Origin: Oscillatoriales cyanobacterium M59_W2019_021
Lineage (GTDB): Bacteria > Cyanobacteriota > Cyanobacteriia > Cyanobacteriales > Geitlerinemataceae
DNA: 64,000 bases
Direction: 5' to 3'
NCBI GenBank assembly: GCA_015295945.1
Contig: DVED01000139.1
Coordinates: 1-64,000 of the forward strand
Part shown: piece by piece, positions 1 to 64,000 of the stretch
How the letters are laid out: every line of letters begins with the position of its first letter
Numbering within the stretch: position 1 is the first letter of the stretch
The notes under the pieces: model-generated
Seen by the model: the letters and a program-made list of their open reading frames with translations, nothing else
Databases searched by the model: none
Told to the model about the DNA's origin: nothing
Translations under genes and position numbers: made by a program

Positions 1-218
1 GGGGCTTCTGCCACGGTCAGGGGTTCGTCGGCAATTTGCGGCGTTTCGGGGACGATTTCTGCCGATCGATCCTCATCGACGTTAGAGACCTGTAGAACCG
101 CCTCGTTCGGGTCGGTTGCCGGGTTGTCCTCCCATCCCACAACCGATTCGGCAGCGTTGGAAGAAGGCAGGTGGTAAACGATCGCGGGGGGTTCGGGTGG
201 CTGCACCGGGTAGGTCAT
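1..218 (-). CDS. N-terminal fragment of an unrecognised acidic, Pro-rich protein
   Basis: The gene starts with an ATG at 218 reading leftwards and runs off the window edge without a stop, so only about 72 residues are visible. The start reads MTYPVQPPEPPAIVYHLPSS and continues rich in Pro, Glu, Asp and Val. There is no signal peptide, membrane segment or known domain in the visible part. Such low-complexity acidic starts often precede a folded domain further on, but none can be named here. The weak purine stretch GAAAG lies just upstream of the ATG. I do not recognise the family. Confidence 0.55.
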   Translation of the reverse strand, partial: MTYPVQPPEPPAIVYHLPSSNAAESVVGWEDNPATDPNEAVLQVSNVDEDRSAEIVPETPQIADEPLTVAEA

Positions 219-729
219 CTTTCAGTCAAATTAGCCCAAATTTGATAGCAGTTAGCAGTTAGCTCTTAGCCATTCGTGCTGATCGGGAAAATCTTTCTGA
301 GCCAGTCACATTGTGGGCTTTCGGAGTGTAGAAGTTCCCGACAAGATCTCTCAAGCACCTCGAGCCGATCTAGATCTAACCTAAACGTGAGGAGCCACCG
401 GTTGGAGACGTGGAGGATGGGGTTCCACTCAAGAATTAGGGGCACGGTGTGCCGTACCCCTAATTCGATCGCCGGAAGAACCGATCGAACGATTATTCAA
501 AATCTTGACGGTTGGGGTTCCGAGAGGGGTCGTTGGACAAGAAGCCAAAGACGAACAGAAGAACGAAAAAGGAAACGACGACAAACACGACAGATTTAAG
601 GGCAAGCATGGGAAACGGCTCCAGAAGTTTACTAAAATCTTAGATAGAATTTGCCACGAGATGAAGGCAGCGTTATCAATATACCAGAAGGCGATCCCCT
701 TGCCGACCGATCGGGTTAAATTTTCGGTC
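219..729. other. Gene-free stretch with repeat material
   Basis: About 510 bases between the 3' end of the 730-2295 gene and the start of the edge gene. It holds a short repeat of the type GCAGTTA at about 248-262, a strong inverted repeat at 433-466 (listed separately) and otherwise purine-rich sequence. Open frames here have no recognisable composition or domain and I reject them as genes. A promoter for the edge gene should lie near its left end, but no convincing boxes were seen. Confidence 0.5.
433..466. repeat. Strong inverted repeat, possible dispersed palindrome or terminator
   Basis: GAATTAGGGG at 433-442 pairs with CCCCTAATTC at 457-466, and the inner ACGG pairs with CCGT around a TGTG loop. 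The sequence resembles the 'ggggcacgg...ccgtgcccc' palindromes scattered between genes in many filamentous cyanobacteria. It lies downstream of the 730-2295 gene on the minus strand and could end its transcript, but there is no T-tract beside it, so a dispersed repeat is the better reading. Confidence 0.6.
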
Positions 730-2295
730 TTATTTGGGGAAATGGTGCCGTTGCTGCCACCATCTTTGCAGACTTTGCCACAGTTGCACGATGCGTTCTT
801 CGAGCCAAAAGGCAATGCGATCAAGCCATTCCAGGATGCGTTCTAGGGGATGTTTGATATACTCGACGGATGTGGCTTCGGTGTCGATCCAGTTGCCGGG
901 AGAAGGCGGGGGTAGCGTGGCGATATCGCTTTCCCAGACGAAGGGATTGGCAAATTCCTCCAGTTTTTGCGAGGAAACTGGGGCGATTGAGGGGGTTTCT
1001 AGTGCGACTTCTGTTCGGGGTTCTAAGCCGGGAATTCCCCACTCTGCCAGCCAGTTGCGCGATTCCTGCGCCCAGGCTTGCAATTGGGCGATCGGTCGTT
1101 CGAGGGAGACAGAAGAGGGCAATCGTGTTAAGGTTTCGATGGGCTCGATCAGTCGATCGGTATCCTTCTCGGTGTCTTCGAGGGGGGATAACCAGGGATC
1201 GGCAATTTGCGCGAATCGATCGGCGGCGAGTTCGATTTTCGCCCGTAAAGATTCGCTGGCAGACTTGACAACTTTGCCGACTTTGTGGTAGTAAAGATCG
1301 GGAATTTCTAGGGCAGTGGGTAAGGCTGGGCGATCGGTTGGAGTAGCCGACCCATTAACAGTTTTGGCAGTCGATTTCGGGGGAAAATTGGAACTCGAAG
1401 ATTGCCAAGGATCGGCAAGTTTGGGAAAGCGAACCGATCGCGCTTTTTCGGTGACAAATTGTTGAGTTTCGGTTAAAGAAGTTTGCGCGGAACGGACGAG
1501 GGTATGCCACCGATCGATCGTGACGCTCTGGGTGGGATTAACGGGGGAAATGCTGGGTTGAAGTGCTGTCGGACAGTTGGATTCCTGGGGATTTCGTTCT
1601 GGGAAGAGATTGACAGACCGAGCGATCGGACTCTTTTGCACCCATTCTACCAACCGATTCAATTTTCCTTGAGGTTGGGGGTTTTGTTTCGCCATCCAGT
1701 AATTTCCGATCTCGATAAAAATGCGCCTTTCTAATTCTTGTTGTTGTGGGGAAGAAAGAACGTCGAGAATTCGATTTTCGCTGCCGACTAATACTAATTT
1801 TTTCTCTGGAATTAAGCTGGCAACGCCGCAAATTTGCCGTTGAGAAACGTCGATTGCCGCAGGTTGAGAAACGGCAATTTCTCCGGACGACGGGTTTCCC
1901 ACTCGGACGATCGCACCGATGCGATTTACCCAGGATTTTATCCAGTTGGCGGCGGCGTTGGGATGGGGAAATTTTCCACTTTCCCCAGCGAATTTCGGCA
2001 TCGAGGGTTCCGGACTCTCGTTGAGTTTCCCCCGCTGGATGTCTTCGAGAACGAGTTGAATCGGCGTATCGGTGGTGGGTGCGAATTGCCGTTCCTCCGA
2101 TGCTGAGGTACTACCCAACTGGCGGCGAGTGGCTTCGACGGCGACGTAGATGGGGTAAAGGAGTGCCTGAATTCCCCACACGGTGGCAACTTGAAGGTGT
2201 CGAACGGCTTGTGCGGCACGATCGGTCCAGAGAATGGACTGTTGGAGGATAAAATTAAGCAGTCGGCTTTGATAGCGACTATAAGAGTCCGGCAT
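730..2295 (-). CDS. Large conserved-looking cyanobacterial protein of unknown function
   Basis: An open frame of 521 residues from an ATG at 2295; a GTG at 2367 in the same frame would add 24 residues. I prefer the ATG because the following MPDSYSRYQSRLLNF looks like the start of a cyanobacterial family I have seen as hypothetical. Residues about 20-45 form a hydrophobic stretch (VATVWGIQALLYPIYVAV) that could be a membrane-associated helix. The middle is Pro/Ser-rich with no known motifs, and the C-terminal third contains Trp-rich amphipathic helices (EWLDRIAFWLEERIVQLWQ). It ends in basic QQRHHFPK. No enzyme motif is visible. It is transcribed away from the alpha-mannosidase gene, so the two may share the region 2296-2469 for promoters. 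Confidence 0.7.
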   Translation of the reverse strand: MPDSYSRYQSRLLNFILQQSILWTDRAAQAVRHLQVATVWGIQALLYPIYVAVEATRRQLGSTSASEERQFAPTTDTPIQLVLEDIQRGKLNESPEPSMPKFAGESGKFPHPNAAANWIKSWVNRIGAIVRVGNPSSGEIAVSQPAAIDVSQRQICGVASLIPEKKLVLVGSENRILDVLSSPQQQELERRIFIEIGNYWMAKQNPQPQGKLNRLVEWVQKSPIARSVNLFPERNPQESNCPTALQPSISPVNPTQSVTIDRWHTLVRSAQTSLTETQQFVTEKARSVRFPKLADPWQSSSSNFPPKSTAKTVNGSATPTDRPALPTALEIPDLYYHKVGKVVKSASESLRAKIELAADRFAQIADPWLSPLEDTEKDTDRLIEPIETLTRLPSSVSLERPIAQLQAWAQESRNWLAEWGIPGLEPRTEVALETPSIAPVSSQKLEEFANPFVWESDIATLPPPSPGNWIDTEATSVEYIKHPLERILEWLDRIAFWLEERIVQLWQSLQRWWQQRHHFPK

Positions 2296-2397
2296 ATGGT
2301 TGACCCTAGCGGCGTATGAGTCGGCGATCGTCCGTTGCAGCGCGTCTGGGAAGCGGGCGATCGACACCGATTAAAGAATTAGTGTCATTATATCGCA

Positions 2398-2469
2398 AAG
2401 TGGGTAATGGGTAATGGGCAATCGCCAAGAAACAACCCCCAACCCCCAATAACAAACGACGAACGACGA
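2398..2469. repeat. Short tandem repeat spacer (GGGTAAT / CGACGAA units)
   Basis: The spacer holds two to three near-copies of GGGTAAT (about 2402-2420) and then CCCCCAA and ACGAACG units up to the start of the mannosidase. This is the same style of heptameric filler found at seven other spacers in the window. An open frame runs through it into the mannosidase, which makes automated starts too long. Confidence 0.6.
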
Positions 2470-5400
2470 ATGACAAATCCTTTAAAAAATTTGCGCCAAT
2501 TAACTCGAATTGAAGCGATCGAAACTTGGCGGGGGTATGAGGGAGATTTACCGATTTCCACGGCAACCGATCCGCAAACTCAGTCTATATGGCAACAAGC
2601 CGACCTTAATGCGAAGCGACACATCCCCTGGTCGCCAGGGTATCGGGTTTTATGGTTGGGTCAAACGTTCGTCATTCCCCCCGATATTTGCGGTTACGAT
2701 TGGTCGGGATTGACAGTTCGTATCGCCTTACAGTGGTGGGCGGAATCCGCGCAAGTTTTTGTCAATGGGAGTTTAGTTCAAGAAGGGGATTTATTCGATG
2801 GCTTTACTCGAATTTGTTTATCTCCAAGTGCCGAGATTGGGGATAGTTTTAACGTCGCTTTGCGGCTGGTCAGTCCCGGACACGATGACGGCGCATTAGT
2901 TCGATCGACCTTAATTGCCGAACATCCGGAAAATCCCCATCTCGATCCTGGATTTGTGGCGGATGAGTTGGAAATTTTAGCGATGTGGGAAGGGGAAGAC
3001 TCGGCGATTTTAAAGTCGGCGATCGATCTTCTTCAAATTTCGGCACTACCGGGCGATCGATCTGGCTTCGATTATTCTATACTACAAGTTTATCAACTCC
3101 TCCAAGAACAATTTCCCTATCCCCCCGCTACCCTCTATTTATTAGGTCACGCTCATCTCGATATGGCTTGGTTGTGGTCGGTGAGCGAAACCTGGAAAGC
3201 TGCGGAACGAACCTTTACCTCAGCGCTTTCCCTGCAAACCGATTTTCCAGAACTGATTTTCAGTCATTCCACTCCGGCTTTGTATGCGTGGATGGAAACC
3301 CATCGACCGGACTTATTTTCCCAGATTCAGGCAGGAGTCAAAACTGGAAACTGGGAAGTGGCTGCCGGAATGTGGGTGGAACCGGAACTTAATATCATTT
3401 CTGGCGAATCGATCGTTCGTCAAGTATTATACGGACAGCGCTATACTCGCGACAAGTTCGGTAGTATTTCCCCCGTGGTTTGGTTGCCGGATAGTTTTGG
3501 CTTTACCTGGCAACTTCCCCAAATTTTGCAACAAGGCGGCATCGACTATTTCGTCACCCAAAAGTTACGCTGGAACGATACGACGGAATTTCCCTACGAC
3601 TGCTTCTGGTGGCAATCCCCCGATGGCACGAGAATTTTTAGTTTGATGTCGGCGTTAATCGGACAAGATATCGAGCCCGTTAAAATGGCAGCCTATGCCG
3701 TCGAGTTTCAACGGAAAACGGGAAGCGATCGATCGCTCTGGTTGCCGGGGGTGGGAGACCACGGCGGCGGACCGACTCGGGATATGTTGGAAGTGGCACG
3801 TCGCTGGCAGGATTCCCCGGTCTTTCCCCAGATGGAATTTAAAACGGCAGCGGCGTATTTAAGGGAGTTGAACCAACAGTTGGGTGGGGAAACGTTACCC
3901 ATTTGGAACGACGATCTATATTTAGAATTCCATCGCGGTTGCTATACCGCCCATGCCGACCAAAAGCAGGCAAACCGCCGCAGCGAACGGTTGCTCTATC
4001 AAGCGGAATTGTTCTCGACTTTGGCAACCCAAACTTCCGGAGCAGCTTATCCCCAATCGGAGATCGAAGCGGCGTGGAAGCGGGTTCTTTTCAATCAATT
4101 TCACGATATCTTACCCGGTTCCTCCATTCCCGAAGTCTACGAAGATGCCAACCGAGATTGGCAGGAAGTGGAGCGAGTGGGTTCTCAACTTTTAGAGTCG
4201 GCTTTGACGGCACTTTGCCAACAGATAACTCTCCCGCAACCGCCGCAACCGGATGCCATAGCGATCGCCCTCTTCAATCCCCTCAACTGGGGGCGATCGG
4301 AACTCGTTAGCCTTTCCCTCCCCGACACCGCCGCATCCTATCGGGTGTACGACCTTGAGGGACGGCAACTCCCCACCCAACTCGCCGCCGACGGGATGCT
4401 TCTGTTTCCGGCAACTGATGTTCCCAGCATTGGCTATCGGGTGGTGTGGTTGTGTCCGGAAACGGCTGAAACCCTTGATTTTTCGTTGGATTCTGAAGCG
4501 AAGAGGGAAAAATTCGTAAAAAACCCCAGCATACATAGTAGTATAGCAGAAAAATCGCCCATCGTCCAAAATGATAGTTTAGATGCCAAAACATGGGTTT
4601 TAGAAAATGAATTGATCCGCGTAACAGTGGATGGAAAAACAGGAAATTTATCCAGTTTTTTCGATAAATTAGAACCTAAAGAAATCCTCAATTCGTCAGG
4701 TGGAAATCAACTGCAAGCCTTCCAAGACAGCGGTCAATATTGGGATGCGTGGAACATCGACCCCAATTACGAACAACATCCCTTACCCCCTCCCACGTTG
4801 GAATCCATCGCTTGGCGGGAACGGGGGGAACTGCGTTGGAGTTTGCGGGTCATCCGTCGCATCGGACAGTCGGAATTTTGCCAAGATTACATCCTAGAAA
4901 CCGGTTCCCCCATTTTGAAAATGGCCACTACCGTCGATTGGCAAGAACGCCACGTCTTGGTTAAAGCCGCCTTCGGCTTCAATTTCGCCGCCGACTTCGC
5001 CACCTACGAAATTCCCTGTGCCGCGATCGATCGCACGACAAAACCCCAAACCGACGCCGATCGGGCTAAATGGGAAGTCAGTGCTCTCCACTGGGCGGAT
5101 TTAACCGCAAATGGATACGGTGTTAGCCTCCTCAACGATAGTAAATACGGCTACGATGCCAAACCCAATTCTTTGCGTTTGAGTTTACTTCGCGGTTCCA
5201 CTTGGCCCGATCCCAATGCCGATTTAGGTCAGCATCACTTTACCTATGCGATTTATCCCCATGCCGGGAATTGGCAAAAGGCACACACCGTCCGTCGCGG
5301 ATACGAATTGAATCAACCGTTATTGACGAGGACAATCGATCGGTCTGCCTCAACGTCCCAGCTTCCTCCCGTCCGCGACTTCTTAAATTTATCCGCCGAA

Positions 5401-5628
5401 AACTTAGTAGTGATGGCATTGAAGCCAGCCGAAGACGATCCGCATTCCTGGATTTTACGCTGCTACGAATGTCACGGCAAAACCGCCGAATTAAACCTAG
5501 GAGAAAAATGGGCGATCGTCGAATCTGTGAATCTCTTAGAAGAGGTGATCGACAATTCTCTTCCTGCCAGAATTACAATTTCCCCTTGGAAAATTGCCAC
5601 ATTTAAACTTCAGAAGCGAGACTCATAA
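2470..5628 (+). CDS. Glycoside hydrolase family 38 alpha-mannosidase
   Basis: A 1052-residue protein of the usual length for the bacterial/vacuolar-type GH38 family, which removes alpha-linked mannose from glycans with a zinc ion and a retaining mechanism. Visible hallmarks are the zinc site GHAHLDMAW (His229, Asp231), the nucleophile motif WLPDSFGF (Asp341) and a further zinc-site histidine in NQFHDILPG. The N-terminal 200 residues form the beta-sandwich ahead of the catalytic barrel, and the C-terminal half is the large beta domain. I take the ATG at 2470 (MTNPLKNL) as start; the frame is open back to 2407 but that part is repeat sequence. There is no signal peptide, so it is probably cytoplasmic. 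The GT2 gene follows about 120 bases on, possibly cotranscribed. Substrate is not known from sequence. Confidence 0.93.
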   Translation: MTNPLKNLRQLTRIEAIETWRGYEGDLPISTATDPQTQSIWQQADLNAKRHIPWSPGYRVLWLGQTFVIPPDICGYDWSGLTVRIALQWWAESAQVFVNGSLVQEGDLFDGFTRICLSPSAEIGDSFNVALRLVSPGHDDGALVRSTLIAEHPENPHLDPGFVADELEILAMWEGEDSAILKSAIDLLQISALPGDRSGFDYSILQVYQLLQEQFPYPPATLYLLGHAHLDMAWLWSVSETWKAAERTFTSALSLQTDFPELIFSHSTPALYAWMETHRPDLFSQIQAGVKTGNWEVAAGMWVEPELNIISGESIVRQVLYGQRYTRDKFGSISPVVWLPDSFGFTWQLPQILQQGGIDYFVTQKLRWNDTTEFPYDCFWWQSPDGTRIFSLMSALIGQDIEPVKMAAYAVEFQRKTGSDRSLWLPGVGDHGGGPTRDMLEVARRWQDSPVFPQMEFKTAAAYLRELNQQLGGETLPIWNDDLYLEFHRGCYTAHADQKQANRRSERLLYQAELFSTLATQTSGAAYPQSEIEAAWKRVLFNQFHDILPGSSIPEVYEDANRDWQEVERVGSQLLESALTALCQQITLPQPPQPDAIAIALFNPLNWGRSELVSLSLPDTAASYRVYDLEGRQLPTQLAADGMLLFPATDVPSIGYRVVWLCPETAETLDFSLDSEAKREKFVKNPSIHSSIAEKSPIVQNDSLDAKTWVLENELIRVTVDGKTGNLSSFFDKLEPKEILNSSGGNQLQAFQDSGQYWDAWNIDPNYEQHPLPPPTLESIAWRERGELRWSLRVIRRIGQSEFCQDYILETGSPILKMATTVDWQERHVLVKAAFGFNFAADFATYEIPCAAIDRTTKPQTDADRAKWEVSALHWADLTANGYGVSLLNDSKYGYDAKPNSLRLSLLRGSTWPDPNADLGQHHFTYAIYPHAGNWQKAHTVRRGYELNQPLLTRTIDRSASTSQLPPVRDFLNLSAENLVVMALKPAEDDPHSWILRCYECHGKTAELNLGEKWAIVESVNLLEEVIDNSLPARITISPWKIATFKLQKRDS

Positions 5629-5747
5629 CCCAAATGGTGCGTTTCGTTCCTCAACACACCCTACCTATTAATCAGCAATCAGTAATAAGTGAGTCTTCAT
5701 ACAAACCTCCTGCCCTCTGTCTTAACATTTCATTACCCAACACATTC

Positions 5748-6683
5748 ATGTTCTTCAGTATCGTCATTCCTACCTACAACCGTCGGAAAATTCTAGAAAA
5801 ATGTCTCGATGCTTTAGAAACTCAAGACTTTTCTCAAAATACTTCTGTCTCCGGCTACGAAGTAATTTTAGTAGATGACGGTTCTACGGATAATACTTTA
5901 GAATGGCTGGCAACTCAAGGCGATCGCTTTCCCCACCTGCGAATTTACCAACAAAACCATCAAGGACCCGCTGCCGCTCGGAATTTTGGCGTGAAAATGG
6001 CACAAGGCGAAACGATCGTCTTTATCGATAGCGATTTAGTTGTAACGAACACTTTTCTGCAAGCACATGCTGATGGATTGAAACGGGGAAGAAAAACAGG
6101 AACTCGAATTTTTACCTACGGTGCGGTCATCAATACCTGCAACTTCGACAATCCGACCCACGAACCGTATAAAATCACCGACTTTTCCGCCGCCTATTTC
6201 GCCACAGGAAACGTTGCTATCTCCCGATATTGGCTGGAAAAAGCCGGACTCTTCGATACCCAATTTTCTCTCTACGGTTGGGAAGATTTAGAACTCGGAG
6301 TGCGGTTGAAAAAGCTAGGACTCCAACTGATTAAATGTCCGGAAGCGGTGGGTTATCACTGGCATCCTCCTTTTAGTTTAGACCAAATTCCTAGTGCGAT
6401 TGATCGCGAAATTCAACGCGGCAAAATGGGAGTAATTTTCTACCAAAAGCATCCAACTTTTGAAGTCCGAATGATGATTCAAATGACGTGGCTGCATCGC
6501 CTGCTTTGGGGGTTGCTATCCCTAGGGGGAAGGCTAAACGAACGCACCCTCAGACCTTTGTTACAATGGTTAATCGATCGCGAAAAATCCCAACTGGCAC
6601 TGGAGATTTCTCGAGTTTTTCTCAATTGGTATAATGTGAAGGCAGTCTATGCCGCGTATCGAGAAATGCAAAGAAAACGATGA
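5748..6683 (+). CDS. Family 2 glycosyltransferase
   Basis: A 311-residue GT-A fold glycosyltransferase. It starts MFFSIVIPTYNRRKILEKCL, followed by the nucleotide-sugar motif LVDDGSTDNTLEW and the DxD-like metal site IDSDLV. GWEDLELGVRLKKLG matches the ED-containing acceptor motif of GT2 enzymes that add sugars to surface glycans. No membrane-spanning segment is obvious apart from a weakly hydrophobic WLHRLLWGLLSLGG near the C-terminus. The frame is open to 5634, but the ATG at 5748 fits the family start. It follows the alpha-mannosidase on the same strand, so the pair may act on the same glycan; that is inference. The sugar donor cannot be told. Confidence 0.88.
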   Translation: MFFSIVIPTYNRRKILEKCLDALETQDFSQNTSVSGYEVILVDDGSTDNTLEWLATQGDRFPHLRIYQQNHQGPAAARNFGVKMAQGETIVFIDSDLVVTNTFLQAHADGLKRGRKTGTRIFTYGAVINTCNFDNPTHEPYKITDFSAAYFATGNVAISRYWLEKAGLFDTQFSLYGWEDLELGVRLKKLGLQLIKCPEAVGYHWHPPFSLDQIPSAIDREIQRGKMGVIFYQKHPTFEVRMMIQMTWLHRLLWGLLSLGGRLNERTLRPLLQWLIDREKSQLALEISRVFLNWYNVKAVYAAYREMQRKR

Positions 6684-6764
6684 GTCACTCAATCGATCCT
6701 TCTCCCAATATTTTAACGAGAGCTTTAGATCGATTTTAGGTTGCCAATGAAGGCAATGTTGTCG

Positions 6765-6903
6765 ATCGAATATTGATGGTAATTTTGCCTCGAGCTTGTT
6801 CCTGTTCGAGATCACAAATGGCTGCGGGAACTTCGCTGAGATCGTAGCATCGATCAACGAATGGAACGATCTTTCCCGCCTCACAAAAATCATCAGGATA
6901 AAG
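6765..6903 (-). pseudogene. C-terminal scrap of a medium-chain alcohol dehydrogenase/quinone reductase
   Basis: On the minus strand the frame that stops at 6736 encodes EAGKIVPFVDRCYDLSEVPA and then a stretch ending ARGKITINI. This is the closing segment of zinc-free medium-chain dehydrogenases, in which the last strand of the substrate domain is followed by the 'GKIVPVIDR.YPLSEVPEA' helix and 'ARGKVVI'. Upstream the similarity ends at about 6903, and the Rossmann domain and the rest of the gene are absent. It is therefore a truncated remnant, probably left by a deletion. The parent's substrate is unknown. Confidence 0.6.
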
Positions 6904-6928
6904 AGCATTGCCACTGCGATAGCGATCG

Positions 6929-7045
6929 CTACTTCTCCTTATCTCCCATTGACAATACACCACTAAAGAGCATCAGCAAACCCCCGATTAAAATGGCGAG
7001 AGCTAAACCTCCTGTGATGAGGTCTAATACGTTTGTTGTTTCCAT
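6929..7045 (-). CDS. Putative 38-residue single-pass membrane peptide
   Basis: From the ATG at 7045 the frame reads METTNVLDLITGGLALAILI, continues GGLLMLFSGVLSMGDKEK and stops at 6929. It has one hydrophobic helix (about residues 8-33) and a short charged tail, the layout of small subunits of photosynthetic or respiratory complexes. It does not match the PsbX, PsbM, PsbJ, PsaM, PetM or PetN sequences I know. The gene lies directly against the dehydrogenase remnant. It is too short to be sure it is translated; clean hydrophobic composition and a charged terminus argue for it. Confidence 0.45.
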   Translation of the reverse strand: METTNVLDLITGGLALAILIGGLLMLFSGVLSMGDKEK

Positions 7046-7147
7046 AGCAAAGATTATCTCATAAAATGCGCTTTTTCATCTTTGCCAAAATAAAAATCTC
7101 AACCCCAGAACTGCTACATCAAATCAGTCTACCTTTGATCGATCGCC

Positions 7148-7190
7148 AAAAAAACTTGTAAAGATACAAGGAACGGCATCTCTACAAGTT
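7148..7190 (-). terminator. Intrinsic terminator of the pentapeptide-repeat gene
   Basis: Read on the minus strand, AACTTGTAGAGAT pairs with ATCTTTACAAGTT (one mismatch) and is followed at once by a run of seven T. It lies about 25 bases beyond the stop of the 7216-8085 gene. Stem, loop and T-tract fit a Rho-independent terminator. Confidence 0.8.
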
Positions 7191-7215
7191 GATTGGAGCG
7201 AAAATTTTAAACCTG

Positions 7216-8085
7216 TTATCGGCGGATATCGATGGGTACGCGATCGCTATCCGAATTGGGATACGGAGCGGGACCCTGCCATTGCTGTTGGCGATTTCGC
7301 GCTTCATCGCTGCGTTCGATATCTCGTTGCACCCGATCAATATCCCATCCATCTGCTAATTTACGACGATAATTTCGCAAACCCTCTTCATCAGCAGGAC
7401 GACCTAAAACTTGGCGATAAATTTCGTCGATCCGATCGCGTGCTTCTCGGGAATCGGCAATATCTTCCCGAATATTTTGTAAAGATTCCCCTTGCGATAA
7501 ACGACGCAAATAATTCCGCAAACCATCGCGTTCGGGACGGCGACCTAATACTTCGCGGTAGATGCGTTCGATTTCTCGTTCTGCATCGTTATTTTGGTTA
7601 TTCCAATCGCGATCATTCCCATCTCGATCGTCTCCCAATCCTCGCGTTCCTCGATTGACGATCGCATTATTCAAATCCGCACCGTTCAAACGCACGTTTC
7701 TCAAATCGGCATCTCGCAAATCCGTATCGCGAAGATCGGCATTTTTCAGGTTGGCATCCCGCAAACTCGCACCTTCCAAATCCGCCTCGCGAAGATTGGC
7801 ATCTTGCAAATCCGCACCGCGCAAATCCGCATTTTCTAAATCCGCACCGCGCAAATCCGCATCTTCTAAATCCGCACCGCGCAAATTTCTCCCTTCCAAA
7901 TCCGCACCGCGCAAATCGCAACGCCGACAGGAATTTGTATCGAGTAAATCTTCCAAATCGGAGCGATCGTAAGCGCGAACCTCAGCAGCAAAAGCCAGGG
8001 GAAGCAGCAACACAGTCGCGGCGATCGTACGGCGAACCCACTGGGGAGAAAAAGAATAGTTACTGACTGCCAAGACTTTTAACAT
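7216..8085 (-). CDS. Secreted pentapeptide-repeat protein with DUF4214-like repeats
   Basis: 289 residues. The N-terminus has a signal peptide (basic VRRT, then IAATVLLLPLAFAAEVRA, cleavage near residue 38). Residues about 55-145 are some 18 pentapeptide repeats of the A(D/N)LXX type, which fold into a right-handed square beta-helix. Residues about 170-275 carry two copies of an IDEIYRQVLGRPADEEGL-type unit, resembling DUF4214, a domain found in surface-layer and type-I-secreted proteins. A Cys pair (NSCRRCDL) stands just before the helix. The protein should sit in the periplasm, thylakoid lumen or outside. The gene stands alone with its own terminator. Combination of the two repeat types is unusual; function is unknown. 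Confidence 0.85.
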   Translation of the reverse strand: MLKVLAVSNYSFSPQWVRRTIAATVLLLPLAFAAEVRAYDRSDLEDLLDTNSCRRCDLRGADLEGRNLRGADLEDADLRGADLENADLRGADLQDANLREADLEGASLRDANLKNADLRDTDLRDADLRNVRLNGADLNNAIVNRGTRGLGDDRDGNDRDWNNQNNDAEREIERIYREVLGRRPERDGLRNYLRRLSQGESLQNIREDIADSREARDRIDEIYRQVLGRPADEEGLRNYRRKLADGWDIDRVQRDIERSDEARNRQQQWQGPAPYPNSDSDRVPIDIRR

Positions 8086-8519
8086 GGTTTGAGGCTCTGA
8101 AAAACTGAGGTTAAATTCTACGGTAATGGGTACTTTCTGAAGTTTTCATTCGGATGTTGATAAGTTCCCGATCGGCGAAGTCGGATAAAGAAAAAAACTC
8201 GGACGGAAAATGAATTTTGAGAAAACTATCGATCGAGGAAAATAAAATCCTTTTCTCTAATTTCTCGTTCCTCTTCCGTCCTGCAGCTAGTCAGTCCGTA
8301 CTCGCTTGATTACTATTGTAAGTAGCCTTACCCAAGTTGGGATCTAACTTTTCTACCAACTTCGCTGTCAACGAAAGCACTTTGAGTGACACAATTGCGC
8401 GAAGGGGATTGCCGAAAAATACATGGAGCAGGTAATGGGTAATACTCCTGCGGAGTCGCTACGCGAACGGTAATTGACCCACTCCAAACCCCCAACTCCA
8501 AATAACCAATGACCCAGGA
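8086..8519. other. Gene-free spacer with cyanobacterial repeat
   Basis: About 430 bases between the start of the pentapeptide gene and the end of the small secreted peptide gene. The right part holds GGTAATGGGTAATAC (about 8434) and the element TCCTGCGGAGTCGCTACGCG at about 8447-8466, a short repeat common between cyanobacterial genes, then CCCCCAACTCC-type filler. The promoter of the pentapeptide gene should be in the left 100 bases; no clear boxes were seen. Confidence 0.5.
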
Positions 8520-8705
8520 CTAATAACTCACGTCCAAGATCAGACTCGTCGAACCCCCTGGATCTTTCGGCGGATCTTGTTCGGGTGGGGGGCTATAACT
8601 TGCCACTATTGAGGTGGATATTGCCAAACAGACGATCGGCATACAAATCTTTACAATTTGCGTCGGAACCGATCGGCGAAACTGCCAAAATAATCGTGCG
8701 TTCAT
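8520..8705 (-). CDS. Small secreted peptide at the end of the CHASE2 kinase operon
   Basis: 61 residues from the ATG at 8705. The first half is basic then hydrophobic (VKICMPIVCLAISTSIVA), a signal peptide or anchor, and the rest is a short Pro/Asp-rich tail (YSPPPEQDPPKDPGG). It lies 20 bases beyond the stop of the sensor kinase and in the same direction, so it is probably cotranscribed. Small Pro-rich exported proteins next to CHASE2 proteins are common in cyanobacteria. CHASE2 domains face outside the membrane, so this peptide might modulate the sensor; that is inference. No known domain. Confidence 0.6.
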   Translation of the reverse strand: MNARLFWQFRRSVPTQIVKICMPIVCLAISTSIVASYSPPPEQDPPKDPGGSTSLILDVSY

Positions 8706-8724
8706 AATTTCCAAACCTTTGAAT

Positions 8725-10620
8725 TCAACTCAATTTGTACACCCAGGATCTCGCGACCGGCCAAGTTAGTTCGCATACCGTTCCTCGGGGTGATAGTGCT
8801 TCTCGCTTGAACTTGCCCCGTAATTGCACCTTGAGATGTTTGGACTGTTTCGTCCCTCGACCTTCTGTAAAGGATTTCAAACCCGGTCCGTTATCCGTAA
8901 TTCGTAACAGATACCAACCGTCAGTTTGGGTTCCCGTCACGCTCAAACGAGTGGCTCCTTTGGCGTGTTTTCCCACATTACATAAAGCCTCTTCCAAAAA
9001 CCGACACAATTCTCGTTTTTGTTCGATGCCTAACGAGGGGGGAACCATCGGCTCGAAATCGATCGCCTTAACTTTTAAGGTTTGAAATCCCGGCAGATCT
9101 CGTTCTAGCGTACTCCGATACACTTCATAAAACAGTTCGTGAATCGGGACTTTGAGGTCGAGCTTTTTGCCGCTTCCGAGGAACAACGCATCTTCAAAAT
9201 CGAGCATTTCTTGCTCGAGTCGCTCGCCAACGGCTCTCAATTCGTAGTTGAGGTTTTCCAGTTCGGCGAGAAATTTTTCGTGCGACCAATCCCGATCGCG
9301 CAGATGTCGCAGAACGTTAGCGAGGGTTTGTAACGGACCGTTGTGAATGACGTTAAACGTGCGATCGATGGTTTTTTGGCGCTCTTGCAGTCGCGATCGC
9401 AAGACTTTATCGTACTCCGAAAACGCCGTATAAGAAATATTAGCAAATCCTAGCGCCAATACGGGCGGAACTACGGGCAACCACCATCCCCCCAGAAAAC
9501 TACCATAGCCAATTCCGATCGCCGCCACCCCAAAAATAATAATTCCCAACCCATTTTTAAACAGGGAATTCGACAAGCGACCCAAGCCAATGCCCACACA
9601 TCCCCAACCCACAATCCACAGATATTCCCAACCTTCAGACCAAGTTTTTAACAGCGCTCGATCGTCCAAAACCGCGCTGAGAATTTGGCTGGCAACGTGA
9701 GCTTGAAATTCGATGCCGCTGATACTCGGCGGGTTCAATCCGGCCATCGCCTTCGTCTGGATTTTGCCTTTATAAATGGGGGCAGTGACGCCGATTAAAA
9801 TAATGCGATCGCGCAACCAATCGGGATCAAAATTCCCCGTCTCGATATCCCGCAACGACAGCATCCGAAACGGCTCCGTCCCCTGACGGAAACTCACCAA
9901 CATCTGCACCCCCCCCGCATCCGTCCCTACATACCCGCCAGAATGGCTCAGGAAGCGGGGGAATTCGGTTCTTCCAAAGCGCATAGCATTGGGATCGCGA
10001 ATGCCGTTTTCCAGGGTCAAATTTTCCGTCTTTGCCAGATACACCCGCGCCAATTGCATCGCCAGGGAAAACTTATAATCCCCCGACTTTCTGAGATCGG
10101 GCATTCCCAACAAACTGCGCCGCACGTGCAAATCGGCATCCAAGGGAAAATCGGAAAACCCCACCCGATCGCTCGGCAAACCTGCCGGACTTCCCTGTTG
10201 GGGCAATACCCGCTCCGCACCGATGGTATTCTCCATTTGCGCCAGCGCCGCTTTCAATTCAGCGTGACCGGGTTCGACGGGCAATTCCCGCGACAAATCC
10301 AGACCGATAACGGCAGGTCGGTAGGTTTGTAGTTTCTGCAACAGGTCGGCAATCGTACCGTCGGGGACGGGATACCGTCCGATGCGCTCGATATCGGTTT
10401 CCTCAATCCCCACCAGGACAATGCGCTCGTCTCTCGGTTCGGCGGGACGCAATCGCATAAAAGCATCGAGAGCGCCCCACTCCAGAAATTGCAGCGATCC
10501 AGTAGCGCGAGCAATTGCCACCAGCAGAATGGCTGCCAATCCCGGCAATGCCCCAATCCGCAAAATGGCGAATTCTTGCGGGAAGTCTTGCTTGAATTTT
10601 TGCCAAAAATGACGCTTCAC
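8725..10620 (-). CDS. CHASE2-domain sensor histidine kinase
   Basis: 631 residues from a GTG at 10620. Order of parts: membrane segment at about 22-42, CHASE2 extracytoplasmic sensor at about 50-325 (including ILIGVTAPIYKG, the family's conserved core), three membrane segments at about 332-400, then a cytoplasmic kinase. The phospho-acceptor is probably His426 in NVIHNGPLQTL, which resembles the HisKA_3 pattern H-x-x-x-Q. The ATP-binding part has an N-box (EEALCNVGKHAKGA, about 543-556) and D-box (ITDNGPGL, about 574-581), and ends with GTVCELTWP. This is NarX/DesK-like, matching the NarL-type regulator encoded upstream. The signal sensed is unknown. Coordinates overlap no neighbour. Confidence 0.9.
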   Translation of the reverse strand: MKRHFWQKFKQDFPQEFAILRIGALPGLAAILLVAIARATGSLQFLEWGALDAFMRLRPAEPRDERIVLVGIEETDIERIGRYPVPDGTIADLLQKLQTYRPAVIGLDLSRELPVEPGHAELKAALAQMENTIGAERVLPQQGSPAGLPSDRVGFSDFPLDADLHVRRSLLGMPDLRKSGDYKFSLAMQLARVYLAKTENLTLENGIRDPNAMRFGRTEFPRFLSHSGGYVGTDAGGVQMLVSFRQGTEPFRMLSLRDIETGNFDPDWLRDRIILIGVTAPIYKGKIQTKAMAGLNPPSISGIEFQAHVASQILSAVLDDRALLKTWSEGWEYLWIVGWGCVGIGLGRLSNSLFKNGLGIIIFGVAAIGIGYGSFLGGWWLPVVPPVLALGFANISYTAFSEYDKVLRSRLQERQKTIDRTFNVIHNGPLQTLANVLRHLRDRDWSHEKFLAELENLNYELRAVGERLEQEMLDFEDALFLGSGKKLDLKVPIHELFYEVYRSTLERDLPGFQTLKVKAIDFEPMVPPSLGIEQKRELCRFLEEALCNVGKHAKGATRLSVTGTQTDGWYLLRITDNGPGLKSFTEGRGTKQSKHLKVQLRGKFKREALSPRGTVCELTWPVARSWVYKLS

Positions 10621-10639
10621 GGATTTTTCAAGAGTTCAG

Positions 10640-10760
10640 GAGAAAGAGAGCAGGGGGAGAAAGAGAGCAGGGGAAGAAAACCGTTACCCGTTACCAATTA
10701 CCCATTACCAACCCCGAACCCCAAACCCCCAACACCAAATTACCCATTACCCACCTTCAG
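10640..10760. repeat. Purine-rich filler plus heptamer repeats
   Basis: Two copies of AGAGAGCAGGGG (about 10644-10675) are followed by CGTTACC, CAATTACC and CATTACC units and CCCCAAAC filler up to about 10748. It separates the regulator and kinase genes of one operon. The same pairing of AGCAGGGG filler and TTACCCA units recurs at 18060-18275, 34505-34630, 40010-40095 and 41938-42055. Confidence 0.6.
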
Positions 10761-10839
10761 TTTTGAGGAAATCGATGGCGGGGATCGTCGCGGTTGGGAC
10801 GTAACCCAAACTGGCACACCCATCAATGACAGGGCAAAT

Positions 10840-11532
10840 TCAATCGATTAACCCTTCCTCTCTGGCTCTCATTTCCGTCTGAATGCGGATATTTTTCCCT
10901 TCTTCCGGGTAAATTTCCAAAGCGTCTTGCACCTTCGTCCAGTAGTGGCGCACCGTCCGTTCCGAAACGCGCATGCGTTGGGCGATCGCTTTATCTTGCA
11001 ACCCTTCCCCAAAGGCTAGGGTCAGCAGTGTCAGCCACTCCGGCTTCACTTCCAACCCCGCTTGCACTCCCTTAATATCCTTGGTATGGGTCACCCCTTG
11101 CAGCGCCCAATCCACTCGGGTCAGCATTTCCTGACCGGACAAGCCTTTATCGGTGACGGTAAATCCTCCGGTGTGGGAATCGATTTCCGGTCGAATCCGG
11201 ACTAGCGATCGCACGTAGGTACTCTGCACCATCAAATTCAGATGGGGATACTTCTCCATCAACGTCCTCAACACCTGAAGCCCCGTATCGATCCGCGCCG
11301 TAACGCCCTCCACTTCCGGAATTGACAGATCCATCACCACCAGATCCGGCTGCGATCGAGCCACCGCGTCCAAGGTTTCCCGACCCGTTTGCGCGGTCAA
11401 AATGTCCGCCTCCGGATACTTCTGTTTTAACAGATCGATCGTCCCGCCGAGAACGACGGCATGATCGTCTACGACTAAAATTTTGGGCTTTTCCAACCCC
11501 GCTATCTCTTGATTTTCCATCGCGCTTTCCAT
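10840..11532 (-). CDS. NarL/FixJ-type response regulator
   Basis: 230 residues from an ATG at 11532 (a TTG at 11571 is also in frame). The receiver domain shows ILVVDDHAVV with the acidic pair at 22-23 and the phosphorylation site VVMDLSIPEV (Asp68). The C-terminal LuxR-type helix-turn-helix includes LQDKAIAQRMRVSERTVRHY. The linker between the two domains is longer than usual and holds DSHTGGFTVTDKGLSG. It is the first gene of the three-gene operon with the CHASE2 kinase, its likely partner. HisKA_3 kinases normally pair with this class of regulator. Target genes are unknown. Confidence 0.9.
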   Translation of the reverse strand: MESAMENQEIAGLEKPKILVVDDHAVVLGGTIDLLKQKYPEADILTAQTGRETLDAVARSQPDLVVMDLSIPEVEGVTARIDTGLQVLRTLMEKYPHLNLMVQSTYVRSLVRIRPEIDSHTGGFTVTDKGLSGQEMLTRVDWALQGVTHTKDIKGVQAGLEVKPEWLTLLTLAFGEGLQDKAIAQRMRVSERTVRHYWTKVQDALEIYPEEGKNIRIQTEMRAREEGLID

Positions 11533-11873
11533 TACCGCTTTTCTCAACTCACACCCGAACCCTTTTGCCAAATTATACCGCCACCGATCGAGCGATCGGA
11601 AAATCCTCGCCCCTCACACCCACTTTCTAGGATAAAAAAAACTCGTTATTTATACACGCTCTTTTTATGACAAACTCGGCGATCGAATCGGAAAATAACA
11701 TGACACGATCGTGCAATAAATCTTGCATAAAACTACAGAAAATTCTACTGATAACTAACCCCTAACTCATCAACAAAACAACTAAAATGGCGATCGATCC
11801 TCAATCCCACCAATCGTAAATCGTCGATCGTTAAAATCGAGAACCCCCACAACTAACAACTAACCACTCAAAA
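11533..11873. other. Divergent promoter region
   Basis: About 340 bases between the minus-strand regulator operon and the plus-strand repeat protein. It is AT-rich between 11630 and 11780 and contains several GATCG cores. An ACTAACAACTAACC repeat lies at about 11848-11866, just ahead of the plus gene. No clear promoter boxes or structured RNA were recognised. Confidence 0.4.
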
Positions 11874-12761
11874 ATGACCTACAACATCTTCGACGAAAAC
11901 TACTACCTGCAAACCCGACCCGACGTTCGCGCTGCCGTCGCCGCCGGCGCCTTCAAATCCGGCTTGCACCATTTCCAAGAAGCCGGACAAAGAGCCGGAT
12001 TTACCACCGTATCCCCCTACTGGAACGAAGCCGTTTACCTGCAAGCCAACCCCGATGTCGCCGCCGCCGTCGCCGGAGGGGGCTTTGCTTCCGGCTTAGA
12101 CCACTACATCCGCTTCGGCGAACGCGAAAACCGTCCCGGCGCAATCGTCCCTCCCCAAACTGCCGGATTCGACGAAGATTACTACCTCGCCTTCTATCCC
12201 AATGTCGCTGCTGCCGTTGCCGTCAGGGGATTTGCCTCGGGATTGGCGCACTACAACCGCGCCGGACGCTTGCATCGCTTTGAAGCGCTGTTCTCGGGAA
12301 CCCAAGGCGACGACCTGCTGACCGGAGTTGGCGAACTTAACGATTTAATTGGCGTCGATGTCGATGTCATCACCCAACGGTCTGGCAATCCCTACCTCGT
12401 CCCCACCAGCTTCGGTACGGGAGAAGTGGATGTCCTCACGGGTATCCCCTTGGGGAACGATACGTTTCATCTCGGTGCGGGTCGCAATCCCTCCAATCCC
12501 AACTTTTCCGCATTTTACGTCGGCGGCGGCAGCACCGACTACGCCTACATCCAAAACTTTACGCCGGGAGAAGACGAACTCCTCCTGGGGGGAACCCCCG
12601 AAGGCTACCAGGTCTTCCGGGAAACGTTGAACTTTGCCGGCATTCCCGTCAATGGCGTCAGCATCTACACGGGGAACGATTTGGTTGCCTTTGTCGAAGG
12701 CGCGGACTCAGTGCGGGTGTCTTTTGAAGATCCCGCGCAAGGGTTGTTCTTCCTCAGTTAA
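11874..12761 (+). CDS. Secreted-type repeat protein with three PDVAAAV repeats
   Basis: 295 residues. Residues about 4-140 are three copies of a roughly 48-residue unit built on YYLxxxPDVAAAVAxGxFxS, then GL-HY-xxxG-xR. This unit is common in large cyanobacterial proteins exported by type I secretion, where it lies beside hemolysin-type calcium-binding repeats. The second half (residues about 145-295) begins GTQGDDLLTGVGELNDLIG, a degenerate calcium-repeat start, and continues as beta-rich sequence with PLGNDTFHLGAG and FTPGEDELLLGG. There is no N-terminal signal peptide, as expected for type I export with a C-terminal signal. No transporter gene is nearby. Likely an extracellular or surface protein; ligand unknown. 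Confidence 0.8.
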   Translation: MTYNIFDENYYLQTRPDVRAAVAAGAFKSGLHHFQEAGQRAGFTTVSPYWNEAVYLQANPDVAAAVAGGGFASGLDHYIRFGERENRPGAIVPPQTAGFDEDYYLAFYPNVAAAVAVRGFASGLAHYNRAGRLHRFEALFSGTQGDDLLTGVGELNDLIGVDVDVITQRSGNPYLVPTSFGTGEVDVLTGIPLGNDTFHLGAGRNPSNPNFSAFYVGGGSTDYAYIQNFTPGEDELLLGGTPEGYQVFRETLNFAGIPVNGVSIYTGNDLVAFVEGADSVRVSFEDPAQGLFFLS

Positions 12762-12795
12762 GCGGCGGAACTAGCGTGCCTTATTCTTGATAAAG

Positions 12796-13446
12796 TCACG
12801 GTTGGGGATAAAACTGTTTGGTGACTTGGGAATATCGCCAACCCATCCCTTCGGGATCTTTCGATCGCGCCCAGTCGGTAAAATCTGGTTTGAGTTTGCG
12901 TTTGCCGATGGTACTGGCGCTAACTTGGAGGCGGCGAGCGAGTTCGGCTTGAATCAGGGGGCGAGACTCTCTGTGGGAGTCGCTGCCGCGATCGATCTCT
13001 GCTGAAGTTGGGTATTCTGGCTCGATCGGCGCGTCGGGCAATTTGACGTAATAGTAAATCGTACCACGATCGTCTACTTCCACCAACGTGTTGCGTTCTC
13101 GCGAAACCCGCTCTAAATAAGGCTTAACCGTGGTGGCGGGCAACCCCACTTTCTCAGCAAAATCCCCCAGTTTGAACGGTTTTCCCTCCTGCAAGTAGCG
13201 ATCGAGCGTCCCTTGCATCGCCTCCCACCCTTGCTGCTGTCGGCGATCTCTTTGCCACACCCAAAACCCACCCCCCGCCAACCCCAACGCCATGATCGTT
13301 ACTTCCAACGTTTGAGCAAATGCCCGAAAAAACGCCATCATCCCGTGGAGAAACGCCGGAGCGACTAATAACACCAACAGCACTACGAAAGCGTAGCGAA
13401 CCGATTCGGGAAGCTGAAGGCGACGGTCGTTATTGCTGGAACTCAT
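12796..13446 (-). CDS. Membrane-anchored protein with winged-helix-like domains
   Basis: 216 residues from an ATG at 13446 (open upstream to 13629, but that overlaps the divergent neighbour). Two hydrophobic segments (about 16-35 and 42-58) are followed by cytoplasmic-type domains. Residues about 75-130 (KLGDFAEKVGLPATTVKPYL ... GTIYYYVKLP) look like a winged helix; residues about 155-205 contain LARRLQVSASTIGKRK, a second helix-turn-helix-like unit, and the end is WRYSQVTKQFYPQP. The divergent gene at 13552 has a similar winged-helix pattern, so the two may work together. Not a family I can name. Confidence 0.65.
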   Translation of the reverse strand: MSSSNNDRRLQLPESVRYAFVVLLVLLVAPAFLHGMMAFFRAFAQTLEVTIMALGLAGGGFWVWQRDRRQQQGWEAMQGTLDRYLQEGKPFKLGDFAEKVGLPATTVKPYLERVSRERNTLVEVDDRGTIYYYVKLPDAPIEPEYPTSAEIDRGSDSHRESRPLIQAELARRLQVSASTIGKRKLKPDFTDWARSKDPEGMGWRYSQVTKQFYPQP

Positions 13447-13551
13447 GAAACTTTCCAATTGTCGGCAAGGCGAGGGAAACTCGATCTCAAATCGCGTTTG
13501 GGATGCAGATTTTATAATGGTGACATAACCATCCGCGATCGAGGGAAGAGG

Positions 13552-14877
13552 ATGACACCCAATCCCACTATTATGCAGGCAGTGGAGCAACTCGACTATC
13601 GCGCCACCATCGGCGACGTTGCTACCCACGCCGGATTAGAACTCGACCTCGCCGAACGAGGGCTGTTAGCGCTGGCATCGGAGGCAGGAGGACATTTACA
13701 AGTTGCCGAAACTGGAGATATTGTCTATCAATTTCCCAAAAACTTTCGCGCCATTCTCCGCAATAAATATTGGCAGTTGCAGTGGCAAGAAACTTGGCAA
13801 AAAATTTGGCGGGTTTTATTCTATCTCATTCGGATTTCTTTCGGAACGATTTTGATTGCGTCGATCGTTCTCATTTTCTTGACGATCGCCATTATCCTGA
13901 TTGCCGCCAGTTCCAGTCGTGACGATAATGGCGGCGGCGGTTCTCGATCGGGCGGCGGGGGCGGTTTCGTCTTTTTTCCCCATTACTGGCTTTCGGACAT
14001 CTGGTATTTTTTCAGTCCGAACTACAATACTTATGAACCTCGAGGACGCCGACAGAAGGTTGAGCAACCTTCCCCCAAATCCAATTTGAACTTCCTCGAA
14101 GCCGTATTTTCCTTCCTCTTCGGCGACGGCAACCCCAACGCCGATCGCGAAGAACGTCGCGCTCAAGAGGTGGGAACGGTCATTCGCAACCACCAAGGGG
14201 CTGTGGTTGCCGAACAAATCGCCCCCTATCTCGACGATTTGGGCAACGAATTCGCGCGGGACACCGAAGATTATATGTTACCCGTGCTGGTGAAATTTAA
14301 CGGACGCCCGGAAGTCAGTCCCGACGGGCAAATCGTCTACCATTTCCCCGAACTACAAATTAGTGCCGCCCAGCGGAAATCGCAACCCGTGCCAGCCTAT
14401 TTCCGAGAACGACTGTGGCGCTTCAGTCAAGCTAGTTCCGGGCAGGTGATGATGGCGATCGGTTTGGGAGCGCTGAATTTCGTTGGGGCGCTGGTTTTGG
14501 GGGCACTCCTGCGCGATGGAGCGATCGTTGCCGAATTGGGCGGGTTAGTTGCCTTCGTCAACTCCATTTACTGGCTGCTGCTGGCATACGGCACGGCATT
14601 TCTGACCATTCCCCTGATTCGGTATTTTTGGATTCAATGGCGCAACAGGGCGATCGACTCGCGCAACCAACAGCGTCAAGAGCGGGTAACAATTTTGACG
14701 CAAGCGCCCCCGCATTTACAGCAAAAACTCGATTACGCCCGTCAATTCGCCGCCGAAACGGTCATCGGCAAGGACGACTTAGCCTATACCACCGAAACAG
14801 ACTTAGCGCAGCAAGAACTTGATCGCGCCGACAAAATCGATGCCGAATGGCAACGTCGTTTGGAGTCCGGCTCTTAA
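13552..14877 (+). CDS. Membrane protein with two winged-helix-like domains
   Basis: 441 residues from the ATG at 13552, preceded by the good ribosome site GAAGAGG. Residues about 5-65 form a winged-helix-like unit ending GDIVYQFPKNF. It is followed by a membrane segment (about 85-120), a Gly-rich linker, a second similar unit at about 220-285 ending GQIVYHFPELQ, then one or two further membrane segments at about 310-375 and a charged C-terminal tail with possible coiled coil. The repeated (D/Q)IVYxFP ending is the clearest sign of an internal duplication. It resembles cyanobacterial proteins annotated as hypothetical. DNA binding is possible but not shown. Confidence 0.7.
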   Translation: MTPNPTIMQAVEQLDYRATIGDVATHAGLELDLAERGLLALASEAGGHLQVAETGDIVYQFPKNFRAILRNKYWQLQWQETWQKIWRVLFYLIRISFGTILIASIVLIFLTIAIILIAASSSRDDNGGGGSRSGGGGGFVFFPHYWLSDIWYFFSPNYNTYEPRGRRQKVEQPSPKSNLNFLEAVFSFLFGDGNPNADREERRAQEVGTVIRNHQGAVVAEQIAPYLDDLGNEFARDTEDYMLPVLVKFNGRPEVSPDGQIVYHFPELQISAAQRKSQPVPAYFRERLWRFSQASSGQVMMAIGLGALNFVGALVLGALLRDGAIVAELGGLVAFVNSIYWLLLAYGTAFLTIPLIRYFWIQWRNRAIDSRNQQRQERVTILTQAPPHLQQKLDYARQFAAETVIGKDDLAYTTETDLAQQELDRADKIDAEWQRRLESGS

Positions 14878-14945
14878 TTCGATCCAATTTTCTTGCAGAT
14901 CGAGTATCCTCAAATTAGATCGTTGTTAGGCTGCCCAACGCTGTC

Positions 14946-15500
14946 ATGACCCAGCCCAGTCTCCTGGAACTCGCCCAACAGGGGAACCCCAAAGCTATTT
15001 CGGCAATGCTCAACCAACAGCTCAAAGATCGAAGCATCCGCAGTCGGGTTGCGCTGAAAGAGGGTTGCCTGCACGTTTTGCTGCACGCCGAGCAATTCGT
15101 TCCCGATCGCGAAACCACAATCGAGTTGGTTCGGGCAACCCTTCTCAAGCTGGATGTCAATACGATTTTCAAGGCGATCGTCTACGGCAGACAAACCGCC
15201 GAGGACAAACCCGCGTGGAGTGAGGTTTTGATCTCCACCGGAGAAGATTTCGAGTGCATTTCCTCTACGAATACCCATCGGGAAATCGAACCCGATGACT
15301 TGCAATCGGGCGATATCTCCACCGCCCCCTGGATGGAAAAAAAACTCAACTCCTTACATCTCAGTCTGTTTGGGATGGTGTTTGTCCTGGCTTTGGGTAT
15401 GGCTTACTTTTTATGGAACGATCGCCGCGATCGCCAATCTCCATCTCCCGAGCGAGGAGATCTAGAATTGGACGTAGATCTTGCCCGAGCAAACCATTAG
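14946..15500 (+). CDS. Tail-anchored protein of unknown function
   Basis: 184 residues. Residues 1-130 look soluble and begin MTQPSLLELAQQGNPKAISA, a start shared by a group of cyanobacterial proteins that often carry one or more copies of this ~70-residue module (alpha helices followed by short strands; here including VNTIFKAIVYGRQ). A single membrane helix lies at about 138-157 (LHLSLFGMVFVLALGMAYFLW) and a short acidic tail follows. It is 68 bases from the preceding gene and on the same strand. No enzymatic motif is visible. Confidence 0.7.
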   Translation: MTQPSLLELAQQGNPKAISAMLNQQLKDRSIRSRVALKEGCLHVLLHAEQFVPDRETTIELVRATLLKLDVNTIFKAIVYGRQTAEDKPAWSEVLISTGEDFECISSTNTHREIEPDDLQSGDISTAPWMEKKLNSLHLSLFGMVFVLALGMAYFLWNDRRDRQSPSPERGDLELDVDLARANH

Positions 15501-15654
15501 ACATCTGGAGCTATCAGCAGTCAGCTTTCAGCTATAGCATTTTTCGTTTAGATGCGGTACGTTTGAGGGTTGGTTGGGACGAAGGAAGTGATGGTACAGC
15601 AGGACTTTTGGCTAAACTCACCCCTGCTGGACTGGTGTTTTTGGGTCTTCAATG

Positions 15655-15690
15655 AAAAACCCGACTTCTTGCAGAAATCGGGTTTTAAAA
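15655..15690 (-). terminator. Hairpin terminator downstream of dnaK
   Basis: On the minus strand AAAACCCGATTTCT pairs with AGAAGTCGGGTTTT around GCA, followed by C and T residues. It lies 17 bases past the dnaK stop. Because the hairpin is symmetrical with A- and T-tracts on both sides it can work in either direction. A near-identical hairpin ends gap2 at 26910-26942. Confidence 0.75.
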
Positions 15691-15706
15691 CGAAGTCAGA
15701 ATATTC

Positions 15707-18275
<2,569 letters not shown>

Positions 18276-18313
18276 TCAAAAAACAAACCTCCCCAAGTTT
18301 GAATAGGGAGGCT
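18276..18313 (-). terminator. Terminator of tmRNA
   Basis: On the minus strand GCCTCCC pairs with GGGGAGG (CAAACTT-type loop) and is followed by TTTGTTTTTT. It lies immediately beyond the tmRNA 3' end at 18330, which fits the end of the ssrA transcript. Confidence 0.75.
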
Positions 18314-18329
18314 CGCTTAGAAGACGGTA

Positions 18330-18708
18330 TGGAGCCTACGGGAGTCGAACCCGTGTCCGCGTTGGGTATTGACTAACTGATCGTTCACAGGTTTAGCCCT
18401 TCTAATCCTCAGAGCGGGAACCATCTCTTATCCCGGATGGTGGGATGCTCTAGTAAGGTCTTAACTGACTAGCCCACTAGAGACGGCTAGGCAGTGCATC
18501 CGTTGGGGTTTAGCCTACAATCCTTAACGGAGTCAAATTGCAAGCGAGCGTACGAATTTTAGATTAAGCAGCTACTGCTTGACGCTCAAATTTTACGACT
18601 TTGTTCGCAATTACATTTTGTTTGAGTCTTTGATTTACGAGAGGAGACTCACTCTCGACCTGCATCACAGTGTAGCTTTCGCCAACACGTCGAAACCGTT
18701 AAGGCCCC
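18330..18708 (-). ncRNA. ssrA: tmRNA (transfer-messenger RNA)
   Basis: About 379 bases. The 5' end GGGGCCU pairs with AGGCUCC at the 3' end, with one G-U pair, and CCA is encoded. The T arm is GGGTTCGACTCCC and the 5' part has the conserved GGTTTCGACG. The tag frame at 18564-18608 encodes ANKVVKFERQAVAA and a stop, close to the cyanobacterial pattern ANNIV-FARK-A-VAA and ending in the AA recognised by tail-specific proteases. The RNA rescues stalled ribosomes with SmpB. It is a one-piece tmRNA in normal order, not circularly permuted. Confidence 0.95.
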
Positions 18709-18832
18709 GAATATTTTCATTATACTACAAGTTTGGTGATTTTTGGGAGGGGCGCGATCGCCTCCGAAGATCTACACCGTTGGTAGTTCCACGGATGAAT
18801 CGATCGACCGGCTAGGACAATCCCGAGGACTT

Positions 18833-19465
18833 CTAACCGCTCGACGACCGCCCTTTTTCGTAATGTTTGCGTTGTAGTAATTCCAATCGACCGCTATACT
18901 CCTGAATTAAAGCGATTTGTCTTCTGTAAAAGCCGCGAAACGTATTAGAAACAAACAAGGTCAGCAAGGCAACAATCAAGCCCAAAACTGTAGAGGAAAG
19001 AGCTTCGCTAATTCCTCCTGTTACCGCGCCGGAATCGCTACCCGCAACGCCGATTTTGAGGGAAGCAAACGATCGCATCAAACCTAAAACCGTGCCTAAC
19101 AATCCTAATAGGGGAGATGCGGTCACGATCGTATCAAAAATGGTATTAAATCGCCGCAAAAGAGGGAGTTCGGCTTGTGCGGCACATTCGAGGGCTAGGC
19201 GAAATTCTACAGGATTGGGGCGATCGAGGGCGAGTGCTTCTAAGAAAATGCGGGCGATGGGCAAATCGACGTGCTTCTGAAGAAATGGGCTAGCTGAATT
19301 CCACTCGGTCTGTAACAGTTTGAAAGCTTTATTGACGATCGCCGATTGTTGCTTGAAAATACGATACCAAAAGACGGATCGTTCGATAGTTAAGGCAACC
19401 GATAACATTGAAAATAGCAATAAAGGAACGGCAACGATGCCACTTTGCATCAAGACGTTTATCAT
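18833..19465 (-). CDS. MotA/TolQ/ExbB-family proton channel subunit
   Basis: 210 residues with the family layout: an N-terminal membrane helix (about 5-30), a cytoplasmic loop with ALECAAQAELPLLRRFNTIF, then the paired C-terminal helices containing TASPLLGLLGTVLGLMRSF and ISEALSSTVLGLIVALLTLF, the diagnostic part of the family. In TonB or Tol systems such proteins pair with an ExbD/TolR partner to use the proton gradient for outer-membrane work. No ExbD, TonB or Tol gene is adjacent, so the partner must be elsewhere. The gene lies between ssrA and a methyltransferase, all on the minus strand. Confidence 0.9.
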   Translation of the reverse strand: MINVLMQSGIVAVPLLLFSMLSVALTIERSVFWYRIFKQQSAIVNKAFKLLQTEWNSASPFLQKHVDLPIARIFLEALALDRPNPVEFRLALECAAQAELPLLRRFNTIFDTIVTASPLLGLLGTVLGLMRSFASLKIGVAGSDSGAVTGGISEALSSTVLGLIVALLTLFVSNTFRGFYRRQIALIQEYSGRLELLQRKHYEKGRSSSG

Positions 19466-19623
19466 AGTTTGAGTTTTGAATGGTAAGCTATTTTGCCTTA
19501 AAACTGCGATTTAACACACCTTTTCCAAAGCCGCAAATCTCTCTTCGTGTCTCCGTGTCAGCCTCAATTCACAATTTGAATGCGTGACAGCTTATTGAGA
19601 GCGAACCCATAGAAGGTGTTAAT

Positions 19624-20811
19624 TTACGCACTCAGTTCGGTCAGTCCTCTGGGCAATCGCTGGCATTCTCCTTCGGACAACCCTTTCCCTTGAATTAAGA
19701 CTTGAAATCCACCCAAACCCATGGGATCGATTAAAGCATGTAGGGTTTGTCTTCGTTGCATGATTTCGGCAATATCTCGAGCGGTTGCCGTTTTTTCGCC
19801 TGCCGCAGGATTGCTCAATTTTACCAAACGATCGCCCCATCCCAATGCCATTAAAAATAATCCCTGTTGCGTCAATCCCAAGGTAGATAAACCGCAGGCT
19901 TCTCCCTGACGCTGTAGGGCAGTAAAATTGACGTGGGCAGTAATATCTTGGTTGCCGATGTAAAGATAGGGATTATCGTGATATCGATGCTGGTAGTAAC
20001 ACTGAAGCGTTCCTCGCGATCGCCCCAAGCTATAATAGCGATCGGCTGTGTATCCGTAATCGATCGTCAGCACATATCCTCGCTTTAACCGTTTCGCTAC
20101 AGTTTCCATCCAATCTAGCGCTGCTAAGTTGATTTCGCTGCGATAACCGTCTGGATAGTTTTGAATCTCGATGCCGTTAAATTCTAAATATTCTGCAAGT
20201 TCGGATGTAGAAGGTTCGCCTAAAATTTCTACGAACTCTCGATCGTTGTCGGAATTAGCAACGTAAATTTCGCGTAGGTTGCCAGACTCAATCGCAAACA
20301 GATGCACGGGGAAAGCATCGACCAATTCGTTAGAAAAACAGCAGCCAACGATCGATTCTAGTGGCAGTTCGTCCCAGGTACACCAGCGAATGGGCGCATT
20401 TTTAAAGCGACGTTGCTGTTCTTGTTGAAAAGTGGCTGATGTTTCGATGATAATATAGTCTAGAGACCGATAAAAATCCGCATCTCGATCGCGAATATAT
20501 TGCAAAATATCGCGTGCTAAAATTCCCTGTCCCGCTCCCATTTCTACCAGATGAAATGGATTTGGACGATCGAGAATGTGCCACATTTCTAAAAATTGTT
20601 CGGCGAGAGTTTCCCCAAAATCCGCACACAAATGGGGTGACGTAGCAAAATCACCCAAGGCGCCAATTCCCGCACCTCGAGTGTAGTAACCATACTGAGG
20701 ATGGTACAGAACCTGCGACATATATTCAGCAAAGGTGATTCGCTGTTGGGGACTTTCTTGGATGAATTGGCGGATCGACTGACACAATTCTGGATGAGGG
20801 AAATTCGTCAT
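19624..20811 (-). CDS. MidA/NDUFAF7-family SAM-dependent methyltransferase
   Basis: 395 residues of COG1565 (formerly DUF185). The N-terminus has ITFAEYMSQVLYHPQYGYYT, the signature start of this family. It is followed by GALGDFATSPHL and the SAM-binding loop VEMGAGQGILARDIL at about residues 88-102. Further hallmarks are SNELVDAFPVH and LTIDYGYTADRYY. Eukaryotic members methylate an arginine of the NDUFS2 subunit of complex I; by analogy cyanobacterial members may act on NDH-1, but this is inference. It stands alone between the ExbB-like gene and murB. Confidence 0.9.
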   Translation of the reverse strand: MTNFPHPELCQSIRQFIQESPQQRITFAEYMSQVLYHPQYGYYTRGAGIGALGDFATSPHLCADFGETLAEQFLEMWHILDRPNPFHLVEMGAGQGILARDILQYIRDRDADFYRSLDYIIIETSATFQQEQQRRFKNAPIRWCTWDELPLESIVGCCFSNELVDAFPVHLFAIESGNLREIYVANSDNDREFVEILGEPSTSELAEYLEFNGIEIQNYPDGYRSEINLAALDWMETVAKRLKRGYVLTIDYGYTADRYYSLGRSRGTLQCYYQHRYHDNPYLYIGNQDITAHVNFTALQRQGEACGLSTLGLTQQGLFLMALGWGDRLVKLSNPAAGEKTATARDIAEIMQRRQTLHALIDPMGLGGFQVLIQGKGLSEGECQRLPRGLTELSA

Positions 20812-21178
20812 CAGAAGGCAGATGGCTGAAGGGGGGTTTTTGGGGAAGAAGATCGAACTCCTCCGACAAACGATTTTCCCTCACCCAACAGGCTTGATGA
20901 TGGAAAGATCTGAGCTGCCAGGCTGGGGAAATGTAGAATTCCCGAAGGGGAAGGGTTCCTGCTATAGGATATCACTGCCTTGTCCGATCGTTGGCAACTT
21001 CCGATCCGAACAGAAAAGAGCGATCTCTCTTTGACCCGACGTCCCTACGCTAGATTTCACGCAAGCACTAGGCTCGAATTCGGGTTCTATTTAGATTTCG
21101 TTAAGAGGTGGGTGATTTTTCGGACGATCGAGAGTTGAGTTACAAAACTTCATGTCGATCGCCGCCGCGACAGCAGCG
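20812..21178. other. Gene-free spacer
   Basis: About 370 bases between murB's 3' end and the start of the methyltransferase gene. A 70-codon open frame on the plus strand (20822-21034) has no recognisable composition. I see no structured RNA, repeats or clear terminator. The methyltransferase promoter should lie near its left end. Confidence 0.4.
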
Positions 21179-22201
21179 TTAGATAACCTGAAAATCGCCC
21201 AAAATGCGAACTTCCGGTTCCAACCAAACTTGCCAGCGCTCGTTTACCTGGTTGCGCACCGCATGGATCAAGCGGAAGATATCGGTTGCCGTCGCGTTGC
21301 CGCAGTTGAGGATAAAATTCGCATGGCGCTCTGCCACCATGGCGCCGCCGATTTGGTATCCCTTCAATCCGGTTTGCTCGATCAGCCATCCCGCCGCGTG
21401 GGGGGTGGGGTTGCGGAAGACGCTACCGCAACTGGGGCGATCGTAGGGTTGGCTGCTGTGTCGCTGTTTGAGGTGGTGCTGGGTTGCCATCTTCACATCT
21501 CGGGGATCGAATCCCGGTTGAAGTTGGAATGTCGCTTCCACCACCATCCGATCGTCGTTCTGCAAAATTGAAGAGCGATAGCCATACTGGAGATCCTCGC
21601 GGGTCAACACCTCCAAAGTTCCATTAGGAGACAACACTCGGACGCTGACGAGTAAATCGGCAATGCAACTGCGGTGCGCGCCCGCGTTCATGACCACTGC
21701 ACCCCCCACCGTACCGGGAATGCCCACTGCCCATTCTAAGCCGCTGCAACCGAGTTCTGCGGCTTGCGATGCCAAACGGGGCAGTGGCTCTCCTGCGGAC
21801 ACCACCAGTTGTCCGCTTTCGAGATCGAAGTGGGAGTGGCGCAGGTAGCGGGTGCAGATGACCAATCCCGGCAAACCGCTATCGCCGATCAATAAATTAG
21901 AACCCGCACCCAAACGGGTGACGGGTAAACCTTCAGCGTGCGCCCATGCCATGCCCGCCTGCAAATCTTCCAACCGCCGGGGCGTCATGCACCATTCTGC
22001 CGGACCGCCCACGCGGAAGGAGGTGAGAGACGCTAAGGGAACTTGAGGTTGGATGGAACATTTGCTGTCGAGTAAGGAAATGGGCGATCGTCTGCCGCTG
22101 GTGAGGGTCGATCGCATTTCGGGGAACGCCGCACCAGCAGAGCTAGCGCCATGGTCTTGATCGCTCGTAGAAGCCTGAAGCAAGTTACTGGAAAGAATCA
22201 T
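21179..22201 (-). CDS. murB: UDP-N-acetylenolpyruvoylglucosamine reductase
   Basis: 340 residues; the conserved part starts at about 55 ([15 protein letters not shown]). The FAD-binding features are [19 protein letters not shown] and [17 protein letters not shown]; the catalytic segment YRSSILQ and CGSVFRNP (the proton-donor Ser lies in this motif) follow; the C-terminus has [12 protein letters not shown] and the HANFI segment. It is a type-I MurB by these motifs. The enzyme reduces UDP-GlcNAc-enolpyruvate to UDP-MurNAc with NADPH. The first ~50 residues are Ser/Arg-rich and not conserved; the true start may be internal. It follows murC on the same strand by about 60 bases, as in many cyanobacteria. 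Confidence 0.95.
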
Positions 22202-22263
22202 GCCTAATTCGGGTTTTGCATTTACAGAAGTTGGATGTGGGGGGCTAGTTTGAAGCGCGAACG

Positions 22264-23817
22264 TTACCCAGCACCCTGTCGTTCAACATTCAGATGAAAC
22301 TCTACCAAGTCGGGAATTATTTGATTGAGGTTGCCCGCCCCCAGAAAGACGACTAAGTCGCCCGGATACAGGGTTTGTTCGAGAAAAGCCGTTAGCTGTG
22401 CCAAAGTGGCTTGGTAATGCACGCCATCGTGGTGTTCCGAGATGGCAGCCGCCACTCGATCGCCGGTTATCTGTCCGACGCCGGATTCGCCGGCGCCGTA
22501 GATATCGCTGACGACGACGACATCCGCATCCCCAAACGATCGCGCGAATTCCGATAAAAAGGTTTGAGCGCGACTGTAGCGGTGGGGTTGGAAGATTGCC
22601 ACGACCCGTCGGGGTTTGTCCGGCTGACCTTGGGCGTGCAGGCGGGCAGCCGCGAGGGTGGCTTGAATTTCGGTGGGGTGGTGGGCGTAATCGTCGATAA
22701 ACAGGATGTCGTTGGCGACGCCGCGCTGCTCGAATCGGCGGCGCGCGCCCTCAAACGCTGCCAAAGCCCGAACGATGGGATCGAACTCGACTTCGAGGAA
22801 CCGACAGGCGGCGATCGCTGCCAGGGCGTTGCTGAGGTTGTGTTCCCCCAACACTTGCAGGCGCAACTCTCCTAAAACTCGACCCCGTTCCCAAACGCGA
22901 GCGGTGGTTCCTGCCGCGCCGTACTCGATGCGATCGGCTGTATAATCTGCCCCGGAGGACGCATCCAAGCTGTAGGTAATGTGGGGTTGAATTCGGTCGC
23001 GTACGATCGGGCAATCGGCGTTGCCGATGGTGACTTGGCAGCGTCGGGCAAAGGTTTGGAAAATCTTGATCGCGTCGTCGAGATGGGCGTAGCGATCGGG
23101 ATGGTCCAGTTCGATGTTGGTAATCACCCCCAGGTAAGGGGCGAATTTCACCAGGGACCCGTCGGACTCGTCGGCTTCGGCGACCAAATACGCACCCTGT
23201 CCCAAGCGGGCGTTTCCTTCCCAGGACTTGACTTCGCCACCGATCGCGATCGTCGGGTCTAATCCGGCATCGAGGAGGATCGAGGCGATTGAGCTGCTGG
23301 TGGTCGTTTTTCCGTGAGTTCCAGCGACAGCAATACTCTGATAATCGGCAATCAAGGCGGCTAGCAAATCCGCGCGGTGAAAAATCGGACAGCCCAAATC
23401 CACAGCCGCTCGATATTCTGAGTTGGTCGGGTCGATCGCGCTCGAGCAAATCACTTGCGGCAAGCCCGCTCTCGATCGAAGCGATCGCGATTCCCGTGCT
23501 TCAAAAGACTCGACCGCCGTCCCTCCCACACGAGACGCCCGATCCGCCATCGCCAACGGGACGGCATGACGGGTTGTCGAGACTCCGATATCTTCTACCT
23601 TTGACGATTGAAAGATCTCGAAATTACTGGCTTCTTGATGCCAAAAAATATGAGCCCCCAGTTCTTGCAATCGTTGGGTAATATGGTTCGCTCGCACATC
23701 GGACCCGGATACGGGTAGCTGGCGTTTCGCGAGTATATAAGCCAGCGCTGACATTCCAATTCCACCAATACCGATAAAATGAAATGGCTTGCCGCTAAAA
23801 TCAACCAAATGCGCCAT
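22264..23817 (-). CDS. murC: UDP-N-acetylmuramate--L-alanine ligase
   Basis: 517 residues from the ATG at 23817 ([10 protein letters not shown]; a TTG/ATG further up at 23853 gives an unlikely start). The N-terminal Rossmann part has [14 protein letters not shown], the ATP loop is [13 protein letters not shown] at about 163-175, and the C-terminal part has [14 protein letters not shown] and [11 protein letters not shown]. It adds L-alanine to UDP-MurNAc in the cytoplasm. Between residues about 71 and 118 there is extra sequence ([20 protein letters not shown] then Arg/Ser-rich) not present in the MurC proteins I know, in the loop before QVICSSAI. It is discussed as a finding. murB follows. 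Confidence 0.95.
23464..23607. repeat. In-frame palindromic insertion inside murC
   Basis: This ~144-base segment encodes the extra ~48 residues of MurC. It contains the inverted repeat GCCGTCCC (23516-23523) and GGGACGGC (23558-23565), plus several GATCG cores. Its length is a multiple of three and it leaves the reading frame open. Boundaries are estimated from where family similarity stops and resumes. Confidence 0.45.
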
Positions 23818-24263
23818 TTTTGCTCCTAATACACCACACCACACCAATAACACGCGATATCATATCAAGAATTAAAGTTTTGCGATAGCGCCTTGGGAAA
23901 ATTCTCGGAGTAACGGGCTGCTAGAGGTTGTCTCCGCTCTTTCCATCTGGGAAAATTTACGGATAACATCTGTGTTGCCGACCGATCTCCTCTCGGGAAT
24001 CCTCCTGACTAAAACTCCTCTTTAACTACAACGTTTTACGAGTGATTTCTGGAAAAACCTGCGACTAGATTAGCAGTAAAAGGAAGGTGTCGGCGATAGG
24101 GAAATCACGGAATCTCTCGAGGAGGGGTCTGAAATTCCTCTCGGTTGCGAGTCGATCGTGTGACCGAGAGGAATGCAGAAGTGGGGAAGTCAGCGCGACT
24201 GAACTCCTGGATTCTGAATTCTGTAGGCACAGCCAGCGCAGTAGCGCTGACTCCTTTCCAGAC
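23818..24263. other. Divergent spacer between murC and nadD
   Basis: About 445 bases. It carries the promoters of both genes, though no boxes are convincing. The right half has a strong hairpin (24135-24175), listed separately. An open frame continuous with nadD begins at 24087, but its product is Arg/Ser-rich and unlike NadD, so I treat it as untranslated leader. Confidence 0.45.
24135..24175 (+). promoter_or_regulatory. Perfect 12-bp hairpin in the nadD leader
   Basis: ATTCCTCTCGGT at 24135-24146 is the exact reverse complement of ACCGAGAGGAAT at 24164-24175, with a 17-base loop. It lies about 90 bases ahead of the nadD start. It may be an RNA hairpin in the leader, a protein-binding site or a dispersed palindrome. 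No T-tract follows on either strand, so it is not a typical terminator. Confidence 0.5.
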
Positions 24264-24908
24264 ATGGCAGCGAAAATCAGGTCTAAGCTCGGAATTTTAG
24301 GAGGAACGTTCGATCCGCCCCATTGGGGACATCTGGCAATGGCAGAAGCGGCGCATGACCAGATGCAACTCGACCGCGTGCTTTGGGTTCCTAGCCATCG
24401 TCCCCCCCATAAGTCGGCAAATTGTCTGTCTGCGTTCGAGATCCGCCGGGATTGGGTGCGCCGCGCTATTGCCGATCGTTCGGAGTTCGCACTGGTAGAG
24501 GTGGCGGGGCGTTCGTCGGGTGCTTCCTACGCCATCGACACGCTGCGGGCATTACAGCGGATGTATCCCGACCGGGATTGGTGCTGGATTGTCGGATTGG
24601 ATACGTTTCGATCGCTGCCTAAATGGTATAAGTGCCAGGAAGTGGCGTCGGTGTGTCAGTGGTCGATCGCCCCGCGTGCGCGTTGTTCCCATTCCCAGGC
24701 ACAAGCGGTGGCAGCAACGCAGCAAGCCTGTCGAGAGGTCGCTCGCCTTCTGGAGGCGCGATCCATTTCCATTCGCTGGCAAGTGTTAGAGATGTCGCCG
24801 ATCGACATTTCCTCCAGTGAAATCCGCCGCTCCTGTCGCGAGGGTCGATCGATCCGCAATTGGGTTCCCGAATCCATCCGCGCCGACCTGGAAACCCATC
24901 CGTTCTAG
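24264..24908 (+). CDS. nadD: Nicotinate-nucleotide adenylyltransferase
   Basis: 214 residues from the ATG at 24264 (MAAKIRSKLGILGG). The nucleotidyltransferase motifs are GGTFDPPHWGHLAMAE (GxFDPxHxGH) near the N-terminus and ISSSEIRR, the C-terminal (S/T)xxxR-like signature. WVPSHRPPHKS binds substrate. It makes deamido-NAD from nicotinate mononucleotide and ATP in the cytoplasm. It stands alone on the plus strand; the frame is open to 24087 but that part is not NadD-like. In some cyanobacteria nadD is followed by a Nudix gene; that is not the case here. Confidence 0.93.
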   Translation: MAAKIRSKLGILGGTFDPPHWGHLAMAEAAHDQMQLDRVLWVPSHRPPHKSANCLSAFEIRRDWVRRAIADRSEFALVEVAGRSSGASYAIDTLRALQRMYPDRDWCWIVGLDTFRSLPKWYKCQEVASVCQWSIAPRARCSHSQAQAVAATQQACREVARLLEARSISIRWQVLEMSPIDISSSEIRRSCREGRSIRNWVPESIRADLETHPF

Positions 24909-25099
24909 CGGCGAAAACCCATCGCCGATGCCCACTGACCCTCTAGCTGTCGTCGCCATGGTGAGGAAAAGTCCGATCTCGCACAGCGCGTCTGTCTCCC
25001 CCCGGCAGACCCCGATCGTCCGCACCGGAAATCTAAAAAGCATTCCCCGATCGATCTCCTCCATCTCCGGGTTGATTTCCCCAAGCCTAAGACCCAATA

Positions 25100-25745
25100 C
25101 GACCGAACAACTATGGTATAATTGCTCGCGAGCCGCTTGCGGTATGAGCCGATCGTTGCTGTCAGAAGGCGTGTTTCCGAATCTGACAAAAGAGCAACAG
25201 CGCCTGGGTGAAACCATCCAGTCAAAAATTGGTTTAGTCAAATCCGTAAGGGTTGTCTTGAACTGATGGGGAGTTTGAGGGACTGTCAGTTCCCCGCTCT
25301 ACAGATCTGCCTTGGGAACCAGAGCGGCTGCCGGGTCAAAGCACGAGCTTTGTAGCTGTAAGTACCGGGAAACCGAGTAAAACCAGTGGACGCTGTGTAA
25401 AACCTGATCGTCTTCGGATGTGACGGCAATGGCGAATGAAACCGGCAGCCCAAGCTCTACCGCAGGTGAGCGTTGGGCAGTTCACGGGATGCCTCCTCTG
25501 TAACGCGAACGTGGTAGTGTAATTTCACGGGATATCGTTTTTGGCGGTATCGTCCGGCGTTAGTGGATCGGGCAAGATACGAGGATGCGTTCCCGAAATG
25601 GGAAATCTATCGTAGCGTTTGACGGCTATTAGATTCGTCTTGGCGGTGATTTTCATCGTAACTGCCCGTTCTGGGTTTTGCAGCCGCATTTCCATTAATG
25701 CAGGAAACCCCAGACCGCGAGGTGGGGAATCTTCGCAGCCGATTG
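25100..25745 (+). mobile_element. Probable decayed IS200/IS605-like remnants
   Basis: No gene covers 24909-25865. Within it, the stretch GGCAATGGCGAATGAAACCG (about 25426-25445) followed by a hairpin (GCCCAAGCTC, then GAGCGTTGGGC, about 25448-25478) resembles the 3' end of tnpB elements with their guide RNA. A second candidate is AATGCAGGAAACCCC with the CCCCAGACC/GGTGGGG hairpin at about 25697-25730. Short frames around both contain stops. A TATAAT box lies at 25117-25122. I cannot find a tnpA or an intact tnpB. The reading is by resemblance only and may be wrong; an unrecognised structured RNA is the main alternative. Confidence 0.35.
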
Positions 25746-25852
25746 TTAGATGGGCAGCAGAACAAACATCGATCTCAATTTAATTCGATCGAACGAGTAT
25801 CAAATTCATAAAAAAACGATTGTTGCCCCTTCCGGGCAGGGAATGTTGTAGT

Positions 25853-25859
25853 TAGGAGG
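25853..25859 (+). promoter_or_regulatory. Ribosome-binding site fixing the gap2 GTG start
   Basis: TAGGAGG lies six bases ahead of a GTG at 25866 that begins [14 protein letters not shown], the conserved GAPDH N-terminus. No in-frame ATG lies nearby, so the GTG is the start. Confidence 0.8.
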
Positions 25860-25865
25860 TTACAG

Positions 25866-26882
25866 GTGATCAGAGTCGCAATTAACGGTTTTGGACGTAT
25901 CGGACGCAACTTTCTGCGTTGCTGGCTAACTCGGGACAATTCTCAGTTAGAACTCGTAGGCGTTAACGATACTTCCGATCCGAAAACCAACGCTCATCTT
26001 TTAAAATACGATTCGATGCTGGGAACGCTGAAAGCCGATATCAGCGCTGATAGCAACTCGATTACCGTCAATGGCAAGACCATCAAATGCGTCTCCGATC
26101 GCAATCCCCTAAACTTGCCTTGGAAAGAATGGGGCGTTGACTTAGTGATCGAATCTACGGGAGTTTTCGTTACCGACGAAGGCGCTTCCAAGCACTTAGA
26201 AGCTGGCGCTAAAAAAGTGCTGATTACCGCACCGGGTAAGGGCGCTGGCGTGGGGACTTTCGTGATGGGGGTCAACCACGAATCTTATACCCACGATTCT
26301 TATAAAATTCTCAGCAATGCCAGTTGTACGACCAACTGCCTCGCTCCCGTGGTGAAGGTATTGCAAGATAACTTCGGCATCATCAAAGGGACGATGACCA
26401 CCACCCACAGCTATACCGGAGATCAGCGCTTGCTCGATGCCAGCCACCGGGACGTGCGACGGGCGCGTGCCGCCGCGATTAATATCGTTCCCACATCTAC
26501 GGGTGCGGCGCAAGCTGTGGCGTTGGTGATTCCGGAGGTGAAGGGCAAGCTCAACGGGATTGCCTTGCGCGTACCGACCCCTAACGTTTCCGTGGTCGAT
26601 TTCGTCGCCCAAGTTGAGAAAAAGACGTTTACCGAGCAGGTGAACGAAGTCTTACACGCGGCTGCTAACGGTCCGCTCAAGGGATTTTTGGAGTATAATG
26701 ACTTACCTTTAGTCTCTTGCGATTATCGGGGTCACGATGCGTCGTCGATCGTCGATGCCAGTTTGACGATGGTCATGGATGGCGATTTGGTGAAAGTCGT
26801 GGCGTGGTACGACAACGAGTGGGGTTATTCTCAGCGGGTTGTCGATTTAGCCGAGTTAGTGGCTCAGAAGTGGGTGGCTTAA
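25866..26882 (+). CDS. gap2: NAD(P)-dependent glyceraldehyde-3-phosphate dehydrogenase (Calvin-cycle type)
   Basis: 338 residues from a GTG. The Rossmann start is [17 protein letters not shown]; the catalytic pair is Cys154 in SNASCTTNC and His181 in [10 protein letters not shown]; the C-terminus has [15 protein letters not shown]. The segment [19 protein letters not shown] is typical of the photosynthetic Gap2, which uses NADPH to reduce 1,3-bisphosphoglycerate, rather than of glycolytic Gap1. The C-terminal extension that plant GapB uses for redox control is absent. It has its own ribosome site and terminator and so is probably monocistronic. Confidence 0.96.
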
Positions 26883-26909
26883 CTCTTGAAGAATTAAACT
26901 AATTCGATG

Positions 26910-26942
26910 AAAACCCGGCTTCTTCCAGAAGTCGGGTTTTTC
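26910..26942 (+). terminator. Terminator of gap2
   Basis: AAAACCCGGCTTCT pairs with AGAAGTCGGGTTTTT around TCC, closed by a T-run. It lies 27 bases past the gap2 stop and ten bases before the end of the convergent DUF4870 gene, and can serve both. It is nearly the same sequence as the dnaK terminator. Confidence 0.85.
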
Positions 26943-26952
26943 GTTCGGGCGC

Positions 26953-27300
26953 TTAAACGATGCGAAAGATAAAGGGATAGCGATAGGTGGTTTCGGGATT
27001 GGCGAGGATTTTGATGAGGGCTAGGATGGGGAAAATCCAGTGAAAGAGGAAAAAGGGAATGGCGAGAATTGCCGCAATAGGAATGCCGATGATTGAAATC
27101 CACAAGATGCCGAGAATCGCTTCGTACACCCACACGTTCAGGTGAAAATTGAGGGATTCTTTGGCGTTGTCTTTGACCACCGGATCGTCGGAAACGAGCA
27201 AAATGGCGATGGGCAAACCGATAAAAATCAGGAGAGAGCCAGCGAAAATCGAACCGTGGCAGAGTGCCGATAAGAGTTTGCGTTTGTCGGAGTCGTACAT
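26953..27300 (-). CDS. DUF4870 small membrane protein
   Basis: 115 residues from an ATG at 27300; the frame is open to 27534 but the upstream part is not family-like. The start MYDSDKRKLLSALCHGSIFA and the following GLPIAILLVSDDPVVKDNAK match the DUF4870 pattern of a short first helix, a conserved polar linker (KESLNFHLNVWVYE) and two more hydrophobic helices. It is an inner-membrane or thylakoid protein of unknown role. It converges on gap2. Confidence 0.85.
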   Translation of the reverse strand: MYDSDKRKLLSALCHGSIFAGSLLIFIGLPIAILLVSDDPVVKDNAKESLNFHLNVWVYEAILGILWISIIGIPIAAILAIPFFLFHWIFPILALIKILANPETTYRYPFIFRIV

Positions 27301-27537
27301 CTGAGTATCCTCGGGTTTTGAGAGATCGTACCCTATGTCAACCGATTCGCGATCGCCCGTTCCCCAATTTGGAGAAGTTGAAAGTTTTCTGGAGATTTCG
27401 GCGATCGGGCGGGAAAGGGGCGATACTAAGCTGTGGATGCGCAAAGCAAAACTTGGGTTAGTCTGAATCCAAGTCCCGACCGTTGCCAGATATCGGGCTT
27501 GGCTATAATGTTTTTCGTGACCTAGACTTCCCAAGTT

Positions 27538-28026
27538 ATGAGGAATTTGATCGAAATATGGATGGTAGCACTATACGCGGGTTTAGCCAGTTTGGGCGCG
27601 ATCGCGTTTTCCGAGGATGCCGCGCGAGCTAGCATTCCTCCAGATCTCGGGCGCTATGCCCAATACGAGGACTTTGAACTTTCCCCCGGATTTAAGCCCG
27701 ATCCGCGCCTGGGAACGGGGACTTCAGGCGGTACGGAAGAGAGTGGAGACTGTGGCGAAATTGACAGTACTCCCGATCATTTGCTGACGCTCACCCGCGA
27801 TTTTGACTTTCTGAGAATTTCAGTGGAAGCACCGGGAGATATCACCCTACTCGTGGAAAAGCCCAATGGGGAACGGGTTTGTTCTGACGATACTAATGGG
27901 GTTCTGCCCGAGGTTTCTGGGAGCTATCCCGCCGGACGGTATAAAATTTGGGTGGGAGATTGGGGCAACTCTTACGAATACCGAATTTGTTTGAGTCAGG
28001 ATAGTAGCAAGCAGTGTTTCGACTGA
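27538..28026 (+). CDS. Exported protein, PPC-like beta domain
   Basis: 162 residues with a signal peptide (IEIWMVALYAGLASLGAIAF, cleavage near ASA-like ARAS at about 31). The mature part contains a beta-rich domain, FDFLRISVEAPGDITLLVEK followed by GRYKIWVGDW, resembling pre-peptidase C-terminal (PPC) domains that decorate secreted enzymes. Four cysteines (GDCGEI, RVCSDD, RICLSQ, KQCFD) suggest two disulfides. Cyanobacterial proteins of this kind are usually annotated as hypothetical. A methyltransferase gene follows after 18 bases; a functional link is not obvious. Confidence 0.75.
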   Translation: MRNLIEIWMVALYAGLASLGAIAFSEDAARASIPPDLGRYAQYEDFELSPGFKPDPRLGTGTSGGTEESGDCGEIDSTPDHLLTLTRDFDFLRISVEAPGDITLLVEKPNGERVCSDDTNGVLPEVSGSYPAGRYKIWVGDWGNSYEYRICLSQDSSKQCFD

Positions 28027-28044
28027 GGAAGGTGCGTTCGTCTC

Positions 28045-28641
28045 GTGAACAAAGAAAAACTGTTTGACTTGTGGGCGTCTAGCTACGACTGGATCTTTCC
28101 GTCAGTGTTCTATCAAGCCGTCCACCAACGGCTGTTAGACTATGTGGAATTGCCGGAATCTTCGAGGGTTCTCGATCTCGGCTGCGGGACGGGGAAACTG
28201 CTCGGACGCCTCGCCGATCGCTTTCCCGATTTGCAGGGGACGGGGTTGGACTTTTCCGAGGAGATGTTAAGTCAAGCGCGATCGCGCGATCGCCATCCCG
28301 ATCGCCTGACTTACGTTCGCGGCACTGTCGAATCGCTCCCCTTTGATGCCGGACAGTTCGATGCGGCATTCAGTACCATTAGCTTTCTCCACTATCCCCA
28401 ACCGCAAACGGTTCTGGCGGAAGTGAGCCGGGTTTTGCGGATCGGCGGGCGATTTTACCTCGTCGATTCCATTCCCCCGAGTTGGTGCGGTTCTACCCTG
28501 TCGTTGCCTATTTCTCGGGGGGGAATTACGCTGTACGGACGGGAGGCGCGATCGCGGCTAGGAGAAGCGGCAGGACTGACAGCGATCGCCCATCGCTATC
28601 TCCTAACCCCCGTCGTGCTGACAATTTTCCAGAAGTGGTAA
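28045..28641 (+). CDS. Class I SAM-dependent methyltransferase
   Basis: 198 residues from a GTG. The SAM-binding motif I is VLDLGCGTGKLLGRL at about 41-55, followed by acidic motif II (GTGLDFSEEML), DAAFSTISFLHY and EVSRVLRIGGRFYLVD. This is the UbiE/MenG-like small-molecule methyltransferase class, but the substrate cannot be read from the sequence. It lies 18 bases behind the exported protein gene on the same strand. Confidence 0.88.
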   Translation: MNKEKLFDLWASSYDWIFPSVFYQAVHQRLLDYVELPESSRVLDLGCGTGKLLGRLADRFPDLQGTGLDFSEEMLSQARSRDRHPDRLTYVRGTVESLPFDAGQFDAAFSTISFLHYPQPQTVLAEVSRVLRIGGRFYLVDSIPPSWCGSTLSLPISRGGITLYGREARSRLGEAAGLTAIAHRYLLTPVVLTIFQKW

Positions 28642-28668
28642 TGGGTAATGGGTAATTGGTAATTGGCG
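28640..28668. repeat. Heptamer repeat (GGGTAAT / TGGTAAT)
   Basis: Two GGGTAAT and two TGGTAAT units separate the methyltransferase stop from the stop of the convergent OmpA-type gene. Confidence 0.6.
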
Positions 28669-28674
28669 ACTAAC

Positions 28675-29892
28675 TTATTCTCGATCGTCGTCTCCCGGCA
28701 TTTCGGTTTCAAACAAGACGCACTGACTCAACCAAGTTGGCTGATTGGGAGCGACATCCGGCGGAGAACCGGGACGGGACACGGCGATCGTCCGGCGTCG
28801 ATCGATGCCGATATCTTCCAACATCGTTTGCACGGTTTGCGCTCGTTCCAGAGCCAAATTGCCTTCCCCACCTCGTTCCTCTGGGTGAGAATGACCGATA
28901 ATTTTCAGGTGCAGTTGCGGGTACTGCTGCATCACTTGCTTGATTTGGCGCAGTTTGCCTTCGAGATCTCGAGGGACGACAGTGGGGGAATTGACCTCGA
29001 AATAGAGGCGGGTGGCGATCGCCGGTGCTGCCGTTTTGATGGTATTAGTGACGGTTTTCACGCCGGGAATTTGGCTGAGGGTGGCGGAGATCGCCTCGAA
29101 GTCGGCGGCTTGGCGTGCGGTTCCCCCGAGAGAGACGTGACCGCGATCGAACGTTGCCGACAAGTCCATCCCGTCAATTCGATCGATCGCGGCGATCGTT
29201 CGTTCCACTTCCGCCGCGATTTGCGCGTCGCCGGGACGGCGAATCAGCGTCCACAGTCCCCACCCAGCAACAAAACAACCCACCGACAACCCCAAGGCAA
29301 TCAACCGTCGTTTGTACTTCTCTTTGGCTTGAGTTTCGGCAGCTTGTCGGGTCAGTAGTTCGGAAACTTGCGACAGGAGGCGATCGATCTGTTGGTGGGA
29401 GGCGCTCAGTTGGGCTTCTAAATGGGCTACCCGTTCGCCGAGTTGGAGGTTAAGCTGGCGAAAATGCTCGGCGTTCGATTGTTCTTCCAACAGGAGCAGT
29501 CGCTGGCTGAGTTGGGTATTAAGTTCCCGCAGTCGCGTCAACTCGTCCTCCTTTGCTGACGAATTTCCCGTCAAAAATTCCAGTAACCCTTCCATCGCTC
29601 GCGTAGTATCCGCATCAGTGCGATCGGGTTCGAGGAGTGCCAGCAGGTTCGGTTGTGGCGTCGGCAGTTCCGAGAACTCAAACTCCTCCGCTTCCCCCAC
29701 CTCTCCTGGGGAAGCACCATTCTCGACAACTCGCGATGCAGAAATTTCCCCGTTCTCGTTCTTCTCGCTACCCAGGACTCGTGCCAGACAATCGAAAAAG
29801 AAATTCAGTTCCTGCGCGTCACCAGGCAGCACTTCGACCGCTGCTGATGGATTTTCCGACGGTTTGACAGTACGGTTTCCGATAACAACCAT
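28675..29892 (-). CDS. OmpA-family protein with coiled coil, membrane anchor and BON domain
   Basis: 405 residues. The first ~100 residues are acidic and presumably cytoplasmic. Residues about 105-195 form a heptad coiled coil (LRELNTQLSQRLLLLEEQ onward). A single membrane helix lies at about 202-222 (LIALGLSVGCFVAGWGLW), then a BON-like domain at about 235-305 and an OmpA/MotB peptidoglycan-binding-like domain at about 308-400 with KIIGHSHPEERGGEGNLALE. Such a layout could connect the cytoplasm or inner membrane to the cell wall. It is the last gene of a minus-strand run with the coiled-coil and MscS genes. Specific function unknown. Confidence 0.85.
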   Translation of the reverse strand: MVVIGNRTVKPSENPSAAVEVLPGDAQELNFFFDCLARVLGSEKNENGEISASRVVENGASPGEVGEAEEFEFSELPTPQPNLLALLEPDRTDADTTRAMEGLLEFLTGNSSAKEDELTRLRELNTQLSQRLLLLEEQSNAEHFRQLNLQLGERVAHLEAQLSASHQQIDRLLSQVSELLTRQAAETQAKEKYKRRLIALGLSVGCFVAGWGLWTLIRRPGDAQIAAEVERTIAAIDRIDGMDLSATFDRGHVSLGGTARQAADFEAISATLSQIPGVKTVTNTIKTAAPAIATRLYFEVNSPTVVPRDLEGKLRQIKQVMQQYPQLHLKIIGHSHPEERGGEGNLALERAQTVQTMLEDIGIDRRRTIAVSRPGSPPDVAPNQPTWLSQCVLFETEMPGDDDRE

Positions 29893-30142
29893 TGAAAACT
29901 CTCCCTAAAATAAACCCGTTTCACCTCCTGATTGCCTCATCTCTCGAACCCTGTCACCCGCACGCCAATTCTCGAGCGTCATTTGAAATTAGTTTAGAAC
30001 TCGCGATCGTTTGTTTGAAGTTATTGTAACAAAGTTCCCCTCTTTTTCCTTTTTAATAATGCCCAAATGAGAGAATTTTAGCCGTTTCTCCTCGCACTGA
30101 GGATTGGATGAGATCGAAAGAGGGGAATGGGGATGGACTGCG

Positions 30143-30742
30143 TTAATTGCCCGACTTTTCCGGTAAGAGATAGCCCGAATCCGGATCTGCCGCTTCTTTT
30201 AACTCGGGGACAAATTCGCTACCTTTGAGACGCAATCCCACTTCAAAGAGAATTTCTGCCATGTCAGCACGGGCAATCTTAGATTTGGTCAGATTGGCAA
30301 TGCGCTTGTCTAATTCTTCAAAAATTTGATTGCGCAAATCGAGAATATCCCCTTGCAGTTTTTCGCGGCTAGCAGTTAAATCGTCGCGCAACGTACTGGT
30401 TTGTTTGTCGATCGTTTCGTCTAGGGTCGTAACATTAGCGGAGAGGCGCTTGCTGAGGCGATCGAGTTGTTGGCGAATATCGACTTTTTCTTCGTTGTCT
30501 TTTAAGGTCAATGACTTAATTTTTTTCTCCAGCGCATCGACGGCGGCTTGAAGTTCTTTGAACATCGACTGTTTCAAGTCGTCAGTGCGATCGCGAATTT
30601 CCTGTTGCAGAATGGATACAGTCGTTTCGACTTGCTCCAAGCGAGTATTGTAATCTCTCAACTGAGATCCAAATAGAATATCTCGAATTTGGTCGATATT
30701 ACCCAATCGTTCTCGCAATGCGGCTTTGCTATCATCGTTCAT
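30143..30742 (-). CDS. Coiled-coil protein of the OmpA-associated type
   Basis: 199 residues, no signal peptide. The N-terminus has IRDILFGSQLRDYNTRLEQV, followed by a long coiled coil to about residue 150 with many Leu/Ile heptads, then a compact C-terminal segment (RADMAEILFEVGLRLKGS). The motif IxxILFGxQ followed by RLxQxE recurs in the coiled-coil protein at 33030. Proteins of this kind occur beside OmpA-like genes in several bacteria and are not characterised, as far as I know. It lies between the MscS and OmpA genes on the same strand. Confidence 0.75.
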   Translation of the reverse strand: MNDDSKAALRERLGNIDQIRDILFGSQLRDYNTRLEQVETTVSILQQEIRDRTDDLKQSMFKELQAAVDALEKKIKSLTLKDNEEKVDIRQQLDRLSKRLSANVTTLDETIDKQTSTLRDDLTASREKLQGDILDLRNQIFEELDKRIANLTKSKIARADMAEILFEVGLRLKGSEFVPELKEAADPDSGYLLPEKSGN

Positions 30743-30814
30743 AGAAGTGTACCTCTAGCTCTTTAGAAAGGAAAATGGAAGACGTTTACTATTTTCTCAT
30801 TAATGGGGTCGCTT

Positions 30815-32614
30815 TTAATAAGTGGATTGTCCGTTTGACATTTTATCCGATGAGTTCGATCCCGTTGGTTGTCGCGTTCTTTTCGGCTGCGACCCTAAGT
30901 TTAAGTCGATCTGGAATAAGTTGCCTAGAGGATGCAATTGAAAACCGCTGGGTTGGTAGTCTGGGGATAAGTATTCTTCGGGAAGCGTGCTGGCATTCCC
31001 ATCCCGTACGGCGGAATACTGCGGGGCGACAATTTCAATTCCCGCTTCGGAGAATTTATCTTGAATATTTTGGTAGAGACCAGAATACAAGCCTGCCATA
31101 CCGTTCGGTCGATCGGTATGAACTTTTAACTCGTAAGTCACCCAGGAATTACCCAAATTAGTTTGATGTACGAAGGGAGGCGGATCGTCTAAAACGTTGG
31201 GAGTGGCAAGGGCTGCTTCGATTAAAATTTGGTGAACTTGCCGCCAAGGTATTTGATAGCTCAACGTCACAGAAACGGATAAAATCAGCGGAATACCGGT
31301 ATCTCGAATCGTGGCACTGTAGTTAATAATATTGCTGGAAAGTAAGCTGGCATTAGGAATGGTAACAATGACGTTATAAGAAGTCCGAATTCTCGTTACT
31401 AATAGCAATTTTTCTTCAATATCTCCGAGGGTATCCCCCACTTTTACCCGATCGCCAATTTGAAAGGCTCGCGTATAAATTAAAATAATTCCCGCTACGG
31501 CGTTGGCCAGCGCTGCCGACGATCCCAGGGAAAAGATCACGCCCAGAAAAACAGAAACGCTTTGAAATGCTGGAGATCCAAATCCGGGTAAATAGGGGAA
31601 GATAATGACAGCAGCCAGGGCAATAATCCCAATTTCTAAAATTCGATACGTAGGGGTTGCCCAGTCGGGGTAAAATCCCGGTAAAGAAATCGTTCCTTTG
31701 GCTAATCCGTCAAAAATAGGCTTGATAAAGCGAAGAATGTACGATGTAACGATAATAACGAGGGCAACGCTAAATAAGTTAGGTAGATATTTAACAAACT
31801 CTCCCCAAGCTAAGTTAGCCGCCGATCGCAAGTATTTCCAAAATAGGTTAGAAACGGGTCTCGTCCAGGGGAAAAATTGACAGACAATGGGAACGTAGAG
31901 AACGGCGATTCCTAAGTTTAATAAAGAGCGAACGGTTTGCAACAAGCCGATCGACATATCCGCCAGCCGATCGGACGAAATTAATTCAAAATGTTGAAGG
32001 CGGATGGAGGGTAAGATCGTATGCCGCCAAGAATTCAGGCGATCGACGATTCTAGGAAAGGTATAATTGAGGACGATGCCGACTAATAAAAAGGCAATCG
32101 AAACCATGCCAGCATAAAATGCCGCGCGAAACAAGTATTGAGAAGTCCGCTGTTCTCGATATTGGGCGATCGCCGATGTGATGGTTTCTTGGTATTCTTG
32201 CGATAATTCCTGCCTCGATCGATGGGTCGATCGGGCATCGGCATCGGCTAAACTAATCAGAGGGGTTTGTCCGGCTTTGATAATCGTTAAACCGTTTTCT
32301 TCGACGGATTGCAGCGTGTTGAGAGCGATCGACTCATCCGCTGCCACTTTTTGAATACTACTGGCGATCGCTTTTGCTCGTTCTTCTAAAGACGACAATC
32401 CCAGCGTTTCTCGAATGACAAATAACGTTTTCCCATCGATAATCACGGGAAACTCCGTCGGTTTTTCCCCAGACCGATCTTCAATATTCTGGGTGGGAGT
32501 CGAACTGGAATCGCTAGCCGCCGATGGGGTTTGAGAAGTCGCTGGAGAAGCGGTAATAACGGCGATAAAGGCGATAAGAATAAACGCGAGAAACGATCGC
32601 CAAGTTTTTTTCAT
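30815..32614 (-). CDS. MscS-family mechanosensitive channel
   Basis: 599 residues from the ATG at 32614 (another ATG at 32635 adds 7). It has a signal peptide (FLAFILIAFIAVITASPATS), a ~100-residue periplasmic domain, one membrane helix at about 140-160, and further helices at about 205-300. The conserved pore-lining region follows at about 330-400 (LGSSAALANAVAGIILIYTRAFQIGD), then the beta domain GDTLGDIEEKLLLVTRIRT and the cytoplasmic cage. Such channels release solutes during hypo-osmotic shock. The long N-terminal part is typical of YnaI/plant-like members. It heads the minus-strand run that continues with a coiled-coil and an OmpA protein. Confidence 0.92.
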   Translation of the reverse strand: MKKTWRSFLAFILIAFIAVITASPATSQTPSAASDSSSTPTQNIEDRSGEKPTEFPVIIDGKTLFVIRETLGLSSLEERAKAIASSIQKVAADESIALNTLQSVEENGLTIIKAGQTPLISLADADARSTHRSRQELSQEYQETITSAIAQYREQRTSQYLFRAAFYAGMVSIAFLLVGIVLNYTFPRIVDRLNSWRHTILPSIRLQHFELISSDRLADMSIGLLQTVRSLLNLGIAVLYVPIVCQFFPWTRPVSNLFWKYLRSAANLAWGEFVKYLPNLFSVALVIIVTSYILRFIKPIFDGLAKGTISLPGFYPDWATPTYRILEIGIIALAAVIIFPYLPGFGSPAFQSVSVFLGVIFSLGSSAALANAVAGIILIYTRAFQIGDRVKVGDTLGDIEEKLLLVTRIRTSYNVIVTIPNASLLSSNIINYSATIRDTGIPLILSVSVTLSYQIPWRQVHQILIEAALATPNVLDDPPPFVHQTNLGNSWVTYELKVHTDRPNGMAGLYSGLYQNIQDKFSEAGIEIVAPQYSAVRDGNASTLPEEYLSPDYQPSGFQLHPLGNLFQIDLNLGSQPKRTRQPTGSNSSDKMSNGQSTY

Positions 32615-33029
32615 GATGGGTTGCAATGGGAGCAACTGTTTCCTACAGAACGGAATGCACCCCGAATCAGGGGAGTGAGGACTTTCAAGCTCGATCGCGG
32701 CGAACGTAAAAGGTGGTATCTTGACGCGGTGAGAGGATGCGATTTCTTTGAATCTTGGGATTCCTCAGTCAGGCTTTGGCTCGAACGCCCCCCGAACAGA
32801 CGGGAATCGACCCTGATTGGACTCAGGGTATCATATCTGAAGGGCTTGTCAAGCGGTGCGAGTTGCTATGGCAGAGGGCAGAAGGAGAAAGGTTAACGGG
32901 TCTGGGTTTCCAAGTGTGCCTTTGTCCTAAGCGTCATGAGCTTAGCTCGACTCTATGGAGAGCGATCGCACTTCGCGATGAAATAGGCTTCAACAATCTG
33001 TTTCGTAAAACCTGTTTTCAAAGCGATTT
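32615..33029. other. Divergent spacer with a dispersed repeat
   Basis: About 415 bases between the MscS gene and the plus-strand coiled-coil gene. The right half carries the dispersed repeat at 32871-32946 (listed separately) followed by GCGATCGCAC. No gene or clear promoter recognised. Confidence 0.45.
32871..32946. repeat. Copy 1 of an ~80-base dispersed repeat
   Basis: From GCAGAGGGCAGAAGG through GTTAACGGGTCTGGGTTTCC, GTGCCTTTGTCCTAAGCG to CTTAGCT. It matches the segment 40602-40684 with about eight differences and one short length change. The end contains a small inverted repeat (TAAGCGTCATGAGCTTA, imperfect). Confidence 0.75.
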
Positions 33030-33563
33030 ATGAATTCCAATTACTCTTATCAGCCTGACAACGATCGCGATCAAAATGCAGACGAAGATCGCGTGAATTA
33101 CTGGCTGAATTATTTAGCGGATGCAACTGAAGACGAATCTGAGTCAGAAGCTGCTGCATCGGGAGAAGAATCGATATCAGAGGCGACGCCATCGAGTCAA
33201 AACGAGAATTTAGGGTCTTTAGGAGAAATGCTATTAGGCAATGCGGGTGGAACCTCCAGTCAGGGTAACGAATTCGATATGCTGCAAGAAATTCTCGTCA
33301 AACCTGAAATGATTGAGTTTCGAGAGCGGATCGGTCAACTCGAGCAAAAATACGACGTCCTGGAAAGTCGGAAAGATGCCGAAGAGTTCGCTCGAATTTT
33401 TCTCCCGTTAATGTCTAAGCTGTTGAATCGAAAATTGGCTAAACTCAAGCAAGAAATCGTGAGCGAACTCACCCCGTTGCTGGAACGCCTGATTGAGGAA
33501 CAGTACGATCGAGAAAAACATCTCTCGATTCGCGTGGTCGGCATTCAAAAAGATGTCAATTAA
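33030..33563 (+). CDS. Acidic coiled-coil protein of the OmpA-associated type
   Basis: 177 residues, no signal peptide. The first 80 residues are acidic and Ser/Asn-rich and probably disordered. Residues about 83-115 hold LQEILVKPEMIEFRERIGQL, a counterpart of the IRDILFGSQ...RLEQVE segment in the 30143-30742 protein, followed by helical segments containing ARIFLPLMSKLLNRKLAKLK. Its tail is basic-hydrophobic (HLSIRVVGIQKDVN). The gene is divergent from MscS and overlaps the end of the convergent DUF6464 gene by four bases. Unknown function. Confidence 0.75.
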   Translation: MNSNYSYQPDNDRDQNADEDRVNYWLNYLADATEDESESEAAASGEESISEATPSSQNENLGSLGEMLLGNAGGTSSQGNEFDMLQEILVKPEMIEFRERIGQLEQKYDVLESRKDAEEFARIFLPLMSKLLNRKLAKLKQEIVSELTPLLERLIEEQYDREKHLSIRVVGIQKDVN

Positions 33564-33778
33564 CGTCGCTCTTTGGGTTCGTAGTGAGAGCATTGGGAGC
33601 AAGGACCGCTGGGATTGACCGCACAGAGTAAAAAGGCGGAATCGGCGTTATATTTGCAGGTTTTTTGTCGATCAATCCGCCGAGAAAATAGGAGTAGATA
33701 CTGGTTATTGTAGTTAATCTGACGTTTAATACGGGCGTAGGATAGCATCCGCAATTTGCGATCGATCGAAGGAGTCAT
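33560..33778 (-). CDS. Small Cys-containing protein, DUF6464-like
   Basis: 72 residues, or 62 from an internal ATG at 33748. The C-terminal half ends YNADSAFLLCAVNPSGPCSQ followed by CSHYEP. This pattern (LxCAVNPxGPCxxCxxYEP) is that of a small cyanobacterial family I know as DUF6464. The three cysteines may bind a metal. The N-terminal half is basic and Tyr-rich. Convergent with the preceding gene. Function unknown. Confidence 0.7.
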   Translation of the reverse strand: MTPSIDRKLRMLSYARIKRQINYNNQYLLLFSRRIDRQKTCKYNADSAFLLCAVNPSGPCSQCSHYEPKERR

Positions 33779-33909
33779 TTTTGTCAGGCTTTGGGGGATT
33801 AAAAATCTGTTAATATATATTTATTCTAACCCTGTTATCCCGTCTGCGTCTCTATTCTGATTCTTTCAATGACCGTTTTTCTCTAAAAGAAGAGTCTGGG
33901 AACTCGAAC

Positions 33910-34497
33910 TTATCGTTGGGTGAGTTCGGGCGTGCGATCGCGATCGGGCTGTCGGTGGCGTCGTCGGCGTTGGGTGCGTCGGCGTTGCCGCCAAGATCGG
34001 ATCGATCGCAAGGCGACGAAATACCCGACCGTTCCGGCAACGAGTCCCGACACCGCACACCCCACTAACAGTGCCGACAGAAACTCTTCCTTGAGTGCCA
34101 GTAAAGCATCGGCAGAAGACAAGCCATCCGGGGAAAAATCTGGCATCGAACCCAGTACCAGACAACCAACTTTAAAATTGAACAAATATAGAGGCAAGTA
34201 GGTCAGCGGATTGCTAATCCAAGTTCCTAGTGCCGCCACCAATTTATTGCCGCGAAAGGGAATAGCCAGCAACAGCGCTACAATAATTTGGGCGCCGAGA
34301 AAGGGAAAGAAACCGCTAAAAATGCCGACGGCAAACCCTCTCGCCAAACGTTCCGGAGAGTCTGTCATGCGGACGAGGCGACAGTACCAGTACCGTCCGA
34401 TGCGACAACAACGCCGATACATCCATGCTAAGCTTCCCCAACTCGCCTGAGAGTGGTGGAAATACCGTCTGTCAGCTCGAATGTGTGGTTTCATCAT
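33910..34497 (-). CDS. DUF2062 membrane protein
   Basis: 195 residues from an ATG at 34497 (two ATGs in a row; open upstream to 34593 through repeat sequence). The DUF2062 core has SPERLARGFAVGIFSGFFPF, GAQIIVALLLAIPFRGNKL and GTWISNPLTYLPLYLFNF. Three or four hydrophobic helices are present, and the C-terminal tail is very Arg-rich (RQRRRTQRRRRHRQ). Found in many bacteria, sometimes fused to glycosyltransferases; role unknown. Divergent from mnmE. Confidence 0.85.
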   Translation of the reverse strand: MMKPHIRADRRYFHHSQASWGSLAWMYRRCCRIGRYWYCRLVRMTDSPERLARGFAVGIFSGFFPFLGAQIIVALLLAIPFRGNKLVAALGTWISNPLTYLPLYLFNFKVGCLVLGSMPDFSPDGLSSADALLALKEEFLSALLVGCAVSGLVAGTVGYFVALRSIRSWRQRRRTQRRRRHRQPDRDRTPELTQR

Positions 34498-34504
34498 TTC
34501 TAGC

Positions 34505-34630
34505 AAAAGGCAGAGGGCAGAAGGCAGAGTGTGGAAGGATTGAACGGATGAGGAGGTGGGGAAGTTAACAAGCAACCAATAACCAATACCCAATAACCAA
34601 CCCCAAACCCCAAGCCACTAACAACTAACC
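34505..34630. repeat. Purine filler and heptamer repeats upstream of mnmE
   Basis: AAGGCAGAGGGCAGAAGGCAG filler (about 34505-34530) precedes AACCAATA, ACCCAATA and CCCCAAAC units and CTAACAACTAACC up to about 34630. Same composite layout as other spacers in the window. Confidence 0.6.
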
Positions 34631-34683
34631 AATTTCCATCGATTCTTCTTCATCTTATAAAGAATTAACGATTCTCGTAACCC

Positions 34684-36069
34684 ATGTTACCAACCCGAAC
34701 TCAGAGAGACACGATCGCCGCGATTGCCACTGCCATCGTTCCCCAGCAAGGCAGTGTGGGGATCGTGCGGGTATCCGGGTCTGAGGCACTATCGATCGCC
34801 CGTACCCTCTTCCACGCACCGGGAAAACAAGTCTGGGAAAGCCATCGCCTCCTGTACGGCTATATCCGCCACCCCCAAACCGGGACACTCATCGACGAGG
34901 CACTGTTAGCCATCATGCAAGCGCCCCGTTCCTACACGCGGGAGGATGTGGTGGAGTTCCACTGTCACGGGGGGATGATGGCGGTACAGCAGGTATTGCA
35001 GTTGTGCTTGGCGCAGCAGGCGCGGTTGGCGCAACCGGGGGAGTTTACCCTGCGTGCCTTTTTGAACGGACGATTGGATTTGACGCAGGCGGAAAGCATC
35101 GCGGATTTGGTGGGGGCAAAATCGGCGGCGGCGGCTGAGTTCGCGCTTGCGGGGTTGCAGGGGAAATTGGCAACGCCGATTCGCCAGTTACGGGGGCAGT
35201 GTTTGGATCTGTTGGCGGAGATCGAGGCGCGAGTGGATTTTGAGGAGGATTTACCGCCGTTGGATGAGGGGGAAATTGCGGCGGCGATCGATCGGTTGGT
35301 GGCGGAAATTGCCCAAATTGAAGGAACGGCAGAGCGGGGGGAATTGTTGCGAACGGGGTTGAAAGTGGCGATCGTCGGGCGTCCCAATGTGGGAAAATCG
35401 AGCTTGTTGAATGCGTGGAGTCGGAGCGATCGGGCGATCGTCACCGATTTGCCGGGAACCACGCGGGATGTGGTGGAATCGCAATTGGTGGTGGGGGGAA
35501 TTCCCGTGCAGGTGTTGGATACGGCGGGAATTCGGGCAACGGACGATCGCGTCGAACGCATCGGGGTGGAGAGATCGCGGCAGGCAGCACAGGGGGCGGA
35601 TTTGGTGCTGTTGACCGTTGACGCGCAGGCGGGGTGGACGGCGGAAGACGAGGAGATTTACCAGCAAGTTTGCGATCGATCTCTAATTTTAGTTATCAAT
35701 AAAATCGATTTAATGGCTTCGGAGAAACCCGATTTTCAGAAAGAGAAGGTCGATCGGATCGTCTATACTGCGGCTGCGAAGAATATCGGAATTGATGCCT
35801 TAGAAACCGCAATTTTAGAAACGGTCAACGCCGGACATCTGCAAGCGGCAAATCTGGATTTTGCCATCAACCAACGCCAAGCGGCTGCCCTTACCCGCGC
35901 CAAAACCTCCCTGCAACAAGTTCAACAGACGATCGCCGACGCACTGCCTTTCGACTTCTGGACGATCGACTTACGCGACGCCATTCGTGCCTTGGGAGAA
36001 ATTACCGGAGAAGAGGTGACGGAGTCCGTGCTCGATCGGATTTTCAGCCGCTTTTGTATTGGGAAATAG
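34684..36069 (+). CDS. mnmE: tRNA modification GTPase MnmE
   Basis: 461 residues, full length. The folate-binding N-terminal domain starts [20 protein letters not shown] and contains FHCHGGMM; the helical domain follows. The inserted G domain (about 225-380) has the P-loop [20 protein letters not shown] (switch I/G2), LDTAGIR (G3) and NKID (G4). The C-terminus FCIGK is the catalytic C(I/L)GK motif. With MnmG it places a carboxymethylaminomethyl group on U34 of certain tRNAs. The gene is a single cistron here. Confidence 0.97.
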
Positions 36070-36101
36070 GGTTTGAAGAAGAATTCAGGCGAAACCCTCG
36101 A

Positions 36102-36464
36102 TTATCCCTGACTGAGTTCGATCGTGTTGCCGTCGGGATCTTGCGTGAAGAGTGCGGCGCGTCCGGAGGCACTGGTTTGAATCGGGCAATCGTTGGCGAG
36201 AAGTTGGGTTTTTGCCGCTTCTAAATCCGCAACGGCAAAGGCGATATGCGCGTTGCGACCCCATTTTTCCCGGTTGTGCAATTCGATGCGAATGCTGGGG
36301 TCGGCAATCAGGTGAATTTGATACTCTCCCACTTGATACCACGCACCGGGAAATTTCAGGACCCGATCGACTTTTGGCAGCGCCAAAACCGTCCCGTAAA
36401 ACCATTCGGATTTGGCTAAATCCGAAACGAGAATGGCGGTGTGGAGGCATTTCGCGATGTGCAT
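36102..36464 (-). CDS. VOC/glyoxalase-family protein
   Basis: 120 residues from the ATG at 36464 (MHIAKCLHTAILV; a frame open to 36527 adds 21 unlikely residues). Two beta-alpha-beta-beta-beta halves are visible: HTAILVSDLAKSEWFYGTVL and AHIAFAVADLEAAKTQLLAN, ending FTQDPDGNTIELSQ, the classic VOC ending with a metal-site Glu. His8, His53 (IHLIAD), His74 (NAHIAF) and Glu117 lie in positions expected for a metal centre. Such proteins include glyoxalase I and dioxygenases; the reaction cannot be told. It converges on mnmE. Confidence 0.88.
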   Translation of the reverse strand: MHIAKCLHTAILVSDLAKSEWFYGTVLALPKVDRVLKFPGAWYQVGEYQIHLIADPSIRIELHNREKWGRNAHIAFAVADLEAAKTQLLANDCPIQTSASGRAALFTQDPDGNTIELSQG

Positions 36465-36663
36465 TTTATCGTCGGGACGGGTGGCGATCGAGAAGGGTCG
36501 ATTGGGTTGAATTATATAACAACTCACCCCGCCCCTACAGATCGCCGATACCCGATTTCTTCATACGAGTGCGGCAAGGTGGAAAGAACCGATCCGTCCT
36601 CAACCCGCGAAAGCGATGCGGACTGGTCTTTGAATTCGGCATTTTTAATTCCGAACGGCGGTA

Positions 36664-37359
36664 CTAGCGATCCTTTTTAATGTCACCTTTAATGACATCC
36701 AAATCGATATAGCAATCGGCAACATCGATGGAACTATCGCTAGTCATCGATCGCAAACTGACGACTTCGACGCGCGCGCCTTGATAGCTGACGGCATTCA
36801 CCGCATACGCCAAATCACCATCTCCGCTCACTAAAACGGCGGTATCGTAAGACCCCACCAGTTTCAGCATATCCACGGCAATTTCCACATCTAAATTGGC
36901 TTTCTTCGATCCGTCGGGAAAGAGGGTGAGGTTTTTGGTGACGACGCGATAGCCGTTGCGCCGCATCCACAACAGGAAATTTTGTTGTTTTTCGTTGTGG
37001 GGATCGACTCCGGTATAAAAGAACGATCGCAACAGTTTCGAGCCGGAAGTTAAGCGGCGGAGCAGTTTGGTATAGTCGATTTCGATTCCCAATTGCATGG
37101 CGGCATAGAACAAATTCGCGCCATCGATAAAAATTGCAACTCGACCCCGATTTAATACATCGATAGGAGATAGAGTATCCCAGTAAATCGTATGGGGAGC
37201 GAGGCGATCGCCATTACCAGCATAGCGATCTGCATCTTGGGAGTAGCCGTTACGGTGGGAATTTTCTCGAGAAGACATGGTTTCTTCAACCTCTACCATC
37301 AGTTTTTTAGGTTTGATGAGAGTTATATTCTCGATCGCATCTCTATATTTTTCTGTCAT
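36664..37359 (-). CDS. NYN-domain protein, LabA-like
   Basis: 231 residues. After a variable ~70-residue N-terminus comes the NYN (PIN-like) domain: RVAIFIDGANLFYAAMQLGI, LRSFFYTGVDPHNEKQQNFL, KANLDVEIAVDMLKL and AVLVSGDGDLAYAVNAV. The acidic residues (IDGAN, DVEIAVDM, SGDGD) match the putative metal-dependent RNase site. The closest named relative is LabA, which represses a KaiC-dependent circadian output in Synechococcus. Whether this gene does the same is not known; several LabA paralogues occur per genome. Transcribed alone. Confidence 0.88.
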   Translation of the reverse strand: MTEKYRDAIENITLIKPKKLMVEVEETMSSRENSHRNGYSQDADRYAGNGDRLAPHTIYWDTLSPIDVLNRGRVAIFIDGANLFYAAMQLGIEIDYTKLLRRLTSGSKLLRSFFYTGVDPHNEKQQNFLLWMRRNGYRVVTKNLTLFPDGSKKANLDVEIAVDMLKLVGSYDTAVLVSGDGDLAYAVNAVSYQGARVEVVSLRSMTSDSSIDVADCYIDLDVIKGDIKKDR

Positions 37360-38039
37360 TTTTAATTCAACCTCGCTCTTCTGAGTTGGAAATCAAAATT
37401 AATTTTCTCGAAGGTACAATTCTTTGTATAAGTTTATAATTTCAGGTTCGATCCCAACCCTCGATTTAAAAACGTAGAAACCGTCCGAGTGCGGGCAATC
37501 GGCGGCATCAAACCCTCTAAACTCTATCCCTGAAACCTTTAGAAACAAACCTGGCAATCGACTGCTCGATCATTCCTTGATCGCGCTGATTCTCTCTAAA
37601 TCTTCTGGGTTAAACCTCAAGCTCTAATGAAGACCCAGCCAATTGCAGCCTAGAAAGAGATCTGCGTATTGTATAAAGCGATGAATTTACTATAGCAGCT
37701 TTCTCTCGGGATGAGATCGCGGTGAGTTCGATCTTCAACTTTTTTCGATCGATCGACCTGAAAGTCGATCGGCAAAATACCACGATACGGCTGCTTTCCT
37801 CACAAATTCCTCATCTTTTTTCCATACGATCGTCCATGGAGCGCGATTAGCAGTTTGCCAGTGCGAAAGGACTCCGCCGTGGCAAGTTTAGCTGTTGCGG
37901 ACGAGGGAGTGCGCCATCCCATTTCCCAACTTCGCGGTTCGGCTTGGAGATGGGTATGGGAGACTCCCCATCGAGCAACTACCATCGATTTCCCAAGAGA
38001 TCGATCGCCCGAAAACTCAGTATCTATCAGGAACATACT
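37360..38039. other. Long divergent spacer upstream of acs
   Basis: About 680 bases between the labA-like gene and acs. The part 37840-37980 is GC-rich and carries an open frame without recognisable product, and a small stem (GATGGGTATGG/ACTCCCCATC, about 37950-37973). Several GATCG cores lie at 37740-37775. A long upstream frame for acs starts at 37944 but is not Acs-like. No promoter boxes can be named with confidence. Confidence 0.4.
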
Positions 38040-40007
38040 ATGTCTACTATCGCCATCGAATCTAGCTTGCAAGAAGACCGTTTATTTTCCCCACCCCCGA
38101 ATCTGTCAAAAACGGCACGGATTGGCAGTCTAGAAGAATACCAACGCCTGCACGATCGCGCCGTGACCGATCCCGAAGAATTTTGGGGAGAACTCGCTGA
38201 AAACGAACTGCATTGGTTCCAAAAATGGGAGAAAGTTCTCGATTGGCAGCCGCCTTACGCTCGATGGTTTGTGGGGGGAAAACTGAATGTTGCGTATAAC
38301 TGCCTCGATCGTCACCTCACCCCCGAACGCCGAGATAAACCCGCTTTAATTTGGGAAGGAGAACCGGGCGATACCCGGATTTTGACTTACCAACAACTGC
38401 ATCGGGAAGTGTGCGAAATTGCCAATGCCCTGAAAAAATTAGGGGTGCAAAAAGGCGATCGAGTGGGAATTTATTTACCCATGATTCCCGAAGCCGCGAT
38501 CGCCATGCTCGCCTGCGTGCGTATCGGTGCCATTCATTCCGTTGTTTTCGGCGGATTTAGCGCGGAAGCCCTCAAAGACCGTCTCAACGACGCCCGAGCT
38601 AAAATCGTCATTACAGCCGATGGCGGCTGGCGTAAAGGGGCGATCGTTCATCTCAAACACCAAGTCGATGTCGCCCTCGCCGATGGCGGCGTTCCCAGTG
38701 TGGAAACCGTCCTGGTGGTCAAACGCACCGGACAACCCATCCACTTCGATCCCGATCGCGATCGGTGGTGGGACGACCTCCAAGAAGAATTTGCCGACAC
38801 CGACTGCCCCGCCGAACCCATGGATGCCGAAGATCCCATCTTCATCCTTTACACCTCCGGCACGACGGGCAAACCCAAAGGCGTCGTCCACGCCACGGGA
38901 GGCTACAACCTCTACACCCACATCACGACAAAATGGGCGTTCGACCTCCAAGACACCGATATCTTCTGGTGTACCGCCGATGTGGGTTGGATTACCGGAC
39001 ACAGCTACATCGTCTACGGACCGCTGTCCAACGGGGCAACCACGGTGATGTACGAAGGCGCACCCAGTACCGCCAATCCCGGATGCCTCTGGGATGTGGT
39101 GGAAAAACACCGCGTTACCATTTTCTACACCGCCCCTACTGCGATTCGGTTATTTATGAAACTGGGGGAAGAATTCCCGAACGCGCGAGATCTCTCCTCC
39201 CTGCGACTGCTGGGAAGCGTCGGCGAACCGATTAACCCCACCGCCTGGATGTGGTACTACCGGGTCATCGGCGGCGAACGCTGTCCCATTGTCGATACCT
39301 GGTGGCAAACGGAGACGGGTGGGGCGATGCTGACCCCGTTACCGGGGGCAACTCCCACCAAACCGGGTTCGGCAACCTTACCGTTCCCCGGCATCGTTGC
39401 CGATGTGGTGGACTTGGATGGCAACCCCGTCGGTGAAAACGAAGGCGGCTATTTGGTCGTCAAGCAACCGTGGCCCAGTATGATTCGCACGGTGTATAAC
39501 AATCCCGATCGCTATCTGAGTACCTACTGGGATAAAATTCCCCCCAAAGACGGTCAATGGTTCTACTTTTCCGGAGATGGCGCCCGTCGGGACAAGGACG
39601 GTTATTTCTGGGTGATGGGTCGGGTAGACGACGTAATTAATGTTGCCGGACACCGCCTGGGAACGATGGAAGTGGAATCGGCGTTGGTGTCGCATCCCGC
39701 CGTAACCGAAGCGGCAGTGGTGGGCAAACCCAGCGACATCAAAGGGGAAGAAATCGTCGCCTTCGTCACCTTGGAAGCGGACTACACCCCCAGCGAAGAC
39801 CTGGAAAAAGACCTGAAACAACACGTCGTCCGGGAAATCGGGGCTTTGGCACGTCCGGCAGCGATTCAATTTACCGAAGCCTTACCCAAAACTCGATCGG
39901 GCAAAATCGTCCGGCGCATCTTGCGGGCGCTTGCCGCCGGAGAAGCCGTTACTGGCGATACTTCTACCCTCGAAGATCGCAGCGTTCTCGATAAGTTGCG
40001 CGGGTAA
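38040..40007 (+). CDS. acs: Acetyl-CoA synthetase
   Basis: 655 residues from the ATG at 38040, the normal length. Adenylation motifs are [15 protein letters not shown] (P-loop), TWWQTETGG and the hinge region [16 protein letters not shown]. The C-terminal [19 protein letters not shown] and [13 protein letters not shown] contain the conserved catalytic Lys that is acetylated in this family. It makes acetyl-CoA from acetate, ATP and CoA. Cyanobacteria use it for acetate assimilation. The following spacer holds filler repeats, so it is probably its own transcript. Confidence 0.96.
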
Positions 40008-40009
40008 TG

Positions 40010-40095
40010 TTGAAGGCAGAAGGAGTCGGGGAGGCAGGGGGAGAAGACAGTTACCAGTTACCAGTTACCAGTTCCCAACCCCAAATGACCAAATC
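40010..40095. repeat. Filler and CAGTTAC heptamer repeats after acs
   Basis: GAGGCAGGGGGAGAAG is followed by four copies of AGTTACC (about 40048-40075) and CCCCAAATGACC. Same composite layout as elsewhere in the window. Confidence 0.65.
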
Positions 40096-40158
40096 GTCTG
40101 TCACAAATCTTAAAAGAGTATAAAATTAGAGAGAAGAGACAGACAAAATACACCAAAG

Positions 40159-40269
40159 ATGAACGATAAAAACTATTCTTGGAAAGGTAGCCCCAATGCG
40201 GGTTTAGTGCTGACGATCGTCGCGGGATTGGGCGCGGTTCTCGTTCTTTCCCTTGGATTTGCGGGTTAA
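40159..40269 (+). CDS. Putative 36-residue membrane peptide
   Basis: The frame reads MNDKNYSWKGSPNAGLVLTI and then VAGLGAVLVLSLGFAG and a stop. It has a polar N-terminus and one hydrophobic helix (about 15-34), the layout of small thylakoid proteins. An AT-rich leader precedes it. A second small membrane gene lies 119 bases on. Neither matches small photosystem, cytochrome b6f or NDH-1 subunits I can recall. The clean single-helix composition of both favours real genes. Confidence 0.55.
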   Translation: MNDKNYSWKGSPNAGLVLTIVAGLGAVLVLSLGFAG

Positions 40270-40388
40270 CCGCTGCCGATCGCGTAACGACAAAGACTCA
40301 AGTCTTCGCGATACTCCGATCGCCACCTGAATCACAGTCATCCGTGCCTGAAAACAACATTTTAAATGAGAGGAGGAACGAAAAAACC

Positions 40389-40511
40389 ATGGATGTTAAA
40401 TTAGCTTTACTAATACTTACGCCCGTTTTTACCTTATTGTGTCTATTTTTTGGCACGAAGAATGGATTCTACGATACCGATAACTATCACGGGAATGGGT
40501 CGGCACACTAA
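40389..40511 (+). CDS. Putative 40-residue membrane peptide with conserved-looking tail
   Basis: The frame reads MDVKLALLILTPVFTLLCLF, then FGTKNGFYDTDNYHGNGSAH and a stop. A good ribosome site, AGAGGAGG, lies at about 40369-40376. One N-terminal hydrophobic helix is followed by a Gly/Asn/Tyr-rich polar tail that looks strongly constrained. It reminds me of short cyanobacterial proteins annotated as hypothetical. With the 40159 gene it may form a two-gene unit for a membrane complex. Function unknown. Confidence 0.65.
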   Translation: MDVKLALLILTPVFTLLCLFFGTKNGFYDTDNYHGNGSAH

Positions 40512-40601
40512 GTTCTGACCGAGTGAATTTTATCTGAATTGAATTAAAAGGCGATCGCTCGAACAATCATCAAGTCTTGTTCGAGCGATATTTTTTGTAT
40601 A

Positions 40602-40684
40602 GCAGAGGGCAGAAGGCAGAAGGAAAAAGGTTAACGAGTCTGGGTTTCTAATTGTGCCTTTGTCCTAAGCGCCATGCGCTTAGC
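40602..40684. repeat. Copy 2 of an ~80-base dispersed repeat
   Basis: From GCAGAGGGCAGAAGGCAGAA through GTTAACGAGTCTGGGTTTC and GTGCCTTTGTCCTAAGCG to CTTAGCT. It matches 32871-32946. Its end contains the perfect inverted repeat TAAGCGC/GCGCTTA around CAT. Confidence 0.75.
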
Positions 40685-40811
40685 TATAAAATGAATAAAC
40701 TATGAATTAAAAATGATTGATTTTTGACGAGTTAAATATTTTTTGAAAACGAGCTATTTTGAGCGATTGAAGATTGTATGATAGAAACATTGCGTGGATT
40801 CATACGACCTG

Positions 40812-41444
40812 ATGTTAACCGCTTTCACCGCTGGTTTATTACTCATCACCATTTCCGAACTGGGGGATAAAACCTTCTTTATTGCCGTTATTTTAGCCAT
40901 GCGATACCCCCGGCGGTTGGTTTTTGCTGGGGTGGTGGCAGCTTTGGCAGCGATGACAGTCATTTCGGTTCTGTTAGGAAGTGCGGTATCAACCTTGCCC
41001 GAAAGCTACGTTCGCTACGGCGAGATTGTCTTGTTTCTAGCGTTTGGGTTTAAATTACTGTTCGATGCCAGCCGGATGCCTGCGGGAACGGCATCGAGCG
41101 AAATTCAAGAAGCGATGGAAATGGTCGATCGATCGGCTTCGCCCTGTGCCGAATTAACGGAGGAAAAAGTCTGTCGTGTCTCGATTTTTCCGATTTTATT
41201 ACAATCGTTTTCCCTCACCTTTCTTGCCGAATGGGGCGATCGAACTCAGATTGCCACGATCGCCTTGGCTGCATCTAATTCCCCTCTCGGGGTGACGGCG
41301 GGTGCGATTTTAGGACATAGTATCTGTGCGGCGATCGCCGTCATTGGCGGTCGGTTAATTGCCGGGCGCATTTCCGAACGGACGATAACGGCGATCGGAG
41401 GGGGATTATTCCTCTTATTCGGGATTGTTGCGGGTTTCAGCTAA
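40812..41444 (+). CDS. TMEM165/GDT1 (UPF0016) family transporter, Mnx-like
   Basis: 210 residues from an ATG at 40812 (a GTG at 40794 is also possible). Six hydrophobic helices in two halves carry the family motifs ExGD(K/R)(T/S): ISELGDKTFFIAV in the first and LAEWGDRTQIATIA in the second. In Synechocystis the homologue Mnx exports manganese from the cytoplasm across the thylakoid or plasma membrane; human TMEM165 moves Mn/Ca. The family call is firm; the ion is inferred from the homologue. The loop between halves is short and acidic. Confidence 0.9.
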   Translation: MLTAFTAGLLLITISELGDKTFFIAVILAMRYPRRLVFAGVVAALAAMTVISVLLGSAVSTLPESYVRYGEIVLFLAFGFKLLFDASRMPAGTASSEIQEAMEMVDRSASPCAELTEEKVCRVSIFPILLQSFSLTFLAEWGDRTQIATIALAASNSPLGVTAGAILGHSICAAIAVIGGRLIAGRISERTITAIGGGLFLLFGIVAGFS

Positions 41445-41453
41445 AGTTTTTAG

Positions 41454-41936
41454 CTAAAGTTTGTAGCCGATTTGGCGCAAGAACGATTGTCGCTCGATCG
41501 CCTCTTGGGCACTTTCGGTTCCCTTGGGCGAAAATCCATCCACAACGCCCAGAATGCCGCGCCCGAGTTGCGTTTGAGCCAGAATCACTTCTACGGGATT
41601 GGCAGTGGCACAGTAAATATTACACACTTCCTGGCACTGCTGAATCGCATTCAAAACGTTGATGGGATAAGCATTTTCCATGACGATAATAAAACTATGT
41701 CCGGCGGCGATCGATCGGGCATTTCTCGCTGCCACCTCCTGCAACCGGACATCGTTTCCCGCCACGCGAATCAAGCACGCTCCCGATGCCTCGCAAAACG
41801 CCAGTCCGAATTTGACCTGTGCCGCCGTACCGACAATAATTTCATACAGATCCGCCACCGTTTTAATAAAGTGGCTTTGCCCGAGGATAATATTCGCCCC
41901 CTCGGGAATTTCCAAAGCAACAGATTTGAGTTCCAT
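41454..41936 (-). CDS. Adenosine-specific kinase family protein
   Basis: 160 residues of the family formerly DUF355. The N-terminus has ELKSVALEIPEGANIILGQS and the core KFGLAFCEASGACLIRVAGN, then SFIIVMENAYPINVLNAIQQ and ATANPVEVILAQTQLGRGIL. These match the archaeal and bacterial proteins called adenosine-specific kinases, from a Pyrobaculum structure; its physiological reaction is not well settled. It converges on the mnx-like gene with 9 bases between stops. The upstream spacer is full of heptamer repeats. Confidence 0.88.
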   Translation of the reverse strand: MELKSVALEIPEGANIILGQSHFIKTVADLYEIIVGTAAQVKFGLAFCEASGACLIRVAGNDVRLQEVAARNARSIAAGHSFIIVMENAYPINVLNAIQQCQEVCNIYCATANPVEVILAQTQLGRGILGVVDGFSPKGTESAQEAIERQSFLRQIGYKL

Positions 41937-41937
41937 A

Positions 41938-42053
41938 ATTGGTCAATTGTCATTGGTCATTTGGGGTTGGGAACTGGTAACTGGTAACTGGTAACTGTCT
42001 TCTCCCCCGGCTTCCCCTGCCTCCCCTGGCTCCTTCTGCCTTCTGCAAACCCA
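41938..42053. repeat. GGTAACT heptamers and filler
   Basis: GTCATTGGTCATTTGGGG is followed by four copies of GGTAACT (about 41966-41996) and CCCCTGCCTCCCCTGG-type filler to about 42045. This is the same composite as at 40010-40095 but on the other strand. Confidence 0.65.
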
Positions 42054-43226
42054 TTACCCCCTTCGCCGAGTGGCGCGACGTAACGCTTGGATCGTAGACT
42101 GGGTATGTTCGGCAACTCGATCGATTTCTTCTGCAGTGTTGAATCGTCCGATGCCAAAGCGAATGGAAGCGTATGCCAGATCCGGATCGCGACCGATCGC
42201 CGCCAGAACGTGGGAGGGTTCGATTTTGGCACTCGTACAGGCGGAACCGGACGATACGGCAACAACGGGTTGCAATCCCAACAACAACGCCTGACCGTCC
42301 ACCCCCTCCACGCTAACGTTGAGATTTCCGGGGAGGCGCTGTGTCGGATGACCGTTAAGGTGAATGCCGTCGAGGGTGGATAGCGCGTCCCACAAGCGCT
42401 GTCGAAGTTCGCACAACCGCTTTCCTTCCGCTGCCATTTCCCCAACACCCAATTCGATCGCCTTGGCAAACCCGACAATCTGCGGCGTTGCCAGCGTTCC
42501 CGATCGCATTCCCCGTTCGTGTCCCCCGCCGTGGAGTTGCGGTGCTAGTTTGACTCGGGGGTGGCGACGGCGGACGTATAGCGCCCCGATGCCTTTGGGT
42601 CCGTAGAGTTTGTGGGCGGTCAGCGACATAAGATCGATGGACATCGCCCCGACATCGAGGGGAATTTTGCCGATCGCCTGGGCTGCGTCCGTATGGAACA
42701 GGATACCGCGATCGCGACACATTGCCCCAATTTCGGCGATCGGCTGCAAAACCCCAATCTCGTTATTCGCCGCCATCACCGACACCAGAATTGTATCCGA
42801 TCGCATCGCCGACTCCAGCTTGTGCAAATCGAGTAAGCCATCCGATCCCACCGCCAAAAACGTCACCTCAAACCCCAGAGATTCCAAATACCGACAGGGA
42901 TCGAGAACGGCATTATGCTCCGTTTCCAGCGTAATGACATGGCGACCTTTACTGAAATACGCCTCAGCCACCCCCTTAATCGCCAAATTATTCGCTTCCG
43001 TCGCACCACTGGTCAAGACGATTTCTTCTGGTGTCGCACCAATGGCGGTTGCCAGGGTTTCTCGCGCTTGTTTGACTGCCGCTTCTCCCTCCCAACCGTA
43101 AATGTGGTTGATGCTGGCGGGATTGCCAAAACGATCGGTGAAATACGGCAACATCGCCGCCACCACGCGATCGTCTACAGGCGTTGTCGCGTGACAGTCG
43201 AGATAAATCGGACGAGAATCAGACAT
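42054..43226 (-). CDS. Cysteine desulfurase, IscS/NifS type
   Basis: 390 residues from an ATG at 43226 (MSDSRPIYLDCHATTPVDDR). The PLP lysine is Lys206 in SLTAHKLYGPKG, with TEHNAVLDPC and HTDAAQAIGKI around the cofactor. The active cysteine is Cys330 in VVAVSSGSACTSAKIEPSHV, on the flexible loop typical of group I (IscS/NifS) enzymes. It provides sulfur from cysteine for Fe-S clusters and tRNA thiolation. No iscU, nif or other Fe-S genes are nearby. The frame upstream to 43292 is repeat sequence. Confidence 0.95.
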   Translation of the reverse strand: MSDSRPIYLDCHATTPVDDRVVAAMLPYFTDRFGNPASINHIYGWEGEAAVKQARETLATAIGATPEEIVLTSGATEANNLAIKGVAEAYFSKGRHVITLETEHNAVLDPCRYLESLGFEVTFLAVGSDGLLDLHKLESAMRSDTILVSVMAANNEIGVLQPIAEIGAMCRDRGILFHTDAAQAIGKIPLDVGAMSIDLMSLTAHKLYGPKGIGALYVRRRHPRVKLAPQLHGGGHERGMRSGTLATPQIVGFAKAIELGVGEMAAEGKRLCELRQRLWDALSTLDGIHLNGHPTQRLPGNLNVSVEGVDGQALLLGLQPVVAVSSGSACTSAKIEPSHVLAAIGRDPDLAYASIRFGIGRFNTAEEIDRVAEHTQSTIQALRRATRRRG

Positions 43227-43305
43227 TAGTGACCAGTGACCCGTGACCCGTGACCCGTGACCAATGACCAATGACAAATAACCACTGACCAATGACCACT
43301 ACTAC
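43227..43305. repeat. TGACC-type heptamer array upstream of the cysteine desulfurase
   Basis: About ten units of the kind GTGACCA, GTGACCC and ATGACCA run from the start codon to about 43305, the longest array in the window. It occupies the place where the desulfurase promoter or leader is expected. Confidence 0.75.
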
Positions 43306-43337
43306 CCTACCAAATTGAGAGTTTGCCGACGCACATC

Positions 43338-46049
43338 TTAGCGAATGGGAATGGCAATCTCGACTTGGGTTCCCTGTCCGAGTTGTGACTGACACTCAAA
43401 CGTGCCGCCGTGCCTGTCTACAATAATTTGATAGCTAATCGATAGACCCAATCCCGTGCCGCGACCGATCGGCTTTGTCGTAAAGAAAGGATCGAAGATT
43501 CGATCTTTCACCGAATCGGGAATGCCCGCACCGTTATCGGCAATGCGGATGGCAGCATATTGACGGTTGTCATGTTTTTTGACAACTTCAGTTGTAATGG
43601 TGATGATACCTTCTCCAGGCTTTAAGTCCGTATTATATTCGATCGCATCGATCGCATTACTCAAAATGTTCATCAAAACTTGATTCATCTGTCCGGCATA
43701 GCATTCAAATAAAGGCAGAGAACCGTAATTTTTAATCACTTGAATTTCAGGACCACCGGATTTGGCTTTGAGTCGATGCTGCAAGATTAACAAGGTACTT
43801 TCAATTCCTTCATGCAGATCGACATCTTTGCGTTCTGCTTCATCTAGACGAGAGAAATTGCGTAACGATCGAACGATTTTGCGAATGCGATCGGCTCCCA
43901 CTTTCATCGAAACTAGCATTTTGGGTAAATCTTTCACCAAAAATTCGAGATCTACGTCTTCCATCGCTTGAATGATATCGGGATGGGGGCGATCGACGTG
44001 CTGTTGGTACAAACTCAGCAAGTTGAGGATATCTTTGACATAGGTATCGGTATGGATAAGATTGCCGTAGATAAAATTCACGGGATTGTTAATTTCGTGA
44101 GCGATTCCGGCAACCAACTGTCCCAAACTCGACATTTTTTCGGTTTGTACGAGTTGAGCTTGCGTGGCTTGGAGATGGGCGATCGTCTGTTCGAGTTGTT
44201 CGGCTTGCTGTTGGGTGCGATCGAGTAAATTGGCTTGCTGGATCGTCACACCCATTTGGGCGGCAATTTGCTCGAGAAAACGAACGTCTTCCGCTTCCCA
44301 TTTCCGCACGTTACTATGTTGGTAAACTCCCAAAATGCCCCACAAACTTTGCCCGACAAAGATGGGAACAGTCGCAAATGCCCGGATCTGAAATTGTTGG
44401 AGAATTTCCAGATGACAAGGAGAAAAGTTAGCTTGGCAAACATCCTCAACGATGAGATTGTGAGCGTGGCGATATCGACCTCCCTGAGTGTCTTGGAGAT
44501 AGCTATCGTTCCAGACTGAATTTTCACCGAATCGTCCGATCTTTTGCCAGGACTCGCCGCACGACTCGAACTCGTTTAAAAATTCTCCTCCCCAATCGGG
44601 ATGGAAGCGATAGACAGAAACCCGATCGGCGTTGAGGAGGTTGCGCACTTCTCGAGTTGTGGTTTGAAAAATCGTTTTCAGATCGAGAGATTCGCGCATC
44701 TTAGCAACCCCTTCAAACAAGGCTTGCTGTCGCTCGAAGGCTCGAGTTAGCTGTTCGGTGCGTTCTTCAACTTGCTTTTCTAAAGTGGTATTGAGACTGC
44801 TAAGCTGTTTGTGCATCTCGTATTGCTCGACGGCAGTGGAAAAGCGATCGCTCAGCGTCCGTGCCAATTTGAGTTCGCTAGTCGTCCACGCTCGCACTTG
44901 CCCGGTTTGGGTTTGTTTCCACGCCTCGAAGGACGCACGCGGCAGTTCTTGGCGCTCGTCGGAATCGACTCTTCCCGCCCACAATCTTTCTGTATCGATG
45001 GCATCGCGAAAAATACTAACGTAACCCACAATGCGATGGTTTTGGTGCAGGGCAATCGTTAAAATGCTGCGAATGGGAGTCGATCGAAATGCCGATTGCA
45101 AAACTCGCAGTTCGGGCGTCCGATACAGATCGGCGATCGCCCACACTGCCCGATCGCCATCTTGAAAATATTGCTCCCAGAAATGGTACTGTTCGATCGT
45201 CGGAAACATCGACAGTTCGGAAAGTACGGGTTGCACGCCACAGGTATACAGCCGCATGGCATCCCCTGCCGATTCAGCAGTGCGAAATTCAAAAGCACTG
45301 GTTTTAATGTATAGCCGACCGCCCGACCCGTCAAACGCGCGGACGGTTTCTTCTAAAGCTTGTTGTAACTTAGGGAAAGTTGCCCCAATCCGATTGAGTT
45401 TGGCTTCGCGATCGGTGTTTTCTCGGGCGCGATCAAGCAAACCCGCTTGGGCGATCGCCACGCACAGCAAATCAGTGACGCGCTGGACTTCTTCGAGTTG
45501 TGCCTCGGCGATCTCTCGAGAGTCTGCATGGTGAGAAACCAACAATCCCCAAAGCTCCTCGTTCTCAAATAACGGGACGACGAGGGACGATTTCACGCCC
45601 ATTGCCGTCAGATATTCGGCATGGCACGGGTCAAGCGGGCGATAGCGCAAATCGGTAAACGAGCGCTCCTCGGATTCCGGATCGTTTTGCAAACTTTGAG
45701 CGATTTGTCGGGTCGTCACGTCTACCACCGATCGCATCCGCGCTTTCACAAACAAGTCGCGGGCGTACTGGGGAATATCGTCTGCGGGAAAATGCAGCCC
45801 CAACAGCGACGGCAAACGACTGTCGTTCAGGGACTCCGCCACCACTTCGCCACTGCCATCCGCATGAAACTGGTAAATTTTCACCCGATCGGTATCGAGA
45901 AACCTTCGCACTTCTTCGGCAGCCACCGTTAAAATGGTCTGCAATTCCGGAGTGGGGGCTTGCCGAATTAGCCTGACGACGCGATCAATCGGCATTGACG
46001 AACGTCGATCGACATTCGCCTCATCTGGGCGGGTTAACATCAAATTCAT
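43338..46049 (-). CDS. Multi-GAF histidine kinase with two candidate bilin-binding GAF domains
   Basis: 903 residues from an ATG at 46049; a GTG at 46082 adds 11. GAF1 (about 25-195) is phytochrome-like with [12 protein letters not shown] and [14 protein letters not shown], a Cys-His pair at 142-143. A second GAF/PHY-like region (about 225-410) follows, so the front half looks like a knotless Cph2-type phytochrome. GAF3 (about 450-610) matches red/green cyanobacteriochromes: [27 protein letters not shown] and [18 protein letters not shown] with Cys545-His546. Then come a coiled coil, the phospho-acceptor His651 in [12 protein letters not shown], the N-box [23 protein letters not shown] and [12 protein letters not shown]. 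Bilin attachment is inferred from the cysteines. No output receiver is fused; a lone receiver gene lies 600 bases away. Confidence 0.9.
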
Positions 46050-46249
46050 GGCAGGCGGTGGATAGATAAAACTGACGGACACGCGCTCGAAGTGCTACAT
46101 ATCTCCGTTGTAAGCTGCTTTTGCCCGGAGTGACAAGCCCCTTTCCTGCCAATCCCTTATTCCAGTTGCCGAGTGATGTTCCCTGAAAAGCCGTCACCGG
46201 AAAACTGAGTTATCCGATCGAACGCAGACCATTTGATTCTTATTTTGAA

Positions 46250-46321
46250 CTGGGGCGGAAGGATTCGAACCTCCGAATGGCGGGACCAAAACCCGCTGCC
46301 TTACCGCTTGGCGACGCCCCA
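46250..46321 (-). tRNA. trnQ: tRNA-Gln (UUG)
   Basis: Cloverleaf on the minus strand: the acceptor stem TGGGGCG pairs with CGCCCCA and the discriminator base is G. The D arm is GCCAAGCGGTAAGGC. The anticodon stem GCGGG/CCCGC carries the loop TTTTGGT with anticodon TTG. The T arm is GGAGGTTCGAATCCTTC. The start U1-A72 pair and G73 are typical of tRNA-Gln. CCA is not encoded. Confidence 0.95.
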
Positions 46322-46652
46322 TCGAATTCAGCCTTACCCATCATAGCAGCTATAACCCCAAATTTGTCAAGTCGATCGCGCGAGATCTTTTGGGACCCCT
46401 CCAAAAGGGGTTGCTATAAGCGCTCTCGATGACCCCCACCGCCACCGAGAGGCTTTAGCGCGTTTTCTGATACATTGAATAGACGAGATGGCTGCCACTT
46501 CAGTTCTCGGGAAACAAAGGCAGATCTCGATCCTCCCCTAACACAATCGGGTTGGTGCGCGTGTCCAACGCTCGCCCCAACTCGCCAATTAAGAGTGTCG
46601 CTGCCGAGGTCTTCAGAACCTTTGATGCCGATTGCCATTCACAATGCGGTAA
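46322..46652. other. Spacer between tRNA-Gln and the response regulator
   Basis: About 330 bases. The left third is the presumed tRNA promoter region. CTTTTGGGACCCCTCCAAAAGGGG at about 46388-46409 contains a stem (CTTTTGG/CCAAAAG). Short open frames on both strands (46414-46672) have no recognisable composition and I reject them. Confidence 0.45.
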
Positions 46653-47042
46653 ATGCTTATGTCTTCAAGTGAGGATCGTACTTTAACCGTTTTAGCGGTA
46701 GATGATAGTCCGGTCATGCAAGCCACCATCGAAAGAGCGCTGGGGAGCGAGTATCGAGTTCTCGTCAAAGATAATGCCTTGGATGCGTTGAGCTTAATTT
46801 ACCACGAGCCGATCGCCGTGTTATTGCTCGACGTCTCCATGCCAGAAATCGATGGCTTAGAACTGTGCCGCACGGTGCGGAACTTACCGCAGTTTCAGGA
46901 ATTGCCCATTATCATGCTCACCGCTCGAGATAAAGCCTTCGATAAAGTCAAAGGTCGCATGGCGGGTGCAACGGAGTATCTCACCAAACCCTTTGACGCG
47001 CAAGAGTTACGTCAGATCGTTGATCGATATGCCAAAGCTTAG
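46653..47042 (+). CDS. Single-domain response regulator (receiver only)
   Basis: 129 residues (127 from a second ATG at 46659). Receiver hallmarks are VLAVDDSPVMQATI, the phosphorylation site LLLDVSMPEIDG (Asp60), IIMLTARD and EYLTKPFDAQEL with the conserved Lys. There is no output domain, so it acts by protein contact, CheY-like. The nearest kinase is the bilin-type histidine kinase across the tRNA gene on the other strand, which has no receiver of its own. The stop overlaps the stop of the convergent lyase gene by four bases. Confidence 0.92.
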   Translation: MLMSSSEDRTLTVLAVDDSPVMQATIERALGSEYRVLVKDNALDALSLIYHEPIAVLLLDVSMPEIDGLELCRTVRNLPQFQELPIIMLTARDKAFDKVKGRMAGATEYLTKPFDAQELRQIVDRYAKA

Positions 47043-48802
47043 AAGAATGCCGAACCGTTGAGATATTCTTCGACGTTAGTATACCCATCTCCATCCGCAT
47101 CCGCCGATCCATCGGACGGATCTTGAGGGTTGAGATCGTGCAGATTTTCCCAAGCATTGGGCATTCCATCGCCATCGCTATCCGTGCACGGCGTACCCGG
47201 TTCGATCTCGGGATAACCTCCCACTTCATGGGGATGAGTAATGGGCTGGTTTTCCCCCCGATAATTCAGCAAATCATCAATGTAGCGTCGATCGACGGCA
47301 TCGGCATTAGGAACCCATTCTCCAATGCAGTTTAATCGAGCATTCGCGCCCGAGTCCGCCAGGACAGAATCGTAAGCGGCTTCTGCCGATTCGATGTTGA
47401 TGGGAATTGGAGAGGGTCGCAAAGGATTAGATCGACGATAAGACAGAGGCACGGGTTCGTTAGAAAAGTTCAGTTTCCACAAATTCCAATTATCGGCACT
47501 CGGATCGGTTTGCACTGGATCGACGATATTGCCTTCAGTATAAATCGAAGGGTTGGGATAGGGTTCGTCAGGACGTAACGGACTAAAGTTTTCGTGCAGA
47601 AAGAGGCGATCGAGATTGGAAACCGGACCGGCTTTCGCATAATTATTGATGTAGTCTACAACCGCACCGCGTGTGGTTTCGCCAATCCTATTTTTCCAGT
47701 TATAGATGACATTATTGACGATTTGGGTGTTTCGAGATGTCACCCGAGGATTTCGGTAATTATTATGAACAAAAAGATTGTGGTGAATCGCAATTCTTTT
47801 GACTTCTCGCCAAGCTTCAATCGGTCGATCGGGGTCGCGAAAATCGGTTTCTCCACCAATGAGCAATCCATTGCTGTGACTGTCGAGACCTTCGCCCAAA
47901 ATCGATCGTTGAATCGTGACATTATAGATGGGCGGATCGTCGTGCTTTCGCCAAATCGAAGCATTTTCATCGGTACTCCAACTTAAAGAAAGGCGATCTA
48001 AAATAATATCATGTCCGCCATTAATACTAATATTATCATGCCCGGTTTCAGTTTCGTTCGCGCGACTGCGAAGCCGTAGATAGCGAATTGTAATATCGTG
48101 CGCTCCATCTTCAATTCTGATGAGTGTGGCATCGTCTCCTCTCAGGAGAATCCCCCCACCCGGAGCGGTTTGTCCGGCAACAGTTAAGTAAGGATTTTTG
48201 ATGCGAATTGTATCTTTGAGTCGAATGATTCCTGCTACTCGAAAAACAACAATCCTCGGACCTTCAGCTTCCAAAGCTTCCCGCAAACTCCCAGGACCGC
48301 TATCGTAGAGATTGGTAACCTCAATTACCCGACCGCCACGACCGCCGACAGACAGTGCGCCAAACCCTTCAGCTCCAGGAAAGGCGGGAAGCCGTGTCAC
48401 CGGCTCGGAGTTAGTCAGATCTTCAGGGGAGGTAACTGTAGAATCATCCGATACTACCGGTAGCAATTCGGTCGGCATCTCGGCATTCCCGCCATTCAAT
48501 AAAATATCAAAATCTTCATCATTGACTCGATCTGCAATTGTCGAATTGATAGGTGTTAAATCTCCTAAGATGGGGTCAAACTGACCGCTCGATGGGAGTG
48601 TATCCACCCTATCTGTAAACAGCGGATTGGATAGGACAATCGGCTCTGGAGAGGTCAGTTGATGCGCTGGCTCGCTCTCAGCAATTGAAACGTGCGATTG
48701 GGGATCGAGCCCAAGAGTTTCAGGGAGTGGGGAAAGTAAATTTGCATTGGGAAAAACCCGATCGGCAAGTCGATCGAACGATCCAGTAAAACCATCTATC
48801 AT
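47039..48802 (-). CDS. Pectate-lyase-like enzyme with C-terminal calcium-binding repeats
   Basis: 587 residues. The first ~145 residues are acidic and low-complexity, with no signal peptide. From about 148 the parallel beta-helix begins LPAFPGAEGFGALSVGGRGG, then TVAGQTAPGGGILLRG and HDNISINGGHDIILDRLSLS, the polysaccharide lyase family 1 pattern with its ladder and calcium-site acids. The C-terminus has DSDGDGMPNAWENLHDLNPQ and DADGDGYTNVEEYLNG, thrombospondin-3/EF-like calcium repeats. It closes the exopolysaccharide run and may trim or release the polymer; that is inference. Absence of a classical signal suggests type I or unusual export. Confidence 0.85.
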   Translation of the reverse strand: MIDGFTGSFDRLADRVFPNANLLSPLPETLGLDPQSHVSIAESEPAHQLTSPEPIVLSNPLFTDRVDTLPSSGQFDPILGDLTPINSTIADRVNDEDFDILLNGGNAEMPTELLPVVSDDSTVTSPEDLTNSEPVTRLPAFPGAEGFGALSVGGRGGRVIEVTNLYDSGPGSLREALEAEGPRIVVFRVAGIIRLKDTIRIKNPYLTVAGQTAPGGGILLRGDDATLIRIEDGAHDITIRYLRLRSRANETETGHDNISINGGHDIILDRLSLSWSTDENASIWRKHDDPPIYNVTIQRSILGEGLDSHSNGLLIGGETDFRDPDRPIEAWREVKRIAIHHNLFVHNNYRNPRVTSRNTQIVNNVIYNWKNRIGETTRGAVVDYINNYAKAGPVSNLDRLFLHENFSPLRPDEPYPNPSIYTEGNIVDPVQTDPSADNWNLWKLNFSNEPVPLSYRRSNPLRPSPIPINIESAEAAYDSVLADSGANARLNCIGEWVPNADAVDRRYIDDLLNYRGENQPITHPHEVGGYPEIEPGTPCTDSDGDGMPNAWENLHDLNPQDPSDGSADADGDGYTNVEEYLNGSAFF

Positions 48803-48868
48803 GATCGATCTGTTTATAGAGACTGCGGTAGTAGTTGCTGCCTCAACTTGCCCCTCAAAAATCGTCAG

Positions 48869-48884
48869 TTTGTAAGCTTACAAA
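48869..48884. promoter_or_regulatory. Perfect 16-bp palindrome upstream of the lyase gene
   Basis: TTTGTAAGCTTACAAA is fully self-complementary and is followed by a further half-site ATTGTAAA. It lies about 65 bases upstream of the lyase start and 25 bases past the preceding sulfotransferase stop. A dimeric regulator site is plausible; a transcript-end hairpin is less likely since GC content is low. Confidence 0.4.
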
Positions 48885-48908
48885 ATTGTAAACCCAATGA
48901 TTTTCAGT

Positions 48909-49880
48909 TTAAGTCTGAGAGTCTACTGAGTTGCGATCTTCATAGCTATTTTTATGAAATTTACCGATCGATCCATATCCATACAACAGAGCGTAATGCC
49001 AGTCAATAGTCCAAAACAAAAGTTGATGATACCACCTTAAATTCTGCTTCCATTCCCAATCTTTTTTCAAAATAATTTTGGATTGGTTTCTAATTCGATT
49101 TCCCGATATTTGCTCGGCAATGGGGATATCTAAGCCTTGTTGAATCATCTCGATTTGTCTTGAAAAATCTATTCCCAGAAAGGCTCCAATGGTATTTAAT
49201 GTTTTTTTAGGATTGTCAACAAAGTCTTCATATCGGACTCGAAGATAGTGATCGGAAGAGTGACAAATTTGGAAAATATGGGCAGCGGTTTGAGCGATAA
49301 ACCAAGTCAAAGAGCATCGAACTGCTGCAAAAGGAATGCGAGCATCTAATCCTCGTTCCATCTTTCGATTCGAGCCTTTAAGATAAGACCATATACATCC
49401 TCGACCATCCCGAACTAAATGGATAACTTTGACATCACGATTTGCAAATTTTGAAAGTGAGATCGGTCTCAAAAAGGCTAGTCTTGCCGTTTTTGAAGAG
49501 TCAATCAAATATTCAGTTGCGGGAGGAATATACTTTTCAATTGCTGAAAACAAGCGGTGATTAAATGCTTGATAATCTAAGGCAGACTTGAACTGATTTC
49601 CCCGAAAACATTGAATCAATCCTAAAATTGACTCAAACGCTAATTGATTTTTTCTAAGCTGCTTGAGATTGCTAGAATCATCTAAACTGTCTCGGGCGAC
49701 CTTCGACCAAAATTCTCGCTCTGGATCGCGATAACTTTTAGAGTTAGGATCGAAGTCAATTGAATCGAGAAAATAGCATAACTCTCCCGTGGCAAAAAGC
49801 CGATCGTGACTGTTTAAAATCCGCTCTAAAAGGGTAGAGCCGCTACGACCACATCCAGCAATGTATAAAGTTTTAGTCAT
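48909..49880 (-). CDS. Sulfotransferase (PAPS-dependent)
   Basis: 323 residues. The 5'-phosphosulfate loop is YIAGCGRSGSTLLERILNSH at the N-terminus, and the 3'-phosphate motif region is VIHLVRDGRGCIWSYLKGS with RYEDFVDNPKKTLNTIGAFL following. These are diagnostic of the sulfotransferase fold. It probably adds sulfate from PAPS to a sugar of the polymer made by this cluster. It is one of four sulfotransferases in the run, in the same orientation, 19 bases after the next gene upstream. Confidence 0.88.
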   Translation of the reverse strand: MTKTLYIAGCGRSGSTLLERILNSHDRLFATGELCYFLDSIDFDPNSKSYRDPEREFWSKVARDSLDDSSNLKQLRKNQLAFESILGLIQCFRGNQFKSALDYQAFNHRLFSAIEKYIPPATEYLIDSSKTARLAFLRPISLSKFANRDVKVIHLVRDGRGCIWSYLKGSNRKMERGLDARIPFAAVRCSLTWFIAQTAAHIFQICHSSDHYLRVRYEDFVDNPKKTLNTIGAFLGIDFSRQIEMIQQGLDIPIAEQISGNRIRNQSKIILKKDWEWKQNLRWYHQLLFWTIDWHYALLYGYGSIGKFHKNSYEDRNSVDSQT

Positions 49881-49899
49881 GTCTTTTTTTCTTTCTATT

Positions 49900-50874
49900 T
49901 TAGTAGCCCATTAATTTTTGCAACGGAATCAGGTCGGGATTGCGATCCATAGCTTCTTGGACTTGAGTTTCGTACCGCAATCCAGATTTCTTTTTAACAT
50001 CGGACAAAACATCATTAACTTTCGGAAGTCTTTCGGCAAAAGATTCAAGCTGACTATCTTTGGGTAGATCTGCCCAGTCTAAAATACGTCGAATCCACTC
50101 AACTGGATTGCCAATAAAATCTTCATGTTTGAGAGAAAAGACTCGTTCTTTGGGAATCTCTGCTAAATCCATCATGGCTAACCGATTGCATTGAAAATAT
50201 TGCCATGTTGCCACATCTGCAATACATTGACCTTTGAGAGACTGCCAATCAGGCACTAAAGCAAACTTCCATCGCTTTCCAGAATAGTCTTTTAATTTGA
50301 GATATTTGAGAATTGGGTATCCCGAACGCGCAAAACGCTCAATTTCTAGGAAACCGATTTGATCGGTTGCCAACCAGCCTGAAATTAGAGAGTCGATGTT
50401 GCCATCGGCTTGACGTTTATTCCAAATAAACAGTGCATCGGGAAACAGTCGATCGAGGAATGAAACGCGCAGTGCATTTTTAGGAGTTTTTTCCAAAAAA
50501 CGAATAACTGGAGGTTTTTTGATTTTTGAAAGGTGACCTAATGTGGCAATCATTACTTTACTGATCGAGCGTTCCGAAACGCTCCGAGCAGTCAGAAGGC
50601 ACTCTGGAGACTTGAGAATCTTGTTTAAGTTTAATGCCCGATCGTAAAACTGCTGGTAAAGAGTTTGGGAAAGTTCTTTACAAGTCAAATCTCGAGCAGT
50701 ACATCGATTAGACTCGTAGTTTTTCTCTCGGGGATGAAAATCGTTTTCTAAGATCCCATGAGATTCTCCTTCAAGATGCCATAGATCTCGATGAAGTGCC
50801 AAGCATCGGAATAAAATTGTCGTTCCCGATCTCGGTGCACCAATAATGATAATCGGTCGATCAATAATTGCCAT
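49900..50874 (-). CDS. Sulfotransferase (PAPS-dependent)
   Basis: 324 residues from an ATG at 50874 (MAIIDRPIIIIGAPRSGTTI); the frame is open to 50955 but the family start is here. The phosphosulfate loop is GAPRSGTTILFRCLALH and the later segments FLEKTPKNALRVSFLDRLFP and SLKHEDFIGNPVEWIRRILD match the Sulfotransfer_3 type. It differs from the neighbouring 48909 enzyme in sequence, so it probably sulfates another position or sugar. Cotranscribed with its neighbours. Confidence 0.88.
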   Translation of the reverse strand: MAIIDRPIIIIGAPRSGTTILFRCLALHRDLWHLEGESHGILENDFHPREKNYESNRCTARDLTCKELSQTLYQQFYDRALNLNKILKSPECLLTARSVSERSISKVMIATLGHLSKIKKPPVIRFLEKTPKNALRVSFLDRLFPDALFIWNKRQADGNIDSLISGWLATDQIGFLEIERFARSGYPILKYLKLKDYSGKRWKFALVPDWQSLKGQCIADVATWQYFQCNRLAMMDLAEIPKERVFSLKHEDFIGNPVEWIRRILDWADLPKDSQLESFAERLPKVNDVLSDVKKKSGLRYETQVQEAMDRNPDLIPLQKLMGY

Positions 50875-50955
50875 AGAATGTAAATTTATGGATGGACAAA
50901 AGTGGAATTCTACCAACAAAGTATGAGTTTTGTGTTGCCGGTATCTTGATATCAA

Positions 50956-52080
50956 TTATCTCATTACATATGTCAATTGCTTTTCAGAAATGCGATCGTA
51001 AATTTTTGTGTATCCTCGGTGCATTGAGTCTAAACTAAATTGCTCTTCTACAATCTTTCGACATTGGCGACCGATGTCCAATCGTTGTTCTCGAGACATT
51101 TCTCGAAAACGCTTAATTTCTCGAGCAAATCCATCAATATCGTTAGGGTCGAGCAACGGAATAAAATCAACTTTTCGGGCAATTTCTCTATGGGGCGGAA
51201 TATCGGATAAAATCACGGGACAGCCCGAAGCCATAACTTCTAAAACAGCAACAGGAAGACCTTCTCCTCGAGATGTCGATACAAATAAATCCGCACGTGC
51301 TGAATATTGAAACACTGCATCTCGCGGCACTAGTCCGATGATAGAAACGCGATCGTGCAAATTTAATTGATCGCTCTCTTGCATTAGAGACTCTCGCAAC
51401 TTTCCATCACCAATTAAAGTTAATTGACTGTGAAGATCGTTAGCTTTTTGAAAAGCTTTTAAGAGAGTGGAAAAATTTTTAATCGGGATTAATCGACCCA
51501 CGGAAATAACCTCGAATTGGTCTCTGGAGTTCGTTCGCTCTACATCGGAAATAGCCCGATCGATGCGGTTGAGGTTTGCTGCATTTTGCACGACATTAAT
51601 TTTATGACCCCCCAGTCGCTTCCACCAATGTGGAAAGCTTTCCAAACAAGCATGAGAACAAAATATTAATTCTTGAAATCCCAAGAAAATCGGAATCATT
51701 AAAATTCGATGTTTGAGAGGAAAATTCGGATAAGAATTGTGTACGGTATAAACCGTGATGGGTTTTATTTTTTGATAGCCTCCGCCCAAAATCGCTCCTA
51801 ACAAAAATAAAAATCCTGTGATGGGAGAGTGAACGTGAATTGCATCGTATTTTTGAAATTTCAATGCCGCATTCAAAGCTCGCCAGAAACCTATCAAAGA
51901 GTTGTCTCCATTGAATAACGTAATCTCTTCCGGAGTTGAATCTTTCCGATCAAAATACGTGCAGATTGTAATGTTTCGCCGATCTTTTACAGGCAAACAG
52001 TGTTCGTTATATTGACAGTTTGTTTCTCCAGCGGAAACAATAATATGTAAAAGATTCATTTTGTTGTTTAGAGTAGTCAT
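50956..52080 (-). CDS. Family 4 glycosyltransferase
   Basis: 374 residues from an ATG at 52080, preceded by AGGAAAAAG. GT-B fold signs: an N-terminal MNLLHIIVSAGE strand, VYTVHNSYPNF, the donor region EVISVGRLIPIKNFSTLLKA and the C-terminal nucleotide-sugar motif ADLFVSTSRGEGLPVAVLEV, a typical EGLPVA...E(VM)ASG signature. It should be a cytoplasmic or membrane-associated retaining enzyme extending the lipid-linked repeat unit. It lies inside the sulfotransferase run. Confidence 0.9.
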   Translation of the reverse strand: MTTLNNKMNLLHIIVSAGETNCQYNEHCLPVKDRRNITICTYFDRKDSTPEEITLFNGDNSLIGFWRALNAALKFQKYDAIHVHSPITGFLFLLGAILGGGYQKIKPITVYTVHNSYPNFPLKHRILMIPIFLGFQELIFCSHACLESFPHWWKRLGGHKINVVQNAANLNRIDRAISDVERTNSRDQFEVISVGRLIPIKNFSTLLKAFQKANDLHSQLTLIGDGKLRESLMQESDQLNLHDRVSIIGLVPRDAVFQYSARADLFVSTSRGEGLPVAVLEVMASGCPVILSDIPPHREIARKVDFIPLLDPNDIDGFAREIKRFREMSREQRLDIGRQCRKIVEEQFSLDSMHRGYTKIYDRISEKQLTYVMR

Positions 52081-52181
52081 CTTTTTCCTGCGTATTTGTC
52101 TTGTTTTCTCGTTCCGATCGAGGTAGTTCTATCGGGAGTTCAAATTCGAGTTACCAGTTTAAAATCGAAGCTAAAGAATGA

Positions 52182-52868
52182 TTAAAACTCGTAACCAAAA
52201 TATTCAATTTCTTTCCGGCATACATTGAAAATCCGTTCTTTGTCATTTGGGTTGATAAGTTCTCGATAATGGCGTTTATCTTTTCGATAACTTCCTTTAG
52301 CTTTCGGCATTGTGGGAATTTTGGGCAAATTCAAGATTGTAGCAATTGTTTTCATCTCAGAGTCGAGATTTTCAAAGCGTGCCACTCGATCGACGGCGAT
52401 GTTATCTCCAATGCTATACACATCAAAGTTGGAAAGTTTATAAGAGTCTAAATCGTGAATGAACTCGCTAAACGTCGGTTTTTGGTTGAGAGAGCGCGTC
52501 AGCCAATAGTACCAAGACACGGCTTTATCCCAAGGATTTCGATCGAAGCAAAATTTAAAATAGTTGTTCCAAATGCTGGGATCGATATGCGAATAAATTT
52601 TGCGGGCAGACATATGATTGGAGTACGAAGCTTTTTGATGGCGGACTGCCAAGCGCAACCAATCTTTCATCGTATAATTTTTGAGAGGAATTTCGTAGTT
52701 TTGGGGCTGTATGTACCCAAGTTTCTGGCGAATCTTTTCATCTTCTTCAAAAATCGGCGTAATAATGTCATCGCGATCGCAAAATTCAGAAAGTGCAATC
52801 TCGAGACTCGTTCCTGCAGTTTTTCGGGTTTTGATAAAAATGAATTTGTATCGGTGACAGATTAGCAT
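52182..52868 (-). CDS. Sulfotransferase family 2-like protein
   Basis: 228 residues. The N-terminus is MLICHRYKFIFIKTRKTAGT followed by SLEIALSEF: the 'FIxxxKTAGTS' loop replaces the classic RSGT and is typical of the Sulfotransfer_2 family (carbohydrate sulfotransferases). HIDPSIWNNYFKFCFDRNPW supplies the 3'-phosphate-binding Arg/Asp pattern (F-x-R-(N/H)PW). The third type of sulfotransferase in the run. The sulfate acceptor is presumably a sugar of the polymer. Confidence 0.85.
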   Translation of the reverse strand: MLICHRYKFIFIKTRKTAGTSLEIALSEFCDRDDIITPIFEEDEKIRQKLGYIQPQNYEIPLKNYTMKDWLRLAVRHQKASYSNHMSARKIYSHIDPSIWNNYFKFCFDRNPWDKAVSWYYWLTRSLNQKPTFSEFIHDLDSYKLSNFDVYSIGDNIAVDRVARFENLDSEMKTIATILNLPKIPTMPKAKGSYRKDKRHYRELINPNDKERIFNVCRKEIEYFGYEF

Positions 52869-52941
52869 TTTGACTCCTGGGTCTTGAGAGGGTTAATTGG
52901 GTTTATAATATTTCTCAGTTTTTCGATCGAGTACCATTGAA

Positions 52942-54147
52942 TTATTTAGGGATTGCTTCATGACTCGAAGCGTTGGCATCGAATAAATAATGAGGTGTTG
53001 AAGGGCGGGGTTTCGATCGAGAAACGCAAGCACTGCAAACGGATAATGTCAGGAACAGCCAAGTTTGTTTTCGATGCTCCATATTTTGGGTAACCGCACT
53101 GAAAATCCAGCCGACGATAACTGCTGCCCACAGTTGCGAAGTCCACTTGGGTTGTTTGAACGCGCAATACAGGGAAATTCCAAGTAGTGCGATAAATAAA
53201 CTAAATCCCACGAGTCCCACTTCCGATAATAAAGCCAGGACAAAACTGTGAGCCACTTTAATATGCTCGGTTGTATCCGTCGCTGCGGCAGAAAATGCAA
53301 AGCTGCCAACTCCTAACATCGGATGTTCGGCAAAAACCTCAATCCCTTTTTGCCAAATTTTATCGCGACCGTTTAAATAGCTCTTATGCGTGAATGATGC
53401 ACCCGTCATGCGATCGATCGCGGTATTAGCGAATGGTAATAGGGCAAGTCCCACGCCAATGAGGAAGGCAAAAATTAACGTGCGCACGATGGGATTGAAG
53501 CGTTGCAGGGAATTTAGGATAAATAAAATCCCGGGAAACGCACCCATCAGTGCCGAACGAGAACCCGTCAGTAAAATACACAACAAAGATAAAGGGATAT
53601 AAGCCAAATTCATCCATTTGAAAACCTGATTTTTTTGTCCGTCTTCATCAAATAAGGCAAGATACCAGGCGATCGAGATTCCTAATGCTAAAATCATCCC
53701 GGCAACATTGGAGTTAAATCCTTCCGCACTATAGCGAGTTGCCGCGCCTGAAGAAAAACTGCCAACGAGACTGTAAATCGTGACGTAACAGCCCAAAATA
53801 TACGCTTGTAAACCCCATCGAATCTTAGTTTGGGTGGTGTAAATATCCCACAAGAGATAAACAAAGACCAAAAGTTGCCAGTAGGTGAGCGAGCGATCGA
53901 TCGATCTCTCGGGTGCGACCGACCAGCACACACTCAGAGTATTCCACAGAATAAATACGAGAAAGACAAAGTGAAACAAATGGGGCGGACGAACTCGACC
54001 TCGAACTGCCATAGCAGCCAGCCAACAGAGTCCGACGAGAACGCCGATAATTCGACTAATCGATCCCAATCCACCAATCAGCGAGAGATTTTCCCACGGA
54101 ACGGCAAAGATTGCCAATAGAGATAACCAATAAGCAATCTGGTACAT
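52942..54147 (-). CDS. O-antigen ligase/polymerase-like membrane protein (Wzy candidate)
   Basis: 401 residues with about ten hydrophobic helices. The large periplasmic loop and following segment contain LNGRDKIWQKGIEVFAEHPM then LGVGSFAF, which is the Wzy_C/O-antigen ligase pattern (R-x-x-W...P-x-x-G-x-G). An Arg in LLTGSRSALMGAFPG fits the other conserved loop. In a Wzx/Wzy system it joins repeat units outside the membrane. It sits between a sulfotransferase and a glycosyltransferase in the run. Ligase function cannot be excluded. Confidence 0.85.
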   Translation of the reverse strand: MYQIAYWLSLLAIFAVPWENLSLIGGLGSISRIIGVLVGLCWLAAMAVRGRVRPPHLFHFVFLVFILWNTLSVCWSVAPERSIDRSLTYWQLLVFVYLLWDIYTTQTKIRWGLQAYILGCYVTIYSLVGSFSSGAATRYSAEGFNSNVAGMILALGISIAWYLALFDEDGQKNQVFKWMNLAYIPLSLLCILLTGSRSALMGAFPGILFILNSLQRFNPIVRTLIFAFLIGVGLALLPFANTAIDRMTGASFTHKSYLNGRDKIWQKGIEVFAEHPMLGVGSFAFSAAATDTTEHIKVAHSFVLALLSEVGLVGFSLFIALLGISLYCAFKQPKWTSQLWAAVIVGWIFSAVTQNMEHRKQTWLFLTLSVCSACVSRSKPRPSTPHYLFDANASSHEAIPK

Positions 54148-54152
54148 ATTTG

Positions 54153-55256
54153 CTACCCGACTAAAGCGTGAAGATATTGATTGACGACTGTGTCCACCTC
54201 AAATGGCTGCCAACTTTCCTGACACGGTGGAACCGCTTCCTGAGTCATCGCCATTTCGATCGCTTTGGCTAAGCGATCCTCATCGCCCACGGGAACGAGG
54301 GTGCCGTATTTTCCATCTTGGAGGATTTCCCTCGGACCGTGGGGACAATCTGTAGAAACGACGGGCGTTCCCAAATACATAGCTTCAATCGCCACGATGC
54401 CCAAACCTTCCCAGCGAGAGGACAAGACAAACACCGAAGCGCGTGCCATATAGGGATAGGGATTGAGGACGAACCCCGGCAAGCTGACATCGGATTCCAG
54501 ACCGAACTGGCGAACGAGCCCTTCTAATTCGGGACGTTGGACGCCTTCGCCAAGAACGATCAGGCGTGCCGCCCGATGTTGTCGCAGTTGCGCGAAGGCA
54601 CGAATCAAGGTCGAAAAGTCTTTCTGGGGAACGAGACGACCCACGGCGAGAACGACTGGAGGTTCGCCCGGTTTCAGCCACGGATGCTCGAGGGGGGCTT
54701 TGGCTTTTTCGCGTAAGTCGGGCGTAATGACGGGATTATAAATCGTGCAAATGCGATCGCCATCGAGTCCCGTCACCCGAGGTAAGTCTTCGGCAACTCC
54801 TTGGGAAACCGTCACAATGGTGCGTGCCTGCGGATAAAACCAGCGCATTAAAGTGGGTAGCAGCCGTTTATGCCAACCGCGTGCGTGTTCAAGGGCTAGA
54901 GATAGGGTATTATGCTCGCTGACGACCACTGGCGTGGAAACCCGAGCCAAACCCGAAGCCCACAAGGCGATCAAATTGGCATAATCTAATGCCGATAAGA
55001 GGGCGATCGGTCGATTTTGGCGCAGGTAGCCCACCAATGCTGGCAAGCAAAATAGCGTTCTGGACGCTTTTAAATCCACGATGCGGACGGTTTCCGGAAC
55101 TTCGGGTAGATACGGACCGGTTGCCTGTGCCAAGACCAGATCGACGCAATAGCCGCGTTCGACAAAGCCATTGGCTAATTTTAAGATTAAGCGTTGAGCG
55201 CCACCGCCATTTAACGAAGGAATAAAAATTGCCAATCGTTGCCAAGAGTTCGCCAT
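54153..55256 (-). CDS. Family 4 glycosyltransferase
   Basis: 367 residues from the ATG at 55256 (MANSWQRLAIFIPSLNGGGA; a frame to 55283 overlaps the preceding gene). FIPSLNGGGAQRLILKLANG is the classic GT4 N-terminal loop; VVLAVGRLVPQKDFSTLIRA and ARASVFVLSSRWEGLGIVAI are the donor-binding segments with the Glu of the EGL motif. It should transfer a sugar from a nucleotide donor to the growing lipid-linked unit. Five bases separate its stop from the Wzy candidate's start. Confidence 0.92.
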   Translation of the reverse strand: MANSWQRLAIFIPSLNGGGAQRLILKLANGFVERGYCVDLVLAQATGPYLPEVPETVRIVDLKASRTLFCLPALVGYLRQNRPIALLSALDYANLIALWASGLARVSTPVVVSEHNTLSLALEHARGWHKRLLPTLMRWFYPQARTIVTVSQGVAEDLPRVTGLDGDRICTIYNPVITPDLREKAKAPLEHPWLKPGEPPVVLAVGRLVPQKDFSTLIRAFAQLRQHRAARLIVLGEGVQRPELEGLVRQFGLESDVSLPGFVLNPYPYMARASVFVLSSRWEGLGIVAIEAMYLGTPVVSTDCPHGPREILQDGKYGTLVPVGDEDRLAKAIEMAMTQEAVPPCQESWQPFEVDTVVNQYLHALVG

Positions 55257-55279
55257 CGTCTGTTCCCCGTAGAGTTGAA

Positions 55280-56044
55280 TCAATCGATTAAATGAGCAAA
55301 AGCCGAATCCATCAGGATAGCTTTGACTTCTTTGTAGTTGCGAATGACGTCGGCATGACTGCCGCGTCGAATTTTAACGAGTTTGGGAGCGGGCATCGCG
55401 GCTGGAGCCTCAATGGCGAGAAATTCCCACACTCGATCGAATTGAGTGGCATCGCGCACCAGATCTTCGTAAACCACTTCGATATGGGGTAAGCGAAACT
55501 GCTTCAACAGTTGGCGCGTGAAATTTTGATTGTGTTGCAGTTTTTTCAGATGGGGAATTAAGGTGTAGGGTTCTAGATCGATTTGAATCGTTTCGGGTCT
55601 AGGTTCTCCGGGTAAAATATGAGACCGACCCATAGTGTTTTTTACGCGACTGGAAATGAGGATATCTAAATAATTTTGACGAGTTAGGTGAACGATCGCC
55701 ACGCGCTTGCAGGCGAGATAAGCCCAAATTTCGGGATAGGCTTTCAGGTGAGAGTACATGAGTTTAAATCCTACTGCACCCGGTCGATCGTAAAGTCGAT
55801 CTAAATAGGAAAATACCGAAAAAGGACGAAAACTCCAGCCGCTAGATCGAGATTCGACAAAGCGAGGGTAAGCCACATCCGAATCCCAATATTTCTTTCC
55901 TGGCGTGCGAGTTCGATTTAAAAAGAGTTCGTCGCACACTTGGATATTTTCCAGTCGATCCAGCAAGCTGACCAACCAAGTTGAGCCGCTTCTTTGGGTT
56001 GTCAGAATTGCAAAGTTGATATCTTCAATCGATCTTTTTAGCAT
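55280..56044 (-). CDS. Stf0-like sulfotransferase
   Basis: 254 residues. FAILTTQRSGSTWLVSLLDR at the N-terminus is the phosphosulfate loop, and IQVCDELFLNRTRTPGKKYW and VAIVHLTRQNYLDILISSRV follow, similar to Stf0-type enzymes such as the trehalose sulfotransferase of mycobacteria. It is the fourth and most distinct sulfotransferase in the run. Acceptor sugar unknown. Confidence 0.85.
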   Translation of the reverse strand: MLKRSIEDINFAILTTQRSGSTWLVSLLDRLENIQVCDELFLNRTRTPGKKYWDSDVAYPRFVESRSSGWSFRPFSVFSYLDRLYDRPGAVGFKLMYSHLKAYPEIWAYLACKRVAIVHLTRQNYLDILISSRVKNTMGRSHILPGEPRPETIQIDLEPYTLIPHLKKLQHNQNFTRQLLKQFRLPHIEVVYEDLVRDATQFDRVWEFLAIEAPAAMPAPKLVKIRRGSHADVIRNYKEVKAILMDSAFAHLID

Positions 56045-56068
56045 GATTATCTCCTGACTTTGTGCAGG

Positions 56069-57601
56069 TTAGTGATGTCTTTTTAAAAGCTGTAACCCTC
56101 GATTTTTGAGGTTTGTTCGCTGTGAGTTTGATAACCCAACACAGAGCGCGATCGCCAGGGCAACCCCTGAAGTGACGGCAGCCGATCCGATCAGAGAGAG
56201 CCACGTCGTTGCCTGGAGAAAATGACTGCCATACAACGCCGCCGCGAACAATGCCAACAAGGTTAAGCCCGGTCTGACAATACCCCGCAGTTGAACGAGA
56301 AAAGGAATTCCAAAAAAGCGACCAACCGACCAAGGGTAAGCAATACTTAAAATCAAACGACCGATTAAAAATCCCAAACACAGCCCTAAAACTCCGAGGT
56401 CGAAAACCTCGATCGCCAACCCAGCGAGTACTAAGGATATGGTTGTCGAAACAAAACCGATAATTACCTTATTGCGTAAATCTAGAGTCAGATTGATGAT
56501 GGCAGCATCGTTCCGAATCAAAACCAATTGAGTAACCAATAAGACGATTGCCAAGGTGGGAAGCGGTCCGGCATCATAGCTGGCGCCCACCCACAATTTC
56601 AGAAAAGATTGATTCCACAATAAAATTGTCGAACCCACCACGGCAACGATCAGCCAAGTCACGGACATGATTTCATGGCGAACCCCCATGGCTTTCTTTA
56701 AATTGCCAGAGCCAATGATGCCACCCAACCCAGGAGCCACACCTACAACGACAATCGCGATAATATTGATAATTGTTTCGGGAACGTATTTCGTCAGCGA
56801 GTAAGTCGTGACCAATTCCGCAGAGCTGAGAACTCCTAATAAAACCACATCGCTAGACCGCATGAGCGTCATGACTAAGTTCCACAGTTGAAACCAAACG
56901 CTCAGTTGGAAAAATTGGCGGATTTCTCCCCATTTCGGTCGGGCAATCCCGAACCAAGTGACATAGGTTCGCGTGACCTGCCAGAAAAAAAGTCCCGTCA
57001 AAATGGTCGATGCCAGTGTGGCTAAAGCCACCCCGATCAATCCGCCTTTTAAATACAAAGCTAAGACCGTCAGTCCGCCGCCAATTCCGGACAGACAAGC
57101 CGACAATCCCATCCGCTTGTAGCCCAGATTTTCACCCGTCAACACCGATTCGGGAATGGCGGATAAATCTGTGGCGATCAGGTTGAGGAGTAAGACGGAT
57201 GCTGCCAGTCGAACGGTTAGATAAAAGTCTGGGGAGGCATGCAGCCAAATGGGTGAAAACCAAACCAGAATTAATCCGAGAGGGACGAGTAAAGGGAGAA
57301 ACAACAGCCAAACGGCTAAGGCTCTGCCCACTTGAGAGCGTTTCTCGTGGTAGTCCGCAGAAGACTGCTGGTGGGCAACGGTCCATTTAAGGGCTTGGGT
57401 CGGACGACCGCTGGCGGGGGTTACATATCCGATCAAACGCCCTAAGACTTGCCAGATGCCATAGCCAAAGTCGCCCAATCCACTGACCAGTAAGGGATTA
57501 ATGATAAAACCAACCACAAGCCGCACTCCGTAATCTAAAACAGATGCCACGGCATTGAGAGAGGCTTTTTTCGTTAAGTTAGACTTTTGCGTAAGAGTCA
57601 C
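56069..57601 (-). CDS. Polysaccharide flippase (Wzx-like)
   Basis: 510 residues from a GTG at 57601 (a TTG at 57619 is also in frame; no ATG nearby). About twelve to fourteen hydrophobic helices with the MATE/Wzx pattern: short Lys-rich N-terminus (SNLTKKASLNAVASVLDYGV), helix pairs, and LVTTYSLTKYVPETIINIIA in the centre. It should move lipid-linked repeat units across the membrane. It lies between the kinase pair and the Stf0-like sulfotransferase. Confidence 0.87.
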   Translation of the reverse strand: MTLTQKSNLTKKASLNAVASVLDYGVRLVVGFIINPLLVSGLGDFGYGIWQVLGRLIGYVTPASGRPTQALKWTVAHQQSSADYHEKRSQVGRALAVWLLFLPLLVPLGLILVWFSPIWLHASPDFYLTVRLAASVLLLNLIATDLSAIPESVLTGENLGYKRMGLSACLSGIGGGLTVLALYLKGGLIGVALATLASTILTGLFFWQVTRTYVTWFGIARPKWGEIRQFFQLSVWFQLWNLVMTLMRSSDVVLLGVLSSAELVTTYSLTKYVPETIINIIAIVVVGVAPGLGGIIGSGNLKKAMGVRHEIMSVTWLIVAVVGSTILLWNQSFLKLWVGASYDAGPLPTLAIVLLVTQLVLIRNDAAIINLTLDLRNKVIIGFVSTTISLVLAGLAIEVFDLGVLGLCLGFLIGRLILSIAYPWSVGRFFGIPFLVQLRGIVRPGLTLLALFAAALYGSHFLQATTWLSLIGSAAVTSGVALAIALCVGLSNSQRTNLKNRGLQLLKRHH

Positions 57602-57656
57602 GAGAGTTAGTGTTCCCAAACGTAATGGGGCAAAATCAAGAATGAGGGCATGGCGT

Positions 57657-58373
57657 TTAAACGATCGATCTGAGGTTCAAGGTATCGAGGACTCGATCGG
57701 CAATTCGATCGGCGGTGGCTTCGCTGGTGTCGTAACGCAGAACTTTCAACCCTCGCTCGACGACGAGACGATCGAGAATTTGTCCGGCAGTCTGGCGATA
57801 GCGCCTGAGAAAGTCATAGCCTTCCTCGGGGGATTTGTTTTTAATTTCATGTTCCCGATTTCGGGTATAAACTCGCTCGAGTAAGATGCGATCGGGGGCG
57901 TCCAACCAAACGACTAAATCTAACTTGGCAGCCCAGCGTTCGAGTCGATCGTTCCACCATCGCTCGGACTGCGGACGGTTCATCAGTTGGGGTCCGAATT
58001 CTCGAAGCATGGCTAGACGGTAAATCGGTCCTTGATCCCAAACGATGGCGCGATCGCTCCGGTGCGGGCGTTCTGAAGCTCGATACCAGGCATCCAGGTA
58101 GACCATCGATCTCAATTCGGTTCGCGAGAACCATCGCGTCGAGTTCGGTTCCGGTAAATAGGTCGTCAATCCAAATTTGAGAACGTCGATCCACTCGGGA
58201 AGCGTTTGCCATTTAGACAGACCGATTCCCCCTTGAAGGCGATCGCTTTTCCGACACAGGGTTTGCAGTAGGGTGCTTTTGCCGACGCCGGAAGAACCGA
58301 TAATTTCGATCGTCGAGAGCGGCAAAGCTGAGGTGCAACGGTCTTTGATTGAATCAGATGTATCGAGTTTCAT
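57657..58373 (-). CDS. P-loop kinase-like protein of the exopolysaccharide cluster
   Basis: 238 residues. The Walker A loop is IEIIGSSGVGKSTLLQTLCR at about 22-41. The later segment WDQGPIYRLAMLREFG corresponds to the DR(Y/F/W) region of nucleoside monophosphate kinases, and LVVWLDAPDRILLERVYTRN then matches the LxxxxPxxxxxRxxxR pattern of thymidylate kinases. The lid part carries EIKNKSPEEGYDFLRRYRQT. It is best described as a thymidylate-kinase-like fold with an unknown substrate; a role in sugar or lipid phosphorylation of the cluster is inference. It follows the fused kinase by 15 bases. Confidence 0.75.
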   Translation of the reverse strand: MKLDTSDSIKDRCTSALPLSTIEIIGSSGVGKSTLLQTLCRKSDRLQGGIGLSKWQTLPEWIDVLKFGLTTYLPEPNSTRWFSRTELRSMVYLDAWYRASERPHRSDRAIVWDQGPIYRLAMLREFGPQLMNRPQSERWWNDRLERWAAKLDLVVWLDAPDRILLERVYTRNREHEIKNKSPEEGYDFLRRYRQTAGQILDRLVVERGLKVLRYDTSEATADRIADRVLDTLNLRSIV

Positions 58374-58387
58374 GACTGATTTTCGAT

Positions 58388-59920
58388 TTAGAGAACTGAC
58401 CAGATGAGCGATTTGATTTCCGCCACCACATCGGCTTGCGGGCGACTGGCATCGATTTCAAATGCGGGGGTTTGTTGCCAATCCAAGTTCCAAACTTCTG
58501 TCGAACGCCGTCGGACTCCCTCTGCCTTTTCGTCCGTACGTCGCTGCAAGGCAATTTCGGGATCGAGTTTTAAAACCAGCAATAAGTCGGGCAGTACGAT
58601 GGAGCGATAGTAATTGCGTTCGATTTGGATTAACCCTTCAACCCATCGATTCCGATGGCACGGAGCGACTTGATGCTCGATCTGGGGTCCGTCCATCACC
58701 ATGGCATCCGGCAGGGGAAATCGATCGCACAGAACGATGCCGCCCCGATTGGCAAAACGGCGGGCGCGAATGTAGTTTCGGTAGCGATCTCGCGCCCAGA
58801 AAATATGCTGAAATAATCGAATATAACCGGGAAATACCGGAGATGCAGACTCTTCTGACGGTGAGGGACGCCCGAAGACCCCTCCGACTAACCGACCCAC
58901 TTTGAGCGTCGCCCTCACCAGATAGGTACTCAAAGACCAAGGCGGTTTGCCCATATGCACGTTGAGGGTATCGAACTCTCGAGATAACCATGCAGTCGCT
59001 TGGGCAATGGCAGTGGATTTTCCAGCCCCATCTCCGCCCACTAAGGCAATCATCACCCCGCCACTGACCAAGGATTTTTTAGGTAGACCCCCCGCGATCC
59101 GACGGATCGCGGCGCGGGTTAACCCGCGCCAAAGTTTCAACGTCGCTTCTACAAGACGAGATTGGCGGGTATGGGGTTGCAACGCTTTGAGCAGTTGGCG
59201 TCCGGCTTGAAGGCGAGTCGGTAGCGGACATCCGAGTTGTAAAGACTGCACGCAAGTCTCGAATAACGCTCGATCGATATACGGTAAATGAGTTTTTAAA
59301 TTTTCATCGAGTTGAGTCCAATTCACGCGGGGTTGTAAATCTTCAAATTCTTGCCGCGCGGATTGGGGCAGTTTTCCTTTTCCAGCGAGGAGAACTTCCC
59401 AGGTTGAGTATTTCAAAATCAGACGCACGACCAGAATGATGAATTCAAATTCGGGTGTGGGCAGTCGAAAGAATCGATCGAGCTGGCTCGAGGCGAGGAA
59501 TGCTTCTTCGACGGGCAAGCGATAGTTTTTGGTGCGATCGTGACCGAGAACGAGTTGATAGTGCGCGTGCACGTGAACGAATTTATCGCTCTCGAGATCG
59601 TAGCCGTAGTAGTTGAGAATGCCGGGAAGTTGGCTGAAGGGTGGGACTTGGGTTTGTTTGAACCCCAAGCTCGCCAAAATTTCGGTAAACCGTCCGACAT
59701 CGGCGCGAGACACCAATAAATCGAGATCGTTTTCCCCACTCGCCGACCGATCGATGGCTAAATTGCTCTTCCAATGACAGTAGTTGATGTTCTCTCCTTC
59801 GAGGGTTTGACAGAGGCGATCGATTAAATTGAGAATCGGCTTAGAGGAAACTCGGCAACTCTCGGGTTGGGTTTCTAATTCCGGGCGATCGACAAAAGGG
59901 GTCTGTTGAGTAAAAGTCAT
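58388..59920 (-). CDS. Fusion of nucleotidyltransferase-like domain and P-loop (thymidylate-kinase-like) kinase
   Basis: 510 residues from the ATG at 59920 (a GTG at 59965 adds 15). Residues about 25-250 begin CQTLEGENINYCHWKSNLAI and SGENDLDLLVSRADVGRFTE with the DxD-like pair Asp65/Asp67, the pattern of NTase-fold proteins that recognise phosphate substrates. Residues about 288-510 hold the P-loop ALVGGDGAGKSTAIAQATAW (about 291-310), GGIVLCDRFPLPDAMVMDGP and VLKLDPEIALQRRTDEKAEG, as in thymidylate kinases. An Arg-rich linker (about 262-284) lies over a tandem palindrome in the DNA. It is the first gene of the minus-strand exopolysaccharide run. A glycan or lipid kinase is possible; substrate unknown. 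Confidence 0.75.
   Translation of the reverse strand: MTFTQQTPFVDRPELETQPESCRVSSKPILNLIDRLCQTLEGENINYCHWKSNLAIDRSASGENDLDLLVSRADVGRFTEILASLGFKQTQVPPFSQLPGILNYYGYDLESDKFVHVHAHYQLVLGHDRTKNYRLPVEEAFLASSQLDRFFRLPTPEFEFIILVVRLILKYSTWEVLLAGKGKLPQSARQEFEDLQPRVNWTQLDENLKTHLPYIDRALFETCVQSLQLGCPLPTRLQAGRQLLKALQPHTRQSRLVEATLKLWRGLTRAAIRRIAGGLPKKSLVSGGVMIALVGGDGAGKSTAIAQATAWLSREFDTLNVHMGKPPWSLSTYLVRATLKVGRLVGGVFGRPSPSEESASPVFPGYIRLFQHIFWARDRYRNYIRARRFANRGGIVLCDRFPLPDAMVMDGPQIEHQVAPCHRNRWVEGLIQIERNYYRSIVLPDLLLVLKLDPEIALQRRTDEKAEGVRRRSTEVWNLDWQQTPAFEIDASRPQADVVAEIKSLIWSVL
59092..59130. repeat. Two back-to-back palindromes inside the kinase fusion gene
   Basis: CCGCGATCC-GAC-GGATCGCGG (59092-59112) is followed by GGCGCGGGTTAACCCGCGCC (59111-59130), a perfect 20-bp palindrome. 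The DNA lies exactly over the linker between the nucleotidyltransferase-like and kinase domains. This looks like a small palindromic element inserted in frame. Confidence 0.7.
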
Positions 59921-60820
59921 GTTGATACACGTCGCTCTACAACTGGAATGGAGCGAATTCTCCACGAGTCAAACTGGCTCGACTTTCGCTAGCAGAATGG
60001 ACAGCGAGATCGCGAGTGGTTGGAGTGACTTGACGAGTTCCCCGCTTGCTCGTACTCGTTTTTAGGAGAATCTCTGGGTATGGACGATGTTGTCGCTCTC
60101 TCGTCCATCTCGACAACCTCGAGCCTGGACTTATCTCGGTTGTATCCGTAATAACACGGAAGATCTAGTTTTCTTAATTTTCTCTTAATCTCACGATCGG
60201 CGGCAAATTCGAGTCAAACTCCCTCGATCGCGGGCTGGAAGTTGCCGCGTGGGGTATGGCAACTGCCTCCTTCTTTAAATCTAGCCATCGCTCCACGACC
60301 CATCTCTTGACCCGGTTGCCCTGTTGGGAGTGGCAAAATCTCCAGAATCCCGATTGTGCCGTTAAAAAAGTTTCGACCCTCGTAAATTATTGGGATTCTT
60401 GCAGAGCCCAAACTCACGATCTAGTCGGGGTTCGAGGACTTCTGGGTCGGGAATAGCTGCCATCGATCGGCTCCCTTGTCCGATCGATCTCGCCGCATCT
60501 TCACGAGATCGCCATTCGAGCCTTGCGATCTCCTCTCCGGGTGGCTGCCGCCCGACGCTGCATCTGAAGGAAAACCCTCAACCCCATCGAATTCTAAATA
60601 AAATATAAAATTAACTGTGAAAATACTGACATTCAGATTAAGAGCAGATTAACATGTCCGTATAAGCACGGAATTCAGTTTTGCAGCCAGGGGATCGAGG
60701 GCTAGGAGACCGACCGAATGTATTCTTTTCCATCCCCAATGACAACAGCGAACGCTCTACCCCGAAATCGATCGGTTTTTCCGCGCCGGATTCTAACGGA
60801 ACTCGACCCCCTCGCTAATC
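59921..60820. other. Divergent regulatory region of the exopolysaccharide locus
   Basis: About 900 bases between the minus-strand run and the plus-strand glycosyltransferase. No gene is convincing; short frames at 60214-60608 have poor composition. The part 60595-60660 is AT-rich (AATAAAATATAAAATTAACTG) and could hold a promoter for the plus genes. Direct or inverted repeats of operator type were not seen with certainty. The length suggests complex control of both transcripts. Confidence 0.4.
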
Positions 60821-61978
60821 ATGAAAGCTATGAGAGAAGCAACCATTTGGCACGTAGGAGGAGAAGATGTGCGCATGCGAATTCCCCTACTCCTCAACCT
60901 TCGAGAAAAAGGCTTCCGGGTTGGGGCTGTTGGCTCTGAGAATGGACGCGCGTTTTTCGAGCATCAGATTCCCTATTTTCAATATACCTTGAAACGCGGG
61001 ATCGACCCCAAAGCCGATCGCCAGAGCATCGAGCAACTCTTCCATCTTTTCCGCCAGCATCAGCCCGACTTGGTACACGGTTTCGATACCAAACCCGCCT
61101 GTCTCGTTCCCCCCATTGCCCAGAAAGCCGGTATTGAGGGGCGCGTGAGGACGATCGCCGGAATGGGATACGTCTTCTCCTCGCAATCTCCCTTGGCGCT
61201 GGCTCTGCGACCGATTTATCGCCATCTCCAGCGTCGAGCATCTGCCGCCGCCCAAGTGACGATTTTTCAGAACCCCGACGATCGGGACTATTTCTACCGA
61301 AATCGCATGGTGCGTGAGGGCAATGAGGAACTGGTGTTAGGATCGGGCATCGATATCGAGGGATTGATGCAACAGCGTCCCGCCCTCGACGACCTGACCG
61401 CCCTGCGACAAGAGTTAGAGTTAACCGGAAAACTCGTCGTCACGGCGATCTCTCGTCTCGTTGCGACCAAAGGCATTCGGGAATTTTTGCAAGCCGCCCG
61501 CATCGTTTGCCAACAAGTCGAAAACGTCGCCTTCCTCTTAGTCGGTCCGATCGATTCGGAAGCCAAACAAGCCATTTCCCTCGCCGAAGTGCAGAAATCC
61601 GCGCAATTTGTCCGCTATTTGGGCGTCCGCAACGATATTCCCGCCATCTTGTCCCTCACCGATGTGTTCGTGATGCCCAGCTACTATCGCGAAGGCGTCC
61701 CGCGAGTCTTATTAGAAGCCGGAGCCATGGGCGTGGCTTCGATCGCCACCCACATGCCCGGTTGTAAAGAAGTGGTACGAGATGGCTGGAGCGGTTTGCT
61801 CGTTCCCCCGCGAGATTCCCAGAGCTTAGCCACTGCCATCGTGCGGTTGCTCGTCTCGGCAGGAGACAGAACGGTCATGGGATCTCGATTGAGATCGGAC
61901 GTTCGAGATCGCTTCTCGCTGGCGCGAGTTGCTGATGCCTACAGTCAAATTTACTCTCGCGTATTGAGGAGTGCTTAG
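60821..61978 (+). CDS. Family 4 glycosyltransferase
   Basis: 385 residues. The GT-B fold shows EATIWHVGGEDVRMRIPLLL, GFRVGAVGSENGRAFFEH and the segment RTIAGMGYVFSSQSPLALAL resembling enzymes that add the second sugar onto undecaprenyl-linked sugars (PglA-like). The donor motif is LTDVFVMPSYYREGVPRVLL, with the conserved EGxPxxxLEA. The next gene starts one base after its stop (TAGATG), so they are translationally coupled, and a priming transferase follows. It probably adds an early sugar to the polymer's repeat unit. Confidence 0.9.
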   Translation: MKAMREATIWHVGGEDVRMRIPLLLNLREKGFRVGAVGSENGRAFFEHQIPYFQYTLKRGIDPKADRQSIEQLFHLFRQHQPDLVHGFDTKPACLVPPIAQKAGIEGRVRTIAGMGYVFSSQSPLALALRPIYRHLQRRASAAAQVTIFQNPDDRDYFYRNRMVREGNEELVLGSGIDIEGLMQQRPALDDLTALRQELELTGKLVVTAISRLVATKGIREFLQAARIVCQQVENVAFLLVGPIDSEAKQAISLAEVQKSAQFVRYLGVRNDIPAILSLTDVFVMPSYYREGVPRVLLEAGAMGVASIATHMPGCKEVVRDGWSGLLVPPRDSQSLATAIVRLLVSAGDRTVMGSRLRSDVRDRFSLARVADAYSQIYSRVLRSA

Positions 61979-63136
61979 ATGATTGCCAACGACTTTTTGC
62001 CATTTGCCCTGCCAGATATCGGCAGCGAAGAAACCCACGAAGTCCTCGACACTCTAAAATCGGGCTGGCTGACCACCGGTCCGAAGACCCGACAGTTCGA
62101 GCGCGATTTTGCCGAGTTCCTCGGAGACAGTCTCGAAGCAATTGCCGTCAACTCTGCCACCTCTGGCTTGCATCTAGCCCTAGAAGCCCTGGGAATTGGT
62201 GCGGGCGATGAAGTGATTACGACCCCGTATACCTTTACGGCAACCGCAGAGGTCATCCGTTACTTAGGGGCGCATCCCGTGTTTGTCGATATCGACCCCG
62301 AGACCTTGAACCTCGATCCCGCAGGAATTGAGGCAGCCCTCTCCGAGCGGACGAAAGCCATTATTCCCGTTCATATTGCCGGTTTAGCCTGCGATATGGA
62401 TGCGATTTTGCAGATCGCGCGCGATCGCAACTTGAAAGTGATCGAAGATGCCGCCCATGCCATTCCCACGACTTACCGAGGTGAACTCATCGGCAGCCTG
62501 GATAGCGATGCTACAGTGTATAGCTTCTATGCCAATAAACCCCTCGCCACGGGGGAAGGTGGAATGCTGGTGACCCGTAATGCGGAGATTGCCGAACGCT
62601 GCCGCATCATGCGACTGCACGGGATCGATCGCGACTCGTTCGATCGATATACCTCCACCAAACCCGCATGGCACTACGAAATCGTCGCCCCCGGATTCAA
62701 ATACAACATGACTGACCTCGCTGCCGCTTTGGGCATTCACCAGTTGAGAAAAGTCAGAAACTTTCAAAAGCAACGCGCCGAGATCGCCCGACACTACGAT
62801 ATGGCTTTTGCCGACCTTCCCGTGCAACTCCCCCCGAAACCGCTATTGGGAGATGTTCACTCTTGGCATCTGTATATTCTGCGCTTGTCAGAAACGGCGT
62901 CGATCGATCGAGATGCCTTTATCGAACAGATGGCATCGCGGGGAATTGGTTGCAGCGTTCACTATATCCCGCTCCACATTCATCCTTACTGGCGAGAGAC
63001 TTATCGCCTGCAACCTGAAGATTTTCCTCGAGCTTTATCGGCTTACCAACATGCGGTTAGCCTGCCGATCTATTCCAAAATGACCGACGCCGATCGAGAA
63101 CGAGTGATTCGCGCCGTTCGACAAATTTTAGCTTAA
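61979..63136 (+). CDS. DegT/DnrJ/EryC1 family sugar aminotransferase
   Basis: 385 residues. The PLP-dependent enzyme has [38 protein letters not shown], the aspartate-containing [15 protein letters not shown], and the Schiff-base lysine at Lys187 in [15 protein letters not shown]. The C-terminal part [11 protein letters not shown] and [20 protein letters not shown] are typical of enzymes making UDP-4-amino-sugars (PglE/PseC group). It transfers an amino group to a keto sugar nucleotide. So the polymer may contain an amino-deoxy sugar, though no dehydratase gene is in this window. Confidence 0.93.
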
Positions 63137-63294
63137 TTGAAAGCAGAAAACCACCGCTACGGTTTCTGAGTTTTCAAATCGTTATCAGTCTTTCGATTGT
63201 CTCGAAAGGCGAACGGTTCGCGGGTTTCTGCGAATTCGTTCGCGAGCTCTTTGGGAGAGCTATTGACTTGGTATTGCAAAAACAGGTGTGTATT

Positions 63295-63891
63295 ATGACT
63301 GTCAAACGAACCTTCGACTTTCTAGTCGCTTTAGGGGGGACGATCGTTCTCCTGCCGCTCTTTGCTGTAATTGCCTTGTGGATCGAAATCGATTCTCCAG
63401 GGTCGATCTTATTCGCGCAAACTCGCATTGGAAAATGGGGTCGTCCTTTCAAAATCTATAAGTTTCGGACGATGGTCGCAAATGCGGAAGCGTTAGGCAA
63501 ACAGATTACCACGGCGGACGATTCTCGAATTACCCGTTCCGGTCAGTTTCTCCGGAAATATAAACTGGACGAACTGCCACAACTGTTGAATGTTTTAAAG
63601 GGAGACATGAGCTTAGTCGGTCCTCGTCCGGAAGTTCCCCAGTATGTCGATTTGTACACGCTCGAACAGCGCCGAGTGTTAAACGTTCGACCGGGAATCA
63701 CCGACCTCGCATCGCTGGAATTTCGCAATGAGAACGATATTCTGGCTCGGGTAGAGAATCCAGAAGACGTTTATATTCGAGATATCATGCCTCGAAAGCT
63801 AAATCTCAACCTTCAGTATATCGCTTGCTCGAGCTTTTTATTCGACATCAACCTCGTTTTCAAGACCTTCGTTCGAGTCGTTGCAGTTTGA
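63295..63891 (+). CDS. Priming sugar transferase (undecaprenyl-phosphate type)
   Basis: 198 residues from the ATG at 63295 (a TTG at 63268 adds nine). The single N-terminal hydrophobic segment is FDFLVALGGTIVLLPLFAVI. The bacterial sugar transferase core is FAQTRIGKWGRPFKIYKFRT, then KYKLDELPQLLNVLKGDMSL and VGPRPEVPQYV, all catalytic signatures. With a short N-terminus it belongs to the PglC-like small phosphoglycosyl transferases. It puts the first sugar phosphate on the lipid carrier and starts the repeat unit. With the preceding two genes it forms a Pgl-like trio. Confidence 0.95.
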   Translation: MTVKRTFDFLVALGGTIVLLPLFAVIALWIEIDSPGSILFAQTRIGKWGRPFKIYKFRTMVANAEALGKQITTADDSRITRSGQFLRKYKLDELPQLLNVLKGDMSLVGPRPEVPQYVDLYTLEQRRVLNVRPGITDLASLEFRNENDILARVENPEDVYIRDIMPRKLNLNLQYIACSSFLFDINLVFKTFVRVVAV

Positions 63892-63946
63892 GGGGTCATT
63901 ATTTAGGGCATCTAAGCTAGAATTGCGATAAACGCCGTTCCATTTC

Positions 63947-63980
63947 CTCGACCCTCCCCTCGATCGAGGGGAGGGTCGAG
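63947..63980. terminator. Perfect 34-bp palindrome after the sugar transferase gene
   Basis: CTCGACCCTCCCCTCGA is followed directly by its exact reverse complement, with no loop beyond the central bases. It lies about 55 bases after the sugar transferase stop. GC-rich symmetry suits a transcript end or a dispersed palindrome, but no T-tract follows. The remaining bases to 64000 show no gene. Confidence 0.5.
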
Positions 63981-64000
63981 TCTCAAGCTACCCTTAAAAA

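Follow-up and report, generated by a model that had tools for sequence, protein, structure and literature searches.

Two adjacent genes, which we call FUS and KIN2, form a conserved pair within loci for a Wzx/Wzy-type polysaccharide. A Wzx flippase, a Wzy polymerase, and one type of GT4 glycosyltransferase (GT4a) accompany the pair in all eight genomes with both genes, namely the window genome, G398, G647, G511, G399, G785, G855, and G983. Since, in other phyla too, orthologues of both genes occur with these partners, their pairing with polymer genes is beyond chance. With slightly less than even confidence, we propose that FUS and KIN2 are a conserved cytoplasmic phosphorylation module for one kind of Wzx/Wzy-dependent exopolysaccharide. 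Their parts belong to known superfamilies, and no description of the conserved pair or of its place in polysaccharide loci was found in the open-access literature searched.

The window is the whole stretch of 64,000 nucleotides analysed here, from a genome of the cyanobacterial order Oscillatoriales. FUS (58388-59965, minus strand) opens a run of genes on the minus strand. It encodes an NTP_transf_5-like domain (residues 45-190, approximately), a helical linker, and a TMK-fold P-loop kinase domain (approximately residues 300-525). Its open reading frame starts at a GTG and gives 525 aa, and an alternative ATG at 59920 would give 510 aa. KIN2 (57657-58373, minus strand), spaced 14 bp from FUS, encodes a soluble P-loop kinase of 238 aa that resembles deoxynucleoside, NMP, and sugar kinases. 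A preliminary description of this DNA had placed two adjacent genes here with 59920 as the outer end; both are present on the same strand, and that end is the alternative ATG of FUS. On the same strand follow a Wzx-type flippase (56069-57619), a sulfotransferase with a sub-cutoff Sulfotransfer_3/Stf0-like match (55280-56044), the GT4a glycosyltransferase (54153-55283; 52-55% identical to the copies in related loci), a Wzy-type polymerase with a Wzy_C match (52942-54147), a Sulfotransfer_2 sulfotransferase (52182-52868), a further GT4 glycosyltransferase (50956-52080), and two more sulfotransferases (49900-50955, Sulfotransfer_3; 48909-49880, Sulfotransfer_3/1), the last of which ends the run at 48909. 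From KIN2 through wzy the intergenic gaps are about 40 bp or less. The pair is thus in the same run as Wzx and sulfotransferases, as had been described, together with GT4 and wzy genes. Divergent from FUS, the plus strand carries a GT4 glycosyltransferase (60821-61978), a DegT/DnrJ/EryC1-type sugar aminotransferase (61979-63136), relatives of which are also close to the pair in G511 and G647, and an initiating sugar-phosphate transferase of the Bac_transf type (63268-63891). A Wzc-like co-polymerase gene comes after the latter, past the window end, at contig positions 64181-66310. Because of these divergent genes and the Wzc-like gene just outside the window, the locus is a complete locus of the Wzx/Wzy type. 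Its product is a secreted polysaccharide that is probably sulfated.

The kinase domain of FUS has the fold of thymidylate kinase (Tmk) and lacks the motifs of its substrate site. The family profile of this domain matched the A. aeolicus TMK in the PDB (E 1.8e-6), and the top Foldseek matches of the FUS structure model were TMKs, with S. aureus TMK (4dwj) at E 1.9e-7. The models of FUS and KIN2 are of modest confidence (pLDDT 62-63), and the NTase-like half of the FUS model is too uncertain for an informative fold search. Like Tmk, FUS has a GxDGxGK[ST]T P-loop (GGDGAGKST, residues 310-318), a DR[YF] motif, and an LDxxPExALxR region. Unlike Tmk, it scores under the cut-offs of Pfam Thymidylate_kin (PF02223; 17.7 bits against 27) and TIGR00041 (21.6 bits against 83), has an NTase-like domain fused in front, and is located in a polysaccharide operon of a genome with a normal tmk elsewhere. 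We aligned three tmk genes (L001, L090, and L091) with seven FUS-type kinase domains. The P-loop and the DR motif are common to both groups and are kept across the FUS family. All three tmk genes contain REPGG, and they contain SxxAYQG (L001 and L091) or SSRVYQG (L090). REPGG and SxxAYQG, the motifs that give the dTMP site of Tmk its form, are absent in all seven FUS-type domains, and HMGKPxWS and DR[YF]P...DGP stand in their place. The loss of these motifs, despite the kept P-loop and DR, makes dTMP an unlikely acceptor for FUS. The canonical tmk of the window genome is at G000:C89:19833-20417 (E 5.6e-49). A housekeeping role as Tmk, which the preliminary description had doubted, is rejected on account of this separate gene and the lost dTMP-site motifs, and the conservation of the pair in Wzx/Wzy loci agrees. 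In a hydropathy scan, FUS showed only one marginal segment and KIN2 no strongly hydrophobic segment, as would suit cytoplasmic enzymes that use ATP. In G846, a distant relative of FUS retains the NTase-like domain but has lost its P-loop, so either kinase activity would be dispensable there or the gene may be decaying.

KIN2 appears closer to deoxynucleoside, NMP, and sugar kinases than to thymidylate kinase. Its P-loop (GSSGVGKST, residues 26-34) belongs to a set of motifs comprising GxxGxGK[ST]T, DQGPxY, WLDA, and RxxxRxxxHxxK, and the P-loop, DQGP, and LID-like residues are conserved in the aligned orthologues. The scores against Thymidylate_kin (15.0 bits) and TIGR00041 (15.3 bits) are under the respective cut-offs of 27 and 83. 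Matches to AAA_33, AAA_18, and dNK are weak but better than that to Thymidylate_kin, and the KIN2 family profile fits best to adenylate, gluconate, and (d)CMP kinase models. The KIN2 model, of low confidence (pLDDT 63), resembles dCK and AK with TM scores of about 0.33-0.47. The preliminary description, partly confirmed as an observation, therefore needs corrections. Both P-loops that it listed are present, but its DR-type motifs occur in FUS and not in KIN2, which has DQGP, and of its two thymidylate-kinase-like proteins only FUS deserves the name by profile and fold.

The N-terminal domain of FUS, which contains the SGENDLDLLVS motif as first noticed, is similar to the NTP_transf_5 family (PF14907). 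The window protein matched PF14907 at E 7e-5 with 22.9 bits, below the 31.2-bit cut-off, and nine of the 11 FUS family members matched at E<=0.01, the best at 1.2e-7. FUS shares the WK[SG] and DLDLLV motifs with NTP_transf_5 proteins. In the alignment, the two acids of the metal-binding DxD motif (D80 and D82) are invariant in all 11 members. Unlike NTP_transf_5, where most PF14907 proteins readable from related genomes have D or E at the third-acid position (vDLHW/vELHW motif), every one of the 11 FUS members has a His there (H131), and the window protein is sub-cutoff and kinase-fused. With His in place of the third acid, nucleotidyl transfer by the FUS N-terminal domain is not assured.

That the pair is typical of cyanobacteria found no support. 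Neither gene turned up among 98 further genomes from the same family or order, and a search of about 338 further cyanobacterial genomes gave no fusion, the remaining matches being short low-scoring pieces, mostly of the P-loop region. We had considered a cyanobacterial family and rejected it, as the phylum search returned the window itself as the sole real match. Because the fusion was not found in these approximately 338 genomes, the window copy of FUS was probably acquired horizontally. By identity, its nearest sequences are from Chloroflexota, and support in the FUS tree is too weak to place the donor group. FUS with its NTase-like domain is present in 11 of 647 Chloroflexota and Actinomycetota genomes, a small minority. 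KIN2 is found in eight of the 647, and seven of these eight belong to the 11 that have NTase-containing FUS (naive hypergeometric P 3e-13, a value inflated by genome kinship, several of the actinobacterial genomes being near relatives, and by profile rows taken from these genomes). In the remaining genome, G887, KIN2 is beside a sulfotransferase gene close to where its contig ends, and that contig also carries a Wzc-like gene. A Chloroflexota MAG, L002 (G398), has both genes, with 49% (FUS) and 41% (KIN2) identity to those of the window, and in one Actinomycetes MAG genes for wzx, GT4, wzy, and a sulfotransferase come after the fusion. FUS and KIN2 are about 12 kb apart in G785 and on different contigs in the fragmented assemblies G399, G855, and G983. 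A tblastn search of plasmids found a 30% identical fusion on Chelatococcus pTAD1 and kinase-only relatives in Acetobacter and Novosphingobium; with KIN2 the only match was marginal, in Rhizobium. We did not count the second Chelatococcus gene as a KIN2 orthologue, since its pairwise BLAST match was limited to the P-loop. Viral contigs scanned with the FUS alignment gave ordinary tmk genes only.

What stays constant around the pair is the set of genes for polymer assembly; an association with sulfation is common but not obligatory. In the Actinomycetota sample, the window-type Wzx was present in two of two FUS-bearing genomes and did not turn up in the other 59; the Chloroflexota sample gave weak Wzx matches only. 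Sulfotransferases accompany the pair in six of the eight genomes. In G511 and G647, a profile scan over 40-50 kb around the pair, together with Pfam scans of the main genes nearby, found none, and none is annotated near the Chelatococcus pTAD1 fusion. A strictly sulfation-linked role is disfavoured because of the two Chloroflexota loci around whose pair sulfotransferases were not found. The association with sulfotransferase genes held in most genomes and the conserved polysaccharide neighbourhood in all eight; specificity to sulfated polymers found no support. Another small kinase, KIN3, occurs as a fusion with a FUS-like TMK domain in G785, G855, G983, and others, and directly adjoins a FUS paralogue in G398. 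A pyruvate-kinase/ATP-sulfurylase fusion is encoded near FUS in G398 and near the FUS relative in G846.

For the proposed module we infer what the substrate is, in which order the steps occur, and which chemistry each domain performs, starting from what was directly observed in the preceding paragraphs: the conserved pair and its partners, soluble sequences, intact kinase motifs, and the loss of the dTMP-site motifs and of the third acid. KIN2 would phosphorylate a hydroxyl of the lipid-linked repeat unit or of a precursor, and the TMK-fold domain of FUS would then add a second phosphate or phosphorylate a second site. The NTase-like domain might bind or cap the phosphorylated group, and the co-conserved Wzx would export the product. 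Among the relatives of KIN2 (deoxynucleoside, gluconate, shikimate, and adenylate kinases), enzymes that act on a hydroxyl are common, and for NMP-kinase folds such as Tmk the normal acceptor is a phosphate (monoester). KIN3, fused to or beside a FUS-like TMK domain in related loci, hints at sequential action of a small kinase and a TMK-like domain. The sequential formation of a diphosphate is an idea drawn from two things, the fold class and this fusion pattern. The gene neighbourhood names no substrate, and P-loop kinases have many acceptors. The preliminary interpretation, phosphorylation of a sugar, glycan, or lipid carrier by the pair, is thus supported in part and is our best guess. A more specific version, which we regard as unlikely, is a relay in which NMP-kinase-fold enzymes would phosphorylate the repeat unit in two steps and the NTase-like domain, without its third acid, would then attach a non-nucleotide group, for example a sugar via a phosphodiester, in horizontally spread Wzx/Wzy loci from three or more phyla.

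The main metabolic rival is the synthesis of a donor, in which KIN2 and the FUS kinase would act on a small sugar or alcohol, and from the resulting phosphate the NTase-like domain would make a nucleotide-activated donor for a transferase of the locus. A kinase and a nucleotidyltransferase in one polypeptide resemble bifunctional activating enzymes such as HldE and FKP, and transferases lie alongside in the locus. However, the invariant His of the 11 FUS members is at the third catalytic acid, the NTP_transf_5 fold is unsuitable as a Pol-beta-type fold rather than a sugar-nucleotidyltransferase fold, and the G511 locus already has a normal sugar nucleotidyltransferase (PF00483). We consider this reading quite unlikely. 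The same lost acid would fit a regulatory module, with the NTase-like domain serving as a degenerate sensor while the P-loop proteins, instead of being metabolite kinases, would regulate or chaperone Wzx/Wzy/GT assembly in an NTP-dependent way, as would the G846 relative with an NTase-like domain and no P-loop, and the tracking of one Wzx type by FUS. The conservation of DR[YF]P..DGP in FUS, DQGPxY in KIN2, and the LID-type arginines is nevertheless that of enzymes, and such a module seems improbable to us.

Two further readings would tie the pair to metabolism outside the polymer. The kinases could produce or regenerate the PAPS that the sulfotransferases use, for instance as additional APS kinases, in line with the sulfotransferases in most of the loci and the pyruvate-kinase/ATP-sulfurylase fusions. 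This is very improbable, as the window genome (G000:C107), G398, and G399 all have canonical APS kinases, the pair is kept where sulfotransferases were not detected, and no APS kinase match (PF01583) is listed for FUS or KIN2. The extra APS kinase was accordingly a disfavoured candidate. Alternatively, a duplicated thymidylate or deoxynucleoside kinase could serve dTDP-sugars or salvage, which the TMK fold of the FUS C-terminal domain and the dNK-like matches of KIN2 would allow. With a canonical tmk elsewhere, no dTMP-site motifs in FUS, and both genes recurring with one type of polysaccharide locus, we give this reading hardly any credence.

If the phosphorylation module is true, some Wzx/Wzy loci encode dedicated phosphorylating enzymes with a fold unlike that of WbdD and ORF6-O7 (PMC11231755). 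Polymers regarded as sulfated may then also be phosphorylated, with altered charge and metal binding, and proteins of the TMK-fold and NTP_transf_5-like kind that are annotated as hypothetical would gain a role. One precedent for a part of the proposed scheme comes from WbdD and ORF6-O7, glycan kinase-methyltransferases that place a phosphate on the polysaccharide chain end (PMC11231755). Unlike FUS and KIN2, they have different kinase folds (the ORF6-O7 kinase was compared with AmiN), a methyltransferase instead of an NTase, and a coiled-coil chain-length ruler, and they belong to ABC-transporter systems (PMC11231755). A second precedent is the PsmK/PsmN pair for a lasso peptide, where knockouts showed that a serine is first phosphorylated and then receives a hexose, a step that requires the nucleotidyltransferase-like protein (PMC9266682). 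Kinase and nucleotidyltransferase-like protein work in succession in that system (PMC9266682), and for FUS and KIN2 the order is a proposal. The Psm substrate, unlike ours, is a peptide, and PsmN is likened to FUS as nucleotidyltransferase-like by its description. The xss (synechan) cluster of Synechocystis is, like the window locus, a Wzx/Wzy-dependent cyanobacterial cluster for a sulfated exopolysaccharide with sulfotransferases and glycosyltransferases (PMC8205485), but a thymidylate kinase or nucleotidyltransferase is unmentioned there, the named kinases being a sensor histidine kinase and Wzc (PMC8205485). In an actinomycete, the wps-1 cluster of Actinoplanes missouriensis is likewise of the Wzx/Wzy type and has two sulfotransferases, and an adjacent gene of the sulfate adenylyltransferase/APS kinase family is required for sporangium formation (PMC13390465). 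The paper describes its kinase as protein-kinase-like (IPR011009), unlike the pair of P-loop kinases in the loci described here (PMC13390465).

In the window, the distal part of the operon (window:48001-54000), which contains sulfotransferase, GT4 and wzy genes, has a G+C content of 40-43%, compared with about 50% in the surroundings. This marked AT-richness is as for acquired DNA. By eye, a protein encoded at window:47039-48802, which contains GAEGFG and a TSP3-type repeat, looks similar to pectate-lyase-like proteins. The locus of G511, a Chloroflexota genome with the pair of FUS (NTase-like domain and TMK-fold kinase) and KIN2 (P-loop kinase), encodes a Pectate_lyase_4 protein (L071:15260-16759). 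In both loci without detected sulfotransferases, the pair is adjoined by a protein of about 570 residues (L070:15390-17111 and L071:7542-9248) with GINT1_N (PF24793) at its C-terminus and no domain match in its N-terminal half.

The FUS locus of the Chloroflexota MAG G398 encodes a fusion of a pyruvate-kinase barrel with ATP sulfurylase (L002:6340-8601), whose PF00224, PUA_2 and PF01747 architecture was confirmed with Pfam. Such a fusion in G846 (L081:5656-7893) adjoins a sulfotransferase and a FUS relative (L081:9056-10228) that lacks the P-loop in its kinase domain and retains intact NTase-like motifs. The KIN2 locus of G887 may include part of a protein of this type (L130:10667-11806).

The third small P-loop kinase, KIN3, is joined to a FUS-like TMK domain in one protein in Actinomycetota loci and lies next to a FUS paralogue in G398 (L075:8154-9713, L084:7911-9470, L085:1-1590, L086:3441-5057 and L072:1167-3469). 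More distant proteins (L089:9127-10572 and L088:8901-10457), with sulfotransferase genes nearby, have a TMK-like domain at the C-terminus, which for L089 was checked with Pfam, and an N-terminal DVDA-motif domain that appears NTase-like by eye. Unfused TMK-like kinases carrying the DR[YF]P...DGP motif are encoded next to polysaccharide genes in plasmids from Novosphingobium resinovorum (L008:10937-12719, two in tandem) and Acetobacter pomorum (L007:11995-12762).
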